From: Euzebya sp.
Lineage (GTDB): Bacteria > Actinomycetota > Nitriliruptoria > Euzebyales > Euzebyaceae
Direction: 5' to 3'
DNA: 64,000 nt
NCBI RefSeq assembly: GCF_964222135.1
Contig: NZ_CAXQBR010000006.1
Coordinates: 1 to 64,000, forward strand
Part shown: positions 1 through 64,000 of the stretch, in pieces
Layout of the letters: the number at the start of each line of letters is the position of its first letter
Position numbering within the stretch: the stretch's first letter is position 1
Made by a program: the position numbers and the translations under genes
Notes under the pieces: generated by a model
Database searches by the model: none
What the model saw: only the letters and a program-made list of their open reading frames with translations
Told to the model about the DNA's origin: nothing

Positions 1-614
1 GCGAGTCCGAAGCCGATGACGGAGAACGTCGGGCCGCCGTCGATCTGGGCCACACGCATCCGGAGGTGCTGCTTCTGCGCGCCAACGCACGACGGCTGGC
101 CGACGACCTTCAGGCCGCGGCCCCCGCCGCCGAACGCCGCCTTGACCGCGATCGGGTACCCGTGCGCCTCGCCGAAGCGCACCGCCTCGTCGGGGTCGTC
201 GGTCGGCTCGGTCGTCCCCGGCACGACGGGCACGTCCGCCGCCGCGGCCACCGCGCGGGCGGACAGCTTGTCGCCCATGCGCTCGATGGCCGACGGGGGC
301 GGCCCGATCCAGGCGAAGCCGGCGTCGATGACGGCACGCGCGAAGTCGGCGTTCTCGGAGAAGAACCCGTACCCGGGGTGGATGGCGTCGACGCCTGCCG
401 TCGCAGCGACCTCGAGGATCCGCTCGGTGTGCAGGTAGCTCTCGGTCGCCGGCGCGGGCCCGAGGAGGTGCGCCTCGTCGGCGCAGCGGACGTGGAGCGC
501 TCCGGCGTCCACGTCGGAGTGCACGGCGACGCTGCGGACGCCGAGCTCCCGGCAGGCGCGGATGACGCGGACGGCGATCTCGCCGCGGTTGGCGATCAGG
601 ACGGCATCGAACAT
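1..614 (-). CDS. Biotin carboxylase (acyl-CoA carboxylase alpha subunit), partial, running into foreign sequence
   Basis: The first residues ([20 protein letters not shown]) and the later [10 protein letters not shown] and [14 protein letters not shown] motifs are the N-terminal and first ATP-grasp signatures of biotin carboxylases. These enzymes load CO2 on biotin for propionyl-, methylcrotonyl- or geranyl-CoA carboxylases. The ATG at 614 follows no good ribosome site. After about residue 171 (near position 100) the frame stays open, but the residues no longer fit a biotin carboxylase. The tail (KQHLRMRV, then TFSVIGFGL) resembles the C-terminal domain of the RecJ exonuclease. The gene is divergent from the flavoprotein at 704 and shares the box at 639-652 with it. 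The carboxylase identity is secure for residues 1-171. A chimeric contig end is the likeliest reason for the rest. Confidence 0.85.
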
Positions 615-638
615 GAGGCCCCCACCATAGTCCTCGAC

Positions 639-652
639 TTACTGTTCAGTAA
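639..652. promoter_or_regulatory. Operator of the TTACY-N4-RGTAA family (box a)
   Basis: TTACTGTTCAGTAA has perfect TTACTG/CAGTAA arms and lies in the 89-bp gap between the divergent biotin carboxylase and flavin oxidoreductase genes. It matches the other boxes in this window. A TetR-family repressor is the inferred ligand. Confidence 0.7.
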
Positions 653-703
653 ACTGTGGTTCCCGACCTGGCGGCGGCAGACCGCCGGAGGACTGGAGCC
701 GAC

Positions 704-2641
704 GTGGCAGACCTCTTCGACCCGATCACCGTGGGGACCATCCGCCTGGACCATCGGCTCGTCATGCCGCCGCACTCGGGTGGGAGGGGCGCCCTCCTCG
801 GGCGTCCGGACCAGTTCGAGCGGTTCTGCGCCTACTGGGTGGAGCGGGTCCGCGGGGGCGTCCAGTGGGTTGGCGGCACCCCGACGTTCGTCCGCAACCC
901 GTTGATCCCGGGCTTCGAACCCACCGGCGTCGGTGCGAGCGGCCCCGGCACGTTCCGCCAGCCGGGCTTCGTTGAGCGGCTGGCGGAGTTCACCGCTCGC
1001 CTCCACGCGGCGGGCGGGTGGTCCACGGTCCAGATGGTGATGCAGGGCGGGAAGCCGTCGGCACCGTCGCCGCGGCTGAGCGGGTACCGCGACCACGCCA
1101 TCCCCCACGCCCTCGACGCCGACGAGGTCGCGTGGCTCGTCCGCGAGTACGGCGAGTCCGCCGCCCTGGCCGCCGAGGGTGGCGCCGACGTCATCGAGCT
1201 CCACGCGAACCACGACGACGTCCTCCAGTGGTTCCTGTCGCCGCTGACGAACCACCGCGACGACGGCTACGGCGGCAGCGCCGAGGGCCGCCGCCGTCTG
1301 CTGCGAGAGGTCGTGGAGTCGATCCGCTCACACGTCGACCGGCCGCTCACGCTCGGCCTCCGGCTGTGCATCGACGAGATGATCGACGGCGGCTACGGGC
1401 TGGAGGACTGCCAGGCGCTGCTGGCGGCGTTCACGGCCGACGGCACGGTCGACTACTTCAGCCTCGACGTCGGGAACAACTGGGGGGCGCCGAGCTACGT
1501 GCCGCCGAACACCTACGGCGCGGCGCCGTGGGCGGAGCTGTGCGGTGAGGCGCGGACGGCGACCGATCTGCCGGTCCTCTACGCGGGTCGGGTGACCGAT
1601 GTGGCCACGGCTCGCCGGGTCGTGGCCGACGGCCACGCCGACCTGGTCGGCATGGTCCGCGCGCTCATCGCCGAACCGCAGCTCCTCGAGCACGTGCGCG
1701 ACGGCGCGGAGGAGGAGTCGCGGCCCTGCATCGGCGTCCAGGACTGCCTCAACCGGCGCGTGGTCGAGCACCTGCCGTTCGCCTGCGCGGTCAACCCCCA
1801 CGTGGGGCGGGAGACCGAGCGGCTGGTGCCGACCTCTGCGCCCCGCCACATCCTGGTCGTGGGGGGCGGGCCGGCCGGGACCGAGACCGCCGCGCTGGCC
1901 GCCGAGCGCGGCCACCGGGTCACGGTGTGGGAGCGCGAGGACCACCTCGGGGGGCAGCTCGCCGTCGCCGCCCGGGCGCGCATGAACCGGCCCTACGCGG
2001 ACTGGATCGACTGGCAGGCCCGCCGCCTCGACCGGCTCGGCGTGACCGTGGCGCTCGGCGTCGAGGCCACGGCGGACGCCGTCGTGGCGGAGGCTGCGGA
2101 CGTGGTCGTGGTGGCGACCGGCGCCCGTGCCCGTCGGCCTGACGCCGAGGGGCTGGCGCAGCCCCACGTGCGCACCGCCGTCGACGTCCTGTCCGGCGCG
2201 GAGGTGGGCCGCCGCGTGCTCGTGGTGTCCGAGGACGACCGCCCCGGCCCCCTCGCCGTGGCCGACCACCTGGCCGGCCTCGGCCACGAGGTGGTCCTGA
2301 CCCACCGCTCCCCCGCGCCGTCGCCGCTGGTCGGCGCCTACGCCCTCGGCGCGGTCCTCGCCCGGCTGGACCGCGACGGCGCGCAGCTGATCGCATCCAC
2401 GCGGCTCGTCGCCGTGGACGGATCCACGGCCCACGTGGCCAACACCTTCTCCGGACGTCGCTGGACCATCGAGGGCGTCGACACCGTCGTCCTCGCCACG
2501 GGCTCGGTCCCCGAGTCGACGCTGCACGACGCGCTCAGGGGCTCGCTGCAGGAGCTCCACCTCCTCGGCGACGCGTACGCCCCGCGCCGGGTCGTCTTCG
2601 CCACCAGGCAGGCGTACGCGCTGGTCGCCGACCTCGGGTGA
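704..2641 (+). CDS. Old-Yellow-Enzyme-family NADH:flavin oxidoreductase / 2,4-dienoyl-CoA reductase-like
   Basis: A protein of about 645 residues with an N-terminal FMN TIM barrel (starts ADLFDPITVGTIRLDHRLVM) and a C-terminal FAD/NAD module (VVGGGPAGTETAALAAERGH near residue 385). This is the layout of 2,4-dienoyl-CoA reductase FadH and trimethylamine dehydrogenase. The GTG at 704 is preferred over a start upstream because GGAG lies at 687-690. Two usual signatures are altered. The barrel motif HGYL reads H170-D-D-V, so the usual Tyr is absent. The iron-sulfur cysteine set reads C342, V345, C348, C361, so one of four ligands is missing. It likely reduces or demethylates an unsaturated intermediate, but its substrate and cofactor content are uncertain. 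It is under box a. Confidence 0.85.
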   Translation: MADLFDPITVGTIRLDHRLVMPPHSGGRGALLGRPDQFERFCAYWVERVRGGVQWVGGTPTFVRNPLIPGFEPTGVGASGPGTFRQPGFVERLAEFTARLHAAGGWSTVQMVMQGGKPSAPSPRLSGYRDHAIPHALDADEVAWLVREYGESAALAAEGGADVIELHANHDDVLQWFLSPLTNHRDDGYGGSAEGRRRLLREVVESIRSHVDRPLTLGLRLCIDEMIDGGYGLEDCQALLAAFTADGTVDYFSLDVGNNWGAPSYVPPNTYGAAPWAELCGEARTATDLPVLYAGRVTDVATARRVVADGHADLVGMVRALIAEPQLLEHVRDGAEEESRPCIGVQDCLNRRVVEHLPFACAVNPHVGRETERLVPTSAPRHILVVGGGPAGTETAALAAERGHRVTVWEREDHLGGQLAVAARARMNRPYADWIDWQARRLDRLGVTVALGVEATADAVVAEAADVVVVATGARARRPDAEGLAQPHVRTAVDVLSGAEVGRRVLVVSEDDRPGPLAVADHLAGLGHEVVLTHRSPAPSPLVGAYALGAVLARLDRDGAQLIASTRLVAVDGSTAHVANTFSGRRWTIEGVDTVVLATGSVPESTLHDALRGSLQELHLLGDAYAPRRVVFATRQAYALVADLG

Positions 2642-2643
2642 GC

Positions 2644-2672
2644 TTGTTTACCTACTGGTAGGTAAATAGACT
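2644..2672 (+). promoter_or_regulatory. Promoter with embedded operator (box b) for the thiolase operon
   Basis: TTGTTT (2644-2649) and TAGACT (2667-2672) are spaced by 17 bp and form a plausible sigma-70-type promoter. The 20-bp TTTACCTACTGGTAGGTAAA (2647-2666) fills the spacer. It contains two overlapping copies of the window's TTACY-N4-RGTAA box, one on each strand. A repressor bound here would block RNA polymerase. Confidence 0.65.
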
Positions 2673-2709
2673 GGCGCTGTCGTCCTGCGAGAGCTGAGGA
2701 GCTGCACCC

Positions 2710-3915
2710 ATGCGCGAAGCCGTCATCGTCGACGTCCTGCGGACCCCGATCGGCAAGGGCAAGCCCGGCGGGGCGCTGTCCGGCTGGCACCCGGTGGACC
2801 TCCTCGCCGAGGTCCTGTCGGGCATGGTCGACCGGACCGGCATCGATCCCGGCGTCGTCGACGACGTCATCGCCGGGTGCGTGTCCCAGAGCGGGCAGCA
2901 GTCCTTCAACGTCGCCCGCAACGCCGTGCTCGGTGCCGGCTTCCCCGAGCACGTGCCGGCCACCTCGATCGACCGTCAGTGCGGCTCCTCCCAGCAGGCC
3001 GTCCACTTCGCCGCCCAGGGCGTGCAGTCCGGCGCCTACGACGTGGCGATCGCCTGCGGCGTCGAGGTCATGTCACGGGTCCCGATGTTCTCCTCCGCCC
3101 AGGGCGAGGACTCCTTCGGCACCAAGGTCGCCGCCCGCTACGCCGACCGCGGCGGGCTGGTCAACCAGGGCATCAGCGCGGAGATGATCGCCGCGCGGTG
3201 GGGGTTCAGCCGCGAGGACCTCGACGCCTTCGCCGTCGAGTCGCACCAGCGCGCGGCTCGCGCGACGGAGGACGGGCTGTTCGAGGCCGAGGTGCTCGGC
3301 GTCGAGGTCGACCGCGGGGAGGGTCGCACCGGCGAGGTCATGACCGCCGACGAGGGGATCCGCGCCGGGTCGCGCGTCGAGGCCCTCGCCGGCCTGAAGC
3401 CGGCGTTCCACTCCGACGAGCTCGCCGCGCGGTACCCGGACATCAACTGGGTCGTGACCGCGGCCGGGGCGTCGCAGATCTCGGACGGTGCCTCGGCGGT
3501 GCTGGTCGTGGAGCGCGAGCGGGCCGAGGCCCTCGGGCTGACGCAGCGGGCCGCGATCCGCCACGTCGCGGTGGTCGGTGACGACCCCATCATGATGCTG
3601 ACCGGCGTCATCCCGGCGACGCAGAAGGTCCTCGACCGGGCCGGCATGTCCATCGACGACATCGACGCCTTCGAGGTCAACGAGGCGTTCGCCCCCGTCG
3701 TCCTGGCCTGGCAGGCGGAGACCGGCGCCGACCTCGACCGCGTCAACGTCAACGGCGGCGCGATCGCGAACGGGCACCCCCTCGGCGCGTCCGGTGGCAA
3801 GCTGATGGCGACCCTGGTCAACGTCCTCGAGCAGACGGGGGGCCGCTACGGGCTCCAGACGATGTGCGAGGGCGGCGGCATGGCCAACGCCACCATCATC
3901 GAGCGGTTGGGCTGA
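2710..3915 (+). CDS. Acetyl-CoA acetyltransferase / 3-ketoacyl-CoA thiolase (FadA family)
   Basis: A full-length 401-residue thiolase that splits or forms 3-ketoacyl-CoA in beta-oxidation. It carries the nucleophile Cys91 (IDRQCGSSQQ), the base His356 (ANGHPLGASG) and the second cysteine Cys386 (MCEGGG), all in the usual order. The ATG is preceded by a GAGGAG-type ribosome site about 10 bases upstream. It is the first gene of an operon running through the CoA ligase, two SDRs and the FrhB-like protein, and lies behind box b. The best-known relatives are FadA5/FadA6-like thiolases of actinobacterial steroid degradation, but family membership alone does not fix the substrate. Confidence 0.92.
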   Translation: MREAVIVDVLRTPIGKGKPGGALSGWHPVDLLAEVLSGMVDRTGIDPGVVDDVIAGCVSQSGQQSFNVARNAVLGAGFPEHVPATSIDRQCGSSQQAVHFAAQGVQSGAYDVAIACGVEVMSRVPMFSSAQGEDSFGTKVAARYADRGGLVNQGISAEMIAARWGFSREDLDAFAVESHQRAARATEDGLFEAEVLGVEVDRGEGRTGEVMTADEGIRAGSRVEALAGLKPAFHSDELAARYPDINWVVTAAGASQISDGASAVLVVERERAEALGLTQRAAIRHVAVVGDDPIMMLTGVIPATQKVLDRAGMSIDDIDAFEVNEAFAPVVLAWQAETGADLDRVNVNGGAIANGHPLGASGGKLMATLVNVLEQTGGRYGLQTMCEGGGMANATIIERLG

Positions 3916-3964
3916 GGCCCGGGAGCTGAGGGTCCGGGAGCGGCGAGAGGACAGGAGCGCGCAC

Positions 3965-5605
3965 GTGGAGCACCGACTGGTCTGCACCGGAGGGGACCTG
4001 CTGATCCGGGGTGCCGCGGCCGACCCCGATCGAGCCGCCGTGGTGATGCCCGGCGAGCGGCGCAGCTACGCCGAGCTCCTCGCCGCCGCGGTGGACGCGG
4101 CGCGCTCGTTGCACGGCCTCGGCGTCCGGCGCGGCGACCGGGTCGGCATCCTGATGCCCAACTCGCTGACCTACCTGGAGTCATGGTTCGGCGCCATGCT
4201 CCTGGGCGCCGTCGTGGTCCCGGTCAACAGCCGCTTCCGGACCCGCGAGCTCCGCCACGTGATGCCCGACGCGGAGGTCACGGTCCTGCTCGTCGCCGAC
4301 GAGCCGGGCGTGGTCAGCTTCGTCGACCGGATCACCACGGCGTTCCCCGACCTGGCCGACCAGGCCGGAGCAGCTGGGGGCGCGCCGCTCGAGCTGCCCG
4401 ACGCGCCCGACCTGGCTCACGTGGTCGACTTCAGCTCCACCGGCGCCCCCGGCGTCATCGACGTGGGCCGCTGGGTCGACGCCCGCGCCGACGTCGCACC
4501 GGACGTGGTCGAGCTGGCGGCGTCACGTGTCACCGTCCGGGACCCGGCGACGATCTTCTACACCTCGGGCACGACGTCGCTCCCCAAGGGCTGCATCCTG
4601 ACCCACGAGGCCATGGTCCGACAGGGCCAGGACACCGCGGAGCGGATGGACCTCCGGGTCGGGGACGTCATGTTCAGCCCCCTCCCGATGTTCCACAGCG
4701 CCTGCTCGCAGCCGTTGTTCGCGATGCAGTGGGTCGTCGGCACGTACTGCACCATGCCGACGTTCGACGCCGCCGCGGGGCTGCAGCTGATCCGTGACGA
4801 GGGCACCACGGTGATGTACACGGCGTTCCCGCCGATCACGGACGGCCTGGTCGACCACCCGGACTACGACCCCGAGCCCTTCCGGCGGGTCCGGTCGATC
4901 TTCACCGTCGCCCCACCGACCCAGCTGCGCCAGCTCGAGGCGAAGCTGCCCGGCACCAAGGTGGTCACTGCCTTCGGGATGACCGAGGTGGCCGGGTCGA
5001 TCGCGATGTCCGACCCGCGCGACCCGCTCGAGCTGCGCATCGCCCCGGGCAAGCCCCTGCGGGGTGCCGAGGTGGAGATCCGCGACATCGTCGACGACAC
5101 CCCGGTGCCCGACGGCGTCGAGGGGCAGATCGTCGGTCGCGGGCCCACGCTGTTCTCCGGCTACCAGGGCAGCCCCGACCTCACCGCCGCGGTCCTCGAC
5201 GCCGACGGGTGGTACCACACCGGCGATCTCGGCGTCATCGACGAGAACGGGCTGCTGCACTTCCGCGGCCGGCTGAAGGACATGCTCAAGATCGGCGGGG
5301 AGAACGTCGCCTCGATCGAGATCGAGTCCCACATCATCAGCCACCCGGAGGTCAACATGGCCGCCGTGGTGGGCATCCCGGACGCCCGGCTCGGGGAGGT
5401 CGCCGTGGCCTACGTCGAACCCGTCCGCGGCGCGTCGCTGACCCCCGAGGACGTCATCGAGTGGTGTCGCGGCGAGATCGCCAGCTTCAAGGTGCCGCGC
5501 CACGTCGAGCTCATCACCGAGTGGCCGATGTCGGCCACCAAGATCCGCAAGGTGGACCTCCGCGAGCGCGCGGCGGCGACCTTCACCGGCGAGGCGACCC
5601 CATGA
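3965..5605 (+). CDS. Acyl-CoA synthetase (AMP-forming), FadD3/HIP-CoA ligase-like
   Basis: A 546-residue ANL-superfamily ligase that activates a carboxylic acid with ATP and CoA. The P-loop-like motif FYTSGTTSLPKGC is near residue 198, the GWYHTGDLG motif near residue 418, and the catalytic C-terminal lysine region reads SATKIRKVDL. The GTG at 3965 is 49 bp after the thiolase stop. The protein ends in an ATGA overlap with the next SDR, so the two are cotranslated. The overall form resembles FadD3, which activates the side-chain-less steroid rings C/D acid. That resemblance is noted by eye only. The other full-length ligases are at 14920 and 18440. Confidence 0.88.
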   Translation: MEHRLVCTGGDLLIRGAAADPDRAAVVMPGERRSYAELLAAAVDAARSLHGLGVRRGDRVGILMPNSLTYLESWFGAMLLGAVVVPVNSRFRTRELRHVMPDAEVTVLLVADEPGVVSFVDRITTAFPDLADQAGAAGGAPLELPDAPDLAHVVDFSSTGAPGVIDVGRWVDARADVAPDVVELAASRVTVRDPATIFYTSGTTSLPKGCILTHEAMVRQGQDTAERMDLRVGDVMFSPLPMFHSACSQPLFAMQWVVGTYCTMPTFDAAAGLQLIRDEGTTVMYTAFPPITDGLVDHPDYDPEPFRRVRSIFTVAPPTQLRQLEAKLPGTKVVTAFGMTEVAGSIAMSDPRDPLELRIAPGKPLRGAEVEIRDIVDDTPVPDGVEGQIVGRGPTLFSGYQGSPDLTAAVLDADGWYHTGDLGVIDENGLLHFRGRLKDMLKIGGENVASIEIESHIISHPEVNMAAVVGIPDARLGEVAVAYVEPVRGASLTPEDVIEWCRGEIASFKVPRHVELITEWPMSATKIRKVDLRERAAATFTGEATP

Positions 5606-6423
5606 CCCCGACCCCAAGCCCCTTCGTCCAGGGACCCTACGCCCCGGCCGCTGGACGTGCGCTCGTGACGGGCGGCAGCTCGGGGATCGGCCGGGACATC
5701 GCCCTGATGCTCGCCAGCGCGGGCGTCCGCACCTACGTCGTCGGACGGCGTGCCGCCAAGCTCGACTCGGTCGTCGCAGAGGCCCCCGCGGGCACCGTCG
5801 TGCCGCTGGCCGCCGACATCCGCGACGCCGACGCCGTCGCCGCGGCCTTCGACGCCGCCGAGGCCGACGGGGGACCGGTGCCCCTGCTGGTGAACGCCGC
5901 GAGCGGTGCCTTCCTGGCCGCGGCTGAGGACATCTCGCCCAACGGCTTCGCCGCCGTCGTCGGCTCGAGCCTCACCGGGCCGTTCACCGTGCTGCGCCGC
6001 TGGGCGCGGCCGCTGCTCGACTCCGGGACGGCGGGGTGCGCGACGATGGTCTCGAGCGCGCTGGCCGAGCGCGAGGTCCCCGGCGCGGCGCACTCGAGTG
6101 CCGCGAAGGCCGGCCTCGAGGCGCTGATCCGCTCCCTCGCAGTCGAGTGGGGCCCCCGCGGCCTGCGGGTCAACTCCCTCGCCCCCGGTGCGTTCTCCAC
6201 CGAGGGGGCGGACGCCGGGATGTGGAGCGACGACGCCGTGCGCACCGCAGCCCTGTCCAACATCCCCCTCGGCCGGTTCGGCACGTCCGACGAGCTGCTC
6301 GGCGCCGCCGCGTTCCTGCTGAGCCGGGCCGCGACGTACGTGACCGGCGCGACGATCGTGGTCGACGGCGGCTGGCACCTCTCGTCGCACCCCTTCGGCG
6401 ATACCTTCCCCTCCCGGACCTGA
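5602..6423 (+). CDS. SDR oxidoreductase of the 2,4-dienoyl-CoA reductase type
   Basis: A 273-residue short-chain dehydrogenase with the Rossmann motif TGGSSGIG at residues 23-30. The usual catalytic YxxxK is not present; the region reads H164-S-S-A-A-K169. Together with RVNSLAPGAFSTEG this matches the peroxisomal/mitochondrial 2,4-dienoyl-CoA reductases, which also lack the standard tyrosine at this place. It probably uses NADPH to reduce a dienoyl-CoA. It starts at the ATG overlapping the CoA-ligase stop, so it is translationally coupled. Together with the OYE-type protein upstream, it suggests that unsaturated CoA esters arise in the pathway. Confidence 0.8.
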   Translation: MTPTPSPFVQGPYAPAAGRALVTGGSSGIGRDIALMLASAGVRTYVVGRRAAKLDSVVAEAPAGTVVPLAADIRDADAVAAAFDAAEADGGPVPLLVNAASGAFLAAAEDISPNGFAAVVGSSLTGPFTVLRRWARPLLDSGTAGCATMVSSALAEREVPGAAHSSAAKAGLEALIRSLAVEWGPRGLRVNSLAPGAFSTEGADAGMWSDDAVRTAALSNIPLGRFGTSDELLGAAAFLLSRAATYVTGATIVVDGGWHLSSHPFGDTFPSRT

Positions 6424-6445
6424 CCCCCACCTGACTGGAGTCGAC

Positions 6446-7564
6446 ATGGGTGACGTGCACTGGCGTGAGCTGTACCGCGAGGTGGTCGAGCCGGGGCTGT
6501 GCACCGGCTGCGCGGCGTGCGTGATGGTGTGCCCCCGCGACGTGCTGGACTACACCGACGACTACTGGCCGGTGCAGATCGGCGAGGGGATGGACGTCGA
6601 CGAGTGCGCGATCGGGGACCGGGGCTGTGACATCTGCACCCGGGCGTGCCCGCGGTTCCGCAACTGGGAGTCCGACATCGACGAGGTGCTGTTCGGCCAG
6701 CCCCGGGAGCCCGACGAGGTGTACGGCCACGTCCGCTCGATCCTGTTGACCCGGGCGACGGACAAGGGGGTGCACGAGGCCGGCCAGGACGGCGGGCTGG
6801 TGTCGACGCTGCTGATCTGGGGCTTCGAGAACGAGATGATCGACGGGGCGCTGACCTCGGCGGTCACCGAGAAGCGGGGGCCGTTCGACTCCGAGCCGGC
6901 GCTGGTGACGGACAAGGCGGGGGTGCTGGCCACGGCCGGGTCGCGCTACACGTACTCGGCGAACCCGTTGGCGATGGCGGAGGCCGATGAGAGGAAGCTG
7001 AAGCAGATCGCGCTGGTCGGCATGTCCTGCCAGGCGTCGATCAACGGGACGGTGCAGACCTACGGGGTGAACAAGTACAAGCGGAAGATCGCGTTGACGA
7101 TCGGGTTGCTGTGCTCCAAGACGTTCACCTACGAGGGCCAGAAGATCGTGTTGGCGTCCCACGGGATCGACATCGCCGACGTGGTGAAGGTGAACATCAA
7201 GGGCCGCTACATGGTGTGGCTGCGCGACGGGTCCTACCACGAGCTGCCGTTGAAGGAGTTCCACCCCTACACGCGTGAGGGGTGCAAGAAGTGCCCGGAC
7301 TTCGCCGCGGAGCACGCCGACATCTCCACGGGCGGGATCGGGGCGGACGACAACTGGACGTTGACGCTGATCCGCACCGAGCGGGGTGAGGAGTGGATGA
7401 AGGGCGTGATCGACGCCGGGCTGGTGGAGGCGCGGCCGGGCGAGTCCGACCCGGTGGCGATGAACCTGCTGACCAAGCTGTCGACGGTGTCCCGCAAGCG
7501 CTGGCCGGTCGACGACCTGGTCGAGGGCGCCCGCCGACCCGGCCTGCTGCCCATCGTCAGCTGA
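6446..7564 (+). CDS. FrhB-like coenzyme F420 hydrogenase/dehydrogenase beta-subunit family protein
   Basis: A 372-residue protein with two cysteine clusters at the N terminus: C19, C22, C25 and C29P (CTGCAACVMVCP), then C54, C61, C64 and C68P. Both suit [4Fe-4S] centres. The rest matches the FrhB/FdhB flavoprotein family, members of which move electrons between F420 or ferredoxin and a partner. No hydrogenase or formate dehydrogenase subunit lies nearby. It is embedded between two SDR genes in the thiolase operon, so it may act on a pathway intermediate or feed electrons to one of these enzymes. Its leucine codons include many TTG, unlike its neighbours, which may hint at a different history. 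The exact role is unknown. Confidence 0.82.
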   Translation: MGDVHWRELYREVVEPGLCTGCAACVMVCPRDVLDYTDDYWPVQIGEGMDVDECAIGDRGCDICTRACPRFRNWESDIDEVLFGQPREPDEVYGHVRSILLTRATDKGVHEAGQDGGLVSTLLIWGFENEMIDGALTSAVTEKRGPFDSEPALVTDKAGVLATAGSRYTYSANPLAMAEADERKLKQIALVGMSCQASINGTVQTYGVNKYKRKIALTIGLLCSKTFTYEGQKIVLASHGIDIADVVKVNIKGRYMVWLRDGSYHELPLKEFHPYTREGCKKCPDFAAEHADISTGGIGADDNWTLTLIRTERGEEWMKGVIDAGLVEARPGESDPVAMNLLTKLSTVSRKRWPVDDLVEGARRPGLLPIVS

Positions 7565-7565
7565 C

Positions 7566-8333
7566 ATGGGGCCGGACCTGTTCGACGTCGCCGGCCGCCA
7601 CGTCCTGGTGACCGGCGCCACCAAGGGCATCGGGGAGATGATCGTCCGGGGCTTCCACGCGGCGGGCGCGCACGTCTACCTGACGTCCCGGACCGCCGAG
7701 GACTGCGCGGCGCTCGCCGACGAGCTGGGGGGGCGGGCCGTCGGCCTCCCCGCCGACGTGTCGACCCTCGACGGCGTCCGTGCCCTGGCGGCTGCGGTGG
7801 CCGAGCGGACCGGCACCCTCGACGTGCTGGTCAACAACGCCGGCGCGACCTGGGGCGCCGACATCGAGGACTACCCCGACGAGGCGTGGGACAAGGTCCT
7901 CGCCCTGAACCTCAAGTCGCCGTTCCACCTGACGGTGGCCTGCCTGCCGCTGCTGCGAGCCGCCGCGACGGCGGAGCGGCCGGCGCGCGTCATCGCGATC
8001 GGGTCGGTCGACGGGATGCGGGTGCCGATCTGGGAGTCCTACGCGTACGCCGCGTCGAAGGCGGGCGTGCACCACCTGGTGAAGGTCATGGGGAAGCGCC
8101 TGGCGTCCGAGCACATCACCGTCAACGCGATCGCCCCTGGCGTCTTCCCCTCGAAGATGATGCGCTTCGCCATCGAGGAGGCCGAGGACGAGCTGGTGGC
8201 GTCCGTGCCCCTCGGGCGGCTCGGGCAGCCGGGGGATGCCGCCGGCGCGGCGGTCTTCCTCGCCTCCCCCGCGGCGTCGTGGATCACCGGCGCGGTCCTC
8301 CCCGTCGACGGTGGGATGGTCACGCTGGCCTGA
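7566..8333 (+). CDS. SDR-family oxidoreductase
   Basis: A 255-residue classical short-chain dehydrogenase. The cofactor motif is TGATKGIG, NNAG is present, and the active site reads Y-A-A-S-K within AYAASKAGVHH. The C-terminal DGGM segment is typical of FabG/RhlG-like 3-oxoacyl reductases. The ATG at 7566 lies one base after the FrhB stop, so it is the last gene of the thiolase operon. It likely interconverts a hydroxyl and a ketone on a ring or a CoA ester. The substrate cannot be told from sequence. Confidence 0.85.
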   Translation: MGPDLFDVAGRHVLVTGATKGIGEMIVRGFHAAGAHVYLTSRTAEDCAALADELGGRAVGLPADVSTLDGVRALAAAVAERTGTLDVLVNNAGATWGADIEDYPDEAWDKVLALNLKSPFHLTVACLPLLRAAATAERPARVIAIGSVDGMRVPIWESYAYAASKAGVHHLVKVMGKRLASEHITVNAIAPGVFPSKMMRFAIEEAEDELVASVPLGRLGQPGDAAGAAVFLASPAASWITGAVLPVDGGMVTLA

Positions 8334-8359
8334 CGCGGAGCGGTCGCCCGGCCCGCGGC

Positions 8360-9586
8360 TCAGCCGCGCGCGAGCCGGCGGACGTCCACGTCGGGGTCGG
8401 CGAGCTGCCCGTCGGCCACCGCGACGCCGGCGGCGATCAGGCGCTGGGCGCCCCTGACGACCCGGCCGACGGCCCGGCCCCGGGAGACCCCGGCGGCCGC
8501 GACGACCACCCCGTCGTCGTCGACGCCGAAGGCGTGCAGGCCGGCCTCGAGGTCGTCCGCCGTCCCGCGCACGACCCACCGCACCGCGCGGTCGGGCCAC
8601 CCCGCCGCCTGCACGCTGAGGTCGTGCTGATCCGACCAGGACCAGGGCACCTCGGTGAACGGCGCGGGCTGGCCGAGGATCGTCCGCGCCGCGTGCTGGC
8701 CCATCGACATCGCGGGTGTGTAGGCCTCGGTCCGCGACACCCGACCGTCCCCGGTCCGCAGCGCCGCGACGTCGCCGATCGCCATGACGCGGGCGTCCGA
8801 GGTGGTCAGCAGCTCGTCGACGACCACCCCGTCGGCGACCTCGAGCCCGGCGGCCTCGGCCAGCGCGGTCCGCGGGGCGATGCCGGTGGCGACGAGCACG
8901 CGGTCACCGGTGGCCGTCGTCCCGTCGGCGCAGGTCACCGCGAGCGCGCCGTCGACGGCGGCGACCGACGTCGGCCGCACGCCCATGCGCAGGTCGACCC
9001 CCTCGGCGCGGTGGCGGTCGAGCAGCGGGGCCACCACCGCGGGGGGCAGGACCCGGCCCATCGGCGTGACGGCCAGCTCGAGGACCACCACGTCCACCCC
9101 GCGTGCCCGCGCGGCCGCCGCCACCTCGAGACCGATGACGCCCGCGCCGACCACCACCAGGCGGCGGCCCGACACCAGCGCGCCGTGCAGCGCGGTCCCG
9201 TCGCCGGCCCCCCGCAGGAGGGAGACCCCGGGCAGGTCGAGCCCGTCGATCGGTGGCACGCGCGGCGCCGCGCCGGTGGCCAGGACCAGGCGGTCGTAGC
9301 CCAGCGCCCGGCCGTCGGCCAGCGCGACCCGGCGGGCCCCGAGGTCGATGCCGTCGGCCGCCACCCCCCGGTGCACCTCGACGTCGCCCCAGACCTCCTC
9401 GAACAGCGTCGGCGGCTCGTCGCCCGCGAGGAGGAGCCCCTTCGACACGACGGTCCGGTCGTACGGCAGCCGGTCCTCCTCGGCGACCACCGCCACGCCC
9501 CCGCGGTGGCCGCCGCGGTCCAGCTCGTGGACGAGGGCCGCCGCAGCGGGACCGCCGCCGATGACGACGACGTCGAGATCTGGCAC
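8360..9586 (-). CDS. FAD-dependent ferredoxin reductase (NAD(P)H)
   Basis: A 408-residue two-dinucleotide-fold flavoprotein: VVIGGGPAAAALVHEL at the N terminus for FAD, VVVGAGVIGLEVAAAA near residue 148 for NAD(P)H, and MAIGDVAAL near the C-terminal end of the FAD domain. It matches ferredoxin or rubredoxin reductases that serve P450s and Rieske oxygenases. The GTG at 9586 is chosen because GAGGAG lies just upstream and the FAD motif follows directly. It lies 14 bp after an SDR on the same strand. That pair diverges from the Rieske ferredoxin/P450 operon at 10416, its likely redox partners. Confidence 0.85.
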   Translation of the reverse strand: MPDLDVVVIGGGPAAAALVHELDRGGHRGGVAVVAEEDRLPYDRTVVSKGLLLAGDEPPTLFEEVWGDVEVHRGVAADGIDLGARRVALADGRALGYDRLVLATGAAPRVPPIDGLDLPGVSLLRGAGDGTALHGALVSGRRLVVVGAGVIGLEVAAAARARGVDVVVLELAVTPMGRVLPPAVVAPLLDRHRAEGVDLRMGVRPTSVAAVDGALAVTCADGTTATGDRVLVATGIAPRTALAEAAGLEVADGVVVDELLTTSDARVMAIGDVAALRTGDGRVSRTEAYTPAMSMGQHAARTILGQPAPFTEVPWSWSDQHDLSVQAAGWPDRAVRWVVRGTADDLEAGLHAFGVDDDGVVVAAAGVSRGRAVGRVVRGAQRLIAAGVAVADGQLADPDVDVRRLARG

Positions 9587-9600
9587 TGCGCGCTCCTCGG

Positions 9601-10320
9601 TCAGCTGGTCGCGGCTCCGTCGACCACCAGCGTCGCACCCGACACGTACGACGCGTCGTCGGAGAGGAGGAAGGTGATCGCGGCGGCGATCTCGGACGGC
9701 TCCGCCCACCGCCCGAGGGGGATGCCGCGGGTCACCTGCTCGAGGGCCTGCTCGCTGACGTCCCCGACCATCGGCGTGGCCGTCCCGCCCGGGCAGATCG
9801 CGTTGACGCGGATGCCGTGCCGCCCGTACTCGCGCGCGGCGGTCCGCGTGTAGGCGATGGTGGCCGCCTTCGAGGCCGAGTACGGCGCCAGGCCGGGGCG
9901 GGCCCCGAGTGCGGCGTTGGACGCGACGTTGACGATGCTGCCGCGTCCAGCGGTGACCATGTGGGGTAGGACCTGCTGCATGGTCGACAGCACCGCGTGG
10001 GTGTTGACCTCGAAGGTCGCGCGGGCCCGATCGAGGGGGGTCTCGGCGATCCGCCCCCCGGTGTGCCCCAGCGTCCCCGCGCAGTTGACGAGCCCGTCGA
10101 TGCGCCCGTGGGCGTCGACGACGGCCGTGACCGCGGTGGCGACCGCCGCGTCGTCGGTCACGTCGACCGCCGCCGCGGCGTGGGGCGCCCGGACGTCGAC
10201 CGCCGCGAGGTCCCAGGACACCGCCACCGCGCCGAGCGCGCGCAGCCGCTCCACCGTCGCGAGGCCGATGCCGGACCCCGCCCCCGTCACCACGACGACG
10301 CGATCGTCCAGGTCTGCCAT
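9601..10320 (-). CDS. SDR-family oxidoreductase (FabG-like)
   Basis: A 239-residue short-chain dehydrogenase with TGAGSGIG near residue 12 and the active-site Y-S-A-S-K in APYSASKAA, ending in VVDGAATS. It starts with ATG at 10320 behind a purine-rich GGGAGGAGGG site and is the first gene of a two-gene minus-strand operon with the ferredoxin reductase. The box at 10350-10363 lies 30 bp upstream and is shared with the divergent Rieske ferredoxin. It probably oxidises the alcohol made by the P450 or another hydroxylated intermediate. That pairing is inference from position. Confidence 0.85.
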   Translation of the reverse strand: MADLDDRVVVVTGAGSGIGLATVERLRALGAVAVSWDLAAVDVRAPHAAAAVDVTDDAAVATAVTAVVDAHGRIDGLVNCAGTLGHTGGRIAETPLDRARATFEVNTHAVLSTMQQVLPHMVTAGRGSIVNVASNAALGARPGLAPYSASKAATIAYTRTAAREYGRHGIRVNAICPGGTATPMVGDVSEQALEQVTRGIPLGRWAEPSEIAAAITFLLSDDASYVSGATLVVDGAATS

Positions 10321-10345
10321 GGCCGTCCCTCCTCCCCTCGAACTT

Positions 10346-10374
10346 CTACTTACCGGTTGGTAAACTACTATGCT
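10346..10374 (+). promoter_or_regulatory. Divergent promoter region with operator (box c)
   Basis: TTACCGGTTGGTAA (10350-10363) is a clear member of the box family. A TATGCT -10 element at 10369-10374 with a weak CTACTT at 10346-10351 (17-bp spacer) could drive the plus-strand Rieske/P450 operon. The operator then sits in the spacer, as at box b. The divergent SDR operon starts at 10320. Confidence 0.6.
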
Positions 10375-10415
10375 AGACGACGTCGAAGCCCACCGAAGTC
10401 CGGAGGCAGCCAGCC

Positions 10416-10751
10416 GTGGCCAGCGAGGAGCCCACCACCCACCGCGTCGCGGGAGCCGCGCAGATGGCGCCCGGGGACGTCCGGCTCGTCGAGGTGGGGG
10501 AGCGGCGGATCTGCCTCGCCCGAGCCGAGGACGACGAGCAGATCTACGCCGTCGACGACACCTGCAGCCACGAGGACGAGTCCCTGAGCCAGGGGTGGCT
10601 GGACGGCATGTGCATCGAGTGCCCCGCCCACAACTCCACCTTCGACCTGCGGACCGGTGAGCCCCTCACCCTGCCGGCGACCGAGCCCGTCCGGACCTAC
10701 CGGGTGACCTCCGACGGGGACGACGTGCTGATCGAGCTGCCGAGCAGCTGA
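10416..10751 (+). CDS. Rieske-type [2Fe-2S] ferredoxin
   Basis: A 111-residue soluble protein with one Rieske site: C50-x-H52 (DTCSHE) and C69-x2-H72 (CPAH) spaced by 16 residues, as in ferredoxins of aromatic-ring dioxygenases. No transmembrane segment is seen. The GTG start follows a box-c promoter. It is the first gene of an operon with an F420-type oxidoreductase and a cytochrome P450. No Rieske oxygenase large subunit occurs in the window, so its plausible client is the P450, with electrons coming from the reductase at 8360. A Rieske ferredoxin is an unusual partner for a P450. Confidence 0.9.
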   Translation: MASEEPTTHRVAGAAQMAPGDVRLVEVGERRICLARAEDDEQIYAVDDTCSHEDESLSQGWLDGMCIECPAHNSTFDLRTGEPLTLPATEPVRTYRVTSDGDDVLIELPSS

Positions 10752-10783
10752 CCCACCCCTCGACCACCCAGGAGCTGACTGAC

Positions 10784-11899
10784 GTGGACATCCAGTTCGG
10801 TGCACCCGGCGCGCTGATCCCGCCCGTCGACAAGGGCGTCGCCGCCGGCGTCAAGATGGAGCAGGCCGGCTACGACGGGATCTGGTGGCCCGACCACCTC
10901 ATGGGTTGGCACCCCGACACCATGTGGAACACCGACTACACCCCGCTGGCCGCCCACCAGCAGTCGAGCCACGTGTACGTCGACCCCTTCGCGATGATGG
11001 CGGCCGTCGGGGCCCAGACCGAGCGGATCAAGGTCGGGACGTGCGTCACCGACCTGCTGCGCCGCCACCCGGCCTCGGTGGCCCAGACGATGCTGACCCT
11101 CGACCACATGACCAAGGGCCGGGCCATCCTCGGCGTGGGCTCCGGCGAGCAGCTCAACATCGAGCCGTACGGCATCGAGTGGGACAAACCGGTCGGCAAG
11201 CTCGCCGAGGGGCTCGAGGTCATCCGCCTGCTCATGACGGCAGGGTCGGAGGCCGTCGACTACGAGGGCGAGCACTTCCGGTTGAAGGACGCCGTCATGG
11301 GGCTGGACCCGTACGGCGACACCCCGCCGGAGATCTGGCTCGCCGCCCACGGCCCGCGGATGCTCGGCCTCACCGGGCGCTACGGCGATGGCTGGCTGCC
11401 CACCAAGATGTCCCCGGAGGCGTACCGGGAGTCCCTCGACACGATCCACGCGAACGCGACGGACGCCGGCCGCGACATCGAGCACTTCACGCCGGGCATG
11501 CTCGGCTACATGCTGATCGGCCCCGACGAGGAGTCCGTCCAGCGCCTCCTCGCGTCCCCCATGGTCCGGATGCTCTGCATCCTGATGCCGAACTGGGTCT
11601 TCGAGAGCCTCGGCGTCCCCCCGCCCCTCGGTGGGGCCGGCGGGTTCCACGACTTCATCCCGACGCGCGTTCCCCGCGAGGAGGTCGACCGGATCGTCGA
11701 GGCCATCCCGCCGAAGGTGTCGGAGCACTACGCCTTCGCCGGGACGGTCGAGCAGCTCGCCGAGCAGATCACGGCCTACCAGGCCGCCGGGTTGCGCCAC
11801 CTGGTCATGTGGAACATCACCGGGCTCGGGGACCCGGACCTGGCCCGGTTCAGCTTCAAGGCCATGAACGAGCTGAAGGACCTGGTCAAGGGATCCTGA
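10784..11899 (+). CDS. LLM-class (F420-type) flavin-dependent oxidoreductase
   Basis: A 371-residue luciferase-like TIM-barrel protein. The N terminus (VDIQFGAPGALIPPVDKGV), WWPDHLMGW and the ILGVGSGEQLNIEPYGIEW block match F420-dependent glucose-6-phosphate dehydrogenase-like and alcohol-dehydrogenase-like enzymes of actinomycetes. The start is GTG at 10784, 32 bp after the Rieske gene and before the P450. It probably oxidises an alcohol or reduces an unsaturated ketone with F420. FMN-dependent monooxygenase activity cannot be excluded. It and the FrhB-like protein at 6446 both point to F420 chemistry in this pathway. Confidence 0.85.
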   Translation: MDIQFGAPGALIPPVDKGVAAGVKMEQAGYDGIWWPDHLMGWHPDTMWNTDYTPLAAHQQSSHVYVDPFAMMAAVGAQTERIKVGTCVTDLLRRHPASVAQTMLTLDHMTKGRAILGVGSGEQLNIEPYGIEWDKPVGKLAEGLEVIRLLMTAGSEAVDYEGEHFRLKDAVMGLDPYGDTPPEIWLAAHGPRMLGLTGRYGDGWLPTKMSPEAYRESLDTIHANATDAGRDIEHFTPGMLGYMLIGPDEESVQRLLASPMVRMLCILMPNWVFESLGVPPPLGGAGGFHDFIPTRVPREEVDRIVEAIPPKVSEHYAFAGTVEQLAEQITAYQAAGLRHLVMWNITGLGDPDLARFSFKAMNELKDLVKGS

Positions 11900-11942
11900 C
11901 GCCCCACCCACGCAGACCGCACCCGACGACGAGGAGCGCCCC

Positions 11943-13187
11943 ATGTCCGCGACCGCACTGGACGACGTCGACCTCCTGAGCCCGGAGGCGACCGAGGACC
12001 CCTACTCGGTCTTCGCGACCCTCCGCGACACCGCGCCCGCGGTGTGGTCCGAACGCCACCAGTCCTGGGTCGTCGCCCGGTTCTCCGACGTCGAGGCGGC
12101 GCTGACGCACCGCGGCCTGTCCTCGGACCGCGTGGCACCGGTGCTGGCGCGCCAGCGCGCCAAGGACGAGCCGGGCACCGAGTCGAGCGCGACGCGGGTG
12201 CTCGACATCCTCAAGTCCTGGATGGTCGTCAGCGACCCGCCCGAGCACACCCGGCTGCGCAAGCTGGCCGCGGGGGCCTTCAAGGCCCAGCGCATCTCCC
12301 TGATGGGGGAGCACATCCAGAGCCGTGTCGACGCGATCCTCGACGACTTCATCTCCTCGGGGGAGCGCGACCTGATCCACCACGTCGCCTACCCCCTCCC
12401 GGCGGCGATCATCGCCGAGATGATGGGCGTGCCCCTCGAGGACCAGGACCGCTTCCGGGCCTGGTCCGACGAGCTCGCCCTCGTCGCCTTCGGCGCGGGC
12501 GGCGAGGCGCGGGGCGAGCGCCACACCCGGGCCCTCCGCGGCATCGAGGAGATGTTCGCCTACCTCCAGGGGCTGGTCGATGCCGCCCGCGCGGCGCCGG
12601 GGGAGGACATGATCAGCGCGTTGGCCGCACCGGTCGAGGACGGCGACCGCCTGGCCGACGACGAGCTGCTCAGCATGCTCGCGCTGCTGCTGTTCGCGGG
12701 CCACGAGACCACCATCAACGCCACGGCGAACGGCGTGCTCGCGCTGCTCCGCAACCCCGATCAGCTGGCGCTGCTCCGCGAGCAGCCGGACCTCGCCCCG
12801 AAGGCGGTCGAGGAGGTGCTCCGCATCGACGGGGCGATCAAGGTCCTGATCCGCTGGACGACCGAGGACGTCGAGGTCGGCGACATGACCATCCCGGCCG
12901 GGGACCGGGTGTTCCTGGCGCTCGCCGGCGCCAACCACGACCCCGACTACTTCCCCGATGCCAGCGCCATGGACATCACGCGCCACCCGAACCGGCACGT
13001 CGCGTTCGGTCGTGGGATCCACGCGTGCATCGGCGCGCAGCTCGCCCGCCTGGAGATGCGCCACATGATCGCCAGCGTCGTCGAGCGCCTGCCCGGGCTG
13101 CGGCTCGCCGACGACGCGGAGATCAGCCACGTGCCCAGCCTGGCTGCGCGGGCCCTGCGCGAGCTCCCGGTCGTCCACGACGCGTGA
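11943..13187 (+). CDS. Cytochrome P450
   Basis: A 414-residue soluble bacterial P450. The I-helix motif LLFAGHETTINA holds the oxygen-activating Thr. The ExxR motif is EVLR, and the haem loop FGRGIHACIGAQLARLEM places the ligand at Cys362. Its size and form match CYP125/CYP142/CYP124-like and CYP107-like soluble enzymes. Family assignment would need alignment. It is third in the operon behind the Rieske ferredoxin and F420-type oxidoreductase, and a second P450 is at 36961. It likely hydroxylates an unactivated carbon of the substrate. Confidence 0.92.
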   Translation: MSATALDDVDLLSPEATEDPYSVFATLRDTAPAVWSERHQSWVVARFSDVEAALTHRGLSSDRVAPVLARQRAKDEPGTESSATRVLDILKSWMVVSDPPEHTRLRKLAAGAFKAQRISLMGEHIQSRVDAILDDFISSGERDLIHHVAYPLPAAIIAEMMGVPLEDQDRFRAWSDELALVAFGAGGEARGERHTRALRGIEEMFAYLQGLVDAARAAPGEDMISALAAPVEDGDRLADDELLSMLALLLFAGHETTINATANGVLALLRNPDQLALLREQPDLAPKAVEEVLRIDGAIKVLIRWTTEDVEVGDMTIPAGDRVFLALAGANHDPDYFPDASAMDITRHPNRHVAFGRGIHACIGAQLARLEMRHMIASVVERLPGLRLADDAEISHVPSLAARALRELPVVHDA

Positions 13188-13197
13188 GGTCGAGGTC

Positions 13198-14004
13198 GTG
13201 GAGCTCGCGCTGTCGGTCATGACCATCCCGAACGCGACGTTCGCCGACCGCGTCGTCGCCGCGGCCGCCGCGGGCTTCGACGGGATCGGCCTGCGGCCCG
13301 GGGACCGCCGCCGGGCGCTCGAGGCCGGGGCGACCGACGACGACCTGCGGGGTGTCCTCGCCGAGCACGGGCTGGCGGTCGTCGAGATCGACGTCATCAC
13401 CGGGTGGGGCGGCTCCGCCGCGGACGTCGAGGGAGCCCGTGCCCACGAGGACCGGGTCTACGAGCTCGTCGACGCGCTCGGGGGGCGCCACGTGACCGTC
13501 GTCGGCGACACCGAGGGGCCTGCGGACCGCGTCGCCGAGCTCTTCGCCGCCATGTGCGACCGCGCTGCCGAGCACGGGCTGGGTGTGGGTCTCGAGTACC
13601 TGCCGTGGACGACGGTCCCGACCCTGGGGGCCGCCCTCGACGTCGTCGAGGCCGCGGGTCGACCCAACGGGGGCGTGGTCGTCGACGCCTGGCACCACGA
13701 GCGCGGCGACGCTGACTGGGCCCTGCTCGCGGACGTCGACCCCGCACGCGTCGCCGGGATCCAGTTGTGCGACGGCCGGCCGGCGACCGACGAGCCGCTC
13801 CTCACCCAGACCTTCCACCGTGCCGTCCCCGGCGAGGGCGTGTTCGACCTGGTGCGGTTCCTGTCCAGCCTCGCACCCGTCCTCGACACCGCGCCGCTGT
13901 GCGTGGAGGTGATCTCGCCCGCCCTCGCCGCGCTGGACCCGGGGGACGCGGCGGCGGCCTGCGCGGACGCGACCCGCCGCCTGCTCGCGGAGGCCGTGGC
14001 GTGA
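13198..14004 (+). CDS. Sugar phosphate isomerase/epimerase-like TIM-barrel protein
   Basis: A 268-residue protein of the xylose-isomerase-like/AP-endonuclease-2 fold. It has ELALSVMTIPN at the start, GLGVGLEYLPW in the middle, and VVDAWHHERGD and IQLCDGRPA carrying probable metal ligands (Glu, Asp, His). The GTG at 13198 is 10 bp after the P450 stop and the gene ends in a GTGA overlap with the hydrolase, so it is part of the same operon. Members include inosose dehydratase and hydroxypyruvate isomerase; several act on non-sugar hydroxy acids. Its step in this pathway is not known. Confidence 0.75.
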   Translation: MELALSVMTIPNATFADRVVAAAAAGFDGIGLRPGDRRRALEAGATDDDLRGVLAEHGLAVVEIDVITGWGGSAADVEGARAHEDRVYELVDALGGRHVTVVGDTEGPADRVAELFAAMCDRAAEHGLGVGLEYLPWTTVPTLGAALDVVEAAGRPNGGVVVDAWHHERGDADWALLADVDPARVAGIQLCDGRPATDEPLLTQTFHRAVPGEGVFDLVRFLSSLAPVLDTAPLCVEVISPALAALDPGDAAAACADATRRLLAEAVA

Positions 14005-14912
14005 CGTCGCCGCCGGCGCCGCCGACCTGGCTGGCGCAGGCGCTCGACACCGCGCCGGCGTCGCGGCGGACCACCGTGGCGGGGCGGTCGATCCACTGGC
14101 TCGAGTGGGGTGACCCGCAGGCCCCCACGACCGCCCTGCTCCACGGCGGCGGCGCCCACGCGTGGTGGTGGGCGCCGGGGGCCGCCCTGCTGGCCCGCGA
14201 CCTGCACGTCGTGGCCCTCGCCCTCTCGGGCCCCGGCGCCTCCGACCACCGCGACGCCTACCGGGTCGCCGACTGGGTGGCCGAGGTCGTGGCCGTGCTC
14301 GACGCCGCCGACACCGCCGGTCGCCCCCTCGTCGTGGGCCACTCGATGACCGGCATCGTCGCCGCCATGGCCGCCGCGGCGCACGGGCACCGGCTCGGCG
14401 GGGCCGTCGCCGTCGACACCCCGCTCGCCGTCCCCGATCCGGCCGCCATCGGCGACGCGGAGACGGTCTTCGCCGCCCCCAAGCGCTACGCGAGCGAGGA
14501 CGAGGCCCGACGGCGCTTCCGCCTCCTCCCGGACCAGCCGGTCCTCCACGCCGCCCTGCTCGACCACGTCGCCGCCCGCAGCGCCGTGCGCCGCGCGGAC
14601 GGGTGGGCGTGGAAGTTCGACCCGCGGGTCTTCGAGCGGCAGCTGCCCGACCGGCCGGCCGACGTCGGCGCCGTGCTGTCGGCGGCCCGCTGCCCGATCG
14701 CGGTCGTGGTGGCCGAGCGCTCCGTCGTGGTCCCCCTGGACCAACGCCGTCGCCTGCGGGCCATGGCCGCCGGCGGCCCGACGGACCCCGTCCTGGTCAC
14801 GGTCCCCGGCGGCCACCACCACCTGATGTTCGACCGTCCCCGCGAGCTGGCGGCCGTGCTGGCGGAGCGGGCCGCCGCCCGGTCGGCCGTCGCGGCCGAG
14901 CCGGCGGGGTGA
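14001..14912 (+). CDS. Alpha/beta-hydrolase
   Basis: A 303-residue alpha/beta-hydrolase. The oxyanion-hole HGGG is near residue 48, the nucleophile elbow is G-H-S115-M-T-G, and the likely catalytic His is in PGGHHHLMFD near residue 272. The GTG start overlaps the stop of the epimerase-like gene. It probably cleaves a C-C bond in a ring-opened product or an ester/lactone, by analogy with MhpC/HsaD-type enzymes. Its place before a CoA ligase suggests it releases an acid that the ligase then activates. That reading is inference from gene order. Confidence 0.82.
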   Translation: MTSPPAPPTWLAQALDTAPASRRTTVAGRSIHWLEWGDPQAPTTALLHGGGAHAWWWAPGAALLARDLHVVALALSGPGASDHRDAYRVADWVAEVVAVLDAADTAGRPLVVGHSMTGIVAAMAAAAHGHRLGGAVAVDTPLAVPDPAAIGDAETVFAAPKRYASEDEARRRFRLLPDQPVLHAALLDHVAARSAVRRADGWAWKFDPRVFERQLPDRPADVGAVLSAARCPIAVVVAERSVVVPLDQRRRLRAMAAGGPTDPVLVTVPGGHHHLMFDRPRELAAVLAERAAARSAVAAEPAG

Positions 14913-14919
14913 GGAGGAC

Positions 14920-16581
14920 GTGGACGTGGATCCCGCCCCGGACCCGGACCCCGAGGTGACGTCGCCCCCTACCGCGACCCTGGCGGCGCTGCTCCGCGCG
15001 GCCGCGGCGGCCGAGCCGTCGCACGACGCCGTCGTCCTGCCCGGCGGCCGCGCCACGTACGCCGAGCTGCTCGCCCGCGCCGACGCCTGGGCACGCCGCC
15101 TGCACGGCCTCGGCGTCCGCCCCGGCGACCACGTCGGGGTCATCGGCATCAACGGCCTCGAGGTGGTGGCCGTCCTGTTCGGCATCGCCCTCGCCGGTGG
15201 CGTCGTCGTCCCCCTCAACCCCCGCTACCGGGCCGCGGAGCTCGCCCACGTCGTCGGGGCGTCGGACGTGGTGGTCCTCGTCGTCGACGACGCGGTGGCC
15301 GAGGACGTCGACTTCGCCGCCCGGCTCGTCGAGGCGCTCCCCGCCATCGCCGGCACCGACCCGTGGGCCCTCGCGGTGCCGCAGGCCCCGGCACTCCGAC
15401 ACCTCGTCCACCTCGGACCGCAGCCGCCCGCCGGCATGCTCTCCGGCGACGCCGTCGAGGCCGTCGCCCCCGCGGCGCTGCCCGCCGCCGTGGTCGGCGC
15501 CGTCGCCGCGGCCGGATCGCGCGACCCGGCGGTCATCATGTACACGTCCGGCACCACGTCCCACCCGAAGGGCGCTGTGCTGTCCCACGAGTCGCTCGTG
15601 GGCTCGAGCACCACCCTCGCCGAGCGGCGCTACGCCCTCGGGCCCGACGACCGCCTGCTCGACCCGCTGCCCCTCTTCCACATGGCCGGGATGATGGGCC
15701 TCGTGGGCAGCGTGGCGTGCCGCGCGACGTTCCTGACGCTGCCCCGGGTCGAGGCGGGCGCGGTCCTCGCGATGGCGCGCGCCGAGCGGCCCACGATCGC
15801 CTTCTTCGGCTTCTCCGCGATCGCGCTCGCCGTGCTCGAGCACCCCGACCGCCGCGACGACGACCTGGCGGCCCTCCGCATCCTCCACACCAACGGTGCG
15901 CCGGAGGCCCTGTCCCGCCTCCAGCGCGGGCTGCCGCACGCGGTGGTGCTGAACCCGTACGGCTGCACCGAGATCGGCGGGATGATCTCGCTGTCGGAGG
16001 TGACCGACCCGTTGGAGGCGCGGCTGACCCACTCCGGCCGGCCCTGGCCGGGCGTCGAGGTCCGCATCGTCGACCCGCTGTCGGGGACCCCGCTGCCGCC
16101 GGGCGCGCGCGGGGAGATCACCGCGCGCGGCTGGTCGCTCTTCGAGGGCTACCACGGCGACCCGGCGGCCACGGCCGCCGTCCTGGACGACGACGGGTGG
16201 TTCCACACCGGGGACCTCGGGTCGCTCGACGCGGAGGGTCGCGTCGAGTACGTCTCCCGCCTCAAGGACATGCTGAAGGTCGGCGGGGAGAACGTCGCGG
16301 CCGCGGAGGTCGAGCACCTGCTCATGGGGTACGCCGACGTCGTCGTCGCCGCGGTCGTGGGCGTGCCCGACCCCCGCCTCGACGAGGTCCCCGTCGCCTT
16401 CGTCGAGCTGCGACCGGGTGCCGACGTGACCGGCGAGCAGATCCGCGCCTGGTGCGAGGGACGGATCGCCAGCTTCAAGGTCCCCCGCGAGGTCCGGGTG
16501 GTCACCGAGTGGCCGATGTCGGCGACGAAGGTCCAGAAGTTCAGGCTGCGGGACCAGCTGCTCGCCGAACGGGGCGCATGA
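14920..16581 (+). CDS. Acyl-CoA synthetase (AMP-forming)
   Basis: A 553-residue ANL-superfamily ligase. MYTSGTTSHPKGA is the phosphate-binding motif, GWFHTGDLG is the adenylate motif and ATKVQKFRLRDQL holds the C-terminal lysine. It is closely similar in layout to the ligase at 3965 (shared RLKDMLK-GGENVA and FKVPR-V--VTEWPMSA stretches), so the two look like paralogues serving different acids. The GTG at 14920 is preceded by TGAGGAGG just upstream, and a second GTG lies two codons later. It is the last gene of the Rieske/P450 operon. Confidence 0.88.
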   Translation: MDVDPAPDPDPEVTSPPTATLAALLRAAAAAEPSHDAVVLPGGRATYAELLARADAWARRLHGLGVRPGDHVGVIGINGLEVVAVLFGIALAGGVVVPLNPRYRAAELAHVVGASDVVVLVVDDAVAEDVDFAARLVEALPAIAGTDPWALAVPQAPALRHLVHLGPQPPAGMLSGDAVEAVAPAALPAAVVGAVAAAGSRDPAVIMYTSGTTSHPKGAVLSHESLVGSSTTLAERRYALGPDDRLLDPLPLFHMAGMMGLVGSVACRATFLTLPRVEAGAVLAMARAERPTIAFFGFSAIALAVLEHPDRRDDDLAALRILHTNGAPEALSRLQRGLPHAVVLNPYGCTEIGGMISLSEVTDPLEARLTHSGRPWPGVEVRIVDPLSGTPLPPGARGEITARGWSLFEGYHGDPAATAAVLDDDGWFHTGDLGSLDAEGRVEYVSRLKDMLKVGGENVAAAEVEHLLMGYADVVVAAVVGVPDPRLDEVPVAFVELRPGADVTGEQIRAWCEGRIASFKVPREVRVVTEWPMSATKVQKFRLRDQLLAERGA

Positions 16582-16618
16582 CGTCAGGTCGGGACGCCGA
16601 CGCCGACGCCGGCGCCGC

Positions 16619-17392
16619 TCATGCGACCGTGATGCCGCCGTCGATCACGAAGATGTGCCCCGTGGTCCACGCCGACTCCCGGCTGGCCACGTACACCGCC
16701 AGGTGGGCGTGCTCCTCGGGGGTGCCCAGGCGCCCCAGCGGGTAGCGCTCGTGGATCCGGTCCATCCCCTGGGCCGCCGACATGCCGCCCCCCGCCGCGT
16801 AGGTGGCCTCGACCAGCGGCGTCAGGATCGTCCCCGGTGCGATGCCGTTGACCCGGATCCCCGCCGGGGCGAGGTCGATCGCCGCCTGCTTCACCATCGA
16901 GATGCACCCGCCCTTCGCGACCGCGTAGGGGAAGATGCCCGGCACGCCGACGATCCCGCCGATGCTCGACTGCACGATGATCGACCCGCGCCCGCGGGCG
17001 CGCATGTGGGGGATCGCCGGGCGGAACGACAACCACTTCGCCTTGAGGTTGACCGCGATCACCCGGTCGAAGTCCTCCTCGGGCGTCGTGTCGGGCCCGC
17101 CCGGACCGGCGATGCCGGCGCACGCGTAGACGATGTCGACGACCTCGAAGGCGTCGAGGGCCGCCCGCGTCACCCCGTCGGCCTGGTCGCGGTCGCTGAG
17201 GTCCGCGACCACGTCGATCGCGGTCCCCCCGGCGTCGGTGATCGCCGCGACCGTCCCCGCCAGCCCCCCGGCGTCGAGGTCGGCGCAGACCACCGCCGCC
17301 CCCTCGGCCGCGAAGGCCGTCGCCGCCGCCCGGCCGAGCCCGGACCCGGCGCCCGTGACGATCGCCACCTCACCCGCCAACCGGTCGACCAC
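16619..17392 (-). CDS. SDR-family oxidoreductase
   Basis: A 257-residue classical short-chain dehydrogenase with TGAGSGLG near residue 12, YACAGIAG in place of the NNAG loop, and active site Y-A-V-A-K in FPYAVAKGG. The ending is VIDGGITVA. The GTG at 17392 is chosen because AGGAGG lies just upstream and the Rossmann strand starts after a few residues. It diverges from a DMT-family transporter and shares box d with it. Its role is likely oxidation of a hydroxyl on a ring carbon or of a CoA ester. Confidence 0.85.
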   Translation of the reverse strand: MVDRLAGEVAIVTGAGSGLGRAAATAFAAEGAAVVCADLDAGGLAGTVAAITDAGGTAIDVVADLSDRDQADGVTRAALDAFEVVDIVYACAGIAGPGGPDTTPEEDFDRVIAVNLKAKWLSFRPAIPHMRARGRGSIIVQSSIGGIVGVPGIFPYAVAKGGCISMVKQAAIDLAPAGIRVNGIAPGTILTPLVEATYAAGGGMSAAQGMDRIHERYPLGRLGTPEEHAHLAVYVASRESAWTTGHIFVIDGGITVA

Positions 17393-17448
17393 GTGGACCT
17401 CCTCGCTCGTGCCGGCACACCCCGGACCCTGCACCCTACGCCACCTAC

Positions 17449-17484
17449 TGCCCGTTTGGTAAGTCGTCTCCCGCGGCATACGCT
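17449..17484 (+). promoter_or_regulatory. Promoter and operator (box d) for the DMT transporter
   Basis: TTGGTA (17456-17461) and TACGCT (17479-17484) are separated by 17 bp, and the ATG at 17495 follows within about 11 bp. The -35 element lies inside a degenerate box (TGCCCGTTTGGTAA, 17449-17462), which keeps one clean half-site. The divergent SDR begins at 17392. Confidence 0.5.
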
Positions 17485-17494
17485 GCACCCGCCG

Positions 17495-18418
17495 ATGCGC
17501 CTGTCCACCACCACGACCCGCGCCCTGCTGACCGGCGCGATGGCGCTGTGGGGGCTGCAGTTCGTGGCGAACCACGAGCTCCTCGAGGTGCTGACGGCGG
17601 TCGACATCGTGGTGGTCCGCTTCATCGCGATCGTCGTCGTCGTGGGCGCCGCCCTGCTCGCGGTCCCCTCGCTCCGCCCCCGGATGACGCGGCGCGACCT
17701 GACCGTGCTCGCCGTCGCCGGCGCGCTGGCGGTGCCGGGATCCCAGCTCGCGCTGGCACAGGGGCAGAACTACCTGGCGCCCGCGATGGCCGGCCTGGTC
17801 GTGGCCACCCAGCCGGCGGTGACGGCCGCGATGTCCGCGGTCCTGCTGCGCGAGCGGCTCACCCGGCTGAAGCTCCTCGGCACCGTCCTCGCGCTCGCCG
17901 GCGCGGCGGTCGTCGTCGTGTTCGCCACGGGGGGCGGCACGGCGCTGACCGTCCGGAACCCCTGGGGGGCTGCGCTCGTGTTCGCCGCCCAGGTGTCCTT
18001 CGCCGGCTACACGGTCATGACCAAGGCCGTGCAGGGGCGCATGCCGCCCCTCACCCTGACCTTCAGCGGCCTCCTGCTGGGTGCGATCTGGTTGGCGCCG
18101 TTCGTGCCGCAGGCCCTGGCCGACGCCGGCGCGCTCGAGGGCCTGCGCTGGCTGTGGTTCATCCAGCTCGTCGTCGGGGGCACCCTGATCCCCTACATCG
18201 TCTGGAACCTCGCCCTGACGACCCTGCCGGCCAACGAGGTCGCCTCGTACGCCTACCTGGTGCCGCTCTTCGGCGTGGCGTGGAGCTGGGCGATCCTGCG
18301 GGAGGACCTGTCGCTGATCGGGCTGGCCGGCGGCGCGCTCATCATCGTGGGCGTGGTCCTCACCCAGGTGCGACGGCGCCAGCCGGTCGCCCCCGAGGTC
18401 CCCGCCGCCTCGGCCTGA
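17495..18418 (+). CDS. EamA/DMT-family transporter
   Basis: A 307-residue membrane protein with about ten hydrophobic segments arranged as two EamA repeats. Examples are LLTGAMALWGLQFV at the start, PAMAGLVVATQPAV in the first repeat and LPANEVASYAYLVPLFGV in the second. These are inner-membrane exporters of metabolites or amino acids. The ATG at 17495 begins the first helix and follows a short leader. It lies under box d, divergent from an SDR. It may export an intermediate that builds up in the pathway, but the substrate is not visible from sequence. Confidence 0.85.
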   Translation: MRLSTTTTRALLTGAMALWGLQFVANHELLEVLTAVDIVVVRFIAIVVVVGAALLAVPSLRPRMTRRDLTVLAVAGALAVPGSQLALAQGQNYLAPAMAGLVVATQPAVTAAMSAVLLRERLTRLKLLGTVLALAGAAVVVVFATGGGTALTVRNPWGAALVFAAQVSFAGYTVMTKAVQGRMPPLTLTFSGLLLGAIWLAPFVPQALADAGALEGLRWLWFIQLVVGGTLIPYIVWNLALTTLPANEVASYAYLVPLFGVAWSWAILREDLSLIGLAGGALIIVGVVLTQVRRRQPVAPEVPAASA

Positions 18419-18439
18419 CGCGCCCGGCGGACGCCGGCG

Positions 18440-20065
18440 TCAGCGTCGGACGACGTACCCGATGGCCTCGCGGTCGACCGTGCCCTCCGGCAGGCCGCCA
18501 CCGGCCGCACCCACCAGCAGGTGCTTCTGCACGCGGTGGGAGGTGTTGCGCGGGAGCTGGTCGACCACCGCGAGGTACCGCGGCACCGCGAAGTGCGGCA
18601 GGCGGGTCTGGCAGTGGTCCAGCAGGCCGGCCACGTCGAGCGTGGCGCCGGCCTGCAGCTCGAGGAAGGCCATCACCTCCTCGCCGCTGATCTCGTCGGG
18701 CACGCCGACGACGGCGCTGCCGGCGACGTCGGGGTGGTCCTCGATCACGACCTCGACCTCGAACGCGGAGACGTTCTCACCGCGGCGCCGGATCGCGTCC
18801 TTCTGCCGCCCGACGAAGTGGAGGTAGCCGTCGGCGTCGAACCACCCGCGGTCGCCGGTGTGGAACCACAGGTTCCGGAACGCCTCCACCGTCGCCTCGG
18901 GCATGCCCTCGTAGTGGGAGATCATGATGTGTGGCCGCGACGGCCGGACGACGATCTCGCCGACCTCGCCGGCCGGCAGCGCGCGGTCCTCCGCGTCGTG
19001 GATGGCGACCTCGCAGTCGTCGAGCACCTGCCCGCACGTCCCCAGGCGGTGGGCGCCGGCGCGGTTCATGGTCACCGCCCCGGTCTCGGTCATCCCGTAG
19101 AGCTCGTGCAGCGGGACGCCGAAGCGCTCGGTGAAGGCCCGTGCGACCGGCTCGGGTGCACCGGCCCCGTAGCCGACCCGGACGCCGTGCGCGGTGTCGA
19201 CCGGCCGCTCCGGCTGCTTCGCCAGCATGGTGAGCAGCGACCCCAGGTAGTGGATGGCCGTCACCCCCTCGGCCCGGCACTCCTCCCAGAACCGGCTGGC
19301 GGAGAACCGCTCCCGGATCACGACCCGCCCGTCGACGAGCATCGCCGCCAGCGTCGACACGTACCGGGCCGCCACGTGGAACAGAGGGAACGTGGTGAAC
19401 AGCACCTCGCCCGACCGGAACCCCGCGGCCCCCGAGACCGTGCGGGCCAGGCGGAAGTTGGCGCGGTGGCTGAGGACCACGCCCTTCGAGGGCCCGGTCG
19501 TGCCGGAGGTGAACAGGACGACCGACGGGTCGGTCTCGTCGACGTCGACGCGCGCCCGCGGCGTCGCGCCGGCGGTGAACGCCTCCAGTGTCACCACGTC
19601 GGCGCGCCCGACGGATCCGGGCCGGGCGCCCTCCGCCGGCCCGGCGGCGACGACCGTGCGCAGGGCCGGGAGGTCGTCGGCCACCGCGGCGATGCGGTCG
19701 AGCGATCGGGCGTCGACGACGGCGAGCGCGCTGTGCGTCAACGCGAGCGCGTGGCGCAGGCCGTCACCGCGCGAGGCGGTGTGGAGGGGCACCTCCACCA
19801 CGCCGGCCTTGGCCATGCCGATCCAGGTGTGCACGAAGCTCGGGCCGTTCGGCAGCATGATCGCGGCCCGGTCCCCCTTCGCGAGGCCGGCGGCGCCCAG
19901 CGCCCCGGCCACGACCTCGGTGCGGTCGTCGAGCTCGCCGTAGGTGAGCGGCACGCCGGGCGACCCCGGCTCGGCGCCGTCGCCGGTGATCGTGATCGCC
20001 GGCACGTCGGGGTCCGCGGCGGCGCGCGAGCGGATCAGGTCACCGAGGACATCCATGCCCATCAT
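18440..20065 (-). CDS. Acyl-CoA synthetase (AMP-forming), CaiC-like
   Basis: A 541-residue ANL-superfamily ligase. LFTSGTTGPSKGV is the phosphate-binding motif, LYGMTETGAVT the aromatic motif, LWFHTGDRGWFD the adenylate motif, and RNTSHRVQKHLL carries the C-terminal lysine. It is more distant from the two ligases at 3965 and 14920 than they are from each other, and resembles crotonobetaine/carnitine-CoA ligases. Three in-frame ATG codons lie near the start (20065, 20062 and 20056) and the exact one is unclear. It diverges from an NTF2-like gene across box e. Confidence 0.87.
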   Translation of the reverse strand: MMGMDVLGDLIRSRAAADPDVPAITITGDGAEPGSPGVPLTYGELDDRTEVVAGALGAAGLAKGDRAAIMLPNGPSFVHTWIGMAKAGVVEVPLHTASRGDGLRHALALTHSALAVVDARSLDRIAAVADDLPALRTVVAAGPAEGARPGSVGRADVVTLEAFTAGATPRARVDVDETDPSVVLFTSGTTGPSKGVVLSHRANFRLARTVSGAAGFRSGEVLFTTFPLFHVAARYVSTLAAMLVDGRVVIRERFSASRFWEECRAEGVTAIHYLGSLLTMLAKQPERPVDTAHGVRVGYGAGAPEPVARAFTERFGVPLHELYGMTETGAVTMNRAGAHRLGTCGQVLDDCEVAIHDAEDRALPAGEVGEIVVRPSRPHIMISHYEGMPEATVEAFRNLWFHTGDRGWFDADGYLHFVGRQKDAIRRRGENVSAFEVEVVIEDHPDVAGSAVVGVPDEISGEEVMAFLELQAGATLDVAGLLDHCQTRLPHFAVPRYLAVVDQLPRNTSHRVQKHLLVGAAGGGLPEGTVDREAIGYVVRR

Positions 20066-20081
20066 GCTAGTGGATTCGGTG

Positions 20082-20103
20082 TTCTACTGTCTGTTCAGTA
20101 GAA
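20082..20103. promoter_or_regulatory. Operator (box e) between divergent genes
   Basis: TTCTACTG and CAGTAGAA form perfect 8-bp arms around TCTGTT. The right half, CTGTTCAGTAG, is nearly the same as box a. The site lies 16 bp upstream of the CoA-ligase start and 26 bp upstream of the NTF2-like start, so a bound repressor could block both. Confidence 0.6.
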
Positions 20104-20129
20104 TCCGGTTCCCGATCGAGGAGCGCCCC

Positions 20130-20597
20130 GTGACCGACCCCGAGCAGCTGGCCGCGATCCGCGACGTCGAGCAGGTCTTCGTCACCTACTTCGACCGCGT
20201 CGACGCGAAGGACCCCGAGGGCGCCGCGGCGCTCTTCGCCGAGGACGCGCGCATCGAGATCATGACCGGGCGGCAGATCACCGGCCGCGACGCCTACGCC
20301 CGGACGCTCGCGGCGGTGCTCGGCCAGTACGCGAGGACCAGCCACCACCTCTCCAACGTCAAGGTGACCGTGGAGGGGGACACCGCCCGGCTGGTCGCCT
20401 ACGTCGACGCCGTCCACCGCATGCGCGAGGACGGGCGGATCTGGGAGCTCTGGGCGCGCATCGTCGACGTCCTCGAGCGCCGCGACGGGGAGTGGGTCGT
20501 CGTCGAGCACACCCTCCACGGCGTCGACTCCGAACCGCCCTGGGACGCCATCCCGGAGGAGTGGTACCGCGGCCACCCCGACCGGCCCTTCGGCTAG
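20130..20597 (+). CDS. NTF2/SnoaL-like protein
   Basis: A 155-residue protein of the NTF2-like superfamily, to which ketosteroid isomerases, SnoaL cyclases and limonene-epoxide hydrolases belong. The pattern FVTYFDRVDAKDPEGAAALF, then ITGRDAYARTL, then SHHLSNVKV and a C-terminal EWVVVEHTLHG is typical. The GTG at 20130 is chosen because GAGGAG lies at 20118-20123. Candidate active residues are the acidic ones in the pocket, but none is certain. The family is seen four times in this window, which suggests isomerase or hydratase steps on cyclic intermediates. Confidence 0.8.
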   Translation: MTDPEQLAAIRDVEQVFVTYFDRVDAKDPEGAAALFAEDARIEIMTGRQITGRDAYARTLAAVLGQYARTSHHLSNVKVTVEGDTARLVAYVDAVHRMREDGRIWELWARIVDVLERRDGEWVVVEHTLHGVDSEPPWDAIPEEWYRGHPDRPFG

Positions 20598-20683
20598 GCA
20601 CCACCTCAGCCGCCCGCCGCGACCCCGGTGGTAGGGTCCCCCGTCAGCGCTGGACCGGGACGCGGCAGACAGGGGTGGCACAC

Positions 20684-21478
20684 ATGGGTGATGGAGACGG
20701 TCCGCCGCTCCGCCCCGACGTGACCCCCCGCAGCGTGGCCCGCAGCCGCCCGCAGAAGACCGCGATCATCGTGGCCGCGGCCATCGTGGACCGCATCACC
20801 GCGCAGGGCCTGCACCCCGGTCACGTCCTGCCCGCCGAGCGCGTCCTCATGGAGGAGTACGACGTCGGTCGCGGCACCATGCGCGAGGCGCTGCGCTACC
20901 TCGAGCTCCAGGGCGTCCTGACCATCAAGCCCGGGCCGAAGGGCGGCCCGGTGGTCGCCGCGCCCGACAGCCGGCACCTGGCGTCGACCTTCGCGCTGCT
21001 GATGCAGTTCGCCGGCACGAGCTTCGGCGCGGTCATCGACGCCCGCCGCTCCATCGAGCCGGTGACCGCGTCGCTCGCCGCGACCCAGGCCACCAGCTCG
21101 CCCGTGGGGGACCAGCTGCTCGAGTCGGTCACGTCGATGGAGGCGGACCTGGGGGACTGGGACCACTTCCTCGACGAGAACCGGCGCTTCCACGACCTGG
21201 TCGCCTGGGGGTCGGGCAACCCGATCTTCGGCTACCTCGTGAACTCCCTCCACTGGATCACCGACGGCACGGTCCTCGGGATCGACTACCCCCTGCGGTT
21301 CCGCCGGGCGGTGCTCGACGCCCACCGCCGCGTCGCCGAGGCGGTGAAGGCCGCGGACCCCGAGGCGAGCCACGCGGCCATGACCGACCACATGGAGGAC
21401 ACGCGCCGGTACTTCGAGCGGCGCTACCCCCAGGTGCTCGACCAGCAGCTCAAGTGGGAGCAGTTCGGCGGCGCCTGA
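20684..21478 (+). CDS. GntR/FadR-family transcriptional regulator (FCD domain)
   Basis: A 264-residue regulator. The N-terminal winged helix-turn-helix includes LPAERVLMEEYDVGRGTMRE and LELQGVLTIKPG. The C-terminal FCD-type ligand domain carries metal-type residues in FHDLVAWGSGNPI and DAHRRVAEAV, and DHMEDTRRYF near the end. FadR-subfamily members sense acyl-CoAs or organic acids. The ATG at 20684 is chosen because the regulator domain starts soon after. The neighbours are an NTF2-like gene upstream and an EthD-like gene convergent. Its own target may be the region at 22163-22307, where no TTACY box is seen; that is a guess. Confidence 0.87.
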   Translation: MGDGDGPPLRPDVTPRSVARSRPQKTAIIVAAAIVDRITAQGLHPGHVLPAERVLMEEYDVGRGTMREALRYLELQGVLTIKPGPKGGPVVAAPDSRHLASTFALLMQFAGTSFGAVIDARRSIEPVTASLAATQATSSPVGDQLLESVTSMEADLGDWDHFLDENRRFHDLVAWGSGNPIFGYLVNSLHWITDGTVLGIDYPLRFRRAVLDAHRRVAEAVKAADPEASHAAMTDHMEDTRRYFERRYPQVLDQQLKWEQFGGA

Positions 21479-21493
21479 GCCGGGCGTGCGCCG

Positions 21494-22162
21494 TCAGCCG
21501 ACGACGTCGATGGGGCGCGCCAGGTGGTGGGCGGAGCCGAAGACCGCGCCGGCCAGCGCCATGGCCGCCTCGTGGGCCGGCTCGGCGAGGTGGGCGAGGG
21601 CGTCGGCGACCGACGCGAAGGTGAGGACGTCGACCAGGTCGCAGGCGGCGGGTCGGCGCGCGGTGTGCCAGTCGTGTCGGGGTGTCAGCCGCGCGTGGCC
21701 GAGGACGCGGTCGTCGGCCGCCACCACCTCCGCCCAGCGGTGCGCGCGCTCGACCAGCGCGTCGACGCCGCGCTCGGGGTGGGCCCGCCAGAGGGACAGC
21801 AGCGTCACCGGATCCGACGGCCGGCCCCGGTCGAGCAGCTCCTCCCGCGTGCCGAGCACCCAGCTGGCCCGCGACTTGTCGACGAACCGGTCCTCGTCGG
21901 CCCGGACCGCCCCCTGGTAGTGGTCGGAGGCGAAGCCGGCGTCGTGGGCCTCGAGGTCGTCGAAGTCGAGCTCGGAGCACGCATCGAAGCCGGGGTAGGG
22001 CAGCGGCGGGCGCCCGTCGACCAGCACGCCGTGGTGCTGGGTGTAGCGGCGGACGCCGGGGATCGACCCGGCCGCGTCCGCGTGCTCCGTGCGCCAGTGC
22101 GCCTGGAACGACGCCGGCGTCGCGGCCGGGTCGCGGGGGGCCATGCCCAACCTGGTGATCAT
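21494..22162 (-). CDS. EthD-domain protein
   Basis: A 222-residue protein that starts MITRLGMAPRDPAATPASFQAHWRTEH, a typical EthD opening (ferredoxin-like dimeric alpha-beta barrel). The second half again shows a weak EthD-like pattern (LLSLWRAHPERGVDALVERA), so it may hold two fused copies. EthD-type proteins are small partners of oxygenases in ether degradation and some polyketide cyclisations; their chemistry is mostly unknown. It diverges from the MenB/BadI-like gene at 22308. Confidence 0.65.
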   Translation of the reverse strand: MITRLGMAPRDPAATPASFQAHWRTEHADAAGSIPGVRRYTQHHGVLVDGRPPLPYPGFDACSELDFDDLEAHDAGFASDHYQGAVRADEDRFVDKSRASWVLGTREELLDRGRPSDPVTLLSLWRAHPERGVDALVERAHRWAEVVAADDRVLGHARLTPRHDWHTARRPAACDLVDVLTFASVADALAHLAEPAHEAAMALAGAVFGSAHHLARPIDVVG

Positions 22163-22307
22163 CGTCCGCCTCCTGCAGCTCGCGCTCGTTCGATGCGATC
22201 GATTATCCTAGATTCGGTCGACGCCGTCCGCGCCACCCCGCCCGGGGCCGGGGCGCCGACCGCCCCCGAGGGGCGTACGTTGGATGGCCGTGGTGGCAGG
22301 AGGGCAC

Positions 22308-23084
22308 GTGGGTGACGTCCGGACCGAGCAGCGGGGAGACGTGGCCTGGATCACGCTCGATCGACCCGATCGGATGAACGCCTACGACCAGGCGATGGCC
22401 GAGGAGATGATCGCGGCGGTGCGGGACGCCGCCGACGCCGGCGTCATCGTGATCACCGGCACGGGGCGCGCCTTCTGCGCCGGCGGGTACCTCGCCAACC
22501 TGGCCGAGGCCGACGCGGCGGAGCTCCGCGGCATGTTCTACGGGTCCCTCCGCCTGCTCGAGGAGATCAGGCTGTCCCCGCGGCCGGTGATCGCCGCGGT
22601 CAACGGGGCGGCAGCCGGCGGCGGCAACGAGCTGGTGGTCGCCTGCGACCTCGCGGTCGCGGCGCGGTCGGCGACGTTCGGCCAGACCGGCCCGAAGGTC
22701 GGCAGCGCGCCCGTGCTCGGCGGGACGAACCTCCTGGCGGTGCAGATCGGCGAGAAGCGGGCCAAGGAGGTCAGCTTCCTGTGCCGTCGCTACGACGCCG
22801 AGCGCGCGCACGAGCTCGGCTGGGTCAACGAGGTCGTCGACGACGACGAGCTCGAGGCGGCCGTGACGCGCATGGCCGACGAGCTGCTCGCGATGAGCCC
22901 GCGGTACCTCGAGATCGCGAAGATCAGCTCGAACCTGTGGTGGAACAGCGCGCGGGACGGCTACGTCAGCGGGCTCGGGATGCTCGTCCAGGCCATCGGC
23001 TCGGACGACATGCTGGAGGGCGCCCGGGCCTTCATGGAGAAGCGCCGACCCCGCTGGCCGGGCCGGTCGGGGGCGGAGGGCTAG
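22308..23084 (+). CDS. Enoyl-CoA hydratase/isomerase-family protein, MenB/BadI-like ring-opening hydrolase
   Basis: A 258-residue crotonase-fold protein. The GTG at 22308 follows AGGAGGG, better than the ATG at 22284. NGAAAGGGNELVVACDLAVA keeps the first glutamate. The block TFGQTGPKVGS followed by AKEVSFLCRRYDAERA is the hallmark of dihydroxynaphthoyl-CoA synthase MenB and of BadI, which opens 2-ketocyclohexane-carboxyl-CoA by retro-Dieckmann hydrolysis. The second hydratase glutamate is absent, as in that group. No menaquinone genes are near and CoA ligases abound, so a ring-cleaving hydrolase fits better than MenB itself. EchA20 of actinobacterial steroid C/D-ring cleavage plays the same part. 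Confidence 0.8.
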   Translation: MGDVRTEQRGDVAWITLDRPDRMNAYDQAMAEEMIAAVRDAADAGVIVITGTGRAFCAGGYLANLAEADAAELRGMFYGSLRLLEEIRLSPRPVIAAVNGAAAGGGNELVVACDLAVAARSATFGQTGPKVGSAPVLGGTNLLAVQIGEKRAKEVSFLCRRYDAERAHELGWVNEVVDDDELEAAVTRMADELLAMSPRYLEIAKISSNLWWNSARDGYVSGLGMLVQAIGSDDMLEGARAFMEKRRPRWPGRSGAEG

Positions 23085-23089
23085 GCGCG

Positions 23090-23938
23090 GTGGCCGCCGA
23101 CCAGGTCGTGGTCCACGACGCGGGGGAGGGGCGGGTGGTCTGCGTCGACTCCGCCTACGACGCCGACGGGCGCAACACCGGCACCGACGTGGTCGTGACC
23201 GGGTCGTACTGCGGCGTCCTGCCCGCCCGGTTCGTGTCGGCGCACCGGCCCCGCGCAGCCATCGGGCTCGACTGCGGCATCGGCCCGGCCGGGGCCGGCG
23301 TGGCGGGGCTGTGGTACTACGAGGCGCTCGACATCCCGGCGGCCGCGGTCGACGTGATGACCGTCCTGCTCGGCGACGGCGTGGACGTCTGGACCAACGG
23401 AGTCGTGTCGATGGTGAACGACCCGGCTCGCCGCGCCGGGGTCCGGTCGGGGATGGCCGTGGCGGACGCCGCGCGCCGGCTCCTCGCGGCGGACGCCGCG
23501 ACCGGGCTCGGCCCGGCCGACACGACCAACCGCACCGTGGTCGTCAGCGGTGACGACGGGGACGTCGTGTGCACGGACTCCATCGCCTTCGGGCTGCCCT
23601 CAGACACCGACCGGAACGTCCTGTGCACGGCCGGGCACACGGGCCGGAGCGCCGTCCCCTACCTCCGCAGGGTCCGGCCGCGCGGCTTCATCTGCTCGGA
23701 CGGGGGGCGGGGCAGGGACGACTCGGGCATCGCCGGCCTGGCCGTCGTGGGGGCCGAGGGGCTCGCCGGTGCCTGCGTCGACGCCCGCACCGCCGCCATG
23801 GGCGACGGCCGCAGCACGTACGACGACGGCGTGATCAGCGCGCGCAACGACCCCGCGGCCGCGCGTGGCGTCGAGGTCGGCATGCCCGCCTCGGAGGCGG
23901 CGCTCCGCCTGCTGTCCGGACCGCCTGCCCCGCCTTGA
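23090..23938 (+). CDS. Protein of unknown function with two tandem copies of one domain
   Basis: A 282-residue protein in which each half carries the same pattern: GxVVCxDS near the start, then a Gly-rich middle (DCGIGPAGAGVAGL in one half, DDSGIAGLAVVG in the other), then xDGxxSxxNDPAxxxGVxxGM and a DAARRLL/EAALRLL end. The copies are about 115-120 residues apart. There is no signal peptide or membrane segment. I do not recognise a named family, although hypothetical actinobacterial proteins share the motif. The GTG at 23090 is 5 bp after the MenB/BadI-like gene, so the pair is probably one operon and the protein may act on the ring-opened product. Confidence 0.7.
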   Translation: MAADQVVVHDAGEGRVVCVDSAYDADGRNTGTDVVVTGSYCGVLPARFVSAHRPRAAIGLDCGIGPAGAGVAGLWYYEALDIPAAAVDVMTVLLGDGVDVWTNGVVSMVNDPARRAGVRSGMAVADAARRLLAADAATGLGPADTTNRTVVVSGDDGDVVCTDSIAFGLPSDTDRNVLCTAGHTGRSAVPYLRRVRPRGFICSDGGRGRDDSGIAGLAVVGAEGLAGACVDARTAAMGDGRSTYDDGVISARNDPAAARGVEVGMPASEAALRLLSGPPAPP

Positions 23939-23974
23939 CAACGCCCCGCCGGGGCGGGAGAGTATCGAGTTTAA

Positions 23975-23988
23975 TTACTGGTCGGTAA
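23975..23988. promoter_or_regulatory. Operator (box f) upstream of the Liv operon
   Basis: TTACTGGTCGGTAA is a near-perfect match to the box family and lies 30 bp upstream of livH. A 6-bp GC stem (CGCCCC/GGGGCG, 23942-23956) and a TTGACA (23935-23940) overlapping the previous stop lie upstream. No well-spaced -10 could be found for it. Confidence 0.65.
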
Positions 23989-24017
23989 ACTAACCGGACC
24001 GACGAAAGGGCCACCGG

Positions 24018-24890
24018 GTGCTGTTCCTGCAACTCCTCCTCAACGGGATCGCGATCGGCTCCATCTACGCCATCGTCGCCCTGGGGTTCGTGCTGGTGTT
24101 CAAGGCCACTTCGGTGCTGAACTTCGCCCACGGGTCGTTCCTGATGATCGCCTCGTACCTGGCGGTGACCTTCATCGCGGTCATGGAGCTGCCGTTCGCG
24201 GTCAGCCTGATCATCATCGCGCTGCTGCTGGCCGTCCTCGGGGTGGTCCTGCACTACTCGATCATGCGGTTCATGGTCGGCAAGGCGTTCTTCTCCGTCG
24301 TGCTGGTCACGGTCGGCCTCGAGATCGTCATCCGCGCCGTCCTGCTGATCGCCTACGGCCCGACCCCCCGCGGACGCCTGACGGCGCTGCCGCAGGGCCA
24401 GCTCCAGTTCGGGGGGATCATCGTCCCCTACGTGAACCTGTTCATGGTGCTGGCGGCGGCCCTGGCGGTCGGCGCGTTCCTGCTCTTCTTCCAGCGCAGC
24501 CGGCTCGGGCTCCACATGCGCGCGGTGGCGGAGAACCTCGAGGCGGCGGCGGCGATGGGGATCGACCCCAACCGCATCTACGCGGCCGCCTGGGCCATCG
24601 GCCTCACGATGGCGGGCATCGGCGGGGTCATGTACGCCCACTACACCCCGTCGGTCTCCCTCGGGCTGTCGGTCATCGGCCTCCGCGCCTTCCCGGCCGC
24701 GATCCTCGGCGGGATCGACTCCGTCGGGGGCGCGATCCTCGGCGGGCTGCTCGTCGGCATCGTCGAGAGCGTCGGCGCCGGCTACCTGGGGGCCGAGTAC
24801 CGGGATGTGATCGCCTTCGGGATCATGTTCGCCGTCCTGCTGTGGCGACCGTCGGGCCTGTACGGGACCCGCGACCTCGTCCGCGTCTGA
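24018..24890 (+). CDS. livH: Branched-chain amino-acid-type ABC transporter permease (LivH)
   Basis: A 290-residue inner-membrane permease of the LivH class with about eight membrane segments. The LNFAHGSFLMIASYLA motif near residue 35 and the AFPAAILGGIDSVGGAI motif near residue 230 are diagnostic. It starts at GTG 24018 behind box f and is the first gene of livH-livM-livF-livG. In this catabolic setting the system may import a bulky acid instead of an amino acid; such Liv-type importers are known for aromatic and terpenoid acids. Confidence 0.9.
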   Translation: MLFLQLLLNGIAIGSIYAIVALGFVLVFKATSVLNFAHGSFLMIASYLAVTFIAVMELPFAVSLIIIALLLAVLGVVLHYSIMRFMVGKAFFSVVLVTVGLEIVIRAVLLIAYGPTPRGRLTALPQGQLQFGGIIVPYVNLFMVLAAALAVGAFLLFFQRSRLGLHMRAVAENLEAAAAMGIDPNRIYAAAWAIGLTMAGIGGVMYAHYTPSVSLGLSVIGLRAFPAAILGGIDSVGGAILGGLLVGIVESVGAGYLGAEYRDVIAFGIMFAVLLWRPSGLYGTRDLVRV

Positions 24891-24903
24891 TCTGGTGAGG
24901 ACC

Positions 24904-26025
24904 ATGAGCCGATACACGACCGACTACCGCCAGGACCTCCGGCTGCTGCGGACCCGATCGCAGCGGTGGCTCGCAGCCGTCGTCGTCCTCGGGGCGATCG
25001 CCCTGCCGTTCGTCCTGTCGGCCAGCTTCCGACCGCCGCTCGGCTTCCCGTGGAGCGAGTGGTTCCCGGCGATCAACCTGGCCCTCATCGCGGCGATCGG
25101 CGCGGCCGCCTTCAACCTGCTGCTGGGCTACACCCACCAGGTGAGCGTCGCCCACGCGGCGTTCCTGATGCTCGGCACGATGGTCGGCGCCTGGATGGGC
25201 CAGCTCCACGACATCAACTTCGTCGTGGTGCTGATCGCCTCGACGGTCGCCGGCGGGGTGGTCGGGGTGATCGTCGGCCTCCCGGCGCTGCGGTTCCGCG
25301 GCCTGTACCTGCTGATCGCCACCTTCGGCGTGCACTTCTTCTTCTTCCTCGGCTACAAGGAGTTCATCACCGCCTTCTTCGGCTTCAACGCGATCCGCTT
25401 CGACGCGCCGATCGTGCCGGAGTGGCTGCACTGGCTGCCGTTCATCACCCCGGACGACGCCGGGGTCTTCGCGATCAGCGGCAACTTCCGGTGGTACTGG
25501 TTCCTGCTGCCGCTCGCGGCCGCGAGCATCCTCTTCATGTCGAACGTGATCCGCAGCCGCGAGGGCCGGGCGTTCATGGCCATCGCCGAGCACGACGTCA
25601 GCGCGTCGCTCATCGGCGTCAACGTCACCAAGACCAAGCTCCGCGCCTTCGCCCTCTCGTCGGCCTTCGTGTCGCTCACCGGCACCGTCGGGGCCTACTA
25701 CATCGGCGCCCGCGGCGAGGACTCGTTCCCGTTCGAGATCGTCCTCTTCTACGCGATCATGATCATCGTCGGCGGCATCAGCTCGTTCCAGGGCGCCGTC
25801 TTCGGCGCCTTCTTCTTCTACCTGGCACCCGTCCTGTTCGACTGGATCCGCGCCGAGGTGCCCGGCATCCGCTCGATCCAGTTCCTGCAGGACTACGCCA
25901 ACGAGACGAACCTCGCCATCTTCGGCGCGCTGATCGTCATCGTCCTCGTCGCCAGACCCACCGGCCTGACCGGCATGTGGAAGTCCGTGAAGGGATACGT
26001 GAGCTCATGGCCGTACAGCAGCTGA
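24904..26025 (+). CDS. livM: Branched-chain amino-acid-type ABC transporter permease (LivM)
   Basis: A 373-residue permease with about nine or ten hydrophobic segments; LLLGYTHQVSVAHAAFLMLG and the IMIIVGGISSFQGAVFGAFF block are LivM signatures. The ATG at 24904 is preferred, nine bases after an alternative GTG at 24895. The gene overlaps the LivF start by 19 bp. With LivH it forms the membrane channel of the importer. Confidence 0.9.
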   Translation: MSRYTTDYRQDLRLLRTRSQRWLAAVVVLGAIALPFVLSASFRPPLGFPWSEWFPAINLALIAAIGAAAFNLLLGYTHQVSVAHAAFLMLGTMVGAWMGQLHDINFVVVLIASTVAGGVVGVIVGLPALRFRGLYLLIATFGVHFFFFLGYKEFITAFFGFNAIRFDAPIVPEWLHWLPFITPDDAGVFAISGNFRWYWFLLPLAAASILFMSNVIRSREGRAFMAIAEHDVSASLIGVNVTKTKLRAFALSSAFVSLTGTVGAYYIGARGEDSFPFEIVLFYAIMIIVGGISSFQGAVFGAFFFYLAPVLFDWIRAEVPGIRSIQFLQDYANETNLAIFGALIVIVLVARPTGLTGMWKSVKGYVSSWPYSS

Positions 26026-26849
26026 CGGGCACCGGGGCGACCCCGGCGCAGGCGGACGGCGACGGGCTGGTCGTCCAGGGCCTCGCGGTCGACTACGCCG
26101 GCAGCGTCGTCGCCCTCGACGGCGTGTCGATCTCGGTGCCGCCCGGCGGGTTCGTGTCCGTGCTCGGCGCGAACGGCGCCGGCAAGACGACCCTCGTGCG
26201 GACGATCACGAACCTGCTCTTCGTCCACGACGGGCACATCCGCCAGGGGACCATCACCCTCGACGGCGAACCCGTGCACGGCATCGGGGCGCGCCGCCTG
26301 GTCCGCGCCGGCGTCTGCCAGGTGCCGGAGGGCCGGATGCTGTTCCCCCGCCTCACGGTGGAGGAGAACCTCCGCGTCGGCGCGGCGAGCCGCTCGTCGG
26401 CCAAGGAGATCGACGCCGACGTCGACCGCATGTGGGAGCTGTTCCCCAACCTCGTGAAGCGACGCGGGGATCGCGCCGGGTACCTGTCCGGCGGTGAGCA
26501 GCAGATGATCGCCGTCGGCCGGGCGCTGATGGCCCGCCCGCGCCTCCTCATCTGCGACGAGTTGTCCCTCGGCCTCGCCCCCATGATCGTGCGGGACCTC
26601 TTCGACCTGCTGACCCGCCTGAACGCCGAGGAGGGGGTCGGCGTCCTCGTCATCGAGCAGAACGCGCGCATGGCGCTGTCGCACAGCCACTACGGCTACG
26701 TGCTCGAGACGGGCCGCGTCGTCGTCGAGGGCACCAGCGCGGAGCTGCAATCCGACGGCTACGTGCAGGAGTACTACCTGGGCGGTGCCGGCGAGGCCAA
26801 GGAGGCCTACGAGGCCGTCGTCGCCCGGTACGCGAGGAGGAGCGCATGA
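26007..26849 (+). CDS. livF: Branched-chain amino-acid-type ABC transporter ATP-binding protein (LivF)
   Basis: A 280-residue ATPase of the LivF class. Walker A is GANGAGKTT near residue 54, the signature motif reads LSGGEQQM, and Walker B is LICDELSLGLAP. The typical final block of LivF (MALSHSHYGYVLETGRVVVEG) is present. The start at ATG 26007 overlaps the end of LivM. It powers transport together with LivG, which it overlaps by 4 bp (ATGA). Confidence 0.9.
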   Translation: MAVQQLTGTGATPAQADGDGLVVQGLAVDYAGSVVALDGVSISVPPGGFVSVLGANGAGKTTLVRTITNLLFVHDGHIRQGTITLDGEPVHGIGARRLVRAGVCQVPEGRMLFPRLTVEENLRVGAASRSSAKEIDADVDRMWELFPNLVKRRGDRAGYLSGGEQQMIAVGRALMARPRLLICDELSLGLAPMIVRDLFDLLTRLNAEEGVGVLVIEQNARMALSHSHYGYVLETGRVVVEGTSAELQSDGYVQEYYLGGAGEAKEAYEAVVARYARRSA

Positions 26850-27676
26850 GCGCCGCATCGACCGAGGTGGCGCCCGAGGTGGCGCCGCAGATGACCGACC
26901 CGATCCTGTCGCTGCGCGACGTGACGGTGCAGTTCGGCGGGCTCAAGGCCTGCGACGGCGTCACCGCCGACGTACGGCGCGGTGAGCTCTTCGCGCTGAT
27001 CGGCCCCAACGGCGCCGGCAAGACCTCGCTGGTCAACGCGATCACGGGCATCTACCGGCCCAACAAGGGCGCCACCCTGGCCTACACGGGTTCCGACGGC
27101 GACACCCACGACCTCATCGGCCGGAAGCCGCACGAGGTGGTCACGCTCGGCGTCGCCCGCACCTTCCAGAACCTCGGGCTCTTCCCCGGCCTGTCGCTGC
27201 TCGACAACATGATGCTCGGGCGCTACATCCACCAGCGCGGCGGGGTCTTCTCCGGCGGGTTCCGGACCCGCCGCGCGGTGCAGGAGGAGGTCGCCGCGCG
27301 CGCCGCGGTCGAGCGGGTGATGGACCTGCTCGAGATCAGCCACCTCCGCTTCGACCTGGTCGGCGAGCTGCCCTACGGGCTGCAGAAGCGCATCGAGCTC
27401 GGCCGGGTGCTCGCGATGGAACCCGACCTGCTGCTGCTCGACGAGCCCATGGCCGGCATGACGGTCGAGGAGAAGCAGGACGTGGTCCGCTTCATCTTCG
27501 AGATCAGGGCCGAGCTCGACGTCACGGTGCTCCTCATCGAGCACGACATGGCCGTCGTCATGAGCATCGCGGACCGCGTCCTCGCGCTGAACTTCGGACA
27601 GCCGATCGCCCTCGGCACCCCCGAGGAGGTCCAGCGGACCCCCGCGGTCGTCGAGGCCTACCTGGGAGCCGAGTGA
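26846..27676 (+). CDS. livG: Branched-chain amino-acid-type ABC transporter ATP-binding protein (LivG)
   Basis: A 276-residue ATPase of the LivG class. Walker A is GPNGAGKTS near residue 53, the signature reads ELPYGLQKRIELGR and Walker B is LLLLDEPMAGM. In this class LSGGQ is often changed to PYGxQKR, as here. It overlaps LivF at the start and the AMP-binding gene at the end, so it is tightly coupled in one message. The His-loop is in LLIEHDMAVV. Confidence 0.9.
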   Translation: MSAASTEVAPEVAPQMTDPILSLRDVTVQFGGLKACDGVTADVRRGELFALIGPNGAGKTSLVNAITGIYRPNKGATLAYTGSDGDTHDLIGRKPHEVVTLGVARTFQNLGLFPGLSLLDNMMLGRYIHQRGGVFSGGFRTRRAVQEEVAARAAVERVMDLLEISHLRFDLVGELPYGLQKRIELGRVLAMEPDLLLLDEPMAGMTVEEKQDVVRFIFEIRAELDVTVLLIEHDMAVVMSIADRVLALNFGQPIALGTPEEVQRTPAVVEAYLGAE

Positions 27677-29430
27677 TGCCCGACACCGTCTGGTCCCGCC
27701 TGCTGCAGCGCGCGACCGCCGAGCCCGGCTCCGTCGCCATCCTGCAGAAGCGCTTCGGCCTGTGGACCGAGACCTCCTCCGCCGCGCTCGTCGGGCGCGC
27801 CGGGCGGACGGCCCTCGCGCTGCGCGACGAGGGCGTCGGGCGCGGTGACGTGATCGCGCTGGTCCTCGCGCCCCACGAGGACCGCGTGGTCATCGACCTC
27901 GCCGCCCAGCTCGTCGGCGCGCAGGTCGTCGGCATCGCGACCGGCACGCCGCTCGAGACGGTGCGCCACATCCTCGCCGACGCGGCGCCGCGGTTCGCGG
28001 TGGTCCAGGGCCAGGCGGCGGCCGACGGGATCCTCGAGCTGATCGACGCCGGTGCGCTGCCCACCCTCGAGCGGATGTGGTACCTGGACCCCGCCGGCGT
28101 GCAGGAGTACGTCGCGACGGTCCTCGCGCCGTTCCCCGAGGTCGCCGCCGAGGGGTCGCCGCCGGCGGCGCTCGAGGGCATGGTCGCCGAGATCGCGCCG
28201 GACGCCCCGGCGGTGCGCAACCACACCTCGGGGACGACGGGCCTCCCCACCCCGGTGGTGCTCACCCACGCGAACCTGCTCGCCGCCGCCGAGGCGACCG
28301 TGGCGGCGTTCGGGTTGGGCGCCGGCGACCGGGTGCTGTCGTTCCGGCCGCTGTCGGACCCCGTCGAGCGCGGGGCCACGCTGTTCCCCGCCCTGCTGTC
28401 CGGCGCCACCCTCGTCCTGCCCGAGTCCCGCACGAGCGTCGGCCAGGCGATGGTCGAGGTCGCCCCCACCTACCTCCACCTCACCTCCCGGTTCGTCGAG
28501 GAGCTCGCGACCGACGTCCGCCTGCGGATGCAGGCGGCGCACGGGGGGAAGCGGGTGGTGGTGCGGTCCCGGAACCGGCGGGTCGGCGCGGCGGCCGACG
28601 CCGGCCGGACGCCGCAGCCGTCGGTCATCTCCCGCGCCCTCGTCGGCCGACCGGTGCTCGCCAAGCTCGGCCTCGACCAGGTCCGGTGGCTGCTGGTCAG
28701 CGGGACGGCGATCTCGCCCGAGGCGCTCGCGTTCTTCGCCGCCCTCGGCGTGCGCGTGCGGCCGGCCTACTCCTGCGCCGAGGCCGGCGGCATCGCCATG
28801 GCCGCCACCGCCGCGGAGGCGACCGACGACCAGGCCCTCCAGCCCCTCCCCGGGGTCGAGGTGCGGGTGGTCGACGACGAGCTCCAGCTCCGCGGCGCGC
28901 CGATCGCGGTGCCGGACGGCACCGACGGGTGGCTGCGGACGGGGGACCGCGCGGAAGAGGTCGCCGCCGGGACCGTCGTCACCGGGCGCGTGGGGCAGGT
29001 CGTCGCCACGCCCGGCGGCCGTGCCGTGACCGCCCAGCAGCTCGCCGCGCGCCTCCGGTCGTCGCCGTACATCAAGGAGGCGGTGGCCGTCCGGGAGTCC
29101 GACGCCCTCGTGGCCGTCCTCGAGCCGGCGATCCCGACGATCGGCCGGTGGGCCAGCCGCCAGGGCCTGCGGTTCACGACGCCGCGGTCGCTCCTCGAGC
29201 GCCCGGAGGTCCGCGACCTGCTCGAGCGGGCCACCACCGCGGCGGCCGAGCGCCTGGACGTCCGGGTGGACGAGGTGCGCGTGCTGGGCGAGCCGCTCGG
29301 CGTGCGGACGGGCACCCTGACCTTCACCGAGAAGGCGATCGCCGACGCGGTGCTCGCGGCCCCGCTCGTGTCGCGGGCCGCCTCGCCCACGGCACCCACC
29401 GCGTCACCCGAGGGGGCTCCCGCCCGATGA
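27673..29430 (+). CDS. AMP-binding (ANL-superfamily) protein, possibly degenerate
   Basis: A 585-residue protein with the ANL fold, coupled by an ATGA overlap to LivG. The phosphate-binding motif reads NHTSGTTGLPTPV, so the usual lysine after the proline (PKG) is replaced by T-P. The hinge lysine motif GRxKD reads GRVGQVV. A lysine occurs late in LTFTEKAIADAVL, but the usual GKxxR context is absent. ATP-dependent ligase activity is thus doubtful. An AMP-binding protein in a Liv operon often activates the imported acid as it enters the cell. It may act that way here, or it may have another role such as binding or channelling. Confidence 0.72.
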   Translation: MMPDTVWSRLLQRATAEPGSVAILQKRFGLWTETSSAALVGRAGRTALALRDEGVGRGDVIALVLAPHEDRVVIDLAAQLVGAQVVGIATGTPLETVRHILADAAPRFAVVQGQAAADGILELIDAGALPTLERMWYLDPAGVQEYVATVLAPFPEVAAEGSPPAALEGMVAEIAPDAPAVRNHTSGTTGLPTPVVLTHANLLAAAEATVAAFGLGAGDRVLSFRPLSDPVERGATLFPALLSGATLVLPESRTSVGQAMVEVAPTYLHLTSRFVEELATDVRLRMQAAHGGKRVVVRSRNRRVGAAADAGRTPQPSVISRALVGRPVLAKLGLDQVRWLLVSGTAISPEALAFFAALGVRVRPAYSCAEAGGIAMAATAAEATDDQALQPLPGVEVRVVDDELQLRGAPIAVPDGTDGWLRTGDRAEEVAAGTVVTGRVGQVVATPGGRAVTAQQLAARLRSSPYIKEAVAVRESDALVAVLEPAIPTIGRWASRQGLRFTTPRSLLERPEVRDLLERATTAAAERLDVRVDEVRVLGEPLGVRTGTLTFTEKAIADAVLAAPLVSRAASPTAPTASPEGAPAR

Positions 29431-29458
29431 CCGGTCGCTGCGCGCGGGGGCGGGTCGC

Positions 29459-30628
29459 GTGAGGGGCCGGTCGGTCCGCTCGCTGACCACGGTGGAGGAC
29501 GTCCGGCAGGCCGCCCGGCGCCGCCTGCCGCGCATGGTCTTCGACTTCATCGACGGGGGCGCGGAGGACGAGACGACCGTCCGCGCCAACCGCGAGGGCT
29601 TCGCCGACCTGGCGTTGAAGCCCGCCGTGCTGAGCGGAGCGCGGACCCGCGACCTGTCGACGACCGTCGCCGGGCAGCGCCTGTCGCTGCCGGTGCTGCT
29701 GTCCCCGGCGGGCCTGCTGCGCCTCGCCCACCGCGAGGGGGAGCTCGGCGCCGCGCGCGCCGCCGCCCGGGCCGGCACGGTGTTCACGCTCAGCACCGGC
29801 TCGTCGTACACCATCGAGGAGGTCGCCGCGGCGGCCGACGGCCCGACCTGGTTCCAGCTCTACCTGTGGCGCGACCGCGCCGTCGTCAGCGACCTGGTCG
29901 AGCGGGCCCGGGTGAGCGGCTACGGGGCGCTCGTCCTGACCGTCGACGTGCCGGTGGTCGGGCAGCGCGAGCGGGACCTGCGCAACGGGATGACGCTGCC
30001 GCCCCGGCCGACCCCGCGGAACGTCCTCGACGTGCTGCGACGTCCCGACTGGCTGCGGGGGTACCTCGGCGGGCCGGCCCTGACGTTCGCCAACTTCACC
30101 GACATCGGTCGGGGCGACTCCGCCACCGCGCTCGGGGCCTTCGTCAACCGCGAGATGACCGATCCGGCGCAGAGCTGGGACGACCTGGCGTGGCTGCGCG
30201 AGCAGTGGCGCGGCCCCCTGCTCATCAAGGGCATCGTGTCGGGGGCCGATGCGCGGCACGCGGTCGACCTGGGGGTCGACGGGGTCATCGTGTCGAACCA
30301 CGGCGGCCGCCAGCTCGACGGGATGGTCGGCGCCATCGGGGCGCTGGCCGAGGTCGTCGACGCGGTCGGTGGGGACGCGGACGTCGTGCTCGACGGCGGC
30401 GTGCGCCGGGGGACCGATGTCGCCAAGGCCCTCGCCATCGGGGCTCGCGCGGTCATGGTCGGCCGCCCCTACGTGTACGGGCTCGGCGCCGGCGGCGGCA
30501 CCGGGGCCCTCCGCGTGCTCGACATCCTTCGGGACGAGCTCGACCGCTGCCTCGCGCTCATGGGGTGCGGCGGCGTGGGCGACCTCGACCGCTCGCACCT
30601 CGCGACGCCCGTCGGCGCCCGCTCCTAG
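29459..30628 (+). CDS. FMN-dependent alpha-hydroxy-acid oxidase/dehydrogenase
   Basis: A 389-residue TIM-barrel flavoprotein of the lactate/mandelate dehydrogenase and glycolate oxidase family. FDFIDGGAEDETTVRAN starts the fold, WFQLYLWRDR has the FMN-contacting Gln and Tyr, and VIVSNHGGRQLDG near residue 285 contains the catalytic His and the substrate Arg. VMVGRPYVYGL closes the FMN site. GTG at 29459 is used. It is the last gene of the Liv operon, 28 bp after the AMP-binding gene. It probably oxidises a 2-hydroxy acid or a similar ring alcohol from the pathway. Confidence 0.87.
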   Translation: MRGRSVRSLTTVEDVRQAARRRLPRMVFDFIDGGAEDETTVRANREGFADLALKPAVLSGARTRDLSTTVAGQRLSLPVLLSPAGLLRLAHREGELGAARAAARAGTVFTLSTGSSYTIEEVAAAADGPTWFQLYLWRDRAVVSDLVERARVSGYGALVLTVDVPVVGQRERDLRNGMTLPPRPTPRNVLDVLRRPDWLRGYLGGPALTFANFTDIGRGDSATALGAFVNREMTDPAQSWDDLAWLREQWRGPLLIKGIVSGADARHAVDLGVDGVIVSNHGGRQLDGMVGAIGALAEVVDAVGGDADVVLDGGVRRGTDVAKALAIGARAVMVGRPYVYGLGAGGGTGALRVLDILRDELDRCLALMGCGGVGDLDRSHLATPVGARS

Positions 30629-30635
30629 ATCCTCG

Positions 30636-30665
30636 TTGACCGCCGTCGTCCAACGGTCCTATGAT
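30636..30665 (+). promoter_or_regulatory. Sigma-70-type promoter for the LivK-like gene
   Basis: TTGACC (30636-30641) and TATGAT (30660-30665) are spaced by 18 bp and are among the best promoter elements in the window. The operator at 30681-30700 lies about 8-28 bp after the expected transcription start, an arrangement suited to repression. A second AT-rich candidate (TATATT, 30740-30745) lies near the start codon. Confidence 0.6.
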
Positions 30666-30680
30666 CGCGGTCGTAGGTGG

Positions 30681-30700
30681 TTTACCGACCGGTAGGTAAA
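30681..30700. promoter_or_regulatory. Operator (box g) upstream of the LivK-like gene
   Basis: TTTACCGACCGGTAGGTAAA differs from box b at only two positions and contains two overlapping copies of the family box. It supports shared control of the thiolase operon and the importer. Confidence 0.7.
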
Positions 30701-30779
30701 TACTCGGTCCAAGGGTGGACGCCCGACCTCCTCGTCCGGTATATTCATGATAATCAAACGAATGGTTGAGGGAGCCGAG

Positions 30780-32168
30780 ATGCAACGTCGTCGCTGGATA
30801 GTGCTCATGACCCTGCTCGCCGTGGTGGCCACCGCGTGCGGCGGCGGGGACGATGCGGGGGAGGAGGAGACCGCGGCCGAGGAGCCCGCGGAGGACACCG
30901 CGACGGACGACGCCGCCGCGGAGGAGGAGCCCGCAGACGACGCCGAGGCGACCGATGAGGCCGACGGCGGCGACGAGGGCACCGAGGCCGCCGCCGGTGG
31001 TGGCGAGGTCGCGGACGCACCGGACTTCGGCGTGACGTCCGACACCATCCGCATCGGCTGGATGGGTGACGTGACCGGCCCGACCGCGGCCGCCCAGGGC
31101 TTCAACCTGGCAGGCTCGGAGGCGGCCGTCGCGTACCTGAACGAGAACGGCGGCGTGCTCGGCCGCGAGATCGAGCTCGTCGTCGAGGACGACCAGTACA
31201 ACCCCGAGACCATGGCGACCAACTTCGCCTCGATCACGGGTGACAACCCGGTCCTGGCCGTCGTGCAGTGCGGCAACTGCGTGTCGCTGCTCCCGGACTT
31301 CGGCAGCACCGGCATCCCGCTGATCAGCCCGCCGCAGACGGTGGACGCCCAGCTCGAGATCCCGACGGTCTACAACAACCTCGCCCACTACGGCGACGAG
31401 GCCGACGTCTCCGTCGAGTACATCGCCAACCAGATCGGGTCCATCGAGGATGCCGTGGTGGCGGTCGTCCACCTCGAGGTCCCCTCCGGTGCGGAGTGGA
31501 ACGCCTACATCCAGCAGACGGTCGAGGACGCCGGCGGCACCTACGCCGGGGCCCTCACCCTCAACGTCTCCGCCCCCGACTACGCGGGCGTCGTCACCCA
31601 GCTCGGTCAGCTCGTCGAGTCCGAGGGCGTCAACTTCGTCGCCTTCCACGGCGCCCCCGAGGGCGGCCTGGGCATGATCAGCGAGATGGTCACCCAGGGC
31701 CTGGACGACCTGCCCATGGTCGGGATCCACGGCCTGGCCGGCGCGACGATCTACACCGAGGGCCCGCCCGAGGCCGCGGAGCTGCTGGCCGCCGCCCACT
31801 CGTTCCTGTCCCCGCTGGACGACTGCGAGGAGTGCGAGGTCATCCGCGAGTTCGTCGCCGGCACCGAGTGGGAGGAGGCCGCGGTCGAGCTGAACTTCTC
31901 CGACGGCTGGCACGAGATCATGATCGCCGCGGAGGCGGCCGAGCGGGCCGCGGCGGACGCCGGCGAGCTGTCCTGGGACACCATGAACGCAGCCCTCACC
32001 TCCGCGCCCTTCGACACCGGCGGCCTCACCTGCGAGGTCGACTGGACCGGTGGCAACCAGTCGCTCTGCGGCGCGGTCTTCACCTGGAACGGCGAGTTCA
32101 TGGAGCCGGTCCAGCCCTTCGAGGAGTACGCCGACGTGATCGACGGCGAGTACGGCCTGGCCGGGTAG
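30780..32168 (+). CDS. Periplasmic/lipid-anchored ABC transporter substrate-binding protein (LivK-like)
   Basis: A 462-residue lipoprotein. The first 20 residues (MQRRRWIVLMTLLAVVATAC) form a signal peptide with a lipobox ending at Cys20. A low-complexity acidic stretch of about 55 residues rich in Glu, Asp and Ala follows. The receptor domain then starts IRIGWMGDVTGPTAAAQ and matches the LivK/AmiC-type periplasmic fold. The ATG at 30780 is chosen over an ATG at 30747 because it starts the signal peptide after a GGGAG site. It is probably the substrate receptor for the LivHMFG importer, and shares the box family with it. The ligand is not known. Confidence 0.88.
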   Translation: MQRRRWIVLMTLLAVVATACGGGDDAGEEETAAEEPAEDTATDDAAAEEEPADDAEATDEADGGDEGTEAAAGGGEVADAPDFGVTSDTIRIGWMGDVTGPTAAAQGFNLAGSEAAVAYLNENGGVLGREIELVVEDDQYNPETMATNFASITGDNPVLAVVQCGNCVSLLPDFGSTGIPLISPPQTVDAQLEIPTVYNNLAHYGDEADVSVEYIANQIGSIEDAVVAVVHLEVPSGAEWNAYIQQTVEDAGGTYAGALTLNVSAPDYAGVVTQLGQLVESEGVNFVAFHGAPEGGLGMISEMVTQGLDDLPMVGIHGLAGATIYTEGPPEAAELLAAAHSFLSPLDDCEECEVIREFVAGTEWEEAAVELNFSDGWHEIMIAAEAAERAAADAGELSWDTMNAALTSAPFDTGGLTCEVDWTGGNQSLCGAVFTWNGEFMEPVQPFEEYADVIDGEYGLAG

Positions 32169-32190
32169 CCCAGGGCGCAACGACCCCCAC

Positions 32191-32236
32191 ACCGACCGGG
32201 CGGCTCCCAGCGACAGCTGGAGCCGCCCGGTTCGGT
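32191..32236. terminator. Strong hairpin terminator after the LivK-like gene
   Basis: ACCGACCGGGCGGCTCC pairs with GGAGCCGCCCGGTTCGGT (one bulged T) around an 11-base loop. It begins 23 bp after the lipoprotein stop. A short run (CTTGCCCC) follows in place of a T tract, as is common in high-GC genomes. Confidence 0.75.
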
Positions 32237-32248
32237 CTTGCCCCAGCC

Positions 32249-32300
32249 CCTCAGATCTGAGGATCAGCTCCGCCGGCGGAGCCACCGCTCAGATCTGAGC
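32249..32300. repeat. Cluster of three perfect palindromes between convergent genes
   Basis: CCTCAGATCTGAGG (32249-32262), GCTCCGCCGGCGGAGC (32267-32282) and GCTCAGATCTGAGC (32287-32300) follow one another. The outer two share the 12-bp core CTCAGATCTGAG with 26 bp between the cores. The middle one has a very stable stem. The array sits between the hairpin terminator at 32191 and the end of the ThDP enzyme gene at 32314, so at least part may stop transcription from the minus strand. Confidence 0.55.
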
Positions 32301-32313
32301 ACCACCGGGTCGG

Positions 32314-33969
32314 TCAGTGCCCGACGGTGCGGGCGAAGGCCTCCTCGAGCCACTCCGCCCGGACGTCCCGGTTGACCGTGATGTGGGCCAGCAGGGGCTC
32401 CGACAGGTCCGCGGCGGCGGCCGCCAGACCCTCCAGGTCGTCGAGCGAGCGGATGCGCATGCCGCGCACCCCAACGGACTCGGCGACGCCGACCAGGTCG
32501 GGGGTGGGGAACAGCGACTGCTCCTCGGGCAGGCCGAGCATGCGCAGGAAGTGCATCTCGGCGCCGTACGCCCCGTCGTCGAACACCAGGACCAGCAGCG
32601 GGATGCCGTAGCGGCCGGCGGTCTCGAGGTCGCCGAGGCTCATCATCAGCCCGCCGTCCCCGATGCCGAGCACGGTCAGGCGGTCCGGGCGGGCGACGGC
32701 CGCGCCGAGGGCGGTGCCGAGGCCCAGCCCGACGGATCCGAAGTCCAGGGAGAAGATGAAGGCCGACGGCTCGGGCACCGACAGGTAGCCCGCGGGGAAG
32801 CCGCAGAAGTGGCCGCCGTCGGTGACGAGCGAGCGGTCGCGCGGCAGCAGCTCCTCGAGGCGCGCGCAGACCGTCCGGGGGTCGAGGGCCTCGCCGTCGC
32901 TCGCGTCCGCGTGGGCTTGCGCGAGATCGAAGTCGTCGAGGCGCGCGCGGACCGCGGCGGTCCGGTACCCCTCCCCCTCGCACGGGCCCGCGGCCACGAG
33001 CGCGTCGCGCATCTGCACCGCGGTTGCCCCCGCGTCGCCGACGACGGCCAGGGTCGCGGGCGTGTAGGCCCCGATCGCCCCCGCGTCGGCGTCGACGTGG
33101 ATCAGCTCGGTGGGGGGGCGGAACAGCGAACCGGCCTTCGAGGTGAACGAGTTGACGCTCGCGCCGAGGACGACGACCACGTCGGCGTCGCGCAGCAGCT
33201 CGACGCCGAGGGGCGTGGCCAGGCCGCCGCAGATGCCCAGCGACCACGGGTGGCCGTCGAAGTACCCCTTGCCGGGTAGCGAGGTGGCCAGCAGCGCGCC
33301 CGCGGCGTCCGCCAGGGCGATCGCCGCCTCCCGCGCCCCCGCGCGCACGGCCCCGCGGCCGGCCAGCACGATCGGCCGCTCCGCGGTGCGGAGGCGTGCC
33401 ACGGCGGCGGCGAGCTGGTCGGGGTCCGGAGCCACGACGTCGGCCTCGACCGGCGTCGGCGGGGGCGGGATCGCCCCGGCGTGCTCGGCGTCCTGGACGT
33501 CGGTCGGCATCGAGATGGCCACCGGTCCCGGGGCGCGCCGCGCCCGCTCGAACGCGGCCGCGACGTCCGCGGCGGCGGTCTCGGCCCGGAAGGGCTGGAC
33601 GGGGATCCCCGCCGCGGCGAGCAGCGCGTCCTGGTCGCAGTCCTGCGGCAGCCCCGGCACGCCGTGCGGGGTGTCCCCCGCCAGCAGCACGAGCGGGGTG
33701 CGCGCCTTCCGCGCCGAGATCAGCGCGGTGAGCGTGTTGGTCAGGCCCGGCCCCTGGGTGACCGTGCAGACGCCGACCCGGCCGATGGTGCGCGCGTACC
33801 CGTCGGCCATCGCCAGCGCGGCGGCCTCGTGGCGGGCGCCGACCATCCGGACGCCGGCGGTGCTGGTGAGGTGGGGGATCAGCTTGAGGTTGCCGTCACC
33901 CATGACGCCGAAGACGTCGGTGACGCCCTGGTCGACGAGGACCCGGGCGACGGCCTCGTAGACCTTCAC
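32314..33969 (-). CDS. Thiamin-diphosphate-dependent enzyme (acetolactate synthase/benzoylformate decarboxylase-like)
   Basis: A 551-residue ThDP enzyme. Glu48 in MVGARHEAAALAMADGYA is the cofactor-activating glutamate. The ThDP-binding motif is GIGDGGLMMSLGDLETA, ending in VLVFDDGAYG where most family members have NN. Length and order match IlvB-type decarboxylases/ligases of 2-oxo acids. The ATG at 33969 overlaps the stop of the AhpD-like gene (ATGA). It is last in a minus-strand operon with aldolase-II-like, NTF2-like and AhpD-like genes. It may decarboxylate a 2-oxo acid formed in the pathway. True acetolactate synthase is less likely because no small subunit is near. Confidence 0.83.
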   Translation of the reverse strand: MKVYEAVARVLVDQGVTDVFGVMGDGNLKLIPHLTSTAGVRMVGARHEAAALAMADGYARTIGRVGVCTVTQGPGLTNTLTALISARKARTPLVLLAGDTPHGVPGLPQDCDQDALLAAAGIPVQPFRAETAAADVAAAFERARRAPGPVAISMPTDVQDAEHAGAIPPPPTPVEADVVAPDPDQLAAAVARLRTAERPIVLAGRGAVRAGAREAAIALADAAGALLATSLPGKGYFDGHPWSLGICGGLATPLGVELLRDADVVVVLGASVNSFTSKAGSLFRPPTELIHVDADAGAIGAYTPATLAVVGDAGATAVQMRDALVAAGPCEGEGYRTAAVRARLDDFDLAQAHADASDGEALDPRTVCARLEELLPRDRSLVTDGGHFCGFPAGYLSVPEPSAFIFSLDFGSVGLGLGTALGAAVARPDRLTVLGIGDGGLMMSLGDLETAGRYGIPLLVLVFDDGAYGAEMHFLRMLGLPEEQSLFPTPDLVGVAESVGVRGMRIRSLDDLEGLAAAAADLSEPLLAHITVNRDVRAEWLEEAFARTVGH

Positions 33970-34568
33970 CGGCGGGCTCCGACCACCGTCGCGTCGTCAC
34001 CGCCCCAGGGCGCGATCCGCCCGTCGCGCTCGTGGAAGCGGTCCGGCAGCTCGTCGACCATGTCCCAGGCCATCGACAGCCGTCCGTAGCCCACGTAGAG
34101 GGCGATGTGCATCCCGAGCTCGACGATCGCCGGCTCGTCGTAGTGCGCGCGGAGGTCCTCGATCGTCTGGTCGCTGATCGACAGGTGGTCGCTCGCGAGC
34201 AGGTCGGCGAACCGCAGTGCCGCGCGCTCGGCGTCGGTGAGGTCCGGCGCCTCCTCCGGCTTCTCGAGGGAGCAGACGAGGTCCTCGGTCACCCCCGCGT
34301 CCACCGCGTCGGCGTAGCGGATCGCCATGCAGCTGCGGCACTGGTTGTGGAAGGCCACGCGGAGCCGGACCAGCTCGACCAGCCGGGCCGGCAGCGTCGA
34401 GTTCGAGCGGATGCCCGCGGTGAACCGGACGTACGCCTCGGCCAGCTCGGGGCGGTGGGCGTAGATGCGCACGTTGCCGAGCTCGAGGTCGGTGCGGCCC
34501 TCGGGCTGGACCAGCTCCCGCAGGGAGGGCGTCCACTCGTCGGGGGGCAGCAGGCGGATGCGGCTCAT
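33966..34568 (-). CDS. AhpD-like / carboxymuconolactone decarboxylase-family protein
   Basis: A 200-residue protein with a C77-R-S-C80 motif following HNQ, which is the redox-active site of AhpD-type peroxidase/disulfide reductases. ADAVDAGVTEDLV follows, as in that fold. It may act as an antioxidant disulfide protein, or like 4-carboxymuconolactone decarboxylase on a ring lactone. The CxxC favours the first. It overlaps the ThDP gene by 4 bp and the NTF2-like gene lies 39 bp upstream. Confidence 0.8.
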   Translation of the reverse strand: MSRIRLLPPDEWTPSLRELVQPEGRTDLELGNVRIYAHRPELAEAYVRFTAGIRSNSTLPARLVELVRLRVAFHNQCRSCMAIRYADAVDAGVTEDLVCSLEKPEEAPDLTDAERAALRFADLLASDHLSISDQTIEDLRAHYDEPAIVELGMHIALYVGYGRLSMAWDMVDELPDRFHERDGRIAPWGGDDATVVGARR

Positions 34569-34607
34569 GGAGGTCCTCCGTGGGGGTCGGTGGCAGGGGA
34601 GGGGTGG

Positions 34608-35159
34608 CTAGCGCGGGACCCCGGGCACGTCCGGCAGGTCGGCCGGGGCGGGGTCGGTGCCGGGCCAGCGCTTCCGGTCGGGCTGGGCCAGGCCGGAGGG
34701 CAGCTCGGACAGCGGCATCGCGTACAGCTGCTGGACGGTCCGCTCGCGGAAGCGCCAGCGCCCGCCCTCGCGGACGTAGGCGTCGGCGTAGCGCAGCGCG
34801 ATCACGACGGTCTCGTCGCCGATCGCCAGCTCGGCGTGGGCCGCCACCGTGCCGGACGCGGTGTCGGGGCCGGTGAAGGTCACCACCTGGCTGTGGGGGT
34901 AGTGGTAGGTGGCGCCGAACTGCTCGGTCCGCTCGCGGTAGTACGCGACGACCGCGTCGCGCCCCCGGTTGGGGCCGAGCGAGCCCTGGAACACCGAGTC
35001 CTCGGCGTACATCTCGCCCACGGCGTCCCAGTCCCGGTCGTCGACGGCCATCGCGTAGGCGGCGACGAGGTCCTGCAGCTCCGCGCGGTCGACGAGCCAC
35101 CGGACCTGCCCGGCGAGGTCGTCGGGGGCCGGCGAAGGTGCGCCCGGGGTCTGCGCCAC
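34608..35159 (-). CDS. NTF2/SnoaL-like protein
   Basis: A 183-residue NTF2-like protein. VDRAELQDLVAAYAMAVDDRDWDAVGEMY is a textbook SnoaL_4 opening, and GGRWRFRERTVQQLYAMPLSE ends the barrel. The family covers hydratases, isomerases and epoxide hydrolases on small hydrophobic molecules. The GTG at 35159 starts 4 bp after the aldolase-like stop, in the same operon. The start codon could not be checked against an obvious ribosome site. Confidence 0.82.
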   Translation of the reverse strand: MAQTPGAPSPAPDDLAGQVRWLVDRAELQDLVAAYAMAVDDRDWDAVGEMYAEDSVFQGSLGPNRGRDAVVAYYRERTEQFGATYHYPHSQVVTFTGPDTASGTVAAHAELAIGDETVVIALRYADAYVREGGRWRFRERTVQQLYAMPLSELPSGLAQPDRKRWPGTDPAPADLPDVPGVPR

Positions 35160-35163
35160 GGCG

Positions 35164-35844
35164 TCAGGCGGCGGAGCCGGCGGGGGCCATCCGGGCGCGC
35201 GCCTTGCGCTGCACGAGGCCCCAGGTGTGGGTCAGGTAGTCCGCCTTGGTCACGAGGGCCTTGACCCGCTCGACCATCTCGGACGGCATCTCCTCCGCGC
35301 CCGTCGGGGTGATCCGCACGTCGAGCTCGGCGGCGTACTCGAGGGTCACCATCAGGGACACGGCCTGCCCGAGGTCGGAGTGGACGCAGATCGCGCCGTG
35401 GTAGGGGATGAGGAGGGTGTGGTTGGCACCGAGCGCCGGACCGACCGACTCGAAGTCGTCGTCGGGGCACATCGCGGTCTCGCCGGCGAAGAAGCTCGCC
35501 AGGTTGTGGTAGATCCGCGGCGGTCGCGACATCGCGCAGAGGGCGGTGATCCACGGGCCGTGGGTGTGGACGATGGCGTTGACGTCGCCCCGCTCGGCGT
35601 AGATGCCCTGGTGGAAGTCCGCGCCCAGGCTGACGACCCGGTCGCCGTCGACCTGACGTCCCTCGAAGTCGATGCGGACGACGTCGTCCGGCGTGATCTC
35701 CTCGAAGGTCTTGTCGAGGACGTTCATCCAGAACGTGTCGGACCCGGGGTCGCGCATGGAGACGTGCCCGCCGATCTCCGATCCGAGCCCGTAGGCCGCG
35801 AGCCCCCGGCACGCCAGTGCGATCTGCTCGGCTGGACTGGTCAT
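35164..35844 (-). CDS. Class II aldolase/adducin-family protein
   Basis: A 226-residue protein with the zinc-binding pair H93-T-H95 (VHTHG) and a further histidine in IPYHG, as in fuculose-1-phosphate aldolase and ribulose-5-phosphate 4-epimerase. The residue where FucA has its catalytic glutamate (four before the His of FHxxIY) reads Gly74, so standard aldolase chemistry is uncertain. The fold is also used for decarboxylases. It is the first gene of the minus-strand operon and diverges from the ketopantoate-reductase-like gene at 35960. Confidence 0.8.
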   Translation of the reverse strand: MTSPAEQIALACRGLAAYGLGSEIGGHVSMRDPGSDTFWMNVLDKTFEEITPDDVVRIDFEGRQVDGDRVVSLGADFHQGIYAERGDVNAIVHTHGPWITALCAMSRPPRIYHNLASFFAGETAMCPDDDFESVGPALGANHTLLIPYHGAICVHSDLGQAVSLMVTLEYAAELDVRITPTGAEEMPSEMVERVKALVTKADYLTHTWGLVQRKARARMAPAGSAA

Positions 35845-35900
35845 GGTGGTCCTCCTCGGGACGGCTCGACCGGACTGGCGGGACGCTAGCCCGCGCGGTC

Positions 35901-35927
35901 TAGGATATGCAAACCATGCGCATGTTT
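35901..35927. promoter_or_regulatory. Palindromic site and -10-like element between divergent operons
   Basis: TAGGAT (35901-35906) looks like a plus-strand -10 element. CATGCGCATG (35915-35924) is a perfect palindrome flanked by AAAC and TTT. It does not match the TTACY box; only a half-site TTTACC follows at 35925. It may bind a different regulator. Confidence 0.35.
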
Positions 35928-35959
35928 ACCCCATCTACCGGTGTCGGGAGGGCAGGGCC

Positions 35960-36973
35960 GTGCGCGTCCTGATCGCGGGCGCCGGATCGCTCGGGACGGT
36001 CTACGGCGGCTTCCTCGCCCGGGCGGGCCACGACGTGCAGCTGCTGTGCCGCCCGGCCCACGCCGCAGCCGTCACCGGGCGGGGCGGGGTGGAGGTGCGC
36101 TCGATCGACGAGACGTTCGTCGCGCCCCTCCGGGCCACCGCGGACCCGACGGCGCTCGACGCGGTGGACGTGGTCGTCCTCGCCTGCAAGGCACCCGACA
36201 CCTCGGACCTCCTCGGCGGCATCGCCCACCTCGCGGGATCCGTCAGCACGGCGGTGTCCATCCAGAACGGTGTGACGGGCGGCGCCGCCCTGGCCGGGTG
36301 GTGCGATCCGTCGGCGGTCGTGGGCGGGGTCAGCATGGTCGGCGGCACGCTGGTCGAGCCGGGCGTCGTGGCGCACACCCTGGCGGGGCCGACCTTCGTC
36401 GGGCCGCTCGGGGGGACGCGCGCCGGCGCGGCGGCGCAGCTCGCCGACGAGCTCGGGGCGGCGGGCCTCGAGGCGGTGCTGACCGACCGGATCACGTCGG
36501 TCGAGTGGTCGAAGCTGGTCCACGCCAGCCCCTCGATGGCGCTCACGGCGCTGACCCGCCTGGACTTCCACCACGTCTTCGTGCAGCCGAACCTCGCCGA
36601 GGCGTTCCTTGACCTGGTCGTCGAGGGCGTGGCCATCGCCGACGCGGCCGGCGTGGCGGTGGACGACTGGCCCCACCTCCTCCCCGTGCGCACCCTCGCG
36701 CGGCTCCCGCGGGCCGAGGGCCTAGCGGCGGTGGCGGCCCACGGTCGGCGGCTGGTCGACGCGGGGATGACGTCGATCCGCATCTCGATGCTGCAGAGCA
36801 TCGAGCGGGGACGGCGGACCGAGGTCGACGCGATCCACGGCCAGCTCGCGCGGGAGGCGGCCCGCCTGGGCGTCGCGGCACCGGCGACCCGGTTCGCCCA
36901 CCAGGTCCTGTCCGGACTCGACCGGGTCCTGGTCCACCAGGGGGGAGAGGAGGAGGCACCGTGCAGCAGCTGA
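35960..36973 (+). CDS. 2-dehydropantoate 2-reductase (ApbA/PanE)-like oxidoreductase
   Basis: A 337-residue Rossmann-fold protein that starts VRVLIAGAGSLGTVYGG, then has VVLACKAPDT and the VSIQNGV motif, which are the ApbA/PanE signatures. The late SKLVHASPSMALTALTRL block has the substrate lysine. GTG at 35960 lies behind GGGAGGGCAGGG. It overlaps the P450 by 13 bp and a second ApbA-like gene follows the P450. True pantoate synthesis is unlikely in this setting. The two proteins may reduce 2-oxo or 3-oxo intermediates. Confidence 0.82.
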   Translation: MRVLIAGAGSLGTVYGGFLARAGHDVQLLCRPAHAAAVTGRGGVEVRSIDETFVAPLRATADPTALDAVDVVVLACKAPDTSDLLGGIAHLAGSVSTAVSIQNGVTGGAALAGWCDPSAVVGGVSMVGGTLVEPGVVAHTLAGPTFVGPLGGTRAGAAAQLADELGAAGLEAVLTDRITSVEWSKLVHASPSMALTALTRLDFHHVFVQPNLAEAFLDLVVEGVAIADAAGVAVDDWPHLLPVRTLARLPRAEGLAAVAAHGRRLVDAGMTSIRISMLQSIERGRRTEVDAIHGQLAREAARLGVAAPATRFAHQVLSGLDRVLVHQGGEEEAPCSS

Positions 36974-38196
36974 TCGAGGACGCGGTCCTGGACGACTTCG
37001 AGGCGTTCGTCCGGGGCGACCGGACCGTCGACCGCCACGCGGTCTTCGCGCGCTGCCGGGCGGAGGCGCCGGTGTTCCGGTCCGAGGCGCTCGACGCCTG
37101 GGTCGTGACCCGCCACGCCGACGTCCGCGAGGTCATCGGCGACGAGGACCGCTTCCAGACCCTCCGCGAGGGGCCGGGCGCGCCCGTGTACGGCCCCTCG
37201 GTCCTGCAGTGGCGCGGCCGCGAGCACCAGCGGAAGGGCGGCATCGTCGCCAAGCGGCTCCGCAGCCCCCGGGCGGTGCGGGAGTTCGACGCGTTCGTCG
37301 CCGCGACGGCGGATCGGCTCGCCGACGACGTGGTGGCGCGGTCCGGACCGGTCGACCTGAAGGCCGAGTACGCCATGTGGTTGCCCCTGCTCGCCATCGG
37401 CGAGCTCATGGCCGTCGAGGGCGCCGACCGGTTCCGGGACTGGTACCACGACATCTCCGCGGGCGGGGTGTCCTCCATCGGCCACCCCGAGACCCGCGCG
37501 CGGGCGTTCGACGCGCTCGACGAGCTGTGGGCCTTCCTCGACCCGATCATCGCCGAGCGCCGTCGCGACCCCGGTGACGACCTCCTCAGCGACCTGTGCA
37601 CCGCGACCTACGACGACGAGCCGCTGCCCGTCGCGGAGATCCGGTCCATGGCTGCGTTCCTGCTGACCGCCGGGGTCGAGACGACCGAGCGGGCCCTGTC
37701 GAGCTTGCTGGTCCACCTCTTCACCACGCCGTCGGACTGGCACGCCCTGCGCGCCGACCCCTCCCTCGTCGTGCCCGCGATCGCCGAGTCGCTGCGGTTC
37801 CTGCCGCCTGTGCAGGGCCTCACCCGGCTGGCCATCGACGACGTCGAGCTGCACGGCGTCGAGATACCCGCCGGTGACCGGTTCCTCGCCCTGATCGCCT
37901 CGGCCAACCGCGACGACGAGGTGTTCGAGGACCCCCGGTCGTTCCGGTTGGACCGCTTCGCCGACGACGCGGAGCGGCAGTTCACCAACGCCGGTCAGAT
38001 CCTGCCCTTCGGTGCGGGGCGCCACCACTGCACGGGCTCGCAGCTCGCGCGCCTGGAGATGCTCCACGGACTGCGCGCGCTGCTCGCGCGGGTGGAGTCC
38101 GCAGACTTCGCCGTGGGCGGCCCGCCGCCTCCCGAGGGCTTCCTGCTCGTGTCCCCCGGATCGGTCGAGGTCACCCTGCGCACGGGGGCGCGCTGA
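36961..38196 (+). CDS. Cytochrome P450
   Basis: A 411-residue soluble P450. FLLTAGVETTERAL is the I-helix with the Thr, and LPFGAGRHHCTGSQLARLEM is the haem loop with Cys357. It is only distantly similar to the P450 at 11943. The GTG start lies inside the end of the ApbA-like gene, and the second ApbA-like gene follows 1 bp later. No ferredoxin gene lies in its own operon, so it may share the Rieske ferredoxin at 10416. The substrate is not known. Confidence 0.92.
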   Translation: MQQLIEDAVLDDFEAFVRGDRTVDRHAVFARCRAEAPVFRSEALDAWVVTRHADVREVIGDEDRFQTLREGPGAPVYGPSVLQWRGREHQRKGGIVAKRLRSPRAVREFDAFVAATADRLADDVVARSGPVDLKAEYAMWLPLLAIGELMAVEGADRFRDWYHDISAGGVSSIGHPETRARAFDALDELWAFLDPIIAERRRDPGDDLLSDLCTATYDDEPLPVAEIRSMAAFLLTAGVETTERALSSLLVHLFTTPSDWHALRADPSLVVPAIAESLRFLPPVQGLTRLAIDDVELHGVEIPAGDRFLALIASANRDDEVFEDPRSFRLDRFADDAERQFTNAGQILPFGAGRHHCTGSQLARLEMLHGLRALLARVESADFAVGGPPPPEGFLLVSPGSVEVTLRTGAR

Positions 38197-38197
38197 C

Positions 38198-39151
38198 GTG
38201 CGGTGGGCGATCGTCGGCGCGGGGGCGATGGGCAGCACGTTCGGGGGCTACCTGGCCCTGGCCGGGCACCGGGTGGTCCTGGTCGACGTGCGGGAGGACC
38301 ACGTGCGCGCGGTTCGCGAGCGCGGGCTCGAGCTGCGCCGGCCGGGCGGGGAAGACGTGGTCGTCGAGCTCGACGCCACCACGGACCCGCCGCGTGACGT
38401 CGACGCCGTCGACGTGGCGCTGTTCCTCTGCAAGGGCTGGGCGACCGTCGACGCCGCGCGGTCGATCGCCCATGCCCTGGGTCCCGAGAGCTGGGCGGTC
38501 ACCGTGCAGAACGGGCTCGGGAACGACCGCCGGCTCGCCGAGGTCCTCGGCGTGAGCCGGGTGGTGCCCGGCACCACGACGGTGGGCGCGATGAGCGAGG
38601 CGGCAGGGGTCGTCGCCGCCGCACCCGGCACCGTGGAGGGCCGGTCGCTGACCCAGCTGGGGCCACCGCGCGGATCCTCTGCCGTCCCCGACGCCGTCCA
38701 CGCGATCGCGGCGGCGCTGACCGCGGCCGGCCTCCCCGCCGAGGCGCTCGACTCCGCCGACGTCGTCATCTGGACCAAGGTCGCCATGGCCGCCTCGATG
38801 GGCTGCCTCACCGCGGTGCTGCGCCGCACCGTCGCCGACGTCGTCGATGACCCGACCGCCTGGGAGCTGTGGACGGACGTCTTCGAGGAGGTCGTGGCGG
38901 TCGCTCGAGCCAGCGGCGTGGAGCTGGACGCCGATGCCCTGCTGGCCCACTGCCGCGAGACCTACGCCGCCGTCGGCCACCACACGACCTCGATGGCCGC
39001 CGACGTCGTCGCCGGGCGGCGGACCGAGGTCGACAGCCTCGCCCTCGAGGTCGCCCGCCGCGGGCGCGAGGTCGGCGTCCCCACGCCGGTCACCGACACC
39101 GTCGGCCGCTTGATCGCCGCCCTCGAGGGCTCCTACGAGCGCGCCCTGTAG
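38198..39151 (+). CDS. 2-dehydropantoate 2-reductase (ApbA/PanE)-like oxidoreductase, second copy
   Basis: A 317-residue protein of the same family as that at 35960. VRWAIVGAGAMGSTFGGYLA is the cofactor motif and VTVQNGLGND the second signature; the lysine lies in WTKVAMAASMGCL. It is clearly a paralogue and not a recent duplicate, because identity by eye is modest. It starts at GTG 38198, 1 bp after the P450 stop. Confidence 0.82.
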   Translation: MRWAIVGAGAMGSTFGGYLALAGHRVVLVDVREDHVRAVRERGLELRRPGGEDVVVELDATTDPPRDVDAVDVALFLCKGWATVDAARSIAHALGPESWAVTVQNGLGNDRRLAEVLGVSRVVPGTTTVGAMSEAAGVVAAAPGTVEGRSLTQLGPPRGSSAVPDAVHAIAAALTAAGLPAEALDSADVVIWTKVAMAASMGCLTAVLRRTVADVVDDPTAWELWTDVFEEVVAVARASGVELDADALLAHCRETYAAVGHHTTSMAADVVAGRRTEVDSLALEVARRGREVGVPTPVTDTVGRLIAALEGSYERAL

Positions 39152-39173
39152 CCGACCCGATCCAGGAGGACCC

Positions 39174-39593
39174 GTGGACATCACCGACCGACTCGACATC
39201 CTCGACCTGATCAGCCGCTACGGCCACTGCTACGACGAAGGCGACCTCGACGCCATGGCGGACTGCTTCACGGCTGACGCGACGTTCGAGATCCGCGGCG
39301 GCATCGCCGGGATGCCCGCGGTCATGGAGGGGCGCGAGGCGATCCGCCAGGCGATGGGTGCACGACGTGCGTCGACCGCGACCGCGCAGCGACGCCACCT
39401 CATCACGAACGCCATCGTCGACGCGGACGGCCCCCATCGCGCTCGCACCGCCAGCTACCTGCTGCTCGGCTCCACGGTCGAGGGCTCGCTGCACCTGCCG
39501 GTCACCGGCCGCTACGCCGACGTGGTCGTGCGCGACGGCGGGCGGTGGCGCTTCGCCGAGCGCGTGCTGACGATGGACGGCGCGATCGCCTGA
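39174..39593 (+). CDS. NTF2/SnoaL-like protein
   Basis: A 139-residue NTF2-like protein (DRLDILDLISRYGHCYDEGD, then MADCFTADATFEI and GGRWRFAERVLTMDG). It is the last gene of the plus-strand operon that starts with the ApbA-like gene, and ends 3 bp before the end of the convergent KstD-like gene. GTG at 39174 follows a GGAGG site. It may catalyse isomerisation or hydration of a ring intermediate. Confidence 0.8.
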   Translation: MDITDRLDILDLISRYGHCYDEGDLDAMADCFTADATFEIRGGIAGMPAVMEGREAIRQAMGARRASTATAQRRHLITNAIVDADGPHRARTASYLLLGSTVEGSLHLPVTGRYADVVVRDGGRWRFAERVLTMDGAIA

Positions 39594-39596
39594 GCC

Positions 39597-41240
39597 TCAG
39601 CGCGCCCAGTCCCGTGCGGCGAGGTAGCTCGCCGCCATGCCGCGGGACAACGAGAACCCGCTGTTGTAGCCGGCGCCGGAGTTGGTCATCGCCACGGCGG
39701 AACCCGACCCGTAGAGCCCCGGGATCGGCGTCCCGGTGCGGTCGACCACCCTCCCGCCGGTCGTCACACCCAGCCCCGCCGCCGGGATCCCGGTCATCGA
39801 CAGGCGCAGCTCGACGGCGTGGAACGGCGGGACCTCGAGCGTGCCGATGTTCGGGTGCGGCCGGTGGTGGGCGTCGCCCTTGAACCGCTGGCTCCACGGC
39901 CGCGCGCCGCGCTGGTGGTCCGGGTCGCGCCCCTCGGCCGCGTGCACGTTGTAGCGGGCGACGGTGGCGGCGAGACCGTGCGGGTCGATGCCCACCGCAG
40001 CCGCCAGCGCCTCCAGGCTGTCGGCGGACGCGGCGACGTCCGGCGGGTAGGTGCCGCCCGGCGGGATGTGCGCCAGCCCGTAGCGCTGGCGGTGCCGGTC
40101 GTCTGTGACCATGAAGAAGGGGAGGTGGCGGTACCGACCCGAGGCGGTGCGCGCACCGAGCGCGGCAGCCGTGATCGCGTTGGGGAACGCGTCGTCGCAG
40201 AAGCGGCGGCCCTCCGCGTCCACCACGATGGCGTGGGGCAGGCCGTGCTCGTGGCACTGCCGGTCGCCGCTGTCACCGGGGAACGCCGGATCGACGCGGA
40301 GGCTCGGGAGGCGAGCGGCGGACTCGGCGGGCAGCTCGACCACCCGTGCGCCGACCGACTCCGCCAGGCGCACCGCGTCGCCGGTCAGGCTCGTCGGCGC
40401 GACGGACCCGGCGTGGGCCCGCGGGGTGCCGGAGAACCGCTCGGCCAGCTCGCCGTCGCTGTCGTAGCTCCCCGTGGCGAGCAGCACCGCGCCGGGTTCG
40501 ACCCACGTCTCGCCGCCCCGCGTGACCCGGGCGCCCACGACCGCGCCGTCGCTGACCTGGACCTCGGTGATCGCGGTGCCCGTCAGCAGGGGCACGCCCC
40601 GCTCGGCGACCGCCACGACCATCGTGGCGGCGAGGGCCTGGCCGAACGTCATCACGTCCCGCGCGCGCCGGTCGGCGAGCACGTCGGCGTCCAAGTGGCG
40701 ACGGCTGGCCTGGCCGCCCCAGTCGAACAGCTCCGCGTAGGTGACGCCGCTGGGGAAGTGAACGGACGGGGGGAGGAGGTCCCGCAGCGCGCCCAGGCGA
40801 TCGCCGTCCACCGGCGCGGGCGTGAGGTAGCGACCCTCCGCCGTGCTGCCCGGGTGGGTGGGGTGGTGGTAGTCGGGGAACCCGGCGATCAGCGACCACT
40901 CGACGGCCCCGACCTCCTCCAACCACGACGCGGCCACCGGCGCGGTCGCCAACCACTCCTCCATGACCGCGTCGTCGAGGAGGTCGGGGTGGTCAGCCGT
41001 CAGCGCCCGGACGTACGTCGCGCCCGCGGCCACGTCGTCGACGATCCCGGCAGCCGCGGCGACGTGGTTGCCGGCGACCCAGACCTGCCCACCCGAGAGC
41101 GCCGTCGCCCCGCCCAGGAGCGGACCCTTCTCGCAGACGACGACGTCGAGGCCGGCGTCGTGCGCGGCCAGCGCGGCGACGAGACCTGCGAACCCGCTGC
41201 CGGCGACGACCAGGCGGCCGCGGTCGTCCGACGCGGTCAC
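39597..41240 (-). CDS. FAD-binding dehydrogenase, 3-ketosteroid delta-1-dehydrogenase-like
   Basis: A 547-residue flavoprotein of the FAD_binding_2 (KstD/fumarate reductase) family. VVAGSGFAGLVAALAAHDAG is the FAD motif, GGATALSGGQVWVAGN the phosphate loop, and the C-terminal VAMTNSGAGYNSGFSLSRGM holds Tyr and Gly residues like those of KstD. The GTG start overlaps the upstream flavoprotein (GTGA). The pair at 39597 and 41237 likely dehydrogenates two different ring positions or forms a complex. The tyrosines used in KstD were not checked by alignment. Confidence 0.82.
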   Translation of the reverse strand: MTASDDRGRLVVAGSGFAGLVAALAAHDAGLDVVVCEKGPLLGGATALSGGQVWVAGNHVAAAAGIVDDVAAGATYVRALTADHPDLLDDAVMEEWLATAPVAASWLEEVGAVEWSLIAGFPDYHHPTHPGSTAEGRYLTPAPVDGDRLGALRDLLPPSVHFPSGVTYAELFDWGGQASRRHLDADVLADRRARDVMTFGQALAATMVVAVAERGVPLLTGTAITEVQVSDGAVVGARVTRGGETWVEPGAVLLATGSYDSDGELAERFSGTPRAHAGSVAPTSLTGDAVRLAESVGARVVELPAESAARLPSLRVDPAFPGDSGDRQCHEHGLPHAIVVDAEGRRFCDDAFPNAITAAALGARTASGRYRHLPFFMVTDDRHRQRYGLAHIPPGGTYPPDVAASADSLEALAAAVGIDPHGLAATVARYNVHAAEGRDPDHQRGARPWSQRFKGDAHHRPHPNIGTLEVPPFHAVELRLSMTGIPAAGLGVTTGGRVVDRTGTPIPGLYGSGSAVAMTNSGAGYNSGFSLSRGMAASYLAARDWAR

Positions 41241-42805
41241 CTGCTCGCCGCCGCGGTGCCGGCCAGCCGCCCTGCGACGAGTGCGGGCCCGATCGTGCCG
41301 CCGGCACCCGGGTAGGCCATGCCGAGGGGGCTCGCCGCGACGTTCCCGGCCGCGTACAGCCCCTCGATCACACCGCCCTCGACGTGGCGGACCCGACCGT
41401 CCGCGTCGGTCCGCGGACCGCCCTTGGTGCCGAGCAGCCCCGCCAGGACCCGCACGGCGTAGAACGGGGGCTGGTCGAGGGGGCGGAGGTTCGGCTGGGC
41501 CGCGGCCCGGTCGCCGACGAACCGGTCGTAGGCGGAGCGCCCCCTCCCGAACAGCGGGTCGTCCCCCTCCGCGGCGTGGGCGTTGAACTGCTCGACGGTC
41601 GCCCCCAGCGAGGCCGGGTCGACGCCCATGGCCGTGGCGAGGTCCTCGACGGCGTCGGCTCGGTGCAGCCACGGCGGGTCGTCCTCGCGGGGGAGGAGCG
41701 GGCCGATCGGGTACCTCGCCCGGTACCCGGCGTCCACGACGAGCCAGGACGGCGATCGGGGGAAGCCGAACGCGCCCGGGTCGAAGTCGTGCAGCGAGCG
41801 GCCGACGTCGTTGTAGTTCTGGGCCTCGTTGGCGAAGCGGTTGCCACGGCCGTCGACCATGACCGCCCCGGGACGCGCGCGCTCGGCCAGCACGAGGCGG
41901 TGGAGGGGGACGCCGTCGATCTCGTCGCCGGGGATCTCTATCGCGGGGCACCACCAGGCCTCGGACATGTTGCCGAGCTCCGCTCCCGCGGCCATCGCCA
42001 TCCGCAGACCCCGGCCGGTCGCGCCGGGCCCACCCGTGGGCGCCGGATCCGGCATGCGGAGGAACGCCCTCGCCAGCGCGGGGTCCCGCTCGAAGCCGCC
42101 TGACGCGAGCACCACCGCTCCCTCGACCTGGTCGCCGGTGTCGAGCGCGACGCCGACGACGCGGCCGTCGCGGCGGACCAGGGACGCGGCAGCTGCCCCG
42201 GTGCGGACCTGGACCCCCCGGCGGAGGGCGGCGGCGAGGAAGCTGCCCACCACGGCGGCACCCATCGTCATCACGCCGTCCTCTCGGCGGCGGGCCAGGA
42301 CCTCGCGGTCGACGGTGTTGGCGATGATCTCGTGCTGGGTCATCGGCAGGCGCCAGGACAGGGCGGGGCGGACGAGCGCGGCCACGTCGGGATCGGGGGC
42401 GAATGGGTGGGGCTCGATGGAGCGGCCCCCCTCGCGGCCGCCGGGGAGCTCGCAGTGGTAGTCGGGGTAGCCGAGCGCCACCCACGTGTGGCCGGTCACG
42501 TCCTCGACCCACCGGGCGGTCGCCGGCGCCTCGGCGACGAAGGTGTCGACCAGCACGTCGTCCACGTCGCCGACCGCGAGGTGCCGCAGGTAGGTGCGGG
42601 CGGACTCGGCGTCGTCGTCGAAGCCCGCGTCAGAGGCCAGGTGGTTCCCGGGCAGCCACGCGACACCACCCGAGAGCGCCGTGGTCCCCCCGACGGTCTG
42701 CGTCGACTCGAGCACCGTCACGGTGGCGCCCGCCTCCGCCGCCGCGAGCGCAGCCGTCAACCCCGCGACCCCCGACCCGACGACGACGACCTGCTGCCCA
42801 GCCAT
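41237..42805 (-). CDS. FAD-binding dehydrogenase, 3-ketosteroid delta-1-dehydrogenase-like
   Basis: A 522-residue KstD-type flavoprotein. VVVGSGVAGLTAALAAAEAG binds FAD, GGTTALSGGVAWLPGN the phosphate, and the C-terminal GLYAAGNVAASPLGMAYPG closes the site. Start ATG at 42805 follows GGAGGAG. It is the first gene of a two-gene operon with the next flavoprotein, and lies under box i, which it shares with the acyl-CoA dehydrogenase at 42896. Such enzymes introduce C=C bonds next to a ketone on a ring. Confidence 0.83.
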   Translation of the reverse strand: MAGQQVVVVGSGVAGLTAALAAAEAGATVTVLESTQTVGGTTALSGGVAWLPGNHLASDAGFDDDAESARTYLRHLAVGDVDDVLVDTFVAEAPATARWVEDVTGHTWVALGYPDYHCELPGGREGGRSIEPHPFAPDPDVAALVRPALSWRLPMTQHEIIANTVDREVLARRREDGVMTMGAAVVGSFLAAALRRGVQVRTGAAAASLVRRDGRVVGVALDTGDQVEGAVVLASGGFERDPALARAFLRMPDPAPTGGPGATGRGLRMAMAAGAELGNMSEAWWCPAIEIPGDEIDGVPLHRLVLAERARPGAVMVDGRGNRFANEAQNYNDVGRSLHDFDPGAFGFPRSPSWLVVDAGYRARYPIGPLLPREDDPPWLHRADAVEDLATAMGVDPASLGATVEQFNAHAAEGDDPLFGRGRSAYDRFVGDRAAAQPNLRPLDQPPFYAVRVLAGLLGTKGGPRTDADGRVRHVEGGVIEGLYAAGNVAASPLGMAYPGAGGTIGPALVAGRLAGTAAASR

Positions 42806-42853
42806 GGCTCCTCCAGATGCCTTGCGTGCTCCGAGGGCGTGAGCGTAGCATCG

Positions 42854-42869
42854 ACTTACCGGTAAGTAA
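42854..42869. promoter_or_regulatory. Operator (box i) between the KstD-like and acyl-CoA dehydrogenase genes
   Basis: ACTTACCGGTAAGT (42854-42867) is a perfect 14-bp palindrome, and the overlapping TTACCGGTAAGTAA (42856-42869) matches the box family. It lies in a 90-bp gap between the divergent genes at 42805 and 42896. Confidence 0.7.
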
Positions 42870-42895
42870 GCTCCCCACCCGTCGAGGCAGGACCA

Positions 42896-44044
42896 GTGCG
42901 ACGCACGATCTTCGAGTCCGAGCACGACCTCTACCGCGACACCGTCCGGCGGTTCGTGGACTCCGAGGTCGTCCCCCACCGCGAGCGCTGGGAGGCCGAG
43001 GGTCGCGTCGATCGCGAGCTCTTCGCCGCGGCCGGCCGGGCGGGGATCCTCGGCATCGCCGCGCCGGAGGTCCACGGCGGTGGCGGGACCCAGGACTTCC
43101 GCTACAACGCGATCCTCAGCGAGTGCCTGGCTGAGGCCGACGTCCTGTCAGCGGGCCTCGGGCTCAGCCTGCAGGCCGACATCGCCCTGCCGTACCTGAT
43201 CCACCAGGCCGACGCCGACCAGCAGGCCCGGTGGCTGCCGGGGGCGGTGACCGGCGAGCTGATCCTGGCGCTCGCGATGTCCGAGCCGGGAGCGGGGTCC
43301 GACGTCGCCGGCATCGCGACGACGGCCCGCCGGGAGGGAGACGTGTACGTCGTCGACGGCGCCAAGACCTTCATCACGAACGGCCAGAACGCCGACCTGG
43401 TGATCACGGCGGTGAAGACCGACCCGTCGGCGGGGCACAAGGGCATCAGCCTGCTGGTGATCGAGTCGGACTCGCCGGGCTTCTCGCGCGGCCGGAAGCT
43501 GTCGAAGGTCGGCCAGCACGCCGCGGACACCTCCGAGCTGCACTTCGACGGCGTCCGCATCCCGGTGTCGAACCGGCTGGGGGAGGAGGGCCGGGGCTTC
43601 TACGCGATGATGGGCAACCTAGCCCAGGAGCGGATGTCGATCGCCGTGCAGGCCACGGCGCAGGCCGAGCGGTCCCTCGCCGCGACGGTCGCCTACGCCA
43701 CCGAGCGCACCGCGTTCGGACAGGCCATCGGCAGCTTCCAGCACCTCCGGTTCCAGCTCGCGGAGCTCCAGACCGAGGTGGACGTCGCACGCACGTACGT
43801 CGACCGGCTGATCCTGGCCCAGGTCGAGGGCGAACTGTCGGACGTGGATGCCGCGAAGGCCAAGTGGTGGACCACGGAGCTGTGCCAGCGCGTGGTCGAC
43901 CGCTGCGTCCAGATCCACGGCGGCTACGGGTACATGACCGAGTACCCCGTCGCGCGCGCCTGGGTCGACAGCCGCATCCAGACCATCTACGGCGGCACGA
44001 CCGAGATCATGAAGGAGATCATCGGCCGGTCCATGGGCCTGTAG
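42896..44044 (+). CDS. Acyl-CoA dehydrogenase
   Basis: A 382-residue FAD acyl-CoA dehydrogenase. AMSEPGAGSDVAGI contacts FAD, the ITNGQNADL segment follows, and the catalytic glutamate is in YGGTTEIMKE near the C terminus. The GTG at 42896 follows a GGCAGG site. It oxidises an acyl-CoA to the enoyl-CoA and feeds electrons to ETF, which is not in the window. It precedes a fused hydratase/hydroxyacyl-CoA dehydrogenase by 41 bp, a neat beta-oxidation pair. It has no clear partner thiolase here other than that at 2710. Confidence 0.92.
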   Translation: MRRTIFESEHDLYRDTVRRFVDSEVVPHRERWEAEGRVDRELFAAAGRAGILGIAAPEVHGGGGTQDFRYNAILSECLAEADVLSAGLGLSLQADIALPYLIHQADADQQARWLPGAVTGELILALAMSEPGAGSDVAGIATTARREGDVYVVDGAKTFITNGQNADLVITAVKTDPSAGHKGISLLVIESDSPGFSRGRKLSKVGQHAADTSELHFDGVRIPVSNRLGEEGRGFYAMMGNLAQERMSIAVQATAQAERSLAATVAYATERTAFGQAIGSFQHLRFQLAELQTEVDVARTYVDRLILAQVEGELSDVDAAKAKWWTTELCQRVVDRCVQIHGGYGYMTEYPVARAWVDSRIQTIYGGTTEIMKEIIGRSMGL

Positions 44045-44085
44045 GTCCGAGTCGCCCCGAACCCCGACGACCGGGAGGTCCCGCC

Positions 44086-46182
44086 ATGCCCGACAGCATC
44101 ACCCGCACCGACCGCGACCGCGTGGCGGTCCTGGTCATGGACCGCCCCGGCGCGTCGATGAACGTCGTCGACGAGTCGTTCCTCGCCGAGCTGACGCGCC
44201 ACGTCGACGCCGTGCTCGCCGACGACGCGGTCGACGCCGTGGTCCTCACCTCCGGCAAGGAGGGGTCGTTCGGCGCCGGGGCCGACATCGGCTGGTTGCC
44301 CGAGCTCGCCGCGCGCGACGATGCCGAGGACTTCCTGGCGGGGGTCCACGACCTCATGCTCCGCATCGCCCGCGGCTCGACCCCCCTGGTGACGGCCCTC
44401 AACGGGTCGGCGTTCGGGGGTGCGCTGGAGCTGGCCCTCGCCGGGCACGGCATCGTGGCGGTGCCCGACGCGCAGGTCGGACTGCCCGAGGTGGGCCTGT
44501 CCCTCCTGCCCGGTGGCGGTGGGACGCAGCTCCTGTCCCGCTGGGTGCCGCTCGAGACGGCCCTGGCGTGGCTGACCTCCGGCCGGCCGGTGCCGGTCGC
44601 GCAGGCCGAGGGCGTGGTCGCCCGGGTCGTCGACCCCGACGTGCTCGTGGACGAGGCCGTGGACCTCGCGCGGTCGCTGGTCCGGGTCGACCTGACGGGC
44701 GACCCGGTCCACCCGGCGGATGCGATGGCGGTGGTCGAGGGCGTCCGACGGGACCTGTCCGGTTCCCGGCGGGGCCTGTCGACCGCGGCGGAGCGGATCC
44801 TCGACGTGGTCGCCGTCGGCGTGGCCGACGGCGTCGAAGCCGGGCTCGCCGCCGAGCGAGAGGGCTTCCTCGCCCTGCTCCGCTCCGCCGAGGCCCGTGC
44901 CGCGCTCCACCTGTTCAGCGCCGAGTCCGCGGTGAAGCGGCGCAGCCGCGGCGGCAACGGTCCGGCGGTGACCCGGCTGGGCGTGATCGGCGGCGGACAG
45001 ATGGGTGCGGGCATCGCATCGACCGCGGTCAGCCGGGGGCTGCCCGCCCTGGTCCGGGACGTCGACGAGGGGTCCCTCGAGCGGGCGCGCGGCTACCGCG
45101 ACCGCGTGCTCGAGCGCAGCGCGCCGGCCGAGGGTGGCGATCCTCGCCTGGCCACCTGGTCCGACACCACCGCGTGGGAGGGGTTCGCCGAGGTCGATGC
45201 CGTCGTCGAGGCCGTCTTCGAGCTGCCCGAGCTCAAGACCGACGTGCTGGCCGAGGTCAGTGGCCTGGTCTCCCCCGACGCGCTGGTGGCGACCAACACG
45301 TCCGCGATCCCCATCGCCAGCCTGGCGGGCGCGGTCGAGGGGCCCGAGCGGTTCCTCGGCATGCACTTCTTCTCCCCGGTCGAGCGGATGCCCCTGGTCG
45401 AGCTGATCCCCCACGCGGGGACCGCACCGGCGACCACCGAACGCGCGGCCGCGGTGGGACGCCGCCTCGGGAAGGTCCCGGTGGTCGTGGGCGACGCGCC
45501 GGGGTTCTTCACCTCCCGCGTGTACGCCCGCTGGCTGGTCGAGGGGCTGCGCCTGCTCGCCGACGGGGTCGACGTCGCCGACATCGACGCGGCCGCCCGC
45601 GCGGTCGGGTTCCCCGTCGGACCGCTGCAGGCCATCGACGAGGCCACCCTCAACCTGGTCCTGCAGGCGAGCATCACCCAGGTCGCCGAGCCGGTCATGG
45701 CCGACAGGCTGGACGTCGCCGCGGTGCGGGGCGTTGCAGAGGCACTCATCGCCGCCGGCGTCGAGGGCCGCCGCCAGGGCAGGGGCTTCTACACCTACGA
45801 CCAGGGACAGCGGGTGGGACCGAACCCCGACGTGCTCGACGTGCTCGGGGTGGAGCCGGGTCGCGCGGGCGTCGGGTCGGATGCCGTGGCCGAGCGGCTC
45901 CTCCTCGCCTTCGCGACAGAGTGCTGGCGCTGCAGCGACGACGGGACGATCTGCCACCCCGATGACGGCGATGTCGCCGCGGTGCTCGGCATCGGCTTCC
46001 CGCGGGCGCTGGGCGGACCGTTCCACTGGGCCGACGAGGTCGGCGCGACCGAGGTCGTCGCACGCTGCGCCGCGCTCGGCGATGACTTCGGGCCCGGCGG
46101 CCAGCTCGGGCGGCTCGCCGCCGACGGGGGCCGGTTCGCCGACCTCCCCCGCCGACCGGCTCCGTTCGCCGACCCGAGGTAG
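44086..46182 (+). CDS. Bifunctional enoyl-CoA hydratase/3-hydroxyacyl-CoA dehydrogenase (FadB/FadJ type)
   Basis: A 698-residue fusion. The crotonase domain (about 1-290) keeps both catalytic glutamates: one in GGALELAL and one in GLPEVGLSLLPGGGG. The dehydrogenase domain starts GVIGGGQMGAGIA near residue 300 and has HFFSPVERMPLVELI with the catalytic His. Two C-terminal dehydrogenase repeats follow (VGDAPGFFTSRV, and FPRALGGPFHWADEVG near the end). The start ATG lies at 44086 behind GGGAGG. It performs hydration and oxidation of enoyl-CoA. It works with the acyl-CoA dehydrogenase before it. Confidence 0.9.
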   Translation: MPDSITRTDRDRVAVLVMDRPGASMNVVDESFLAELTRHVDAVLADDAVDAVVLTSGKEGSFGAGADIGWLPELAARDDAEDFLAGVHDLMLRIARGSTPLVTALNGSAFGGALELALAGHGIVAVPDAQVGLPEVGLSLLPGGGGTQLLSRWVPLETALAWLTSGRPVPVAQAEGVVARVVDPDVLVDEAVDLARSLVRVDLTGDPVHPADAMAVVEGVRRDLSGSRRGLSTAAERILDVVAVGVADGVEAGLAAEREGFLALLRSAEARAALHLFSAESAVKRRSRGGNGPAVTRLGVIGGGQMGAGIASTAVSRGLPALVRDVDEGSLERARGYRDRVLERSAPAEGGDPRLATWSDTTAWEGFAEVDAVVEAVFELPELKTDVLAEVSGLVSPDALVATNTSAIPIASLAGAVEGPERFLGMHFFSPVERMPLVELIPHAGTAPATTERAAAVGRRLGKVPVVVGDAPGFFTSRVYARWLVEGLRLLADGVDVADIDAAARAVGFPVGPLQAIDEATLNLVLQASITQVAEPVMADRLDVAAVRGVAEALIAAGVEGRRQGRGFYTYDQGQRVGPNPDVLDVLGVEPGRAGVGSDAVAERLLLAFATECWRCSDDGTICHPDDGDVAAVLGIGFPRALGGPFHWADEVGATEVVARCAALGDDFGPGGQLGRLAADGGRFADLPRRPAPFADPR

Positions 46183-46194
46183 CCGCGGGCGGGG

Positions 46195-47001
46195 TCAGCT
46201 CGTCTGGAGGGCCTTGCGCAACCGCCGGATCAGGCCCCAGCGGTCCCGGACCAGCTGGAGGTCGACCACCGCGCCGTCGGCAACCCGGGCCATCAGCGTG
46301 GCATGCATGCGGCCCTCCACCCCACGCGCGTCGTCGGCCACTCCCGGCAGCCCGCCCGCGTAGACGCCGCGCATCGTGATCGCCGCGGCCGCGCGGTCGC
46401 CTGCGGTGAAGAGGTCGTCGACCTGCACGGCGAGGTCGTCGAGCACCGCCGGGCCCTCCCCGGTCTCGAGCCGCCGCCCGCCGGGGGCGTGCAGCGCGCC
46501 GGCCGGCGCGGCCGCCAGCTCCTCGAGCCACCCCCGCACCGCCGCCTCCGTCGCCTGGTCGGCCGGGCCGTCCGTGGTGGTCGCCCAGGGGTCGGGGTGG
46601 CCGGGCTCGAGCGGAGTGGTGAACCCCCCGCCGGTCTGCTCGTCCCGTCCCTGGAAGTCCTGCTCGACCCGGCAGGTGCGCAGCTTCTCGCCGTCCCAGT
46701 CGTACAGCGAGATCCCGGGCCAGACCGCCACCGACGAGGGGTCGCCCGCGACGGCGCCGTGCTCGCTGAAGCGCATGGCCAGCCGGTCGCCGGACAGGAT
46801 CATGTCGTGGACCGTCAGGACGAGGGTGGGGTAGCGGCGGAAGGCGGCGGCCACCGCCTCGGTGTAGGCGTCCATCCCGAGGGTCCGCCCCGAGATGATG
46901 ACCTGGTAGTCGTCCCGCATGAGATCCGCGGTCACCGCCTGGTCGTGCACACTTGTGTAGTCGATGCAGTACCGCCGCATCAGGGCTGCGTACGCTTCCA
47001 T
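46195..47001 (-). CDS. NTF2/SnoaL-like protein with two tandem domains
   Basis: A 268-residue protein that looks like two NTF2-type domains in tandem. The first (about 1-130) has the SnoaL polyketide-cyclase pattern (MRRYCIDYTSVHDQ, then FRRYPTLVLTVHDMI and CRVEQDFQGRDEQ). The second (about 150-268) has LDDLAVQVDDLFTAGDRAAAAITMRGVY. The ATG at 47001 diverges from the hydratase operon at 47091 and shares box j. Tandem SnoaL proteins are not unusual, and function is unknown. Confidence 0.7.
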   Translation of the reverse strand: MEAYAALMRRYCIDYTSVHDQAVTADLMRDDYQVIISGRTLGMDAYTEAVAAAFRRYPTLVLTVHDMILSGDRLAMRFSEHGAVAGDPSSVAVWPGISLYDWDGEKLRTCRVEQDFQGRDEQTGGGFTTPLEPGHPDPWATTTDGPADQATEAAVRGWLEELAAAPAGALHAPGGRRLETGEGPAVLDDLAVQVDDLFTAGDRAAAAITMRGVYAGGLPGVADDARGVEGRMHATLMARVADGAVVDLQLVRDRWGLIRRLRKALQTS

Positions 47002-47049
47002 CGCCTGTCTCCTCCACCCGGCGTCCTTTGACCTCCAAACGGTATTGAC

Positions 47050-47063
47050 CTACTGTTAAGTAA
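47050..47063. promoter_or_regulatory. Operator (box j) upstream of the hydratase/carboxyltransferase/TetR operon
   Basis: CTACTGTTAAGTAA matches the box with only the first T changed. It lies 28 bp before the TTG start at 47091 and 49 bp before the divergent NTF2-like gene. The operon it heads includes the TetR at 49419, so the site supports autoregulation. Confidence 0.65.
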
Positions 47064-47090
47064 TCAAAATCCCGCGAGGAGGGTGAGGCG

Positions 47091-47864
47091 TTGCAGGACA
47101 GGTACGGGATGATCGGCGTCCAGGTCGCCGACGGCATCTGCCGCGTGACCCTGGACCGGCCCGAGAAGCTGAACGCGCTCACGTACGCGTTCTGGACCGA
47201 CCTGGTCCAGCTGCTCGCCGAGGCGGAGGCCGACGACGCCGTCCGCGTCCTCGTGATCCACGGCGCGGGATCGCACTTCTGCGCCGGAGGGGACATCGAG
47301 GGCTTCGGCGAGCTCGGGGACATCCCGGCCCGCCGGCGCTACCAGAAGCTCGCGTTCGACGCGTTCCGGGCGTTCGAGGTCTTCGCGAAGCCGACGATCG
47401 CCGCCGTCCACGGCTACGCGCTCGGGGGCGGCTGCGAGCTGACCATGGTGACCGACCTCGTCGTCTGCGACACCACGGCCCGCTTCGGCACGCCCGAGGC
47501 CGCCGTCGGGCTGATGCCCGGCCTCGGCGTGGTCCGCGGCCACGCGAACACCAACCTCCACTGGTTGAAGCAGATGATCTTCACCGGTGCGCGCCTGGAC
47601 GCCGAGGACGCGCGCCTGGCGGGCCTCGTCACCACGATCGCCCCCGAGGGCCAGCACCTCGACGAGGCGCTGCGGATGGCTGCGGAGGTCGCGTCCCGCC
47701 CGGCCACCGCCCTCCGGGTGGCCAAGGCGATCCTCAACCGCGGGTCGGGTGAGGGGTACGACTACTCCCTCGAGGCGACCGCCCTGCTGCACAGCACCGA
47801 CGACCAGCGCGAGGGGGTGGCCGCGTTCAAGGAGCGTCGCCAGCCCACGTTCAGCGACAGGTGA
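47091..47864 (+). CDS. Enoyl-CoA hydratase
   Basis: A 257-residue crotonase. HGYALGGGCELTMVTDLVV has the first catalytic glutamate and RFGTPEAAVGLMPG the second, so hydratase activity is expected. TTG at 47091 is the start; it follows GAGGAGGGTGAGG, a very strong ribosome site. The gene overlaps the carboxyltransferase by 4 bp (GTGA). The order hydratase, carboxyltransferase, TetR recalls acyclic-terpenoid (atu) and leucine (liu) type clusters, but that is similarity in layout only. Confidence 0.9.
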   Translation: MQDRYGMIGVQVADGICRVTLDRPEKLNALTYAFWTDLVQLLAEAEADDAVRVLVIHGAGSHFCAGGDIEGFGELGDIPARRRYQKLAFDAFRAFEVFAKPTIAAVHGYALGGGCELTMVTDLVVCDTTARFGTPEAAVGLMPGLGVVRGHANTNLHWLKQMIFTGARLDAEDARLAGLVTTIAPEGQHLDEALRMAAEVASRPATALRVAKAILNRGSGEGYDYSLEATALLHSTDDQREGVAAFKERRQPTFSDR

Positions 47865-49417
47865 GCACCGTGGACCGACCGACGCCCCCGACCATGGAGG
47901 AGCGGCTCGCCCAGCTCGAGGCGCGCCGCGAGATCGCCCTCGCCATGGGTGGCCCCGAGCGGGTGCAGCGCCAACACGACAACGGCCGGCTGACGGTCCG
48001 CGAGCGCATCGACGGCGTCCTCGACGAGGGCTCCTTCTACGAGATCGGCATGCTCGCCGAACCGGAGCGGCGCCTGGAGCGGCCCATCCCGGGCGACGGC
48101 TGCGTCACGGGCTTCGGCCGCATCGACGGTCGGAAGGTGTGCCTCATCGGCATCGACGCCACCGTGCTGGCGGGGACCACCGCTCCGATCAGCATGCGCA
48201 AGCAAGGCCGCATCGCGGAGTTCGCGGCCCGGAAGGGCCTGCCGCTCGTCCTCCTGTGCGACGCCGACGGCGGCCGGATCCCCGACGTGATGGGGTGGCG
48301 GTTCTCCGGGCTCCCCTTCGACTTCTCGAGCTTCCTCCAGACCCCGGAGGGCTACCCCGCCATCCCCCGCATCGCCGCGGTCCTGGGGCCGGGGTATGGC
48401 GACTCCGCGCTGCACGCCGGCACGGCCCACATCGTCGTGATGACCGAGTCCTCGTCCATCGCCCTGTCGGGTCCGTCCGTGGTGGAGTCGGCGATCGGGG
48501 AGAAGGTGACCGACCAGGAGCTCGGCGGCCCCGAGCACGCCCAGGAGATCGGCACCGCCCACCTCGTCGTGCCGACCGAGGCCGAGGCCTTCGACGCGAT
48601 CGCCGCCTACCTCTCCTACCTGCCGAGCAACGCGTCACGGCCCGCGCCGCGCGCGCCGGCGGTCGAGCCGCGCCTCCCCGCCGAGTCCCTCCTCGACGTG
48701 GTGCCGTCGAACCCCAAGCAGGCCTACGACATGCACGACGTGATCGACGCCATCGTCGACGCGGACACGTTCCTGCCGTGGCGCCCGGAGGCGGGCCGCG
48801 CCGTCATCACCGCCTTCGCCCGCATGGCGGGACAGGTGGTCGGGGTCATCGCCAACAACCCCCGGCACGGCGCAGGAGCCCTCGACGCGCGGGCCCTCGA
48901 GAAGTCCCACGGCTTCATCGACCTCTGCGACACCTTCAACATCCCGCTGGTGTTCCTGCAGGACGTCCCCGGCCTGATGATCGGCATCCAGGCCGAGCGC
49001 CAGGGCATCGTGCAGTGGTACGAGCGCCTCGTCGCCCGCCTGGCCCGGACCAAGGTGCCCCACGTCGCCGTGGTGATCCGCAAGGCGTTCGGTGGCGGGC
49101 ACTACGCGATGGGCGGCCGACCGACCCTGCCGGACCTGCTCGTGTGCTGGCCGACCGCCGAGCTCGGGTTCATGGCGCCGGACACCGGCGTGGTCACGGT
49201 CAACCGCCGGCGTCTCGAGGCGGCGGAGGCCGAGGGTGGGCGTGCGGCGCGCGAGGCGCTCGAGGCGGAGCTGACCCAGGAGTGGATCGACGAGTCCGCT
49301 CCCTGGGAATCCGCCGCGCACACCTACGTCGATGACATCATCGACCCGCGGCAGACCCGCGAGGTGATACTCACCGGGATCGAGTTCGGGTGGGGCGACC
49401 GGGATGGAGTGCGCTGA
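47861..49417 (+). CDS. Acyl-CoA carboxylase beta (carboxyltransferase) subunit
   Basis: A 518-residue carboxyltransferase of the propionyl-/methylcrotonyl-/geranyl-CoA carboxylase type. PISMRKQGRIAEFAARKGLP and the acyl-CoA-binding half (ANNPRHGAGALDARALEKSH, then LVFLQDVPGLMIG) are present, and GGGHYAMGG near residue 411 lines the site. It would need a biotin carboxylase/carrier alpha subunit. The only candidate here is the broken gene at 1-614, 47 kb away but under the same box family. It likely carboxylates an enoyl- or saturated-CoA ester. Confidence 0.88.
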   Translation: MSTVDRPTPPTMEERLAQLEARREIALAMGGPERVQRQHDNGRLTVRERIDGVLDEGSFYEIGMLAEPERRLERPIPGDGCVTGFGRIDGRKVCLIGIDATVLAGTTAPISMRKQGRIAEFAARKGLPLVLLCDADGGRIPDVMGWRFSGLPFDFSSFLQTPEGYPAIPRIAAVLGPGYGDSALHAGTAHIVVMTESSSIALSGPSVVESAIGEKVTDQELGGPEHAQEIGTAHLVVPTEAEAFDAIAAYLSYLPSNASRPAPRAPAVEPRLPAESLLDVVPSNPKQAYDMHDVIDAIVDADTFLPWRPEAGRAVITAFARMAGQVVGVIANNPRHGAGALDARALEKSHGFIDLCDTFNIPLVFLQDVPGLMIGIQAERQGIVQWYERLVARLARTKVPHVAVVIRKAFGGGHYAMGGRPTLPDLLVCWPTAELGFMAPDTGVVTVNRRRLEAAEAEGGRAAREALEAELTQEWIDESAPWESAAHTYVDDIIDPRQTREVILTGIEFGWGDRDGVR

Positions 49418-49418
49418 G

Positions 49419-50033
49419 ATGACCACGACGACCACGGCGACCGACGGCAAGGTCGACCGCCGCAAGCGGACCGGGCGCAAGGCCCAGATCATCGACGTGT
49501 CGACGGCCCTGTTCCGCGAGAAGGGCTACCACGCCACCTCCCTGGACGACATCGCCGACCGGATCGGGTTCACCAAGCCGGCGATCTACTACTACTTCAA
49601 GTCCAAGGAGGACATCCTCTTCGCGATCGTGGACGAGATCGTGGACGGGGCGCTCGAGCGGATGACGGCGATCGCGGAGACCGATCGGTCGCCGACGGAG
49701 AAGATGCACGACCTGCTGGCGGAGAACACGCGGGTGATCCTCGAGAACATCGATGCGAACACCGTGTTCTACAACGAGCGGGGGTTGCTGTCGGCGGAGC
49801 GGGAGCAGGCGATCCGCCAGCGGGAGCGGGAGTACACCCGCCTGGTGCGCCAGATCTACATCGACGGGGTCGAGGCGGGGGAGTTCACCGAGGTCAACCC
49901 GGCGGTGGCGACGAACACGCTGCTCGGCGCGTCGATCTGGGCGTACCGCTGGTTCGACCCGCGCGGCTCGCTCACCATCGAGGAGGTCGCCGAGCAGATC
50001 GCCACCCTGCTCCTCGAGGGGTACCGCGTCTGA
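49419..50033 (+). CDS. TetR-family transcriptional regulator (KstR2-like in form)
   Basis: A 204-residue TetR protein. The helix-turn-helix (KAQIIDVSTALFREKGYH, then IADRIGFTKPAIYYYFKSKE) is well formed; a ligand pocket of about 130 residues follows. The ATG at 49419 is used, inside the carboxyltransferase end; an upstream ATG at 49404 would add five residues. It lies in an operon with box j, so autoregulation is likely. It is the best candidate for the regulator that binds TTACYGNYNRGTAA across the window. KstR2 in mycobacteria senses a steroid-ring CoA ester; the present ligand is unknown. Confidence 0.85.
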   Translation: MTTTTTATDGKVDRRKRTGRKAQIIDVSTALFREKGYHATSLDDIADRIGFTKPAIYYYFKSKEDILFAIVDEIVDGALERMTAIAETDRSPTEKMHDLLAENTRVILENIDANTVFYNERGLLSAEREQAIRQREREYTRLVRQIYIDGVEAGEFTEVNPAVATNTLLGASIWAYRWFDPRGSLTIEEVAEQIATLLLEGYRV

Positions 50034-50068
50034 CCCGCCGGGCGCCCGTCCGGGCGACTGCACGTCCG

Positions 50069-50084
50069 GCATACATATGTATGC
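50069..50084. promoter_or_regulatory. Perfect palindrome, likely MarR operator
   Basis: GCATACATATGTATGC is a perfect 16-bp palindrome just before the MarR start at 50094. Such AT-rich palindromes next to marR genes are usual self-operators; the AT-rich core stands out in this G+C-rich context. The nearby CATATGTATG could also serve as promoter DNA. Confidence 0.65.
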
Positions 50085-50093
50085 TGCACACAC

Positions 50094-50594
50094 ATGCCGA
50101 CGTCCCACGGCGGCAGCGCAGACCTGGCGCCGGAGCTGGACCGCCTCGACCCCGCGCTGCTGGCCATCCGCAGCCTGGTCAACCGTCCTGCCTACCGCCG
50201 GCGGATCAGGGAGCTGCTGCCCGCCCGGGTCGAGCTGACCACCGTCCGGGTGCTGCGGGCGGTGGAGCGGGCCGGCGACACCGACCCCACGATCGGGGAC
50301 ATCGCCGAGGCGCTCGTCATCGACCCCTCGACCGCCAGCCGGTTCGTCGATCGGGTCGTCGAGCGCGGCGAGGTCGAGCGGCGCGCCTGCTCGGCTGACC
50401 GCAGGCGGACGCGCGTGGGGCTCACCGCGGCGGGGCGCGCCACCCTGGCGGCGGTCACCGAGGCCAGGCGCACCGTGCTCGCGGAGGTCACCGACGGGTG
50501 GGACCCCGCGGACGTCGGCGCCCTCGCCACGCTCCTCGAGCGCCTCCACGAGTCCTTCGACGCCCTCGGAGCCGGGGAGGGGTCGCCACGGTGA
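50094..50594 (+). CDS. MarR-family transcriptional regulator
   Basis: A 166-residue winged-helix regulator. LTTVRVLRAVERAGDTDPTI, then IAEALVIDPSTASRFVDRVV and the wing SADRRRTRVGLTAAG are typical of MarR. It starts at ATG 50094 next to a perfect palindrome and overlaps the MFS gene (GTGA), so it probably represses a small efflux operon that is released by a phenolic or other drug-like ligand. Confidence 0.88.
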   Translation: MPTSHGGSADLAPELDRLDPALLAIRSLVNRPAYRRRIRELLPARVELTTVRVLRAVERAGDTDPTIGDIAEALVIDPSTASRFVDRVVERGEVERRACSADRRRTRVGLTAAGRATLAAVTEARRTVLAEVTDGWDPADVGALATLLERLHESFDALGAGEGSPR

Positions 50595-51850
50595 GCGCGA
50601 CCGGGGTCGACGCCGGTCCTGCAGCTGCGCACGCGCCCGCGCGCAGCACGACCGGGCTCCTCTCAGACCGCGTCTTCGGGGCGTACTTCTTCGGCAAGCT
50701 GCTGTCGACCGCCGGCGTGTGGGTCTTCAACATCGTCGCCGCGATCATCGTCTGGGACATCTCCCGGTCGACCCTCGCGGTCGGGGCGGTGAGCATCGCC
50801 CTGTTCCTGCCGCAGGTCGCGTTCGCCCCGATCAGCGGCGCGCAGGCGGATCGGCGCGGGCCGAAGGGGCAGCTGCTGTTGGGCCGCCTGCTGATCGCCC
50901 TCGCGGCGACCGGCCTCGCGGGCACGGTGGCCGCGGTGGGGGTCGAGGGGTTGCCCGGCGCGTGGGTCGTGATCGCCGCATCGGCGGTGGTCGGCATGGG
51001 CTTCGTGGTGGGCGGACCCGCACAGCAGGCGCTGTTGCCCACCCTGGTGCGGCCGTCGGAGCTGACCGCCGCGGTCGCCCTCAACGGGTTGCCGCCCACG
51101 GTCGCCCGTGCCGGCGGCCCGGTGCTGGGCACGTTGCTGCTGGTCGCCGCGGGTCCCGCCGTCGCCTTCGGGTTCACGGCGGTCGCCAACCTCGTGTTCG
51201 CCTGGGTGATCCTGCGGCTGCCGCTCGAGCGCCCCGCCGAGCGGGCCAGCAAGGCCGACGGGACGGTTCGCGCCGGCTTCGCCTACGTGCGCGGGGACGT
51301 GACCGTCGCGCTGCTCCTGACCGCGGTGCTGGCCATCGGCTTGGGCGCGGACCCCGTGGTGACGCTCACCCCCGAGCTGTCCGCGGGGTTCGGGCAGGGG
51401 GAGAGCCTGGTCGGCCTGTTCGCCAGCGCCTTCGGCGTGGGCGCGGCCCTCGGCTACTTCGGCATCACGCCGATCACCCGCCGGTCGGGCACCGACCACG
51501 TCCTGGGCTGGGGCCTCTGCCTGCTCGGTGGCGGGATGCTGCTCACCGGACTCGCGCCGACGGTCGCCGTCGCGGTCCTCGGGTTGGCGATCGCCGGCGT
51601 CGGGTTCTGCTGGTCGTTGACGGGCTCGACCACCCGCATCTACGAGCGGGTGCCCGAGAGCCTCCGCGGAAGGGTCATGGCCCTGTGGTCCATCGCCTTC
51701 CTCGGGTCACGACCGGTCGGGGCGGCCATCAGCAGCGGCGTCGCCGAGGTGGCCTCCCCGGAGGTCGCCTTCGTCGCCGTCGCGGGGATCGTGGCGGTCC
51801 TGACCGCGATCTGCTGGGCCGGCGGCCGGCGGCAGCCGCGCGGGGCCTGA
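50591..51850 (+). CDS. MFS transporter, MFS_3/EntS-like exporter
   Basis: A 419-residue membrane protein with about 12 hydrophobic segments. The loop QADRRGPKGQL has the MFS signature between helices 2 and 3, and RVPESLRGRVMALWSIAF precedes the last helices, as in EntS-type exporters. The GTG at 50591 overlaps the MarR stop. It is probably an efflux pump under MarR control, expelling a toxic ligand, perhaps a substrate or intermediate of the neighbouring pathways. Confidence 0.85.
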   Translation: MSATGVDAGPAAAHAPARSTTGLLSDRVFGAYFFGKLLSTAGVWVFNIVAAIIVWDISRSTLAVGAVSIALFLPQVAFAPISGAQADRRGPKGQLLLGRLLIALAATGLAGTVAAVGVEGLPGAWVVIAASAVVGMGFVVGGPAQQALLPTLVRPSELTAAVALNGLPPTVARAGGPVLGTLLLVAAGPAVAFGFTAVANLVFAWVILRLPLERPAERASKADGTVRAGFAYVRGDVTVALLLTAVLAIGLGADPVVTLTPELSAGFGQGESLVGLFASAFGVGAALGYFGITPITRRSGTDHVLGWGLCLLGGGMLLTGLAPTVAVAVLGLAIAGVGFCWSLTGSTTRIYERVPESLRGRVMALWSIAFLGSRPVGAAISSGVAEVASPEVAFVAVAGIVAVLTAICWAGGRRQPRGA

Positions 51851-51864
51851 CCGCTCGACGCGAC

Positions 51865-52659
51865 TCAGCGCCCCTGCCACACCGGCACGCGCTTCTCGAC
51901 GAAGGCGGTGATCCCCTCCATCGCATCCGCGGTGCCCGCGACGGCCTCGACCTCGGACTGGTTGCGTCCCCACGCCTCGGCCTCGGCGGGCACACCGCCG
52001 TCGACGATCCCGACCGCGAGCCGCTTGCTGGCCTGCACCGCGAGCGGGGCGTTCGCGCAGATCTGGGCTGCCAGGGCGAGGGCGGCGTCGCGCAGCTCCG
52101 CCGCCGGGACCACCTCGTTGACCAGCCCCCAGCGGGCGGCCTCCTCCGCCGAGATCGGCTGGCCGGTCAGGACCATGCGCATCGCCACCTTCCGGGGCAT
52201 CTGCTCGGGCAGGCGCAGCGCCCCGCCGGCGGCGGCGATGATGCCGCGGCTGACCTCGGGCAGCCCGAACGTGGCGCCCTCCGCGGCCACGACCAGGTCG
52301 CTCGCGAGCGCCAGCTCGGTCCCCCCGCCCAGCGCGGTCCCGTTCACCGCCGCGATCGTCGGCACCGAGACGGCGTGGGAGACGTAGCCGGCGAACCCGC
52401 GCTCGGGGTGCTCGGGGTCGATCGGCAGCTCCCCGCGTCCCAGCGCCTTCAGGTCAGCGCCCGCGCAGAAGGACCGGTCGCCGGCGCCGGTCAGGACCAC
52501 GCACCACACGTCCGGGTCGGCGTCGGCGTCTGCCAGCGCGGCGCCGACCGACCGGGCGACCGCGGTGTCCACGGCGTTCCGCGCCTCCGGGCGGTTGAGG
52601 GTGACGACGACGGTCCGGTCGATGCGGTCGACCAGGACGGGGGCGGTGGCGGCGGTCAT
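51865..52659 (-). CDS. Enoyl-CoA hydratase
   Basis: A 264-residue crotonase with both catalytic glutamates (NGTALGGGTELALASDLVV, then TFGLPEVSRGIIAAAGG). It starts with ATG at 52659 and overlaps the thiolase-like stop (ATGA), so the two are coupled and transcribed toward the convergent MFS gene. The pair may run part of a beta-oxidation cycle together with the acyl-CoA dehydrogenase at 54950. Confidence 0.9.
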   Translation of the reverse strand: MTAATAPVLVDRIDRTVVVTLNRPEARNAVDTAVARSVGAALADADADPDVWCVVLTGAGDRSFCAGADLKALGRGELPIDPEHPERGFAGYVSHAVSVPTIAAVNGTALGGGTELALASDLVVAAEGATFGLPEVSRGIIAAAGGALRLPEQMPRKVAMRMVLTGQPISAEEAARWGLVNEVVPAAELRDAALALAAQICANAPLAVQASKRLAVGIVDGGVPAEAEAWGRNQSEVEAVAGTADAMEGITAFVEKRVPVWQGR

Positions 52660-54203
52660 GTGCGCTCCTGTGCGGTGGGGGAGGGGTCGACGGCGACCCC
52701 GTCGCCGGCGGGCACCAGGCGGACGGGGCGGCCGATGTGGGTCGTGAGGTCGTCGCCGAGCGCATCGCGGGACAGCGCGGCGGCCGCGGCGACGTCCCCC
52801 GGTGCGGTCGTCGCGGCGGTGCGCACGCCGTCGCGGGTCCGCGCCACCACGATCGCCGTCGCCGGCCCGCCGTCGCGGCTGTGCTCCACGGTCCAGGTCT
52901 CGATCGTGGCCGGCACCGGGCCGCCGGCCCCGGCGACCAGATCGCGGGCGTCGACGAACGGCGGGACGCCGTCGGCGTCGACCCCAACCGGATCGGGGTC
53001 CCCCGCGTGGGCACGCGCCGGCCGCCGAGACAGGACCACGACGTGCTGGTGGGTCAGGTAGCCGCCGTTCGCGTGGACCGCGGCGGTGCGGGCCCGTCCC
53101 TCCCGCAGCTGTCGGGTCACCGCCGCGATCGCGTGGAGGGAGTAGCTGGACAGCGGTCCGCCGAACGCGGCGTGCCCGCCGGTCGCGCTGAGCACGCGGT
53201 CGCCGGCCCCGAGGTGGTGGGCGACCAGCAGGGGGACGACCGGGAAGCAGCTGTAGACGTCGACCAGGTCAAGGTCGGCGGCATCCACCTCGGCCCGGTC
53301 GAGCGCGCGGTCGAACGCGGTCGCGAGGGCCCCCGACCGGGCGAAGGACGGACGGGCCAGCACGTCGGCGGAGTCCGTGGCCCCGGCCCCGCCGCGGACG
53401 TGCACCCACCGGTCCTCGGCGATCCCGCGGGCGCGGGCGGCTGCGGCCGACATGACCAGCACCGCGGCCGCCTGGTCGACGTGGGGCATCGCGTTGAGGG
53501 CCTTCGGGTACGGCTCGCAGATCATCCGGTTGTCCGGCCGGGGGGTGCCGACGTCCTCGGCGCTCCGCACCCGCGGGTCCCAGGCGATCGGGTTGACCGC
53601 CGCGACCTCGGTCAACCGGGCGAACGTCGCGGCCGCGCGTGCCGCCGCCCGCGCGGGAGGGAGCCCGTCCACCGCGTCGAGCGCCTGCTGGAACAGCGGG
53701 TACACCCGGGTCGGCAGCACCACCCCGCTGTCGCGCATCGCCGCGGTGCCGAGCTCCTCGGGGTCGAACGCCGGCGGACCCCCCGGCTCGCGCGACCAGC
53801 CGAGGTCGGCCACGGGGTCGATACCCGCCTTCGCGAGAGCCGTCACGGTCGCCTGCGCCTCGCCCCCGACGACGAGCGCGACGTCGGACTCCCCCGCGGC
53901 GAGCCTGGCGGCCGCGTCGTCGAGCAGGCGCGCCGGCCAGTGGCCGCCCACGGTGGTGTCCGCGGTGTGGCGGGGGGTCGCGCCGACGCGCGCGGCGAGC
54001 GTCGCCGCCGCCGTGGCGTAGGACCAGCTGGTCGTCCGGACGGCGTGGACGGCATCGACGGCCCGGAGCACGCCGGCCGGGTCGGCCACGCCGCAGTCCG
54101 CGGCGGCCTCCCGCACCGCGGCCAGGATCAGGTCCATCGGCTCGACCGCGGTGTCGGGGGAGGAGGACCGCGGTCCGACGACCTCTCCCACCCCGACGAT
54201 CAC
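52656..54203 (-). CDS. Thiolase-like protein (acetyl-CoA acetyltransferase/SCP-x-related family), probably without the usual cysteine
   Basis: A thiolase-fold protein of about 515 residues with a C-terminal extension of about 100 residues (RARTAAVHANGGYLTHQH, then a domain with IETWTVEHSRDGGP), as in actinobacterial lipid-transfer-type thiolases. Where thiolases have the CxSG nucleophile, the stretch after TTSWSYATAAATLA and HTADTTVGGHWP shows no cysteine. Activity may thus be in binding or another reaction. The start is uncertain. GTG at 54203 lies after the inverted repeat; GTG at 54266 would place that repeat inside the gene. The former is preferred for its nearby GGGGA and because the fold starts there. 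Confidence 0.68.
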   Translation of the reverse strand: MIVGVGEVVGPRSSSPDTAVEPMDLILAAVREAAADCGVADPAGVLRAVDAVHAVRTTSWSYATAAATLAARVGATPRHTADTTVGGHWPARLLDDAAARLAAGESDVALVVGGEAQATVTALAKAGIDPVADLGWSREPGGPPAFDPEELGTAAMRDSGVVLPTRVYPLFQQALDAVDGLPPARAAARAAATFARLTEVAAVNPIAWDPRVRSAEDVGTPRPDNRMICEPYPKALNAMPHVDQAAAVLVMSAAAARARGIAEDRWVHVRGGAGATDSADVLARPSFARSGALATAFDRALDRAEVDAADLDLVDVYSCFPVVPLLVAHHLGAGDRVLSATGGHAAFGGPLSSYSLHAIAAVTRQLREGRARTAAVHANGGYLTHQHVVVLSRRPARAHAGDPDPVGVDADGVPPFVDARDLVAGAGGPVPATIETWTVEHSRDGGPATAIVVARTRDGVRTAATTAPGDVAAAAALSRDALGDDLTTHIGRPVRLVPAGDGVAVDPSPTAQERT

Positions 54204-54222
54204 CGGTGTCCGGTCCCCGATT

Positions 54223-54267
54223 GGTGTGTCGGTATGCCCGTCATCCTGACGGGTGTACCGACACACC
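54223..54267. repeat. Near-perfect 45-bp inverted repeat between tetR and the thiolase-like gene
   Basis: The arms are GGTGTGTCGGTA-tg-CCCGTCA (54223-54243) and TGACGGG-tg-TACCGACACACC (54247-54267), 21 bases each with two mismatched pairs around a 3-base loop (TCC). It lies between the stop of tetR (54290) and the preferred thiolase-like start (54203). It is a candidate attenuator, terminator or operator. Confidence 0.65.
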
Positions 54268-54289
54268 TGACCGGGGGCGTCGCCAGCGC

Positions 54290-54928
54290 TCACAGCCGGG
54301 CCGCCGCCGTCGCGAGGTCCACGATGTGGTCGATCAGCTCGTCCGGGGCCACGCGCGGTGTGCCGTCGGTGGCCCACGCGATCAGCAGCTCCACCAGCCC
54401 GCCGGTCAGCAGGGCACCGGTGATCCGGGCCGCGGCCGGGTCCGGCACCGCACGGCCGGGGGCGTCCTCGCGCAGGGCCGCCATCAGCCGGACCGCGAGA
54501 TCGCTGAAGCGCGCCAGCAGCTCGCGACGCCGAGCCCGGAACGCCGGGGTGGCGAGGGACTCCACCAGCGCGACCCGGATGGTCCGGGGATCGGCGGCGA
54601 AGTGGGCGGCGAGCGCCTCGAGCACCAGCCGGGCACGGTCCACGGGCACCACGTCCGGTGTGGCCGCCGCGGCGCGGATGACCCCCTCCACCTCGTCGGC
54701 GACGTGGTCGACCACGGCGAGGAACAGCGCCTCGCGGTCCGCGGCGTGCTCGTAGAAGTAGCGCCGGCTGAGCCCGGCGGTCTCGCAGATCCCCGCGACG
54801 GTGGCGTCGGCCCAGCCGTCGGCGGCGAACCGCTCGAGCCCCGCCGCCAGCAGCTGGCCGCGGCGGCGTGCGTGGCGCTCGTCGGCGTCGACGCCCCCGT
54901 ACACGCGCTGCGCTGGTCGGTCATCCAT
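54290..54928 (-). CDS. TetR-family transcriptional regulator
   Basis: A 212-residue TetR protein. The helix-turn-helix reads ADATVAGICETAGLSRRYFYEH after RRGQLLAAGLERFAADGW; YFYEHAADREAL is the usual TetR linker. The rest is a variable ligand domain. The ATG at 54928 is 21 bp from the ATG of the divergent acyl-CoA dehydrogenase, so one site could control both. No TTACY box is near, so its target is separate. It is followed by the thiolase-like gene on the same strand. Confidence 0.87.
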   Translation of the reverse strand: MDDRPAQRVYGGVDADERHARRRGQLLAAGLERFAADGWADATVAGICETAGLSRRYFYEHAADREALFLAVVDHVADEVEGVIRAAAATPDVVPVDRARLVLEALAAHFAADPRTIRVALVESLATPAFRARRRELLARFSDLAVRLMAALREDAPGRAVPDPAAARITGALLTGGLVELLIAWATDGTPRVAPDELIDHIVDLATAAARL

Positions 54929-54949
54929 CTGGAACGGTATCGTACAAGA

Positions 54950-56095
54950 ATGCGCCACCCCGACTGGGACACCCCCGAACGCCGCGCCCTGCGCGAGACC
55001 ACCCGACGCTTCACCGAGCGCGAGATCCTCCCCCACCTCACCACCTGGGAGGAGGAGGGGGCCCTGCCGCTGTCCCTCCACGCCCGCGCCGCGGCGGCCG
55101 GCCTGCTCGGGATCGGGTTCGGTGAGGCGGTCGGCGGTGCCGGCGGCACGCCGGTCGACACCTGGGTGGTCGCCGAGGAGATGATCCTGGCCGGCGGGTC
55201 CTCCGGCCTGATCGCGGGGCTGTTCACGCACGGCATCGGGCTGCCGCACCTGGTCGAGGCCGGCGATCCCGACCTGATCGCGCGCGTCGCCCGACCGGTG
55301 CTCGCCGGCGAGGCGATCTCGTCCCTGGCCATCACCGAGCCCGGCGCGGGATCGGACGTCGCAGGCATCCGCACCCGGGCGATCCGCGACGGCGACGACT
55401 ACGTGGTCACCGGCACGAAGACGTTCATCACCTCCGCGACCCGGGCGGACTTCCTCACCACCGCGGTCCGCACCGGTGGGGACGGCCCCGGCGGCGTCTC
55501 CCTCCTCCTCGTCGAGCGCGACCGGCCCGGCGTCACCGTGTCAGCGCCGCTGAAGAAGATGGGGTGGTGGTGCTCGGACACCGGGGAGATCTCCTTCGAC
55601 GAGGTCCGGGTCCCGGCGGCGAACCTGATCGGCGCCGAGGGGAGCGGGTTCGGTCAGATCATGCAGCAGTTCGCCGCCGAGCGGCTCAGCCTCGCCGTCC
55701 AGGCCTACGCCACCGCCGAGCGGTGCGTGGAGCTCGCGATCGCCCACGCGAGGCAGCGCGAGACCTTCGGCCGGCCGATCGCCAGCCGACAGGTCGTCCG
55801 GCACCGCATCGCCGAGATGGTCCGCCAGACCGACGTCGCCCGCACCTACGTCCGCGCCGTCATCGACCGGTGGCTGGCGGGCGACGACGTCATCCGCGAG
55901 GTGGCGATGGCGAAGAACACCGCCGTCTTCGCCTGCGACCGCGTGGTCGACGACGCGGTGCAGCTGCACGGCGGCATGGGCTACATGCGCGAGTCCGAGG
56001 TCGAGCGGCACTACCGCGACAGCCGCATCCTCGGCATCGGCGGCGGGACCAACGAGATCATGACCGAGGTCGTCTCCCGGCTCGTGCTCGCATAG
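54950..56095 (+). CDS. Acyl-CoA dehydrogenase
   Basis: A 381-residue FAD acyl-CoA dehydrogenase. AITEPGAGSDVAGIRT contacts FAD; the catalytic glutamate is in GIGGGTNEIMTEVV. It is a different paralogue from that at 42896. The ATG at 54950 has only 21 bp to the divergent tetR, so the message is probably leaderless or nearly so. It ends before a GC-rich hairpin at 56133 that separates it from the convergent amidohydrolase. Confidence 0.9.
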   Translation: MRHPDWDTPERRALRETTRRFTEREILPHLTTWEEEGALPLSLHARAAAAGLLGIGFGEAVGGAGGTPVDTWVVAEEMILAGGSSGLIAGLFTHGIGLPHLVEAGDPDLIARVARPVLAGEAISSLAITEPGAGSDVAGIRTRAIRDGDDYVVTGTKTFITSATRADFLTTAVRTGGDGPGGVSLLLVERDRPGVTVSAPLKKMGWWCSDTGEISFDEVRVPAANLIGAEGSGFGQIMQQFAAERLSLAVQAYATAERCVELAIAHARQRETFGRPIASRQVVRHRIAEMVRQTDVARTYVRAVIDRWLAGDDVIREVAMAKNTAVFACDRVVDDAVQLHGGMGYMRESEVERHYRDSRILGIGGGTNEIMTEVVSRLVLA

Positions 56096-56132
56096 GCGAG
56101 CGAGGCCGGCCCACCCCCTCCGGCAGCAGGAC

Positions 56133-56164
56133 GCGCCGGCCGGCTCCCCCCGCCGGCCGACGCG
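56133..56164. terminator. GC-rich hairpin between convergent genes
   Basis: CGGCCGGC (56137-56144) pairs with GCCGGCCG (56152-56159) around a 7-base loop, and the outer GCG/CGC bases can add pairs past one bulge. It sits midway between the convergent acyl-CoA dehydrogenase and amidohydrolase ends, so it could serve both strands. No T tract is seen. Confidence 0.5.
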
Positions 56165-56177
56165 CCGTCCGCCCCGC

Positions 56178-57626
56178 TCAGCGGCCGTGGGTCGAGGCCG
56201 ACTTGTACTCGGTGTAGGTGTAGGGGTTGTCGAGGAGCGTGGTCTCGGGGACCTCCGGGTGCATCCCGGCCAGCCAGGCCTCCTCGCCCATCGACGTCCG
56301 GAGGTGGTCGACGGTCTGGCCGACCAGCTCGCGGGCCCGGCGGAGGTCGGCGTCGACCAGCTCGTGGTCCTGCTTCACGACCCGTCCGCCGACGATCACC
56401 GTGTGGACGTCACCGCGTTGTGCCTGGAAGGCGACGTGCCCGTAGGGGTTGATGATCGGGAACATCACCGGCGAGCGGTCGTTCTTGATCAGCACGACGT
56501 CGGCGAGCTTGCCGACCTCGAGGCTGCCGAGCTCGTCGTCGACGCCCAGCGCCCTCGCCCCGCCGAGCGTGGCCCACTCCACGACCTGGTCGGCGCGGAG
56601 GTGGCAGTTCGTGATGGTCTCGGCCTTGGCGTGGGCCTCGAGGTGTTCCCGGCAGCGGTCCGCCCCGAGCGTGGTCCGCATCGCGCTGAACAGGTCCCCG
56701 CTCCACCACACGCTCGTGTCCATCGACAGCGAGACCGGTATGTCGTGGTTCCGCAGCACCCACGTCGGGGGGTAGCCCTGGCCGGCGGACTGCTCGGACT
56801 CCGTCGACACCGAGACGTTGCCGCCGGTGGCCGCGATCCGGTTGTAGGAGTCGGCGGTGAGGGTCGCCGCGTGCACGTAGATGTTCTTCGGGCCCATGAA
56901 CCCGTGCTCGTGCATCAGGCGGATGCCGTCGTCGTTCGTCGCGCCCCACACGCCGGCGTGGGTCGTGACCGCCACGTCGAGCTCCCGGGCCACCTCGAAG
57001 GCGGCGCGCTCGGGGAACTCCGGGTCGCCGGTCACGTCGAAGGCCATCTGGAAGCCGTAGAGGCCCCCACCGTCGATCCTTCGGGCCACGAAGTCGCGGA
57101 AGGCCGGATCGGTGGCCCACTCCCACGGCCCCTGCTGGATGTTCCCGTAGGCCAGCACGAACCGGCCGGGCACGGCCTCGAGCGCGTCGACCGCGGCCTC
57201 GGCGTGGTCGGTCGTCTGCAGCCCGTGGGACCAGTCCACAGTCGTGGTCACCCCGGCGTCGATCGACTCGAGCGCGCTCAGCAGGTTGCCGGCGTAGACG
57301 TCCTCGGGCCGGAAGGCCTTGCCGTGCTCGAGGTAGTACCAGACGAAGTACTGCGTCAAGGTCCAGTCGGCGCCGTAGCCGCGCATCGCCGTCTGCCACA
57401 TGTGGCGGTGCGTGTCGATCATGCCGGGCATGACGATCCCGCCGGACGCGTCGATCTCACGGGCGCCCTCCGGTGCCTCGAGCGAGGGTCCGACGCCGGT
57501 GATCCGGTCGCCCTCGATCAGCACGTCGGCGCCCTCGAGCACCGTCCGGTCGGCGTCCATCACCAGCACCGTGCCGCCGCGCAGCACCACGGCGCCGGCG
57601 CTCCCATCCGTCGCGGGTCCACCCAT
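56178..57626 (-). CDS. Amidohydrolase-family deaminase/chlorohydrolase-like enzyme
   Basis: A 482-residue metal-dependent hydrolase of the AtzA/TrzN and 5-methylthioadenosine/SAH-deaminase type. The metal site is formed by H-R-H (MIDTHRHMW), a His in THAGVWG and an Asp in SLSMDTS; the N- and C-terminal strands (GGTVLVMDADRTVLEGADV, then KLADVVLIKND) form the beta-sandwich. The ATG at 57626 follows GGGAGGAG. It diverges from the IclR gene over a shared palindrome. It may take a nitrogen group, or a halogen, from an aromatic or heterocyclic substrate and so feed the ring-cleavage operon. Its actual substrate is not known. Confidence 0.85.
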   Translation of the reverse strand: MGGPATDGSAGAVVLRGGTVLVMDADRTVLEGADVLIEGDRITGVGPSLEAPEGAREIDASGGIVMPGMIDTHRHMWQTAMRGYGADWTLTQYFVWYYLEHGKAFRPEDVYAGNLLSALESIDAGVTTTVDWSHGLQTTDHAEAAVDALEAVPGRFVLAYGNIQQGPWEWATDPAFRDFVARRIDGGGLYGFQMAFDVTGDPEFPERAAFEVARELDVAVTTHAGVWGATNDDGIRLMHEHGFMGPKNIYVHAATLTADSYNRIAATGGNVSVSTESEQSAGQGYPPTWVLRNHDIPVSLSMDTSVWWSGDLFSAMRTTLGADRCREHLEAHAKAETITNCHLRADQVVEWATLGGARALGVDDELGSLEVGKLADVVLIKNDRSPVMFPIINPYGHVAFQAQRGDVHTVIVGGRVVKQDHELVDADLRRARELVGQTVDHLRTSMGEEAWLAGMHPEVPETTLLDNPYTYTEYKSASTHGR

Positions 57627-57673
57627 CCTCGGCTCCTCCCATCGCTCACGGCGCACCGTGATCGCTCATCAAG

Positions 57674-57690
57674 TGTCCGCTCAGCGGACA
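57674..57690. promoter_or_regulatory. IclR-type operator between the amidohydrolase and iclR
   Basis: TGTCCGCTCAGCGGACA has perfect 7-bp arms (TGTCCGC/GCGGACA) around TCA. A half-site (ACGTCCG) follows at 57692. It lies 48 bp from the amidohydrolase start and 115 bp from the IclR start. A very similar site occurs at 58667. Confidence 0.65.
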
Positions 57691-57804
57691 TACGTCCGAT
57701 CTCGTCACGATGACGGCGCAGACCGGCCCTGTCAACACCTGGGTGCCACATCTCTCGAGGCGATCTGCCCTATCGTCATCACCTCCCGGACCCAGGAGGA
57801 CGAC

Positions 57805-58614
57805 GTGTCGCGAGAGGAGGCCGGCCCCGACTTCGTCGAGGCGATCGCCCGCGGGCTCGACGTCATCCGCGCCTTCGACCGCACGCGGCCGGAGATGAGC
57901 CTCACCGAGGTCGCGACCGCGACGGGGCTCGCCCGCCCGACGGCCAGGCGGATCCTCCTGACCCTCGAGCACCTCGGCTACGTCCGCAGCGCCGACGGGC
58001 GGTTCACCCTCACACCCCGGGTCCTCGACCTCGGCCTCGCGTTCGTGCAGTCCCTCGGGCTGTGGGAGATCGCACGCCCCCACATGGAGTCGCTGGTCGC
58101 CCAGACCCGCGAGTCGACCTCCATCGCACAGCTCGACGGGTCCGACATCGTCTACGTCGCGCGCGTCGCCGTGCCGAAGATCATCACGCTGCGGGTCGCG
58201 ATCGGCACCCGCTTCCCGGCCCTGCAGACCTCGCTCGGCAAGGTGCTGCTGGCCGCGCTCGAGCCCGACGAGGTCGAGGCGGTGCTGGCCCAGCCCAGCC
58301 GCTCCGGCATCGAGCCGCGCTGGACCCCGGATGCCGTCGAGCGGGACGCGGTGCTCCGCGAGGTCCGCGCGCGGGGGTGGTCGATGTCCGACGAGGACCT
58401 CGCCTACGGCATCCGCTCGGCGGCGGCGCCCCTGCGCGACGGGGAGGGGCGGGTCGTCGCCGCGATGAACGTCACCACCCACGCCGCCGAGACCTCCGTC
58501 GAGACCCTGGTCGCCGAGCACGTCCCGCGCCTGCTGTCCGCTGCCTCGGCGGTCAGCGCGGACTTCGCCCAGCTCGCCCGCGTGCCGCTGGTCGAGCGCG
58601 TCCCACCTGGCTGA
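57805..58614 (+). CDS. IclR-family transcriptional regulator
   Basis: A 269-residue IclR protein: an N-terminal winged helix (LTEVATATGLARPTARRILL, then LEHLGYVRSADGRFTLTP) and a C-terminal IclR effector domain (TSLGKVLLAAL, then GIRSAAAPLRDGEGRVVAAM). It resembles the PcaR/PobR group that activates aromatic-acid genes. The GTG at 57805 follows AGGAGG. It lies next to TGTCCGC-type palindromes on both sides (57674 and 58667), so it likely controls the amidohydrolase as well as the CoA-transferase/LigAB operon. Confidence 0.88.
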   Translation: MSREEAGPDFVEAIARGLDVIRAFDRTRPEMSLTEVATATGLARPTARRILLTLEHLGYVRSADGRFTLTPRVLDLGLAFVQSLGLWEIARPHMESLVAQTRESTSIAQLDGSDIVYVARVAVPKIITLRVAIGTRFPALQTSLGKVLLAALEPDEVEAVLAQPSRSGIEPRWTPDAVERDAVLREVRARGWSMSDEDLAYGIRSAAAPLRDGEGRVVAAMNVTTHAAETSVETLVAEHVPRLLSAASAVSADFAQLARVPLVERVPPG

Positions 58615-58621
58615 CCAGGGC

Positions 58622-58683
58622 TTGACAACACCGATGTGCATCGTCACCCTCCACTGAACGGACGGATGTCCGCTCTACGGACG
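58622..58683 (+). promoter_or_regulatory. Promoter and IclR-type operator of the CoA-transferase/LigAB operon
   Basis: TTGACA (58622-58627) is a perfect -35 element; a weak CACCCT (58645-58650) follows after 17 bp. TGTCCGCTCTACGGACG (58667-58683) matches 14 of 17 bases of the palindrome at 57674 and lies 17 bp before the ATG at 58701. It fits control by IclR. Confidence 0.5.
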
Positions 58684-58700
58684 ACAGGGGATCGACGCGC

Positions 58701-59903
58701 ATGGACGAGCAGACGGCCACGGCGACCAGGTCGGGCACCGGGCCCCTCGACGGCCTCGTCGTGGCGGACTTCTCCCGGATCCTGGCCGGGCCGTACGCCA
58801 CCATGCTCCTCGCCGACCTCGGCGCGGACGTGATCAAGGTCGAGAGCCCCCGGGGCGATGACACCCGCACCTGGATGCCGCCGGTCCGCGACGGCGTGTC
58901 GACCTACTACCTCGGCATCAACCGCAACAAGCGCTCGATCGCCCTGGACCTGAAGGACCCCGACGACCTGGCCGACGCCCAGGCGCTCGCGCGCCGCGCG
59001 GACGTGATGATCGAGAACTTCCGCCCCGGCGGCCTCGAGCGGTTCGGCCTCGACCACGCCACCGTCAGCGCGGACAACCCCGGGCTGGTGTACGCCTCGA
59101 TCACGGGCTTCGGCGCGGGCGAGGGCGCCAGCCTCCCCGGCTACGACCTGATGGTGCAGGGCATCTCAGGCCTGATGAGCCTGACCGGATCGCCGGACGG
59201 TCCGGCCTACCGCGCCGGGATCAGCGTCTTCGACGTGATGGCGGGGATGCACGCGACGATCGGGATCCTCTCGGCGCTGCACAACCGCGCGACGACCGGG
59301 CTCGGCGACCGCATCGAGGTGAACCTCCTCAGCTCGGCCCTCAGCGGGCTGGTCAACCACTCGAGCGCGGTGGTCGCCGGCGGCGTGGTGCCCCACCGGA
59401 TGGGCAACGCCCACCCGTCGCTGTTCCCCTACGAGCCCCTCCCGACCGCGGACGGCGAGATCATCGTGATCGCCGGCAATGACGGGCAGTTCGCCACTCT
59501 CTGCGAGGTCCTCGGCCTGCCGGACCTGGTCGACGACCCCCGCTTCGCCTCCAACCAGGACCGCACCGCCAACCGCGCGGAGCTGGAGCCACTCCTCGTC
59601 GAGGTCCTCCGCACCCGGACCAGCAGCGAGTGGTTCGACGCCTTCCGCGCCGCCGGCCTGCCCGGCGGGCCGGTCAACACCGTCGCCGAGGGGGTTGCCT
59701 TCGCCACCGAGCTCGGCCTCGACCCGGTCGTCGAGGTGGGGGAGGGAGGGGACGCCATCCCCTCGATCCGCAACCCGATCACCCTGACCGCGACCACGCC
59801 GACCTACCGCCGACGGCCGCCGGAGATCGGCGAGCACACCGACGAGATCCGCGCCTGGCTGCGCGCAGGCGACGCGGCAGGCGACGAGCGGGGCGACCGG
59901 TGA
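58701..59903 (+). CDS. Class III (CaiB/BaiF) CoA-transferase
   Basis: A 400-residue family III CoA-transferase. LDGLVVADFSRILAGPYATM starts the fold; the nucleophile is Asp149 in PGYDLMVQGISGLMSLTG. These enzymes move CoA from one acid to another by way of a covalent Asp anhydride. The ATG at 58701 follows an IclR-type site. The gene overlaps the citryl-CoA-lyase-like gene (GTGA). In front of a citrate-synthase-fold protein and a ring-cleavage dioxygenase, it might activate a hydroxy tricarboxylic acid or other ring-fission product for C-C cleavage. Confidence 0.88.
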   Translation: MDEQTATATRSGTGPLDGLVVADFSRILAGPYATMLLADLGADVIKVESPRGDDTRTWMPPVRDGVSTYYLGINRNKRSIALDLKDPDDLADAQALARRADVMIENFRPGGLERFGLDHATVSADNPGLVYASITGFGAGEGASLPGYDLMVQGISGLMSLTGSPDGPAYRAGISVFDVMAGMHATIGILSALHNRATTGLGDRIEVNLLSSALSGLVNHSSAVVAGGVVPHRMGNAHPSLFPYEPLPTADGEIIVIAGNDGQFATLCEVLGLPDLVDDPRFASNQDRTANRAELEPLLVEVLRTRTSSEWFDAFRAAGLPGGPVNTVAEGVAFATELGLDPVVEVGEGGDAIPSIRNPITLTATTPTYRRRPPEIGEHTDEIRAWLRAGDAAGDERGDR

Positions 59904-60709
59904 GCGACCCCCCCCCCTCCGACCCGACCCCGTCCTACCCGACGTCGCTCGGCACCTCCGACGCGACCTCGATCTCCCTGCTCGGGCTGGACCTCGCCGA
60001 CGACCTGATGGGTCAGGTCGGCTTCGGCGAGCTCGCGTACTGGCTCGTCACGCTCCGCCGACCCACCCCCCAGCAGGTCCGGCTGTTCGAGGCCGCCCTG
60101 TTGACGCTCGTCGACCACGGCTACGTCCCGACGGCCCTCGCCGCCCGCCTCACCTACCTGAGCGCACCGGACTCGATCCAGGGCGCGATGGCCGCCGGCC
60201 TGCTCGGCGGCGGGTCCCGGTTCCTCGGCGTGACCGAGGACTGCGGGCAGTTCCTCAACCGGGTCGTCACCGGCCACGACGGCGACCTGCCGACCGACGA
60301 CGACGGGTGGGACGCCCTCGCCCTCGACGTGGTCACCGAGACCAAGGCAGCCGGCCGCTACGTCCCGGGGCTCGGCCACCCCACCCACGAGACCGACCCC
60401 CGTGTCCCCGCGCTGTACCGCATCGCCGCCGAGTGCGACCTCGTCGGCCCGCACCTCTCCCTCTTCGCCGCCATCGGGCGGGTCCACCCCGAGGTGCTCG
60501 GCCGCACCCTCCCCCTCAACGGGGCCGGGGTCTGCGGTGCGGCGCTCGCAGACCTCGACCTGCCGGTCGAGCTGCTCCGCGGCTTCGCCCTGCTCGCCCG
60601 CGCCGCCGGCCTGCTCGGGCAGCTCGCGGAGGAGCACCGCCGGCCGATCGCCCGCGACGTGTACCTGCACGTCCACGACCACACCACGTTCGTCCCGCCA
60701 GGGAGCTAG
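59900..60709 (+). CDS. Citryl-CoA lyase-like (citrate-synthase-fold) protein
   Basis: A 269-residue protein matching the large C-terminal part of citrate synthases and citryl-CoA lyases. GLGHPTHETDPRVPALY has the second catalytic histidine and the family Asp, and NGAGVCGAALADL follows. The N-terminal part typical of full citrate synthase is missing, which fits citryl-CoA lyase-like enzymes that cleave (or form) a C-C bond next to a CoA ester. It overlaps the CoA-transferase (GTGA). The pair suggests CoA activation, then release of acetyl- or propionyl-CoA from a tertiary-alcohol acid. Confidence 0.78.
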   Translation: MSDPPPSDPTPSYPTSLGTSDATSISLLGLDLADDLMGQVGFGELAYWLVTLRRPTPQQVRLFEAALLTLVDHGYVPTALAARLTYLSAPDSIQGAMAAGLLGGGSRFLGVTEDCGQFLNRVVTGHDGDLPTDDDGWDALALDVVTETKAAGRYVPGLGHPTHETDPRVPALYRIAAECDLVGPHLSLFAAIGRVHPEVLGRTLPLNGAGVCGAALADLDLPVELLRGFALLARAAGLLGQLAEEHRRPIARDVYLHVHDHTTFVPPGS

Positions 60710-60719
60710 GAGCCGATCC

Positions 60720-61583
60720 ATGGCCACCGTCGCAGCGGTCATCGCCTCGACCCACCACCCCTTCTACTACCGGGCGAGCACCTCGGAGGGTGCCGACCGG
60801 CCGCCGTTCGCCGACGAGTGGGTGGAGAAGATCCTCGCGTTCCGCGAGACGCTGACCCGGGCCAGACCCGACGTGCTGGTGATGGTCGGCAGCGACCACT
60901 TCCACCAGCTGTGGCTCGACAACATGCCGCAGTTCCTGGTCGGCAAGGCCCCCTTCTACGACGCGAACTTCTACAACGAGGAGCGCGAGTTCGGCCTGCC
61001 GCGGATGGTCCTGGGTGGCCACGAGGAGCTCAGCGCCCACATCCTCCGAGGGGGCATCGACGCCGGCTTCGACCTGGCCTTCAGCAACGAGCTGCGGATC
61101 GACCACTCGATCACCTGCCCGATCATCACGCTGCGGCCCGAGGCGGACCTGCCGATCGTCCCGATCTACACCAACATCTTCGCCCCGCCGCTGCCCCAGC
61201 CCTGGCGCTTCGTCGACCTCGGGCGTCAGATCCGCACCCTGGTCGAGTCCTGGCCGAGCGACCTGCGGGTGGCCATCATCGGCACCGGGCACCTGTCGCT
61301 CGAGCTCGGCGGGCCTCGCCAGTTCGGACCGCACGGCCCCGACCCGGACTTCGACCGGCGGGCCGTGGAGTGGATCGCGACCGGCGACGTCACCGACTGC
61401 CTGGCGAACGTGTCCCTCGACAGCCTCCACGCCCCCGGCAACGCCACGCACGGGTTCATGGACTTCATGCTGATGATGGGCGTCGCGGGTGATGGTGTGG
61501 CCGCGGACCACGTGGACACCCTGGACCTCTTCCACACGATGGAGGCGTACTTCACCTGGTACCCGGAGGGGGCGAAGGGATGA
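60720..61583 (+). CDS. Extradiol ring-cleavage dioxygenase, LigB-type catalytic subunit
   Basis: A 287-residue protein of the LigB (class III extradiol) family. His12 in ASTHHPF and His60 in GSDHFHQ are the expected iron ligands, and GTGHLSLELGGP near residue 185 holds the likely base histidine. The overall form is near protocatechuate 4,5-dioxygenase beta and gallate dioxygenase. The ATG at 60720 follows TAGGAG. It overlaps the LigA-like gene (ATGA). In known clusters ligA comes first; here the order is reversed. Confidence 0.85.
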   Translation: MATVAAVIASTHHPFYYRASTSEGADRPPFADEWVEKILAFRETLTRARPDVLVMVGSDHFHQLWLDNMPQFLVGKAPFYDANFYNEEREFGLPRMVLGGHEELSAHILRGGIDAGFDLAFSNELRIDHSITCPIITLRPEADLPIVPIYTNIFAPPLPQPWRFVDLGRQIRTLVESWPSDLRVAIIGTGHLSLELGGPRQFGPHGPDPDFDRRAVEWIATGDVTDCLANVSLDSLHAPGNATHGFMDFMLMMGVAGDGVAADHVDTLDLFHTMEAYFTWYPEGAKG

Positions 61584-61942
61584 GCAAGTACCTCGTCAAC
61601 AAGTTCCTGTTCACCGTCGACCGGGACCCCGAGTGGGTCGAGCGGTACCTCGACGAGCGCGGGGCGTTCGTCGAGTGGTGGGAGGCCGAGGAGGCCAACC
61701 GGCTGCTCAACTGCCACGCGGGGGAGGCGTCGACCTGGCTCGCGTTCACCGAGGACGAGCGGCGGGCCCTGGCCGACCACGACTACGTGGCCCTGTTCGA
61801 GATGGGCGCCCACCCGTTCCTGACCCTCACCCTGTTCATCGCGATGTACGAGCGGTCCGCGAGCGAGCCCCTCGAGTTCCAGAAGGCCTACGGGGCCGCG
61901 CTGGCCCACATGTCCCTGCCGTACCCGGACATCGCGACGTGA
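61580..61942 (+). CDS. LigA-type small subunit of an extradiol dioxygenase
   Basis: A 120-residue protein of the LigA (protocatechuate 4,5-dioxygenase alpha) family. SKYLVNKFLFTVDRDPEWVE and LAFTEDERRALADHDYVALF, followed by MGAHPFL, are its signatures. It forms the lid of the active site when bound to LigB. It overlaps LigB upstream and the DoxX-like gene downstream, so the three are coupled. The presence of the alpha subunit supports a protocatechuate/gallate-like substrate over a simple catechol. Confidence 0.82.
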   Translation: MSKYLVNKFLFTVDRDPEWVERYLDERGAFVEWWEAEEANRLLNCHAGEASTWLAFTEDERRALADHDYVALFEMGAHPFLTLTLFIAMYERSASEPLEFQKAYGAALAHMSLPYPDIAT

Positions 61943-62304
61943 GCGGGGCCGTCGAAGCGCTCGGCCGGGTCGCGCTCGCGGCGCCGTTCGTCGTGCTCGG
62001 CTGGGCGGCGGCCCGCGAGCCCGGGGGCCGGGTGCAGCTCGCCGCCGACCTCGGCGTGCCCGACCCCGAGCTCGCCGTCCGGGCGAACGGCGCGGCCATG
62101 GTGGCGGGTGGCCTCGCGATCGCGACGGGGCGCATGAGCCGGCTGGCGGGTCTCGGCCTGGCGACATCGCTGGTGCCGACCACGCTGGCCGCGCACCGCT
62201 ACTGGGAGATGGACGACCCGGCCCAGCGCGGCGCCAACCGGATCAACTTCTACAAGAACGTCGGGCTGCTGGGCGCCGCCCTGGTGATCGCCGGGCGCCG
62301 CTGA
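61939..62304 (+). CDS. Small DoxX-like membrane protein
   Basis: A 121-residue protein with three or four hydrophobic segments (RVALAAPFVVLGWAA, then RANGAAMVAGGLAIATG) and a C-terminal INFYKNVGLLGAALVIAG block as seen in DoxX-family proteins. It ends the ring-cleavage operon and overlaps LigA by 4 bp (GTGA). Its role is unknown; DoxX proteins are often linked with redox or quinone processes in the membrane. Confidence 0.72.
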   Translation: MSGAVEALGRVALAAPFVVLGWAAAREPGGRVQLAADLGVPDPELAVRANGAAMVAGGLAIATGRMSRLAGLGLATSLVPTTLAAHRYWEMDDPAQRGANRINFYKNVGLLGAALVIAGRR

Positions 62305-62335
62305 CCGAGGTCCGCCACCGGGGTAGGGGGAGGGG

Positions 62336-63169
62336 GTGCAGACGTTCGTCCCGCTCCCCGACTTCGCCGGCTCGGCCGCCGTCCTCGACGACCGCCGGCT
62401 CGGCAAGCAGCGCGTCGAGGCCCTGCAGATCCTCCGCGCCCTCCACCTCGACGGCTACGGCTGGGCGGCCCACCCCGCGGTGACGATGTGGCAGGGCCAC
62501 ACCCCGGCGTTGGTCGCCTACGGGATGGCGGTCGTCGAGGAGTGGACCGGCCGCGGCCACGCCGACACGACCGGGCCGCTGATCGCCGAGTTCGTCCACC
62601 CCCACCGGCCAGGCGCCCAGCGCGACCTCGCCGCGGCCGGGGCGCTCCCGCCGTGGTGGGGTCGGGACGACGTGCACCGCTCCCACCGCGCGGCCCTGCG
62701 TCGCAAGGACCCGGCGCGCTACGCGACGGCGTTCCCCGACGCGCCGGCGGACCTCGACTACGTCTGGCCCGACCCCCCGGCGCCCCGCCCGGCCCCCGGA
62801 CCCGTCGCCGGGTGGGTGGTGCGCGGCCACGCCGGTCCCGATCGGATCAGCCTGCCCGCCCAGCCCGGCGAGGGGCAGGCGGCGCTGGACGGCGCCGGCC
62901 GCACGACCAAGCGGCTGCGGGGCGTCCGCCGCCTGGCCCGCGCACTCGGCCCCGGCGACGTCGTCGCCGTGCCCGAGACCGCGGACGTCCTGCGGGTCGG
63001 CGTCCTCACCGGCGGCTACCGGCGGGTCGTCGCCCGCCACGTCCGCGACGTCCGGTGGGTGACGACCCTCCGACGGGCTGACCTGCGCGCACCCGCCACG
63101 CTGCAGGACTCCCAGGCCGTGTTCCCGCTGCGGGACGAGCCGGAGGTGGCAGCGGTCGGCGAGCGCTGA
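62336..63169 (+). CDS. MSMEG_6728-like (pyrimidine-dimer-glycosylase-related) protein with C-terminal fused domain
   Basis: A 277-residue protein. The N-terminal half (QTFVPLPDFAGSAAVLDDRR, then LGKQRVEALQILRALHLDGY and HPAVTMWQGHTPALVAYGM) is the MSMEG_6728 family, related to the T4 endonuclease V fold. From about residue 155 an unrelated domain starts (GWVVRGHAGPDRISLPAQ, then TTKRLRGVRRLARALGPG and VLRVGVLTGGYRR) that recalls small beta-barrel (PUA-like) domains. GTG at 62336 follows GGGGAGGGGG. It may act on DNA or nucleotides, but that is not proved. It lies in its own unit. Confidence 0.72.
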   Translation: MQTFVPLPDFAGSAAVLDDRRLGKQRVEALQILRALHLDGYGWAAHPAVTMWQGHTPALVAYGMAVVEEWTGRGHADTTGPLIAEFVHPHRPGAQRDLAAAGALPPWWGRDDVHRSHRAALRRKDPARYATAFPDAPADLDYVWPDPPAPRPAPGPVAGWVVRGHAGPDRISLPAQPGEGQAALDGAGRTTKRLRGVRRLARALGPGDVVAVPETADVLRVGVLTGGYRRVVARHVRDVRWVTTLRRADLRAPATLQDSQAVFPLRDEPEVAAVGER

Positions 63170-63197
63170 GGTCGACGTGCCGCGGCTCCTGTCGACC

Positions 63198-63329
63198 TCA
63201 GCCCTCCGCCGGCTCGGTCGGCAGGGCGGCACCGCACCGGGGGCAGCGGCCGTCCTCGCCCTCACCCTCTTCCACCAGCCGTCCGCAGGCCTCGCAGGTC
63301 CGGTGCAGCCAGCACGCCGGGTCGCCCAT
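63198..63329 (-). CDS. Small zinc-ribbon protein
   Basis: A 43-residue protein MGDPACWLHRTC... with two CxxC knuckles (C-E-A-C and C-P-R-C) separated by 13 residues, enough for one zinc ribbon. It ends in a short acidic tail. No other domain is present. The ATG at 63329 is supported by the compact motif; an upstream reading is arginine-rich and not believable. Function is unknown. Confidence 0.6.
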   Translation of the reverse strand: MGDPACWLHRTCEACGRLVEEGEGEDGRCPRCGAALPTEPAEG

Positions 63330-63340
63330 GCGGGCGCAGC

Positions 63341-63667
63341 CTAGCGGGATCGGGAGGCGGCGCCGTCCGCGGTGATCCGGACCACGAGGTCGCTGCCGAC
63401 GACCACGGCCCCTGCGGCGACCGCGTCGCCGACGCCCCGCTCGAGCGGCATCCACCGACCGGTCGGGGAGCGGCCGACGATCGCCGCGTGGCCGGTGGTG
63501 ACGATGCCGTCCAGCGGGACCGGTGCGCCGGGCCGGACCACGACGAGGTCGCCGACGATGACCGCGTCGACGTCGATCTCGACCTCGACGCCGTCCATCA
63601 GGACCCGTGCGGTGTCCGGGACCGCACGGCGGACGACGTCGCCGAGGAGCGGGTGGGGAGGGGGCAC
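63341..63667 (-). CDS. Free-standing P-type-ATPase actuator-like domain
   Basis: A 108-residue protein that matches the actuator (A) domain of metal-transporting P-type ATPases: ARVLMDGVEVEIDVDAVIV, then GDLVVVRPGAPVPLDGIVTTG. Where the ATPase has SxLTGES, this protein reads SPTGRWMPLERGVGD, so the key glutamate is replaced by Arg. No membrane, phosphorylation or nucleotide domain follows in this gene; the stop is 11 bp before the zinc ribbon. GTG at 63667 follows GGAGG. It may be a remnant or a regulatory domain. It is preceded by a membrane-protein gene on the same strand. Confidence 0.65.
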   Translation of the reverse strand: MPPPHPLLGDVVRRAVPDTARVLMDGVEVEIDVDAVIVGDLVVVRPGAPVPLDGIVTTGHAAIVGRSPTGRWMPLERGVGDAVAAGAVVVGSDLVVRITADGAASRSR

Positions 63668-63717
63668 AGGTGGACCTCCGTGAGCTGACAGGTCGGACGG
63701 GACCGGCGGCGGCGGCG

Positions 63718-64000
63718 TCAGGCGTCGGCCTGCGCGCCGCGGTAGCGGCGGGCCACGCTCGAGCGGGCGACGGTCGGGTCGGCGTCGACGGGCAGGACCG
63801 CCAGCAGCACGGCGTGGGCGACCACCGCCAAGACGACCGCCCACGCCGTGGCTGCCACCCACGCCGGTGGGGTCACCGTCGGGGAGGCCTGGAAGACGAT
63901 CGCGCCGATCGCGGCGTTCAACGCCACGGCGCGCACCGCCGTGCGCTGCTCGGTGCGGGCGATCAGAGCGTCCCGGGCGGCGAAGCCACGCCCGCGGAGG
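63718..64000 (-). CDS. Membrane protein with two hydrophobic segments, partial
   Basis: The reading frame is open to the window edge. It reads LRGRGFAARDALIARTEQRT, then two hydrophobic stretches (VALNAAIGAIVFQASP and WVAATAWAVVLAVVAHAV) and ends in a basic tail. This could be a 2TM-type domain protein or the end of a larger ATPase-like protein. It lies just upstream of the actuator-like gene, which hints that the two come from one split membrane ATPase. That idea is speculative. Confidence 0.45.
   Translation of the reverse strand, partial: LRGRGFAARDALIARTEQRTAVRAVALNAAIGAIVFQASPTVTPPAWVAATAWAVVLAVVAHAVLLAVLPVDADPTVARSSVARRYRGAQADA

Follow-up and report, generated by a model that had tools for sequence, protein, structure and literature searches.

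A rare protein family, comprising single-domain and two-domain forms in Actinomycetota, Pseudomonadota and haloarchaea, is represented by a gene at positions 23,090–23,938 of the window, that is, the entire 64,000-nucleotide stretch of Euzebya sp. DNA analyzed here. The genes of this family have catabolic neighbors, namely those for CoA-ligases, crotonases, SDR proteins and transporters and, in haloarchaea, for RuBisCO-like and OiaK-like proteins, and a diverged second copy (denoted beta, the copy in the window being alpha) lies nearby in most of the genomes examined. Our preferred reading, to which we attach about even confidence, is that alpha is a soluble catabolic protein of two alpha/beta domains, most likely an enzyme with an oxo-carboxylic acid, or the CoA ester of one, as substrate and, together with beta, presenting four homologous domains.

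Results

Tandem-domain organization and conserved residues

The alpha gene (23,090–23,938, forward strand, stop codon included) starts with GTG and encodes 282 amino acids. Directly upstream, the stop codon of a crotonase gene ends at 23,084, with the GTG at 23,090, five bases on, and 23,090–23,935 is the exact pick of a codon-usage gene caller. Given this position, the gene call and the 97 full-length homologues read from 80 loci, the gene is real. The first domain covers approximately residues 4–133 (23,099–23,488, forward strand) and the second approximately residues 147–276 (23,528–23,917, forward strand). The original prediction, made from the nucleotide sequence, described two tandem copies of one domain and named a lack of similarity between the halves as evidence to the contrary; this was looked for by alignment, and the halves do align, without gaps and with 47 of 130 residues identical (36%, E = 2e-19). 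The similarity is far beyond chance, given that the local score of half against half is 189 compared to 36 ± 6.6 (maximum 65) when the second half was shuffled 1,000 times, a difference of about 23 standard deviations from the shuffled controls. The repeat unit measures about 130 residues rather than the predicted 115 or so. The three motifs that had been noted in each half were read directly in both: GxVVCxDS as GRVVCVDS and GDVVCTDS, SxxNDPAxxxGVxxGM as SMVNDPARRAGVRSGM and SARNDPAAARGVEVGM, and the AAxRLL end as AARRLL and AALRLL.

Conserved polar residues are present in both halves, which is compatible with the enzyme pseudo-dimer that was suggested at the outset. For two equal active sites the picture is mixed: the D, S, D, S, N series recurs in each half, but the Ser-His motif described below differs between the halves in most sequences. 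The binding of a nucleotide, CoA or metal, also suggested at the outset, received no specific support. The first domain keeps D20, S21, S39, D61, S107 and N110, with the His of an SHGG-type motif changed to Tyr40; the second keeps D163, S164, H183, D204, S250 and N253, with the Ser of that motif changed to Gly182. Among 112 two-domain sequences, in which a D, S, D, S, N series is conserved in each half, D20/S21, S39, D61, S107, N110 and the counterparts D163/S164, D204, S250 and N253 are kept in at least 102 (S39 in 112, D61 in 110, N110 in 112, D163 in 111, S164 in 111, D204 in 112 and N253 in 109). H183 is kept in 108 and replaced in the other four by Ile (three) or Val (one). In the two-domain model described below, these residues lie at, or just past, predicted strand ends, the usual location of the active site in alpha/beta enzymes.

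The SHGG-type motif is split between the halves in 99 of the 112 sequences, which have SY (His to Tyr) in the first half and GH (Ser to Gly) in the second. Seven proteins have SH in both halves, and the remaining six combine SY/GI (three), SY/GV, SW/SH and SY/AH (one each). All six single-domain forms examined have SH. The Ser-His pair is probably ancestral, as it is present in the single-domain and the most divergent forms. If each site lay within one domain, the Tyr and Gly changes would harm both, whereas one site would stay intact if the sites were built across the halves. In most two-domain members, we infer, the site is of the latter kind, combining the Ser of the first half with the His of the second.

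Predicted fold

The two-domain model, predicted from 50 sequences, has a pLDDT of 94.8 and a pTM of 0.80, and a second model, that of a 134-aa relative which naturally has a single domain, a pLDDT of 96.3 and a pTM of 0.91. The predicted order of elements in each half is strand, strand, strand, helix, strand, helix, strand, helix, strand, helix, helix. With VIA, the first solved structure is 1QW2 for both models: Z = 8.3, rmsd 3.0 and 93 aligned of 102 residues for the two-domain model (next structure, Z = 4.9), and Z = 7.4, rmsd 3.4 and 89 aligned residues for the single-domain model (next, Z = 5.8). Foldseek placed 1QW2 in row 7 with the two-domain model (E = 0.88) and in row 1 with the single-domain model (E = 0.18). 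The predicted fold is common with that of 1QW2, a member of DUF1805; as the Foldseek E-values are not significant, the claim is confined to the fold and does not extend to membership in DUF1805. The DUF1805 profile (PF08827) scored the tandem-domain protein at 20.5 bits compared to a cut-off of 29.5 and aligned only at positions 36–62 of 64, falling short of membership on both counts. Weak matches to this profile, over the last strand-helix unit, were obtained for 48 of 50 members (E up to 0.1), and two loci (L175 and L176) yielded weak DUF1805 matches; the DUF1805 cut-off was passed in none of 296 genomes of the phylum. The domain described here is also longer, at about 130 residues compared to 102 in the 1QW2 chain.

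DUF1805, which we take to comprise PF08827 and COG3377, with YunC in B. subtilis and TA1206 of Thermoplasma (PDB 1QW2) as members, has been known since a structure of 2004. We know of no function for DUF1805 and of no activity, ligand or structure for any member of the family described here, and searches of open-licence papers yielded no function for DUF1805, YunC, TA1206, COG3377 or PF08827. In PMC9425974, 1QW2 is entered as DUF1805/COG3377 without a function, and DUF1805 is 'linked to Trm11', unlike the tandem, paired family analyzed here, whose gene neighborhoods differ.

Profile searches

The sole Pfam match of the tandem-domain protein above the cut-off was to IMS (PF00817; 31.9 bits compared to 23.2, from two short stretches), a profile that was also matched in 50 of 50 aligned family members at E-values up to 0.1. 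The IMS motif region, S-x-x-N-x-x-A-R-x-x-G-V-x-x-(G/A)-M, resembles a strand-helix unit of 27–28 residues in the palm of Y-family DNA polymerases and superimposes closely on DinB (27 residues, rmsd 0.4, 48% identity). Taken at face value, the match would imply a fragment or relative of such a polymerase, a reading to which we assign next to no probability. The best stretch covers only 28 residues (model positions 31–58 of 148), amounting to one strand-helix unit, and the remainder of the domain differs; the rest of the palm is missing, as is every other polymerase part, and the gene neighborhood is catabolic. With single domains scanned alone, IMS was matched in only 27 of 50 (best E = 7.7e-5), and DUF1805 in 21 of 50. 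Every search returned the same short motif, and the polymerase reading was rejected; IMS is spurious as a label, given that it rests on 28 residues. As this profile passes its gathering score on such a motif, automatic annotation could mislabel these proteins as DNA repair polymerases.

The NCBIfam models yielded nothing above a curated cut-off for the tandem-domain protein (best, 16.7 bits compared to 256) and, for the 50 single domains, a best E-value of 0.0057, with no family matched in more than six members. Sequence searches against solved structures detected no full-length relative. The original prediction would have been contradicted by a profile match to a known family with an assigned function; no such match emerged, the lone above-threshold profile match providing no assignment.

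Distribution of the family

Family members were found in 6 of 61 genomes of relatives, 6 of 396 in a sample of the phylum and 6 of 398 from the phylum of a proteobacterial genome; by these counts the family is rare. The original prediction had placed the shared motif in hypothetical actinobacterial proteins, and relatives in actinobacteria were indeed found; the account was incomplete, as proteobacteria and haloarchaea have relatives too, and single-domain forms occur in both Actinomycetota and Pseudomonadota. Plasmid records numbered 8 when matched with the window protein as query and 12 with a single-domain form, haloarchaea being among them, and the annotated plasmid records that were inspected name the family protein 'hypothetical protein'. 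As for a phage link, there was no match in 50,697 records, and viral structures gave nothing at E-values up to 0.001.

A scan of named genomes, from which 80 of 145 confirmed stretches were kept, provided the 80 loci compared below. Because these loci were found with patterns from the clade of the window protein, the locus counts apply to that clade and are raised by relatedness among the loci. Two records call for comment: in L131:6366-7883 (reverse strand), a single-domain member and a TauD-type dioxygenase share one open frame of 506 aa, either a fusion or a lost stop; and L080 (CAMCUD010000002.1), a record titled as a Bifidobacterium breve MAG, contains a large acyl-CoA catabolic cluster, so that its name looks wrong.

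Genomic context

In the window, alpha is preceded by genes for a GntR-type regulator (20,675–21,478, forward strand), whose cluster sits just ahead of family genes in other loci, an EthD-domain protein (21,494–22,162, reverse strand), a member of whose cluster comes immediately after the family gene in 7 loci, and the crotonase (ECH_1; 22,284–23,084, forward strand), for which the best NCBIfam model is BadI at 183 of 467.6 bits, far under the cut-off. Directly downstream, on the forward strand, are four genes of a LIV (branched-chain-amino-acid-type) ABC transporter (24,018–27,676), comprising two ATPases and two permeases, the second permease (24,895–26,025) being identified from its position and from its match to the locus of a relative, followed by the gene for an AMP-binding enzyme of the acyl-CoA ligase type (27,673–29,430). 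As to the pathway of this cluster, profile matches of the neighbors yield only general classes, and nothing was found in the open-licence literature on the gene-content combination of the family.

Gene clusters were compared across 70 loci with enough called genes, the window included (11 of 81 were dropped for too few). Genes were called with a codon-bias script, the output of which was compared by eye with a single annotated locus; the name of each cluster rests on one representative or on members from the window, and the SDR and acyl-CoA dehydrogenase clusters were named from annotated Rhodococcus plasmids and by eye. On this basis, SDR was present in 51 of the 70 loci, crotonase in 48, CoA-ligase in 37, acyl-CoA dehydrogenase in 30, ABC ATPase in 20, and the carboxymuconolactone-decarboxylase-like (CMD) protein and amidohydrolase in 19 each. 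In a proteobacterial locus with two copies, one copy has an amidohydrolase/CMD pair on one side and an AMP-ligase-like gene on the other, and TRAP genes are present as well (the ligase-like and TRAP genes named by eye). Genes for an MscS mechanosensitive channel and a HAD phosphatase were observed 3' of the family gene in 12–13 loci, mostly of Acidimicrobiia (L036, L042, L054 and others).

A non-catalytic role is possible, as transporter and regulator genes are neighbors as well: the protein could bind a ligand, sensing or buffering an imported acid or CoA ester for the transporter or the GntR regulator of the cluster. The position of the LIV genes, the ABC ATPase cluster in 20 loci, the GntR-FCD regulators that adjoin the family gene in some loci, and the TRAP genes found beside proteobacterial copies (by eye) and in 4 of 5 haloarchaeal plasmid loci are all in favor of this alternative, which we nevertheless consider unlikely. 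The transporters go with whole catabolic clusters rather than with the family gene in particular, and the closest same-strand upstream genes of 86 family genes are more often those for SDR (17), crotonase (12) and CoA-ligase (8), with none close in 22. In addition, a set of strictly conserved D, S, H, D and N residues at strand ends is generally more typical of catalysis.

Pairing with a second copy

The genome of the window encodes two copies, the second 56% identical to alpha, and exactly two are present in all four genomes of the genus. Whole-genome searches covered the genomes behind 30 of the 80 loci; of these 30, 24 have at least two full-length copies, with two on one contig in 23, and 6 have a single full-length copy. 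Both copies fall inside the fetched stretch in 17 of the 80 loci, with gaps of 57 to 7,087 bases. A beta clade of 16 sequences (support 0.997) was recovered, which does not include the second copies of proteobacteria. In one relative, the gene order is crotonase, CoA-ligase, alpha, beta, OB-fold, CoA-ligase, thiolase and, after two other genes, the LIV transporter; the genome of the window has the same kinds of genes, spread on two contigs.

Since a second, diverged copy is present in most of the genomes examined, two pseudo-dimers may function together as one unit. The pairing makes an alpha-beta complex plausible, and we infer that the two proteins touch; if two-domain alpha works with two-domain beta, the assembly would hold four homologous domains.

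These same gene arrangements bear on another, rather improbable explanation, under which alpha would have no site and would be a structural or stabilizing subunit of a neighboring enzyme, for instance the CoA-ligase or the OB-fold/thiolase pair. The OB-fold gene directly follows beta, with touching frames, in the genome of the window and in a relative (L136 and L139), and the alpha frame overlaps that of a called CoA-ligase gene in locus L137. However, haloarchaeal and single-domain members retain the same conserved residues with neither partner adjacent.

RuBisCO-like and acid-sugar loci

In all five haloarchaeal plasmid loci, the family gene is followed by genes for a RuBisCO-like protein and a four-carbon acid sugar kinase. 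In the one haloarchaeal locus tested, the best NCBIfam models were OiaX (515.6 bits) and OiaK (441.4 bits), each with a cut-off of 700. These distant members precede OiaX-like and OiaK-like genes, OiaX and OiaK themselves being of the 3-oxo-isoapionate (D-apiose) pathway. D-apiose pathways were reportedly the subject of Carter et al. in 2018. An actinobacterial locus with a single-domain member is similar: the family gene precedes a RuBisCO-like gene (named by eye) and a gene for an OiaK-like kinase, and the locus also has genes for a PGDH_C protein, which we take to be 'ApnO-like', and a relative of a keto-acid-cleavage family, the matches of the last three all being under the NCBIfam cut-offs. 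The likeness to the OiaX/OiaK pathway stops at enzyme matches under the equivalog cut-offs, and no named gene of the cluster in the window is of this kind. We know of no role of the tandem-domain family in a D-apiose pathway. The RuBisCO-like gene beside the single-domain member (L130:6597-7875, reverse strand) was called as two ORFs, perhaps the result of an assembly frameshift. With their OiaX-like, OiaK-like and PGDH_C proteins below the equivalog cut-offs, the haloarchaeal (L172) and actinobacterial (L130) clusters may represent an unassigned branched acid-sugar pathway.

Discussion

The case for a catabolic role of the tandem-domain family is strong, and its members are more probably enzymes than binding proteins. 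The common chemistry of the neighbors, which includes 3-oxo-isoapionate, keto-acid cleavage, thiolase and a BadI-like crotonase, suggests a beta-oxo acid or acyl-CoA substrate. No one substrate common to all loci is apparent, as the pathways differ, with acyl-CoA in some and an acid sugar in others, and with P450, TauD or molybdenum hydroxylase inputs. In the proposed mechanism, alpha would act within substrate-specific breakdown clusters, where its substrate would be an oxo-carboxylic acid or the corresponding CoA ester, working together with the diverged beta copy in an assembly of four homologous domains.

A more specific version of this proposal is decidedly speculative, and we consider it unlikely. 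It holds that the family comprises new enzymes of two fused pseudo-dimer chains and four domains, with the site shared between halves, which perform an undescribed step on a beta-oxo acid or acyl-CoA and were separately recruited to bacterial CoA-dependent pathways and to haloarchaeal RuBisCO-like acid-sugar pathways. Following the duplication, the catalytic Ser would have survived in the first half only and the catalytic His in the second only, the mirror-image site being discarded.

A conserved catabolic component that is common to bacteria and haloarchaea has no family model, and its lone Pfam label, that of a DNA polymerase, is wrong. The family is of interest because of how it was duplicated and how widely it has been recruited, and the split of Ser and His provides a simple, testable case of a fused dimer possibly shedding one of its two sites. 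If catalytic, these proteins would fill a missing step in uncharacterized degradation clusters and would provide the first functional lead for DUF1805.
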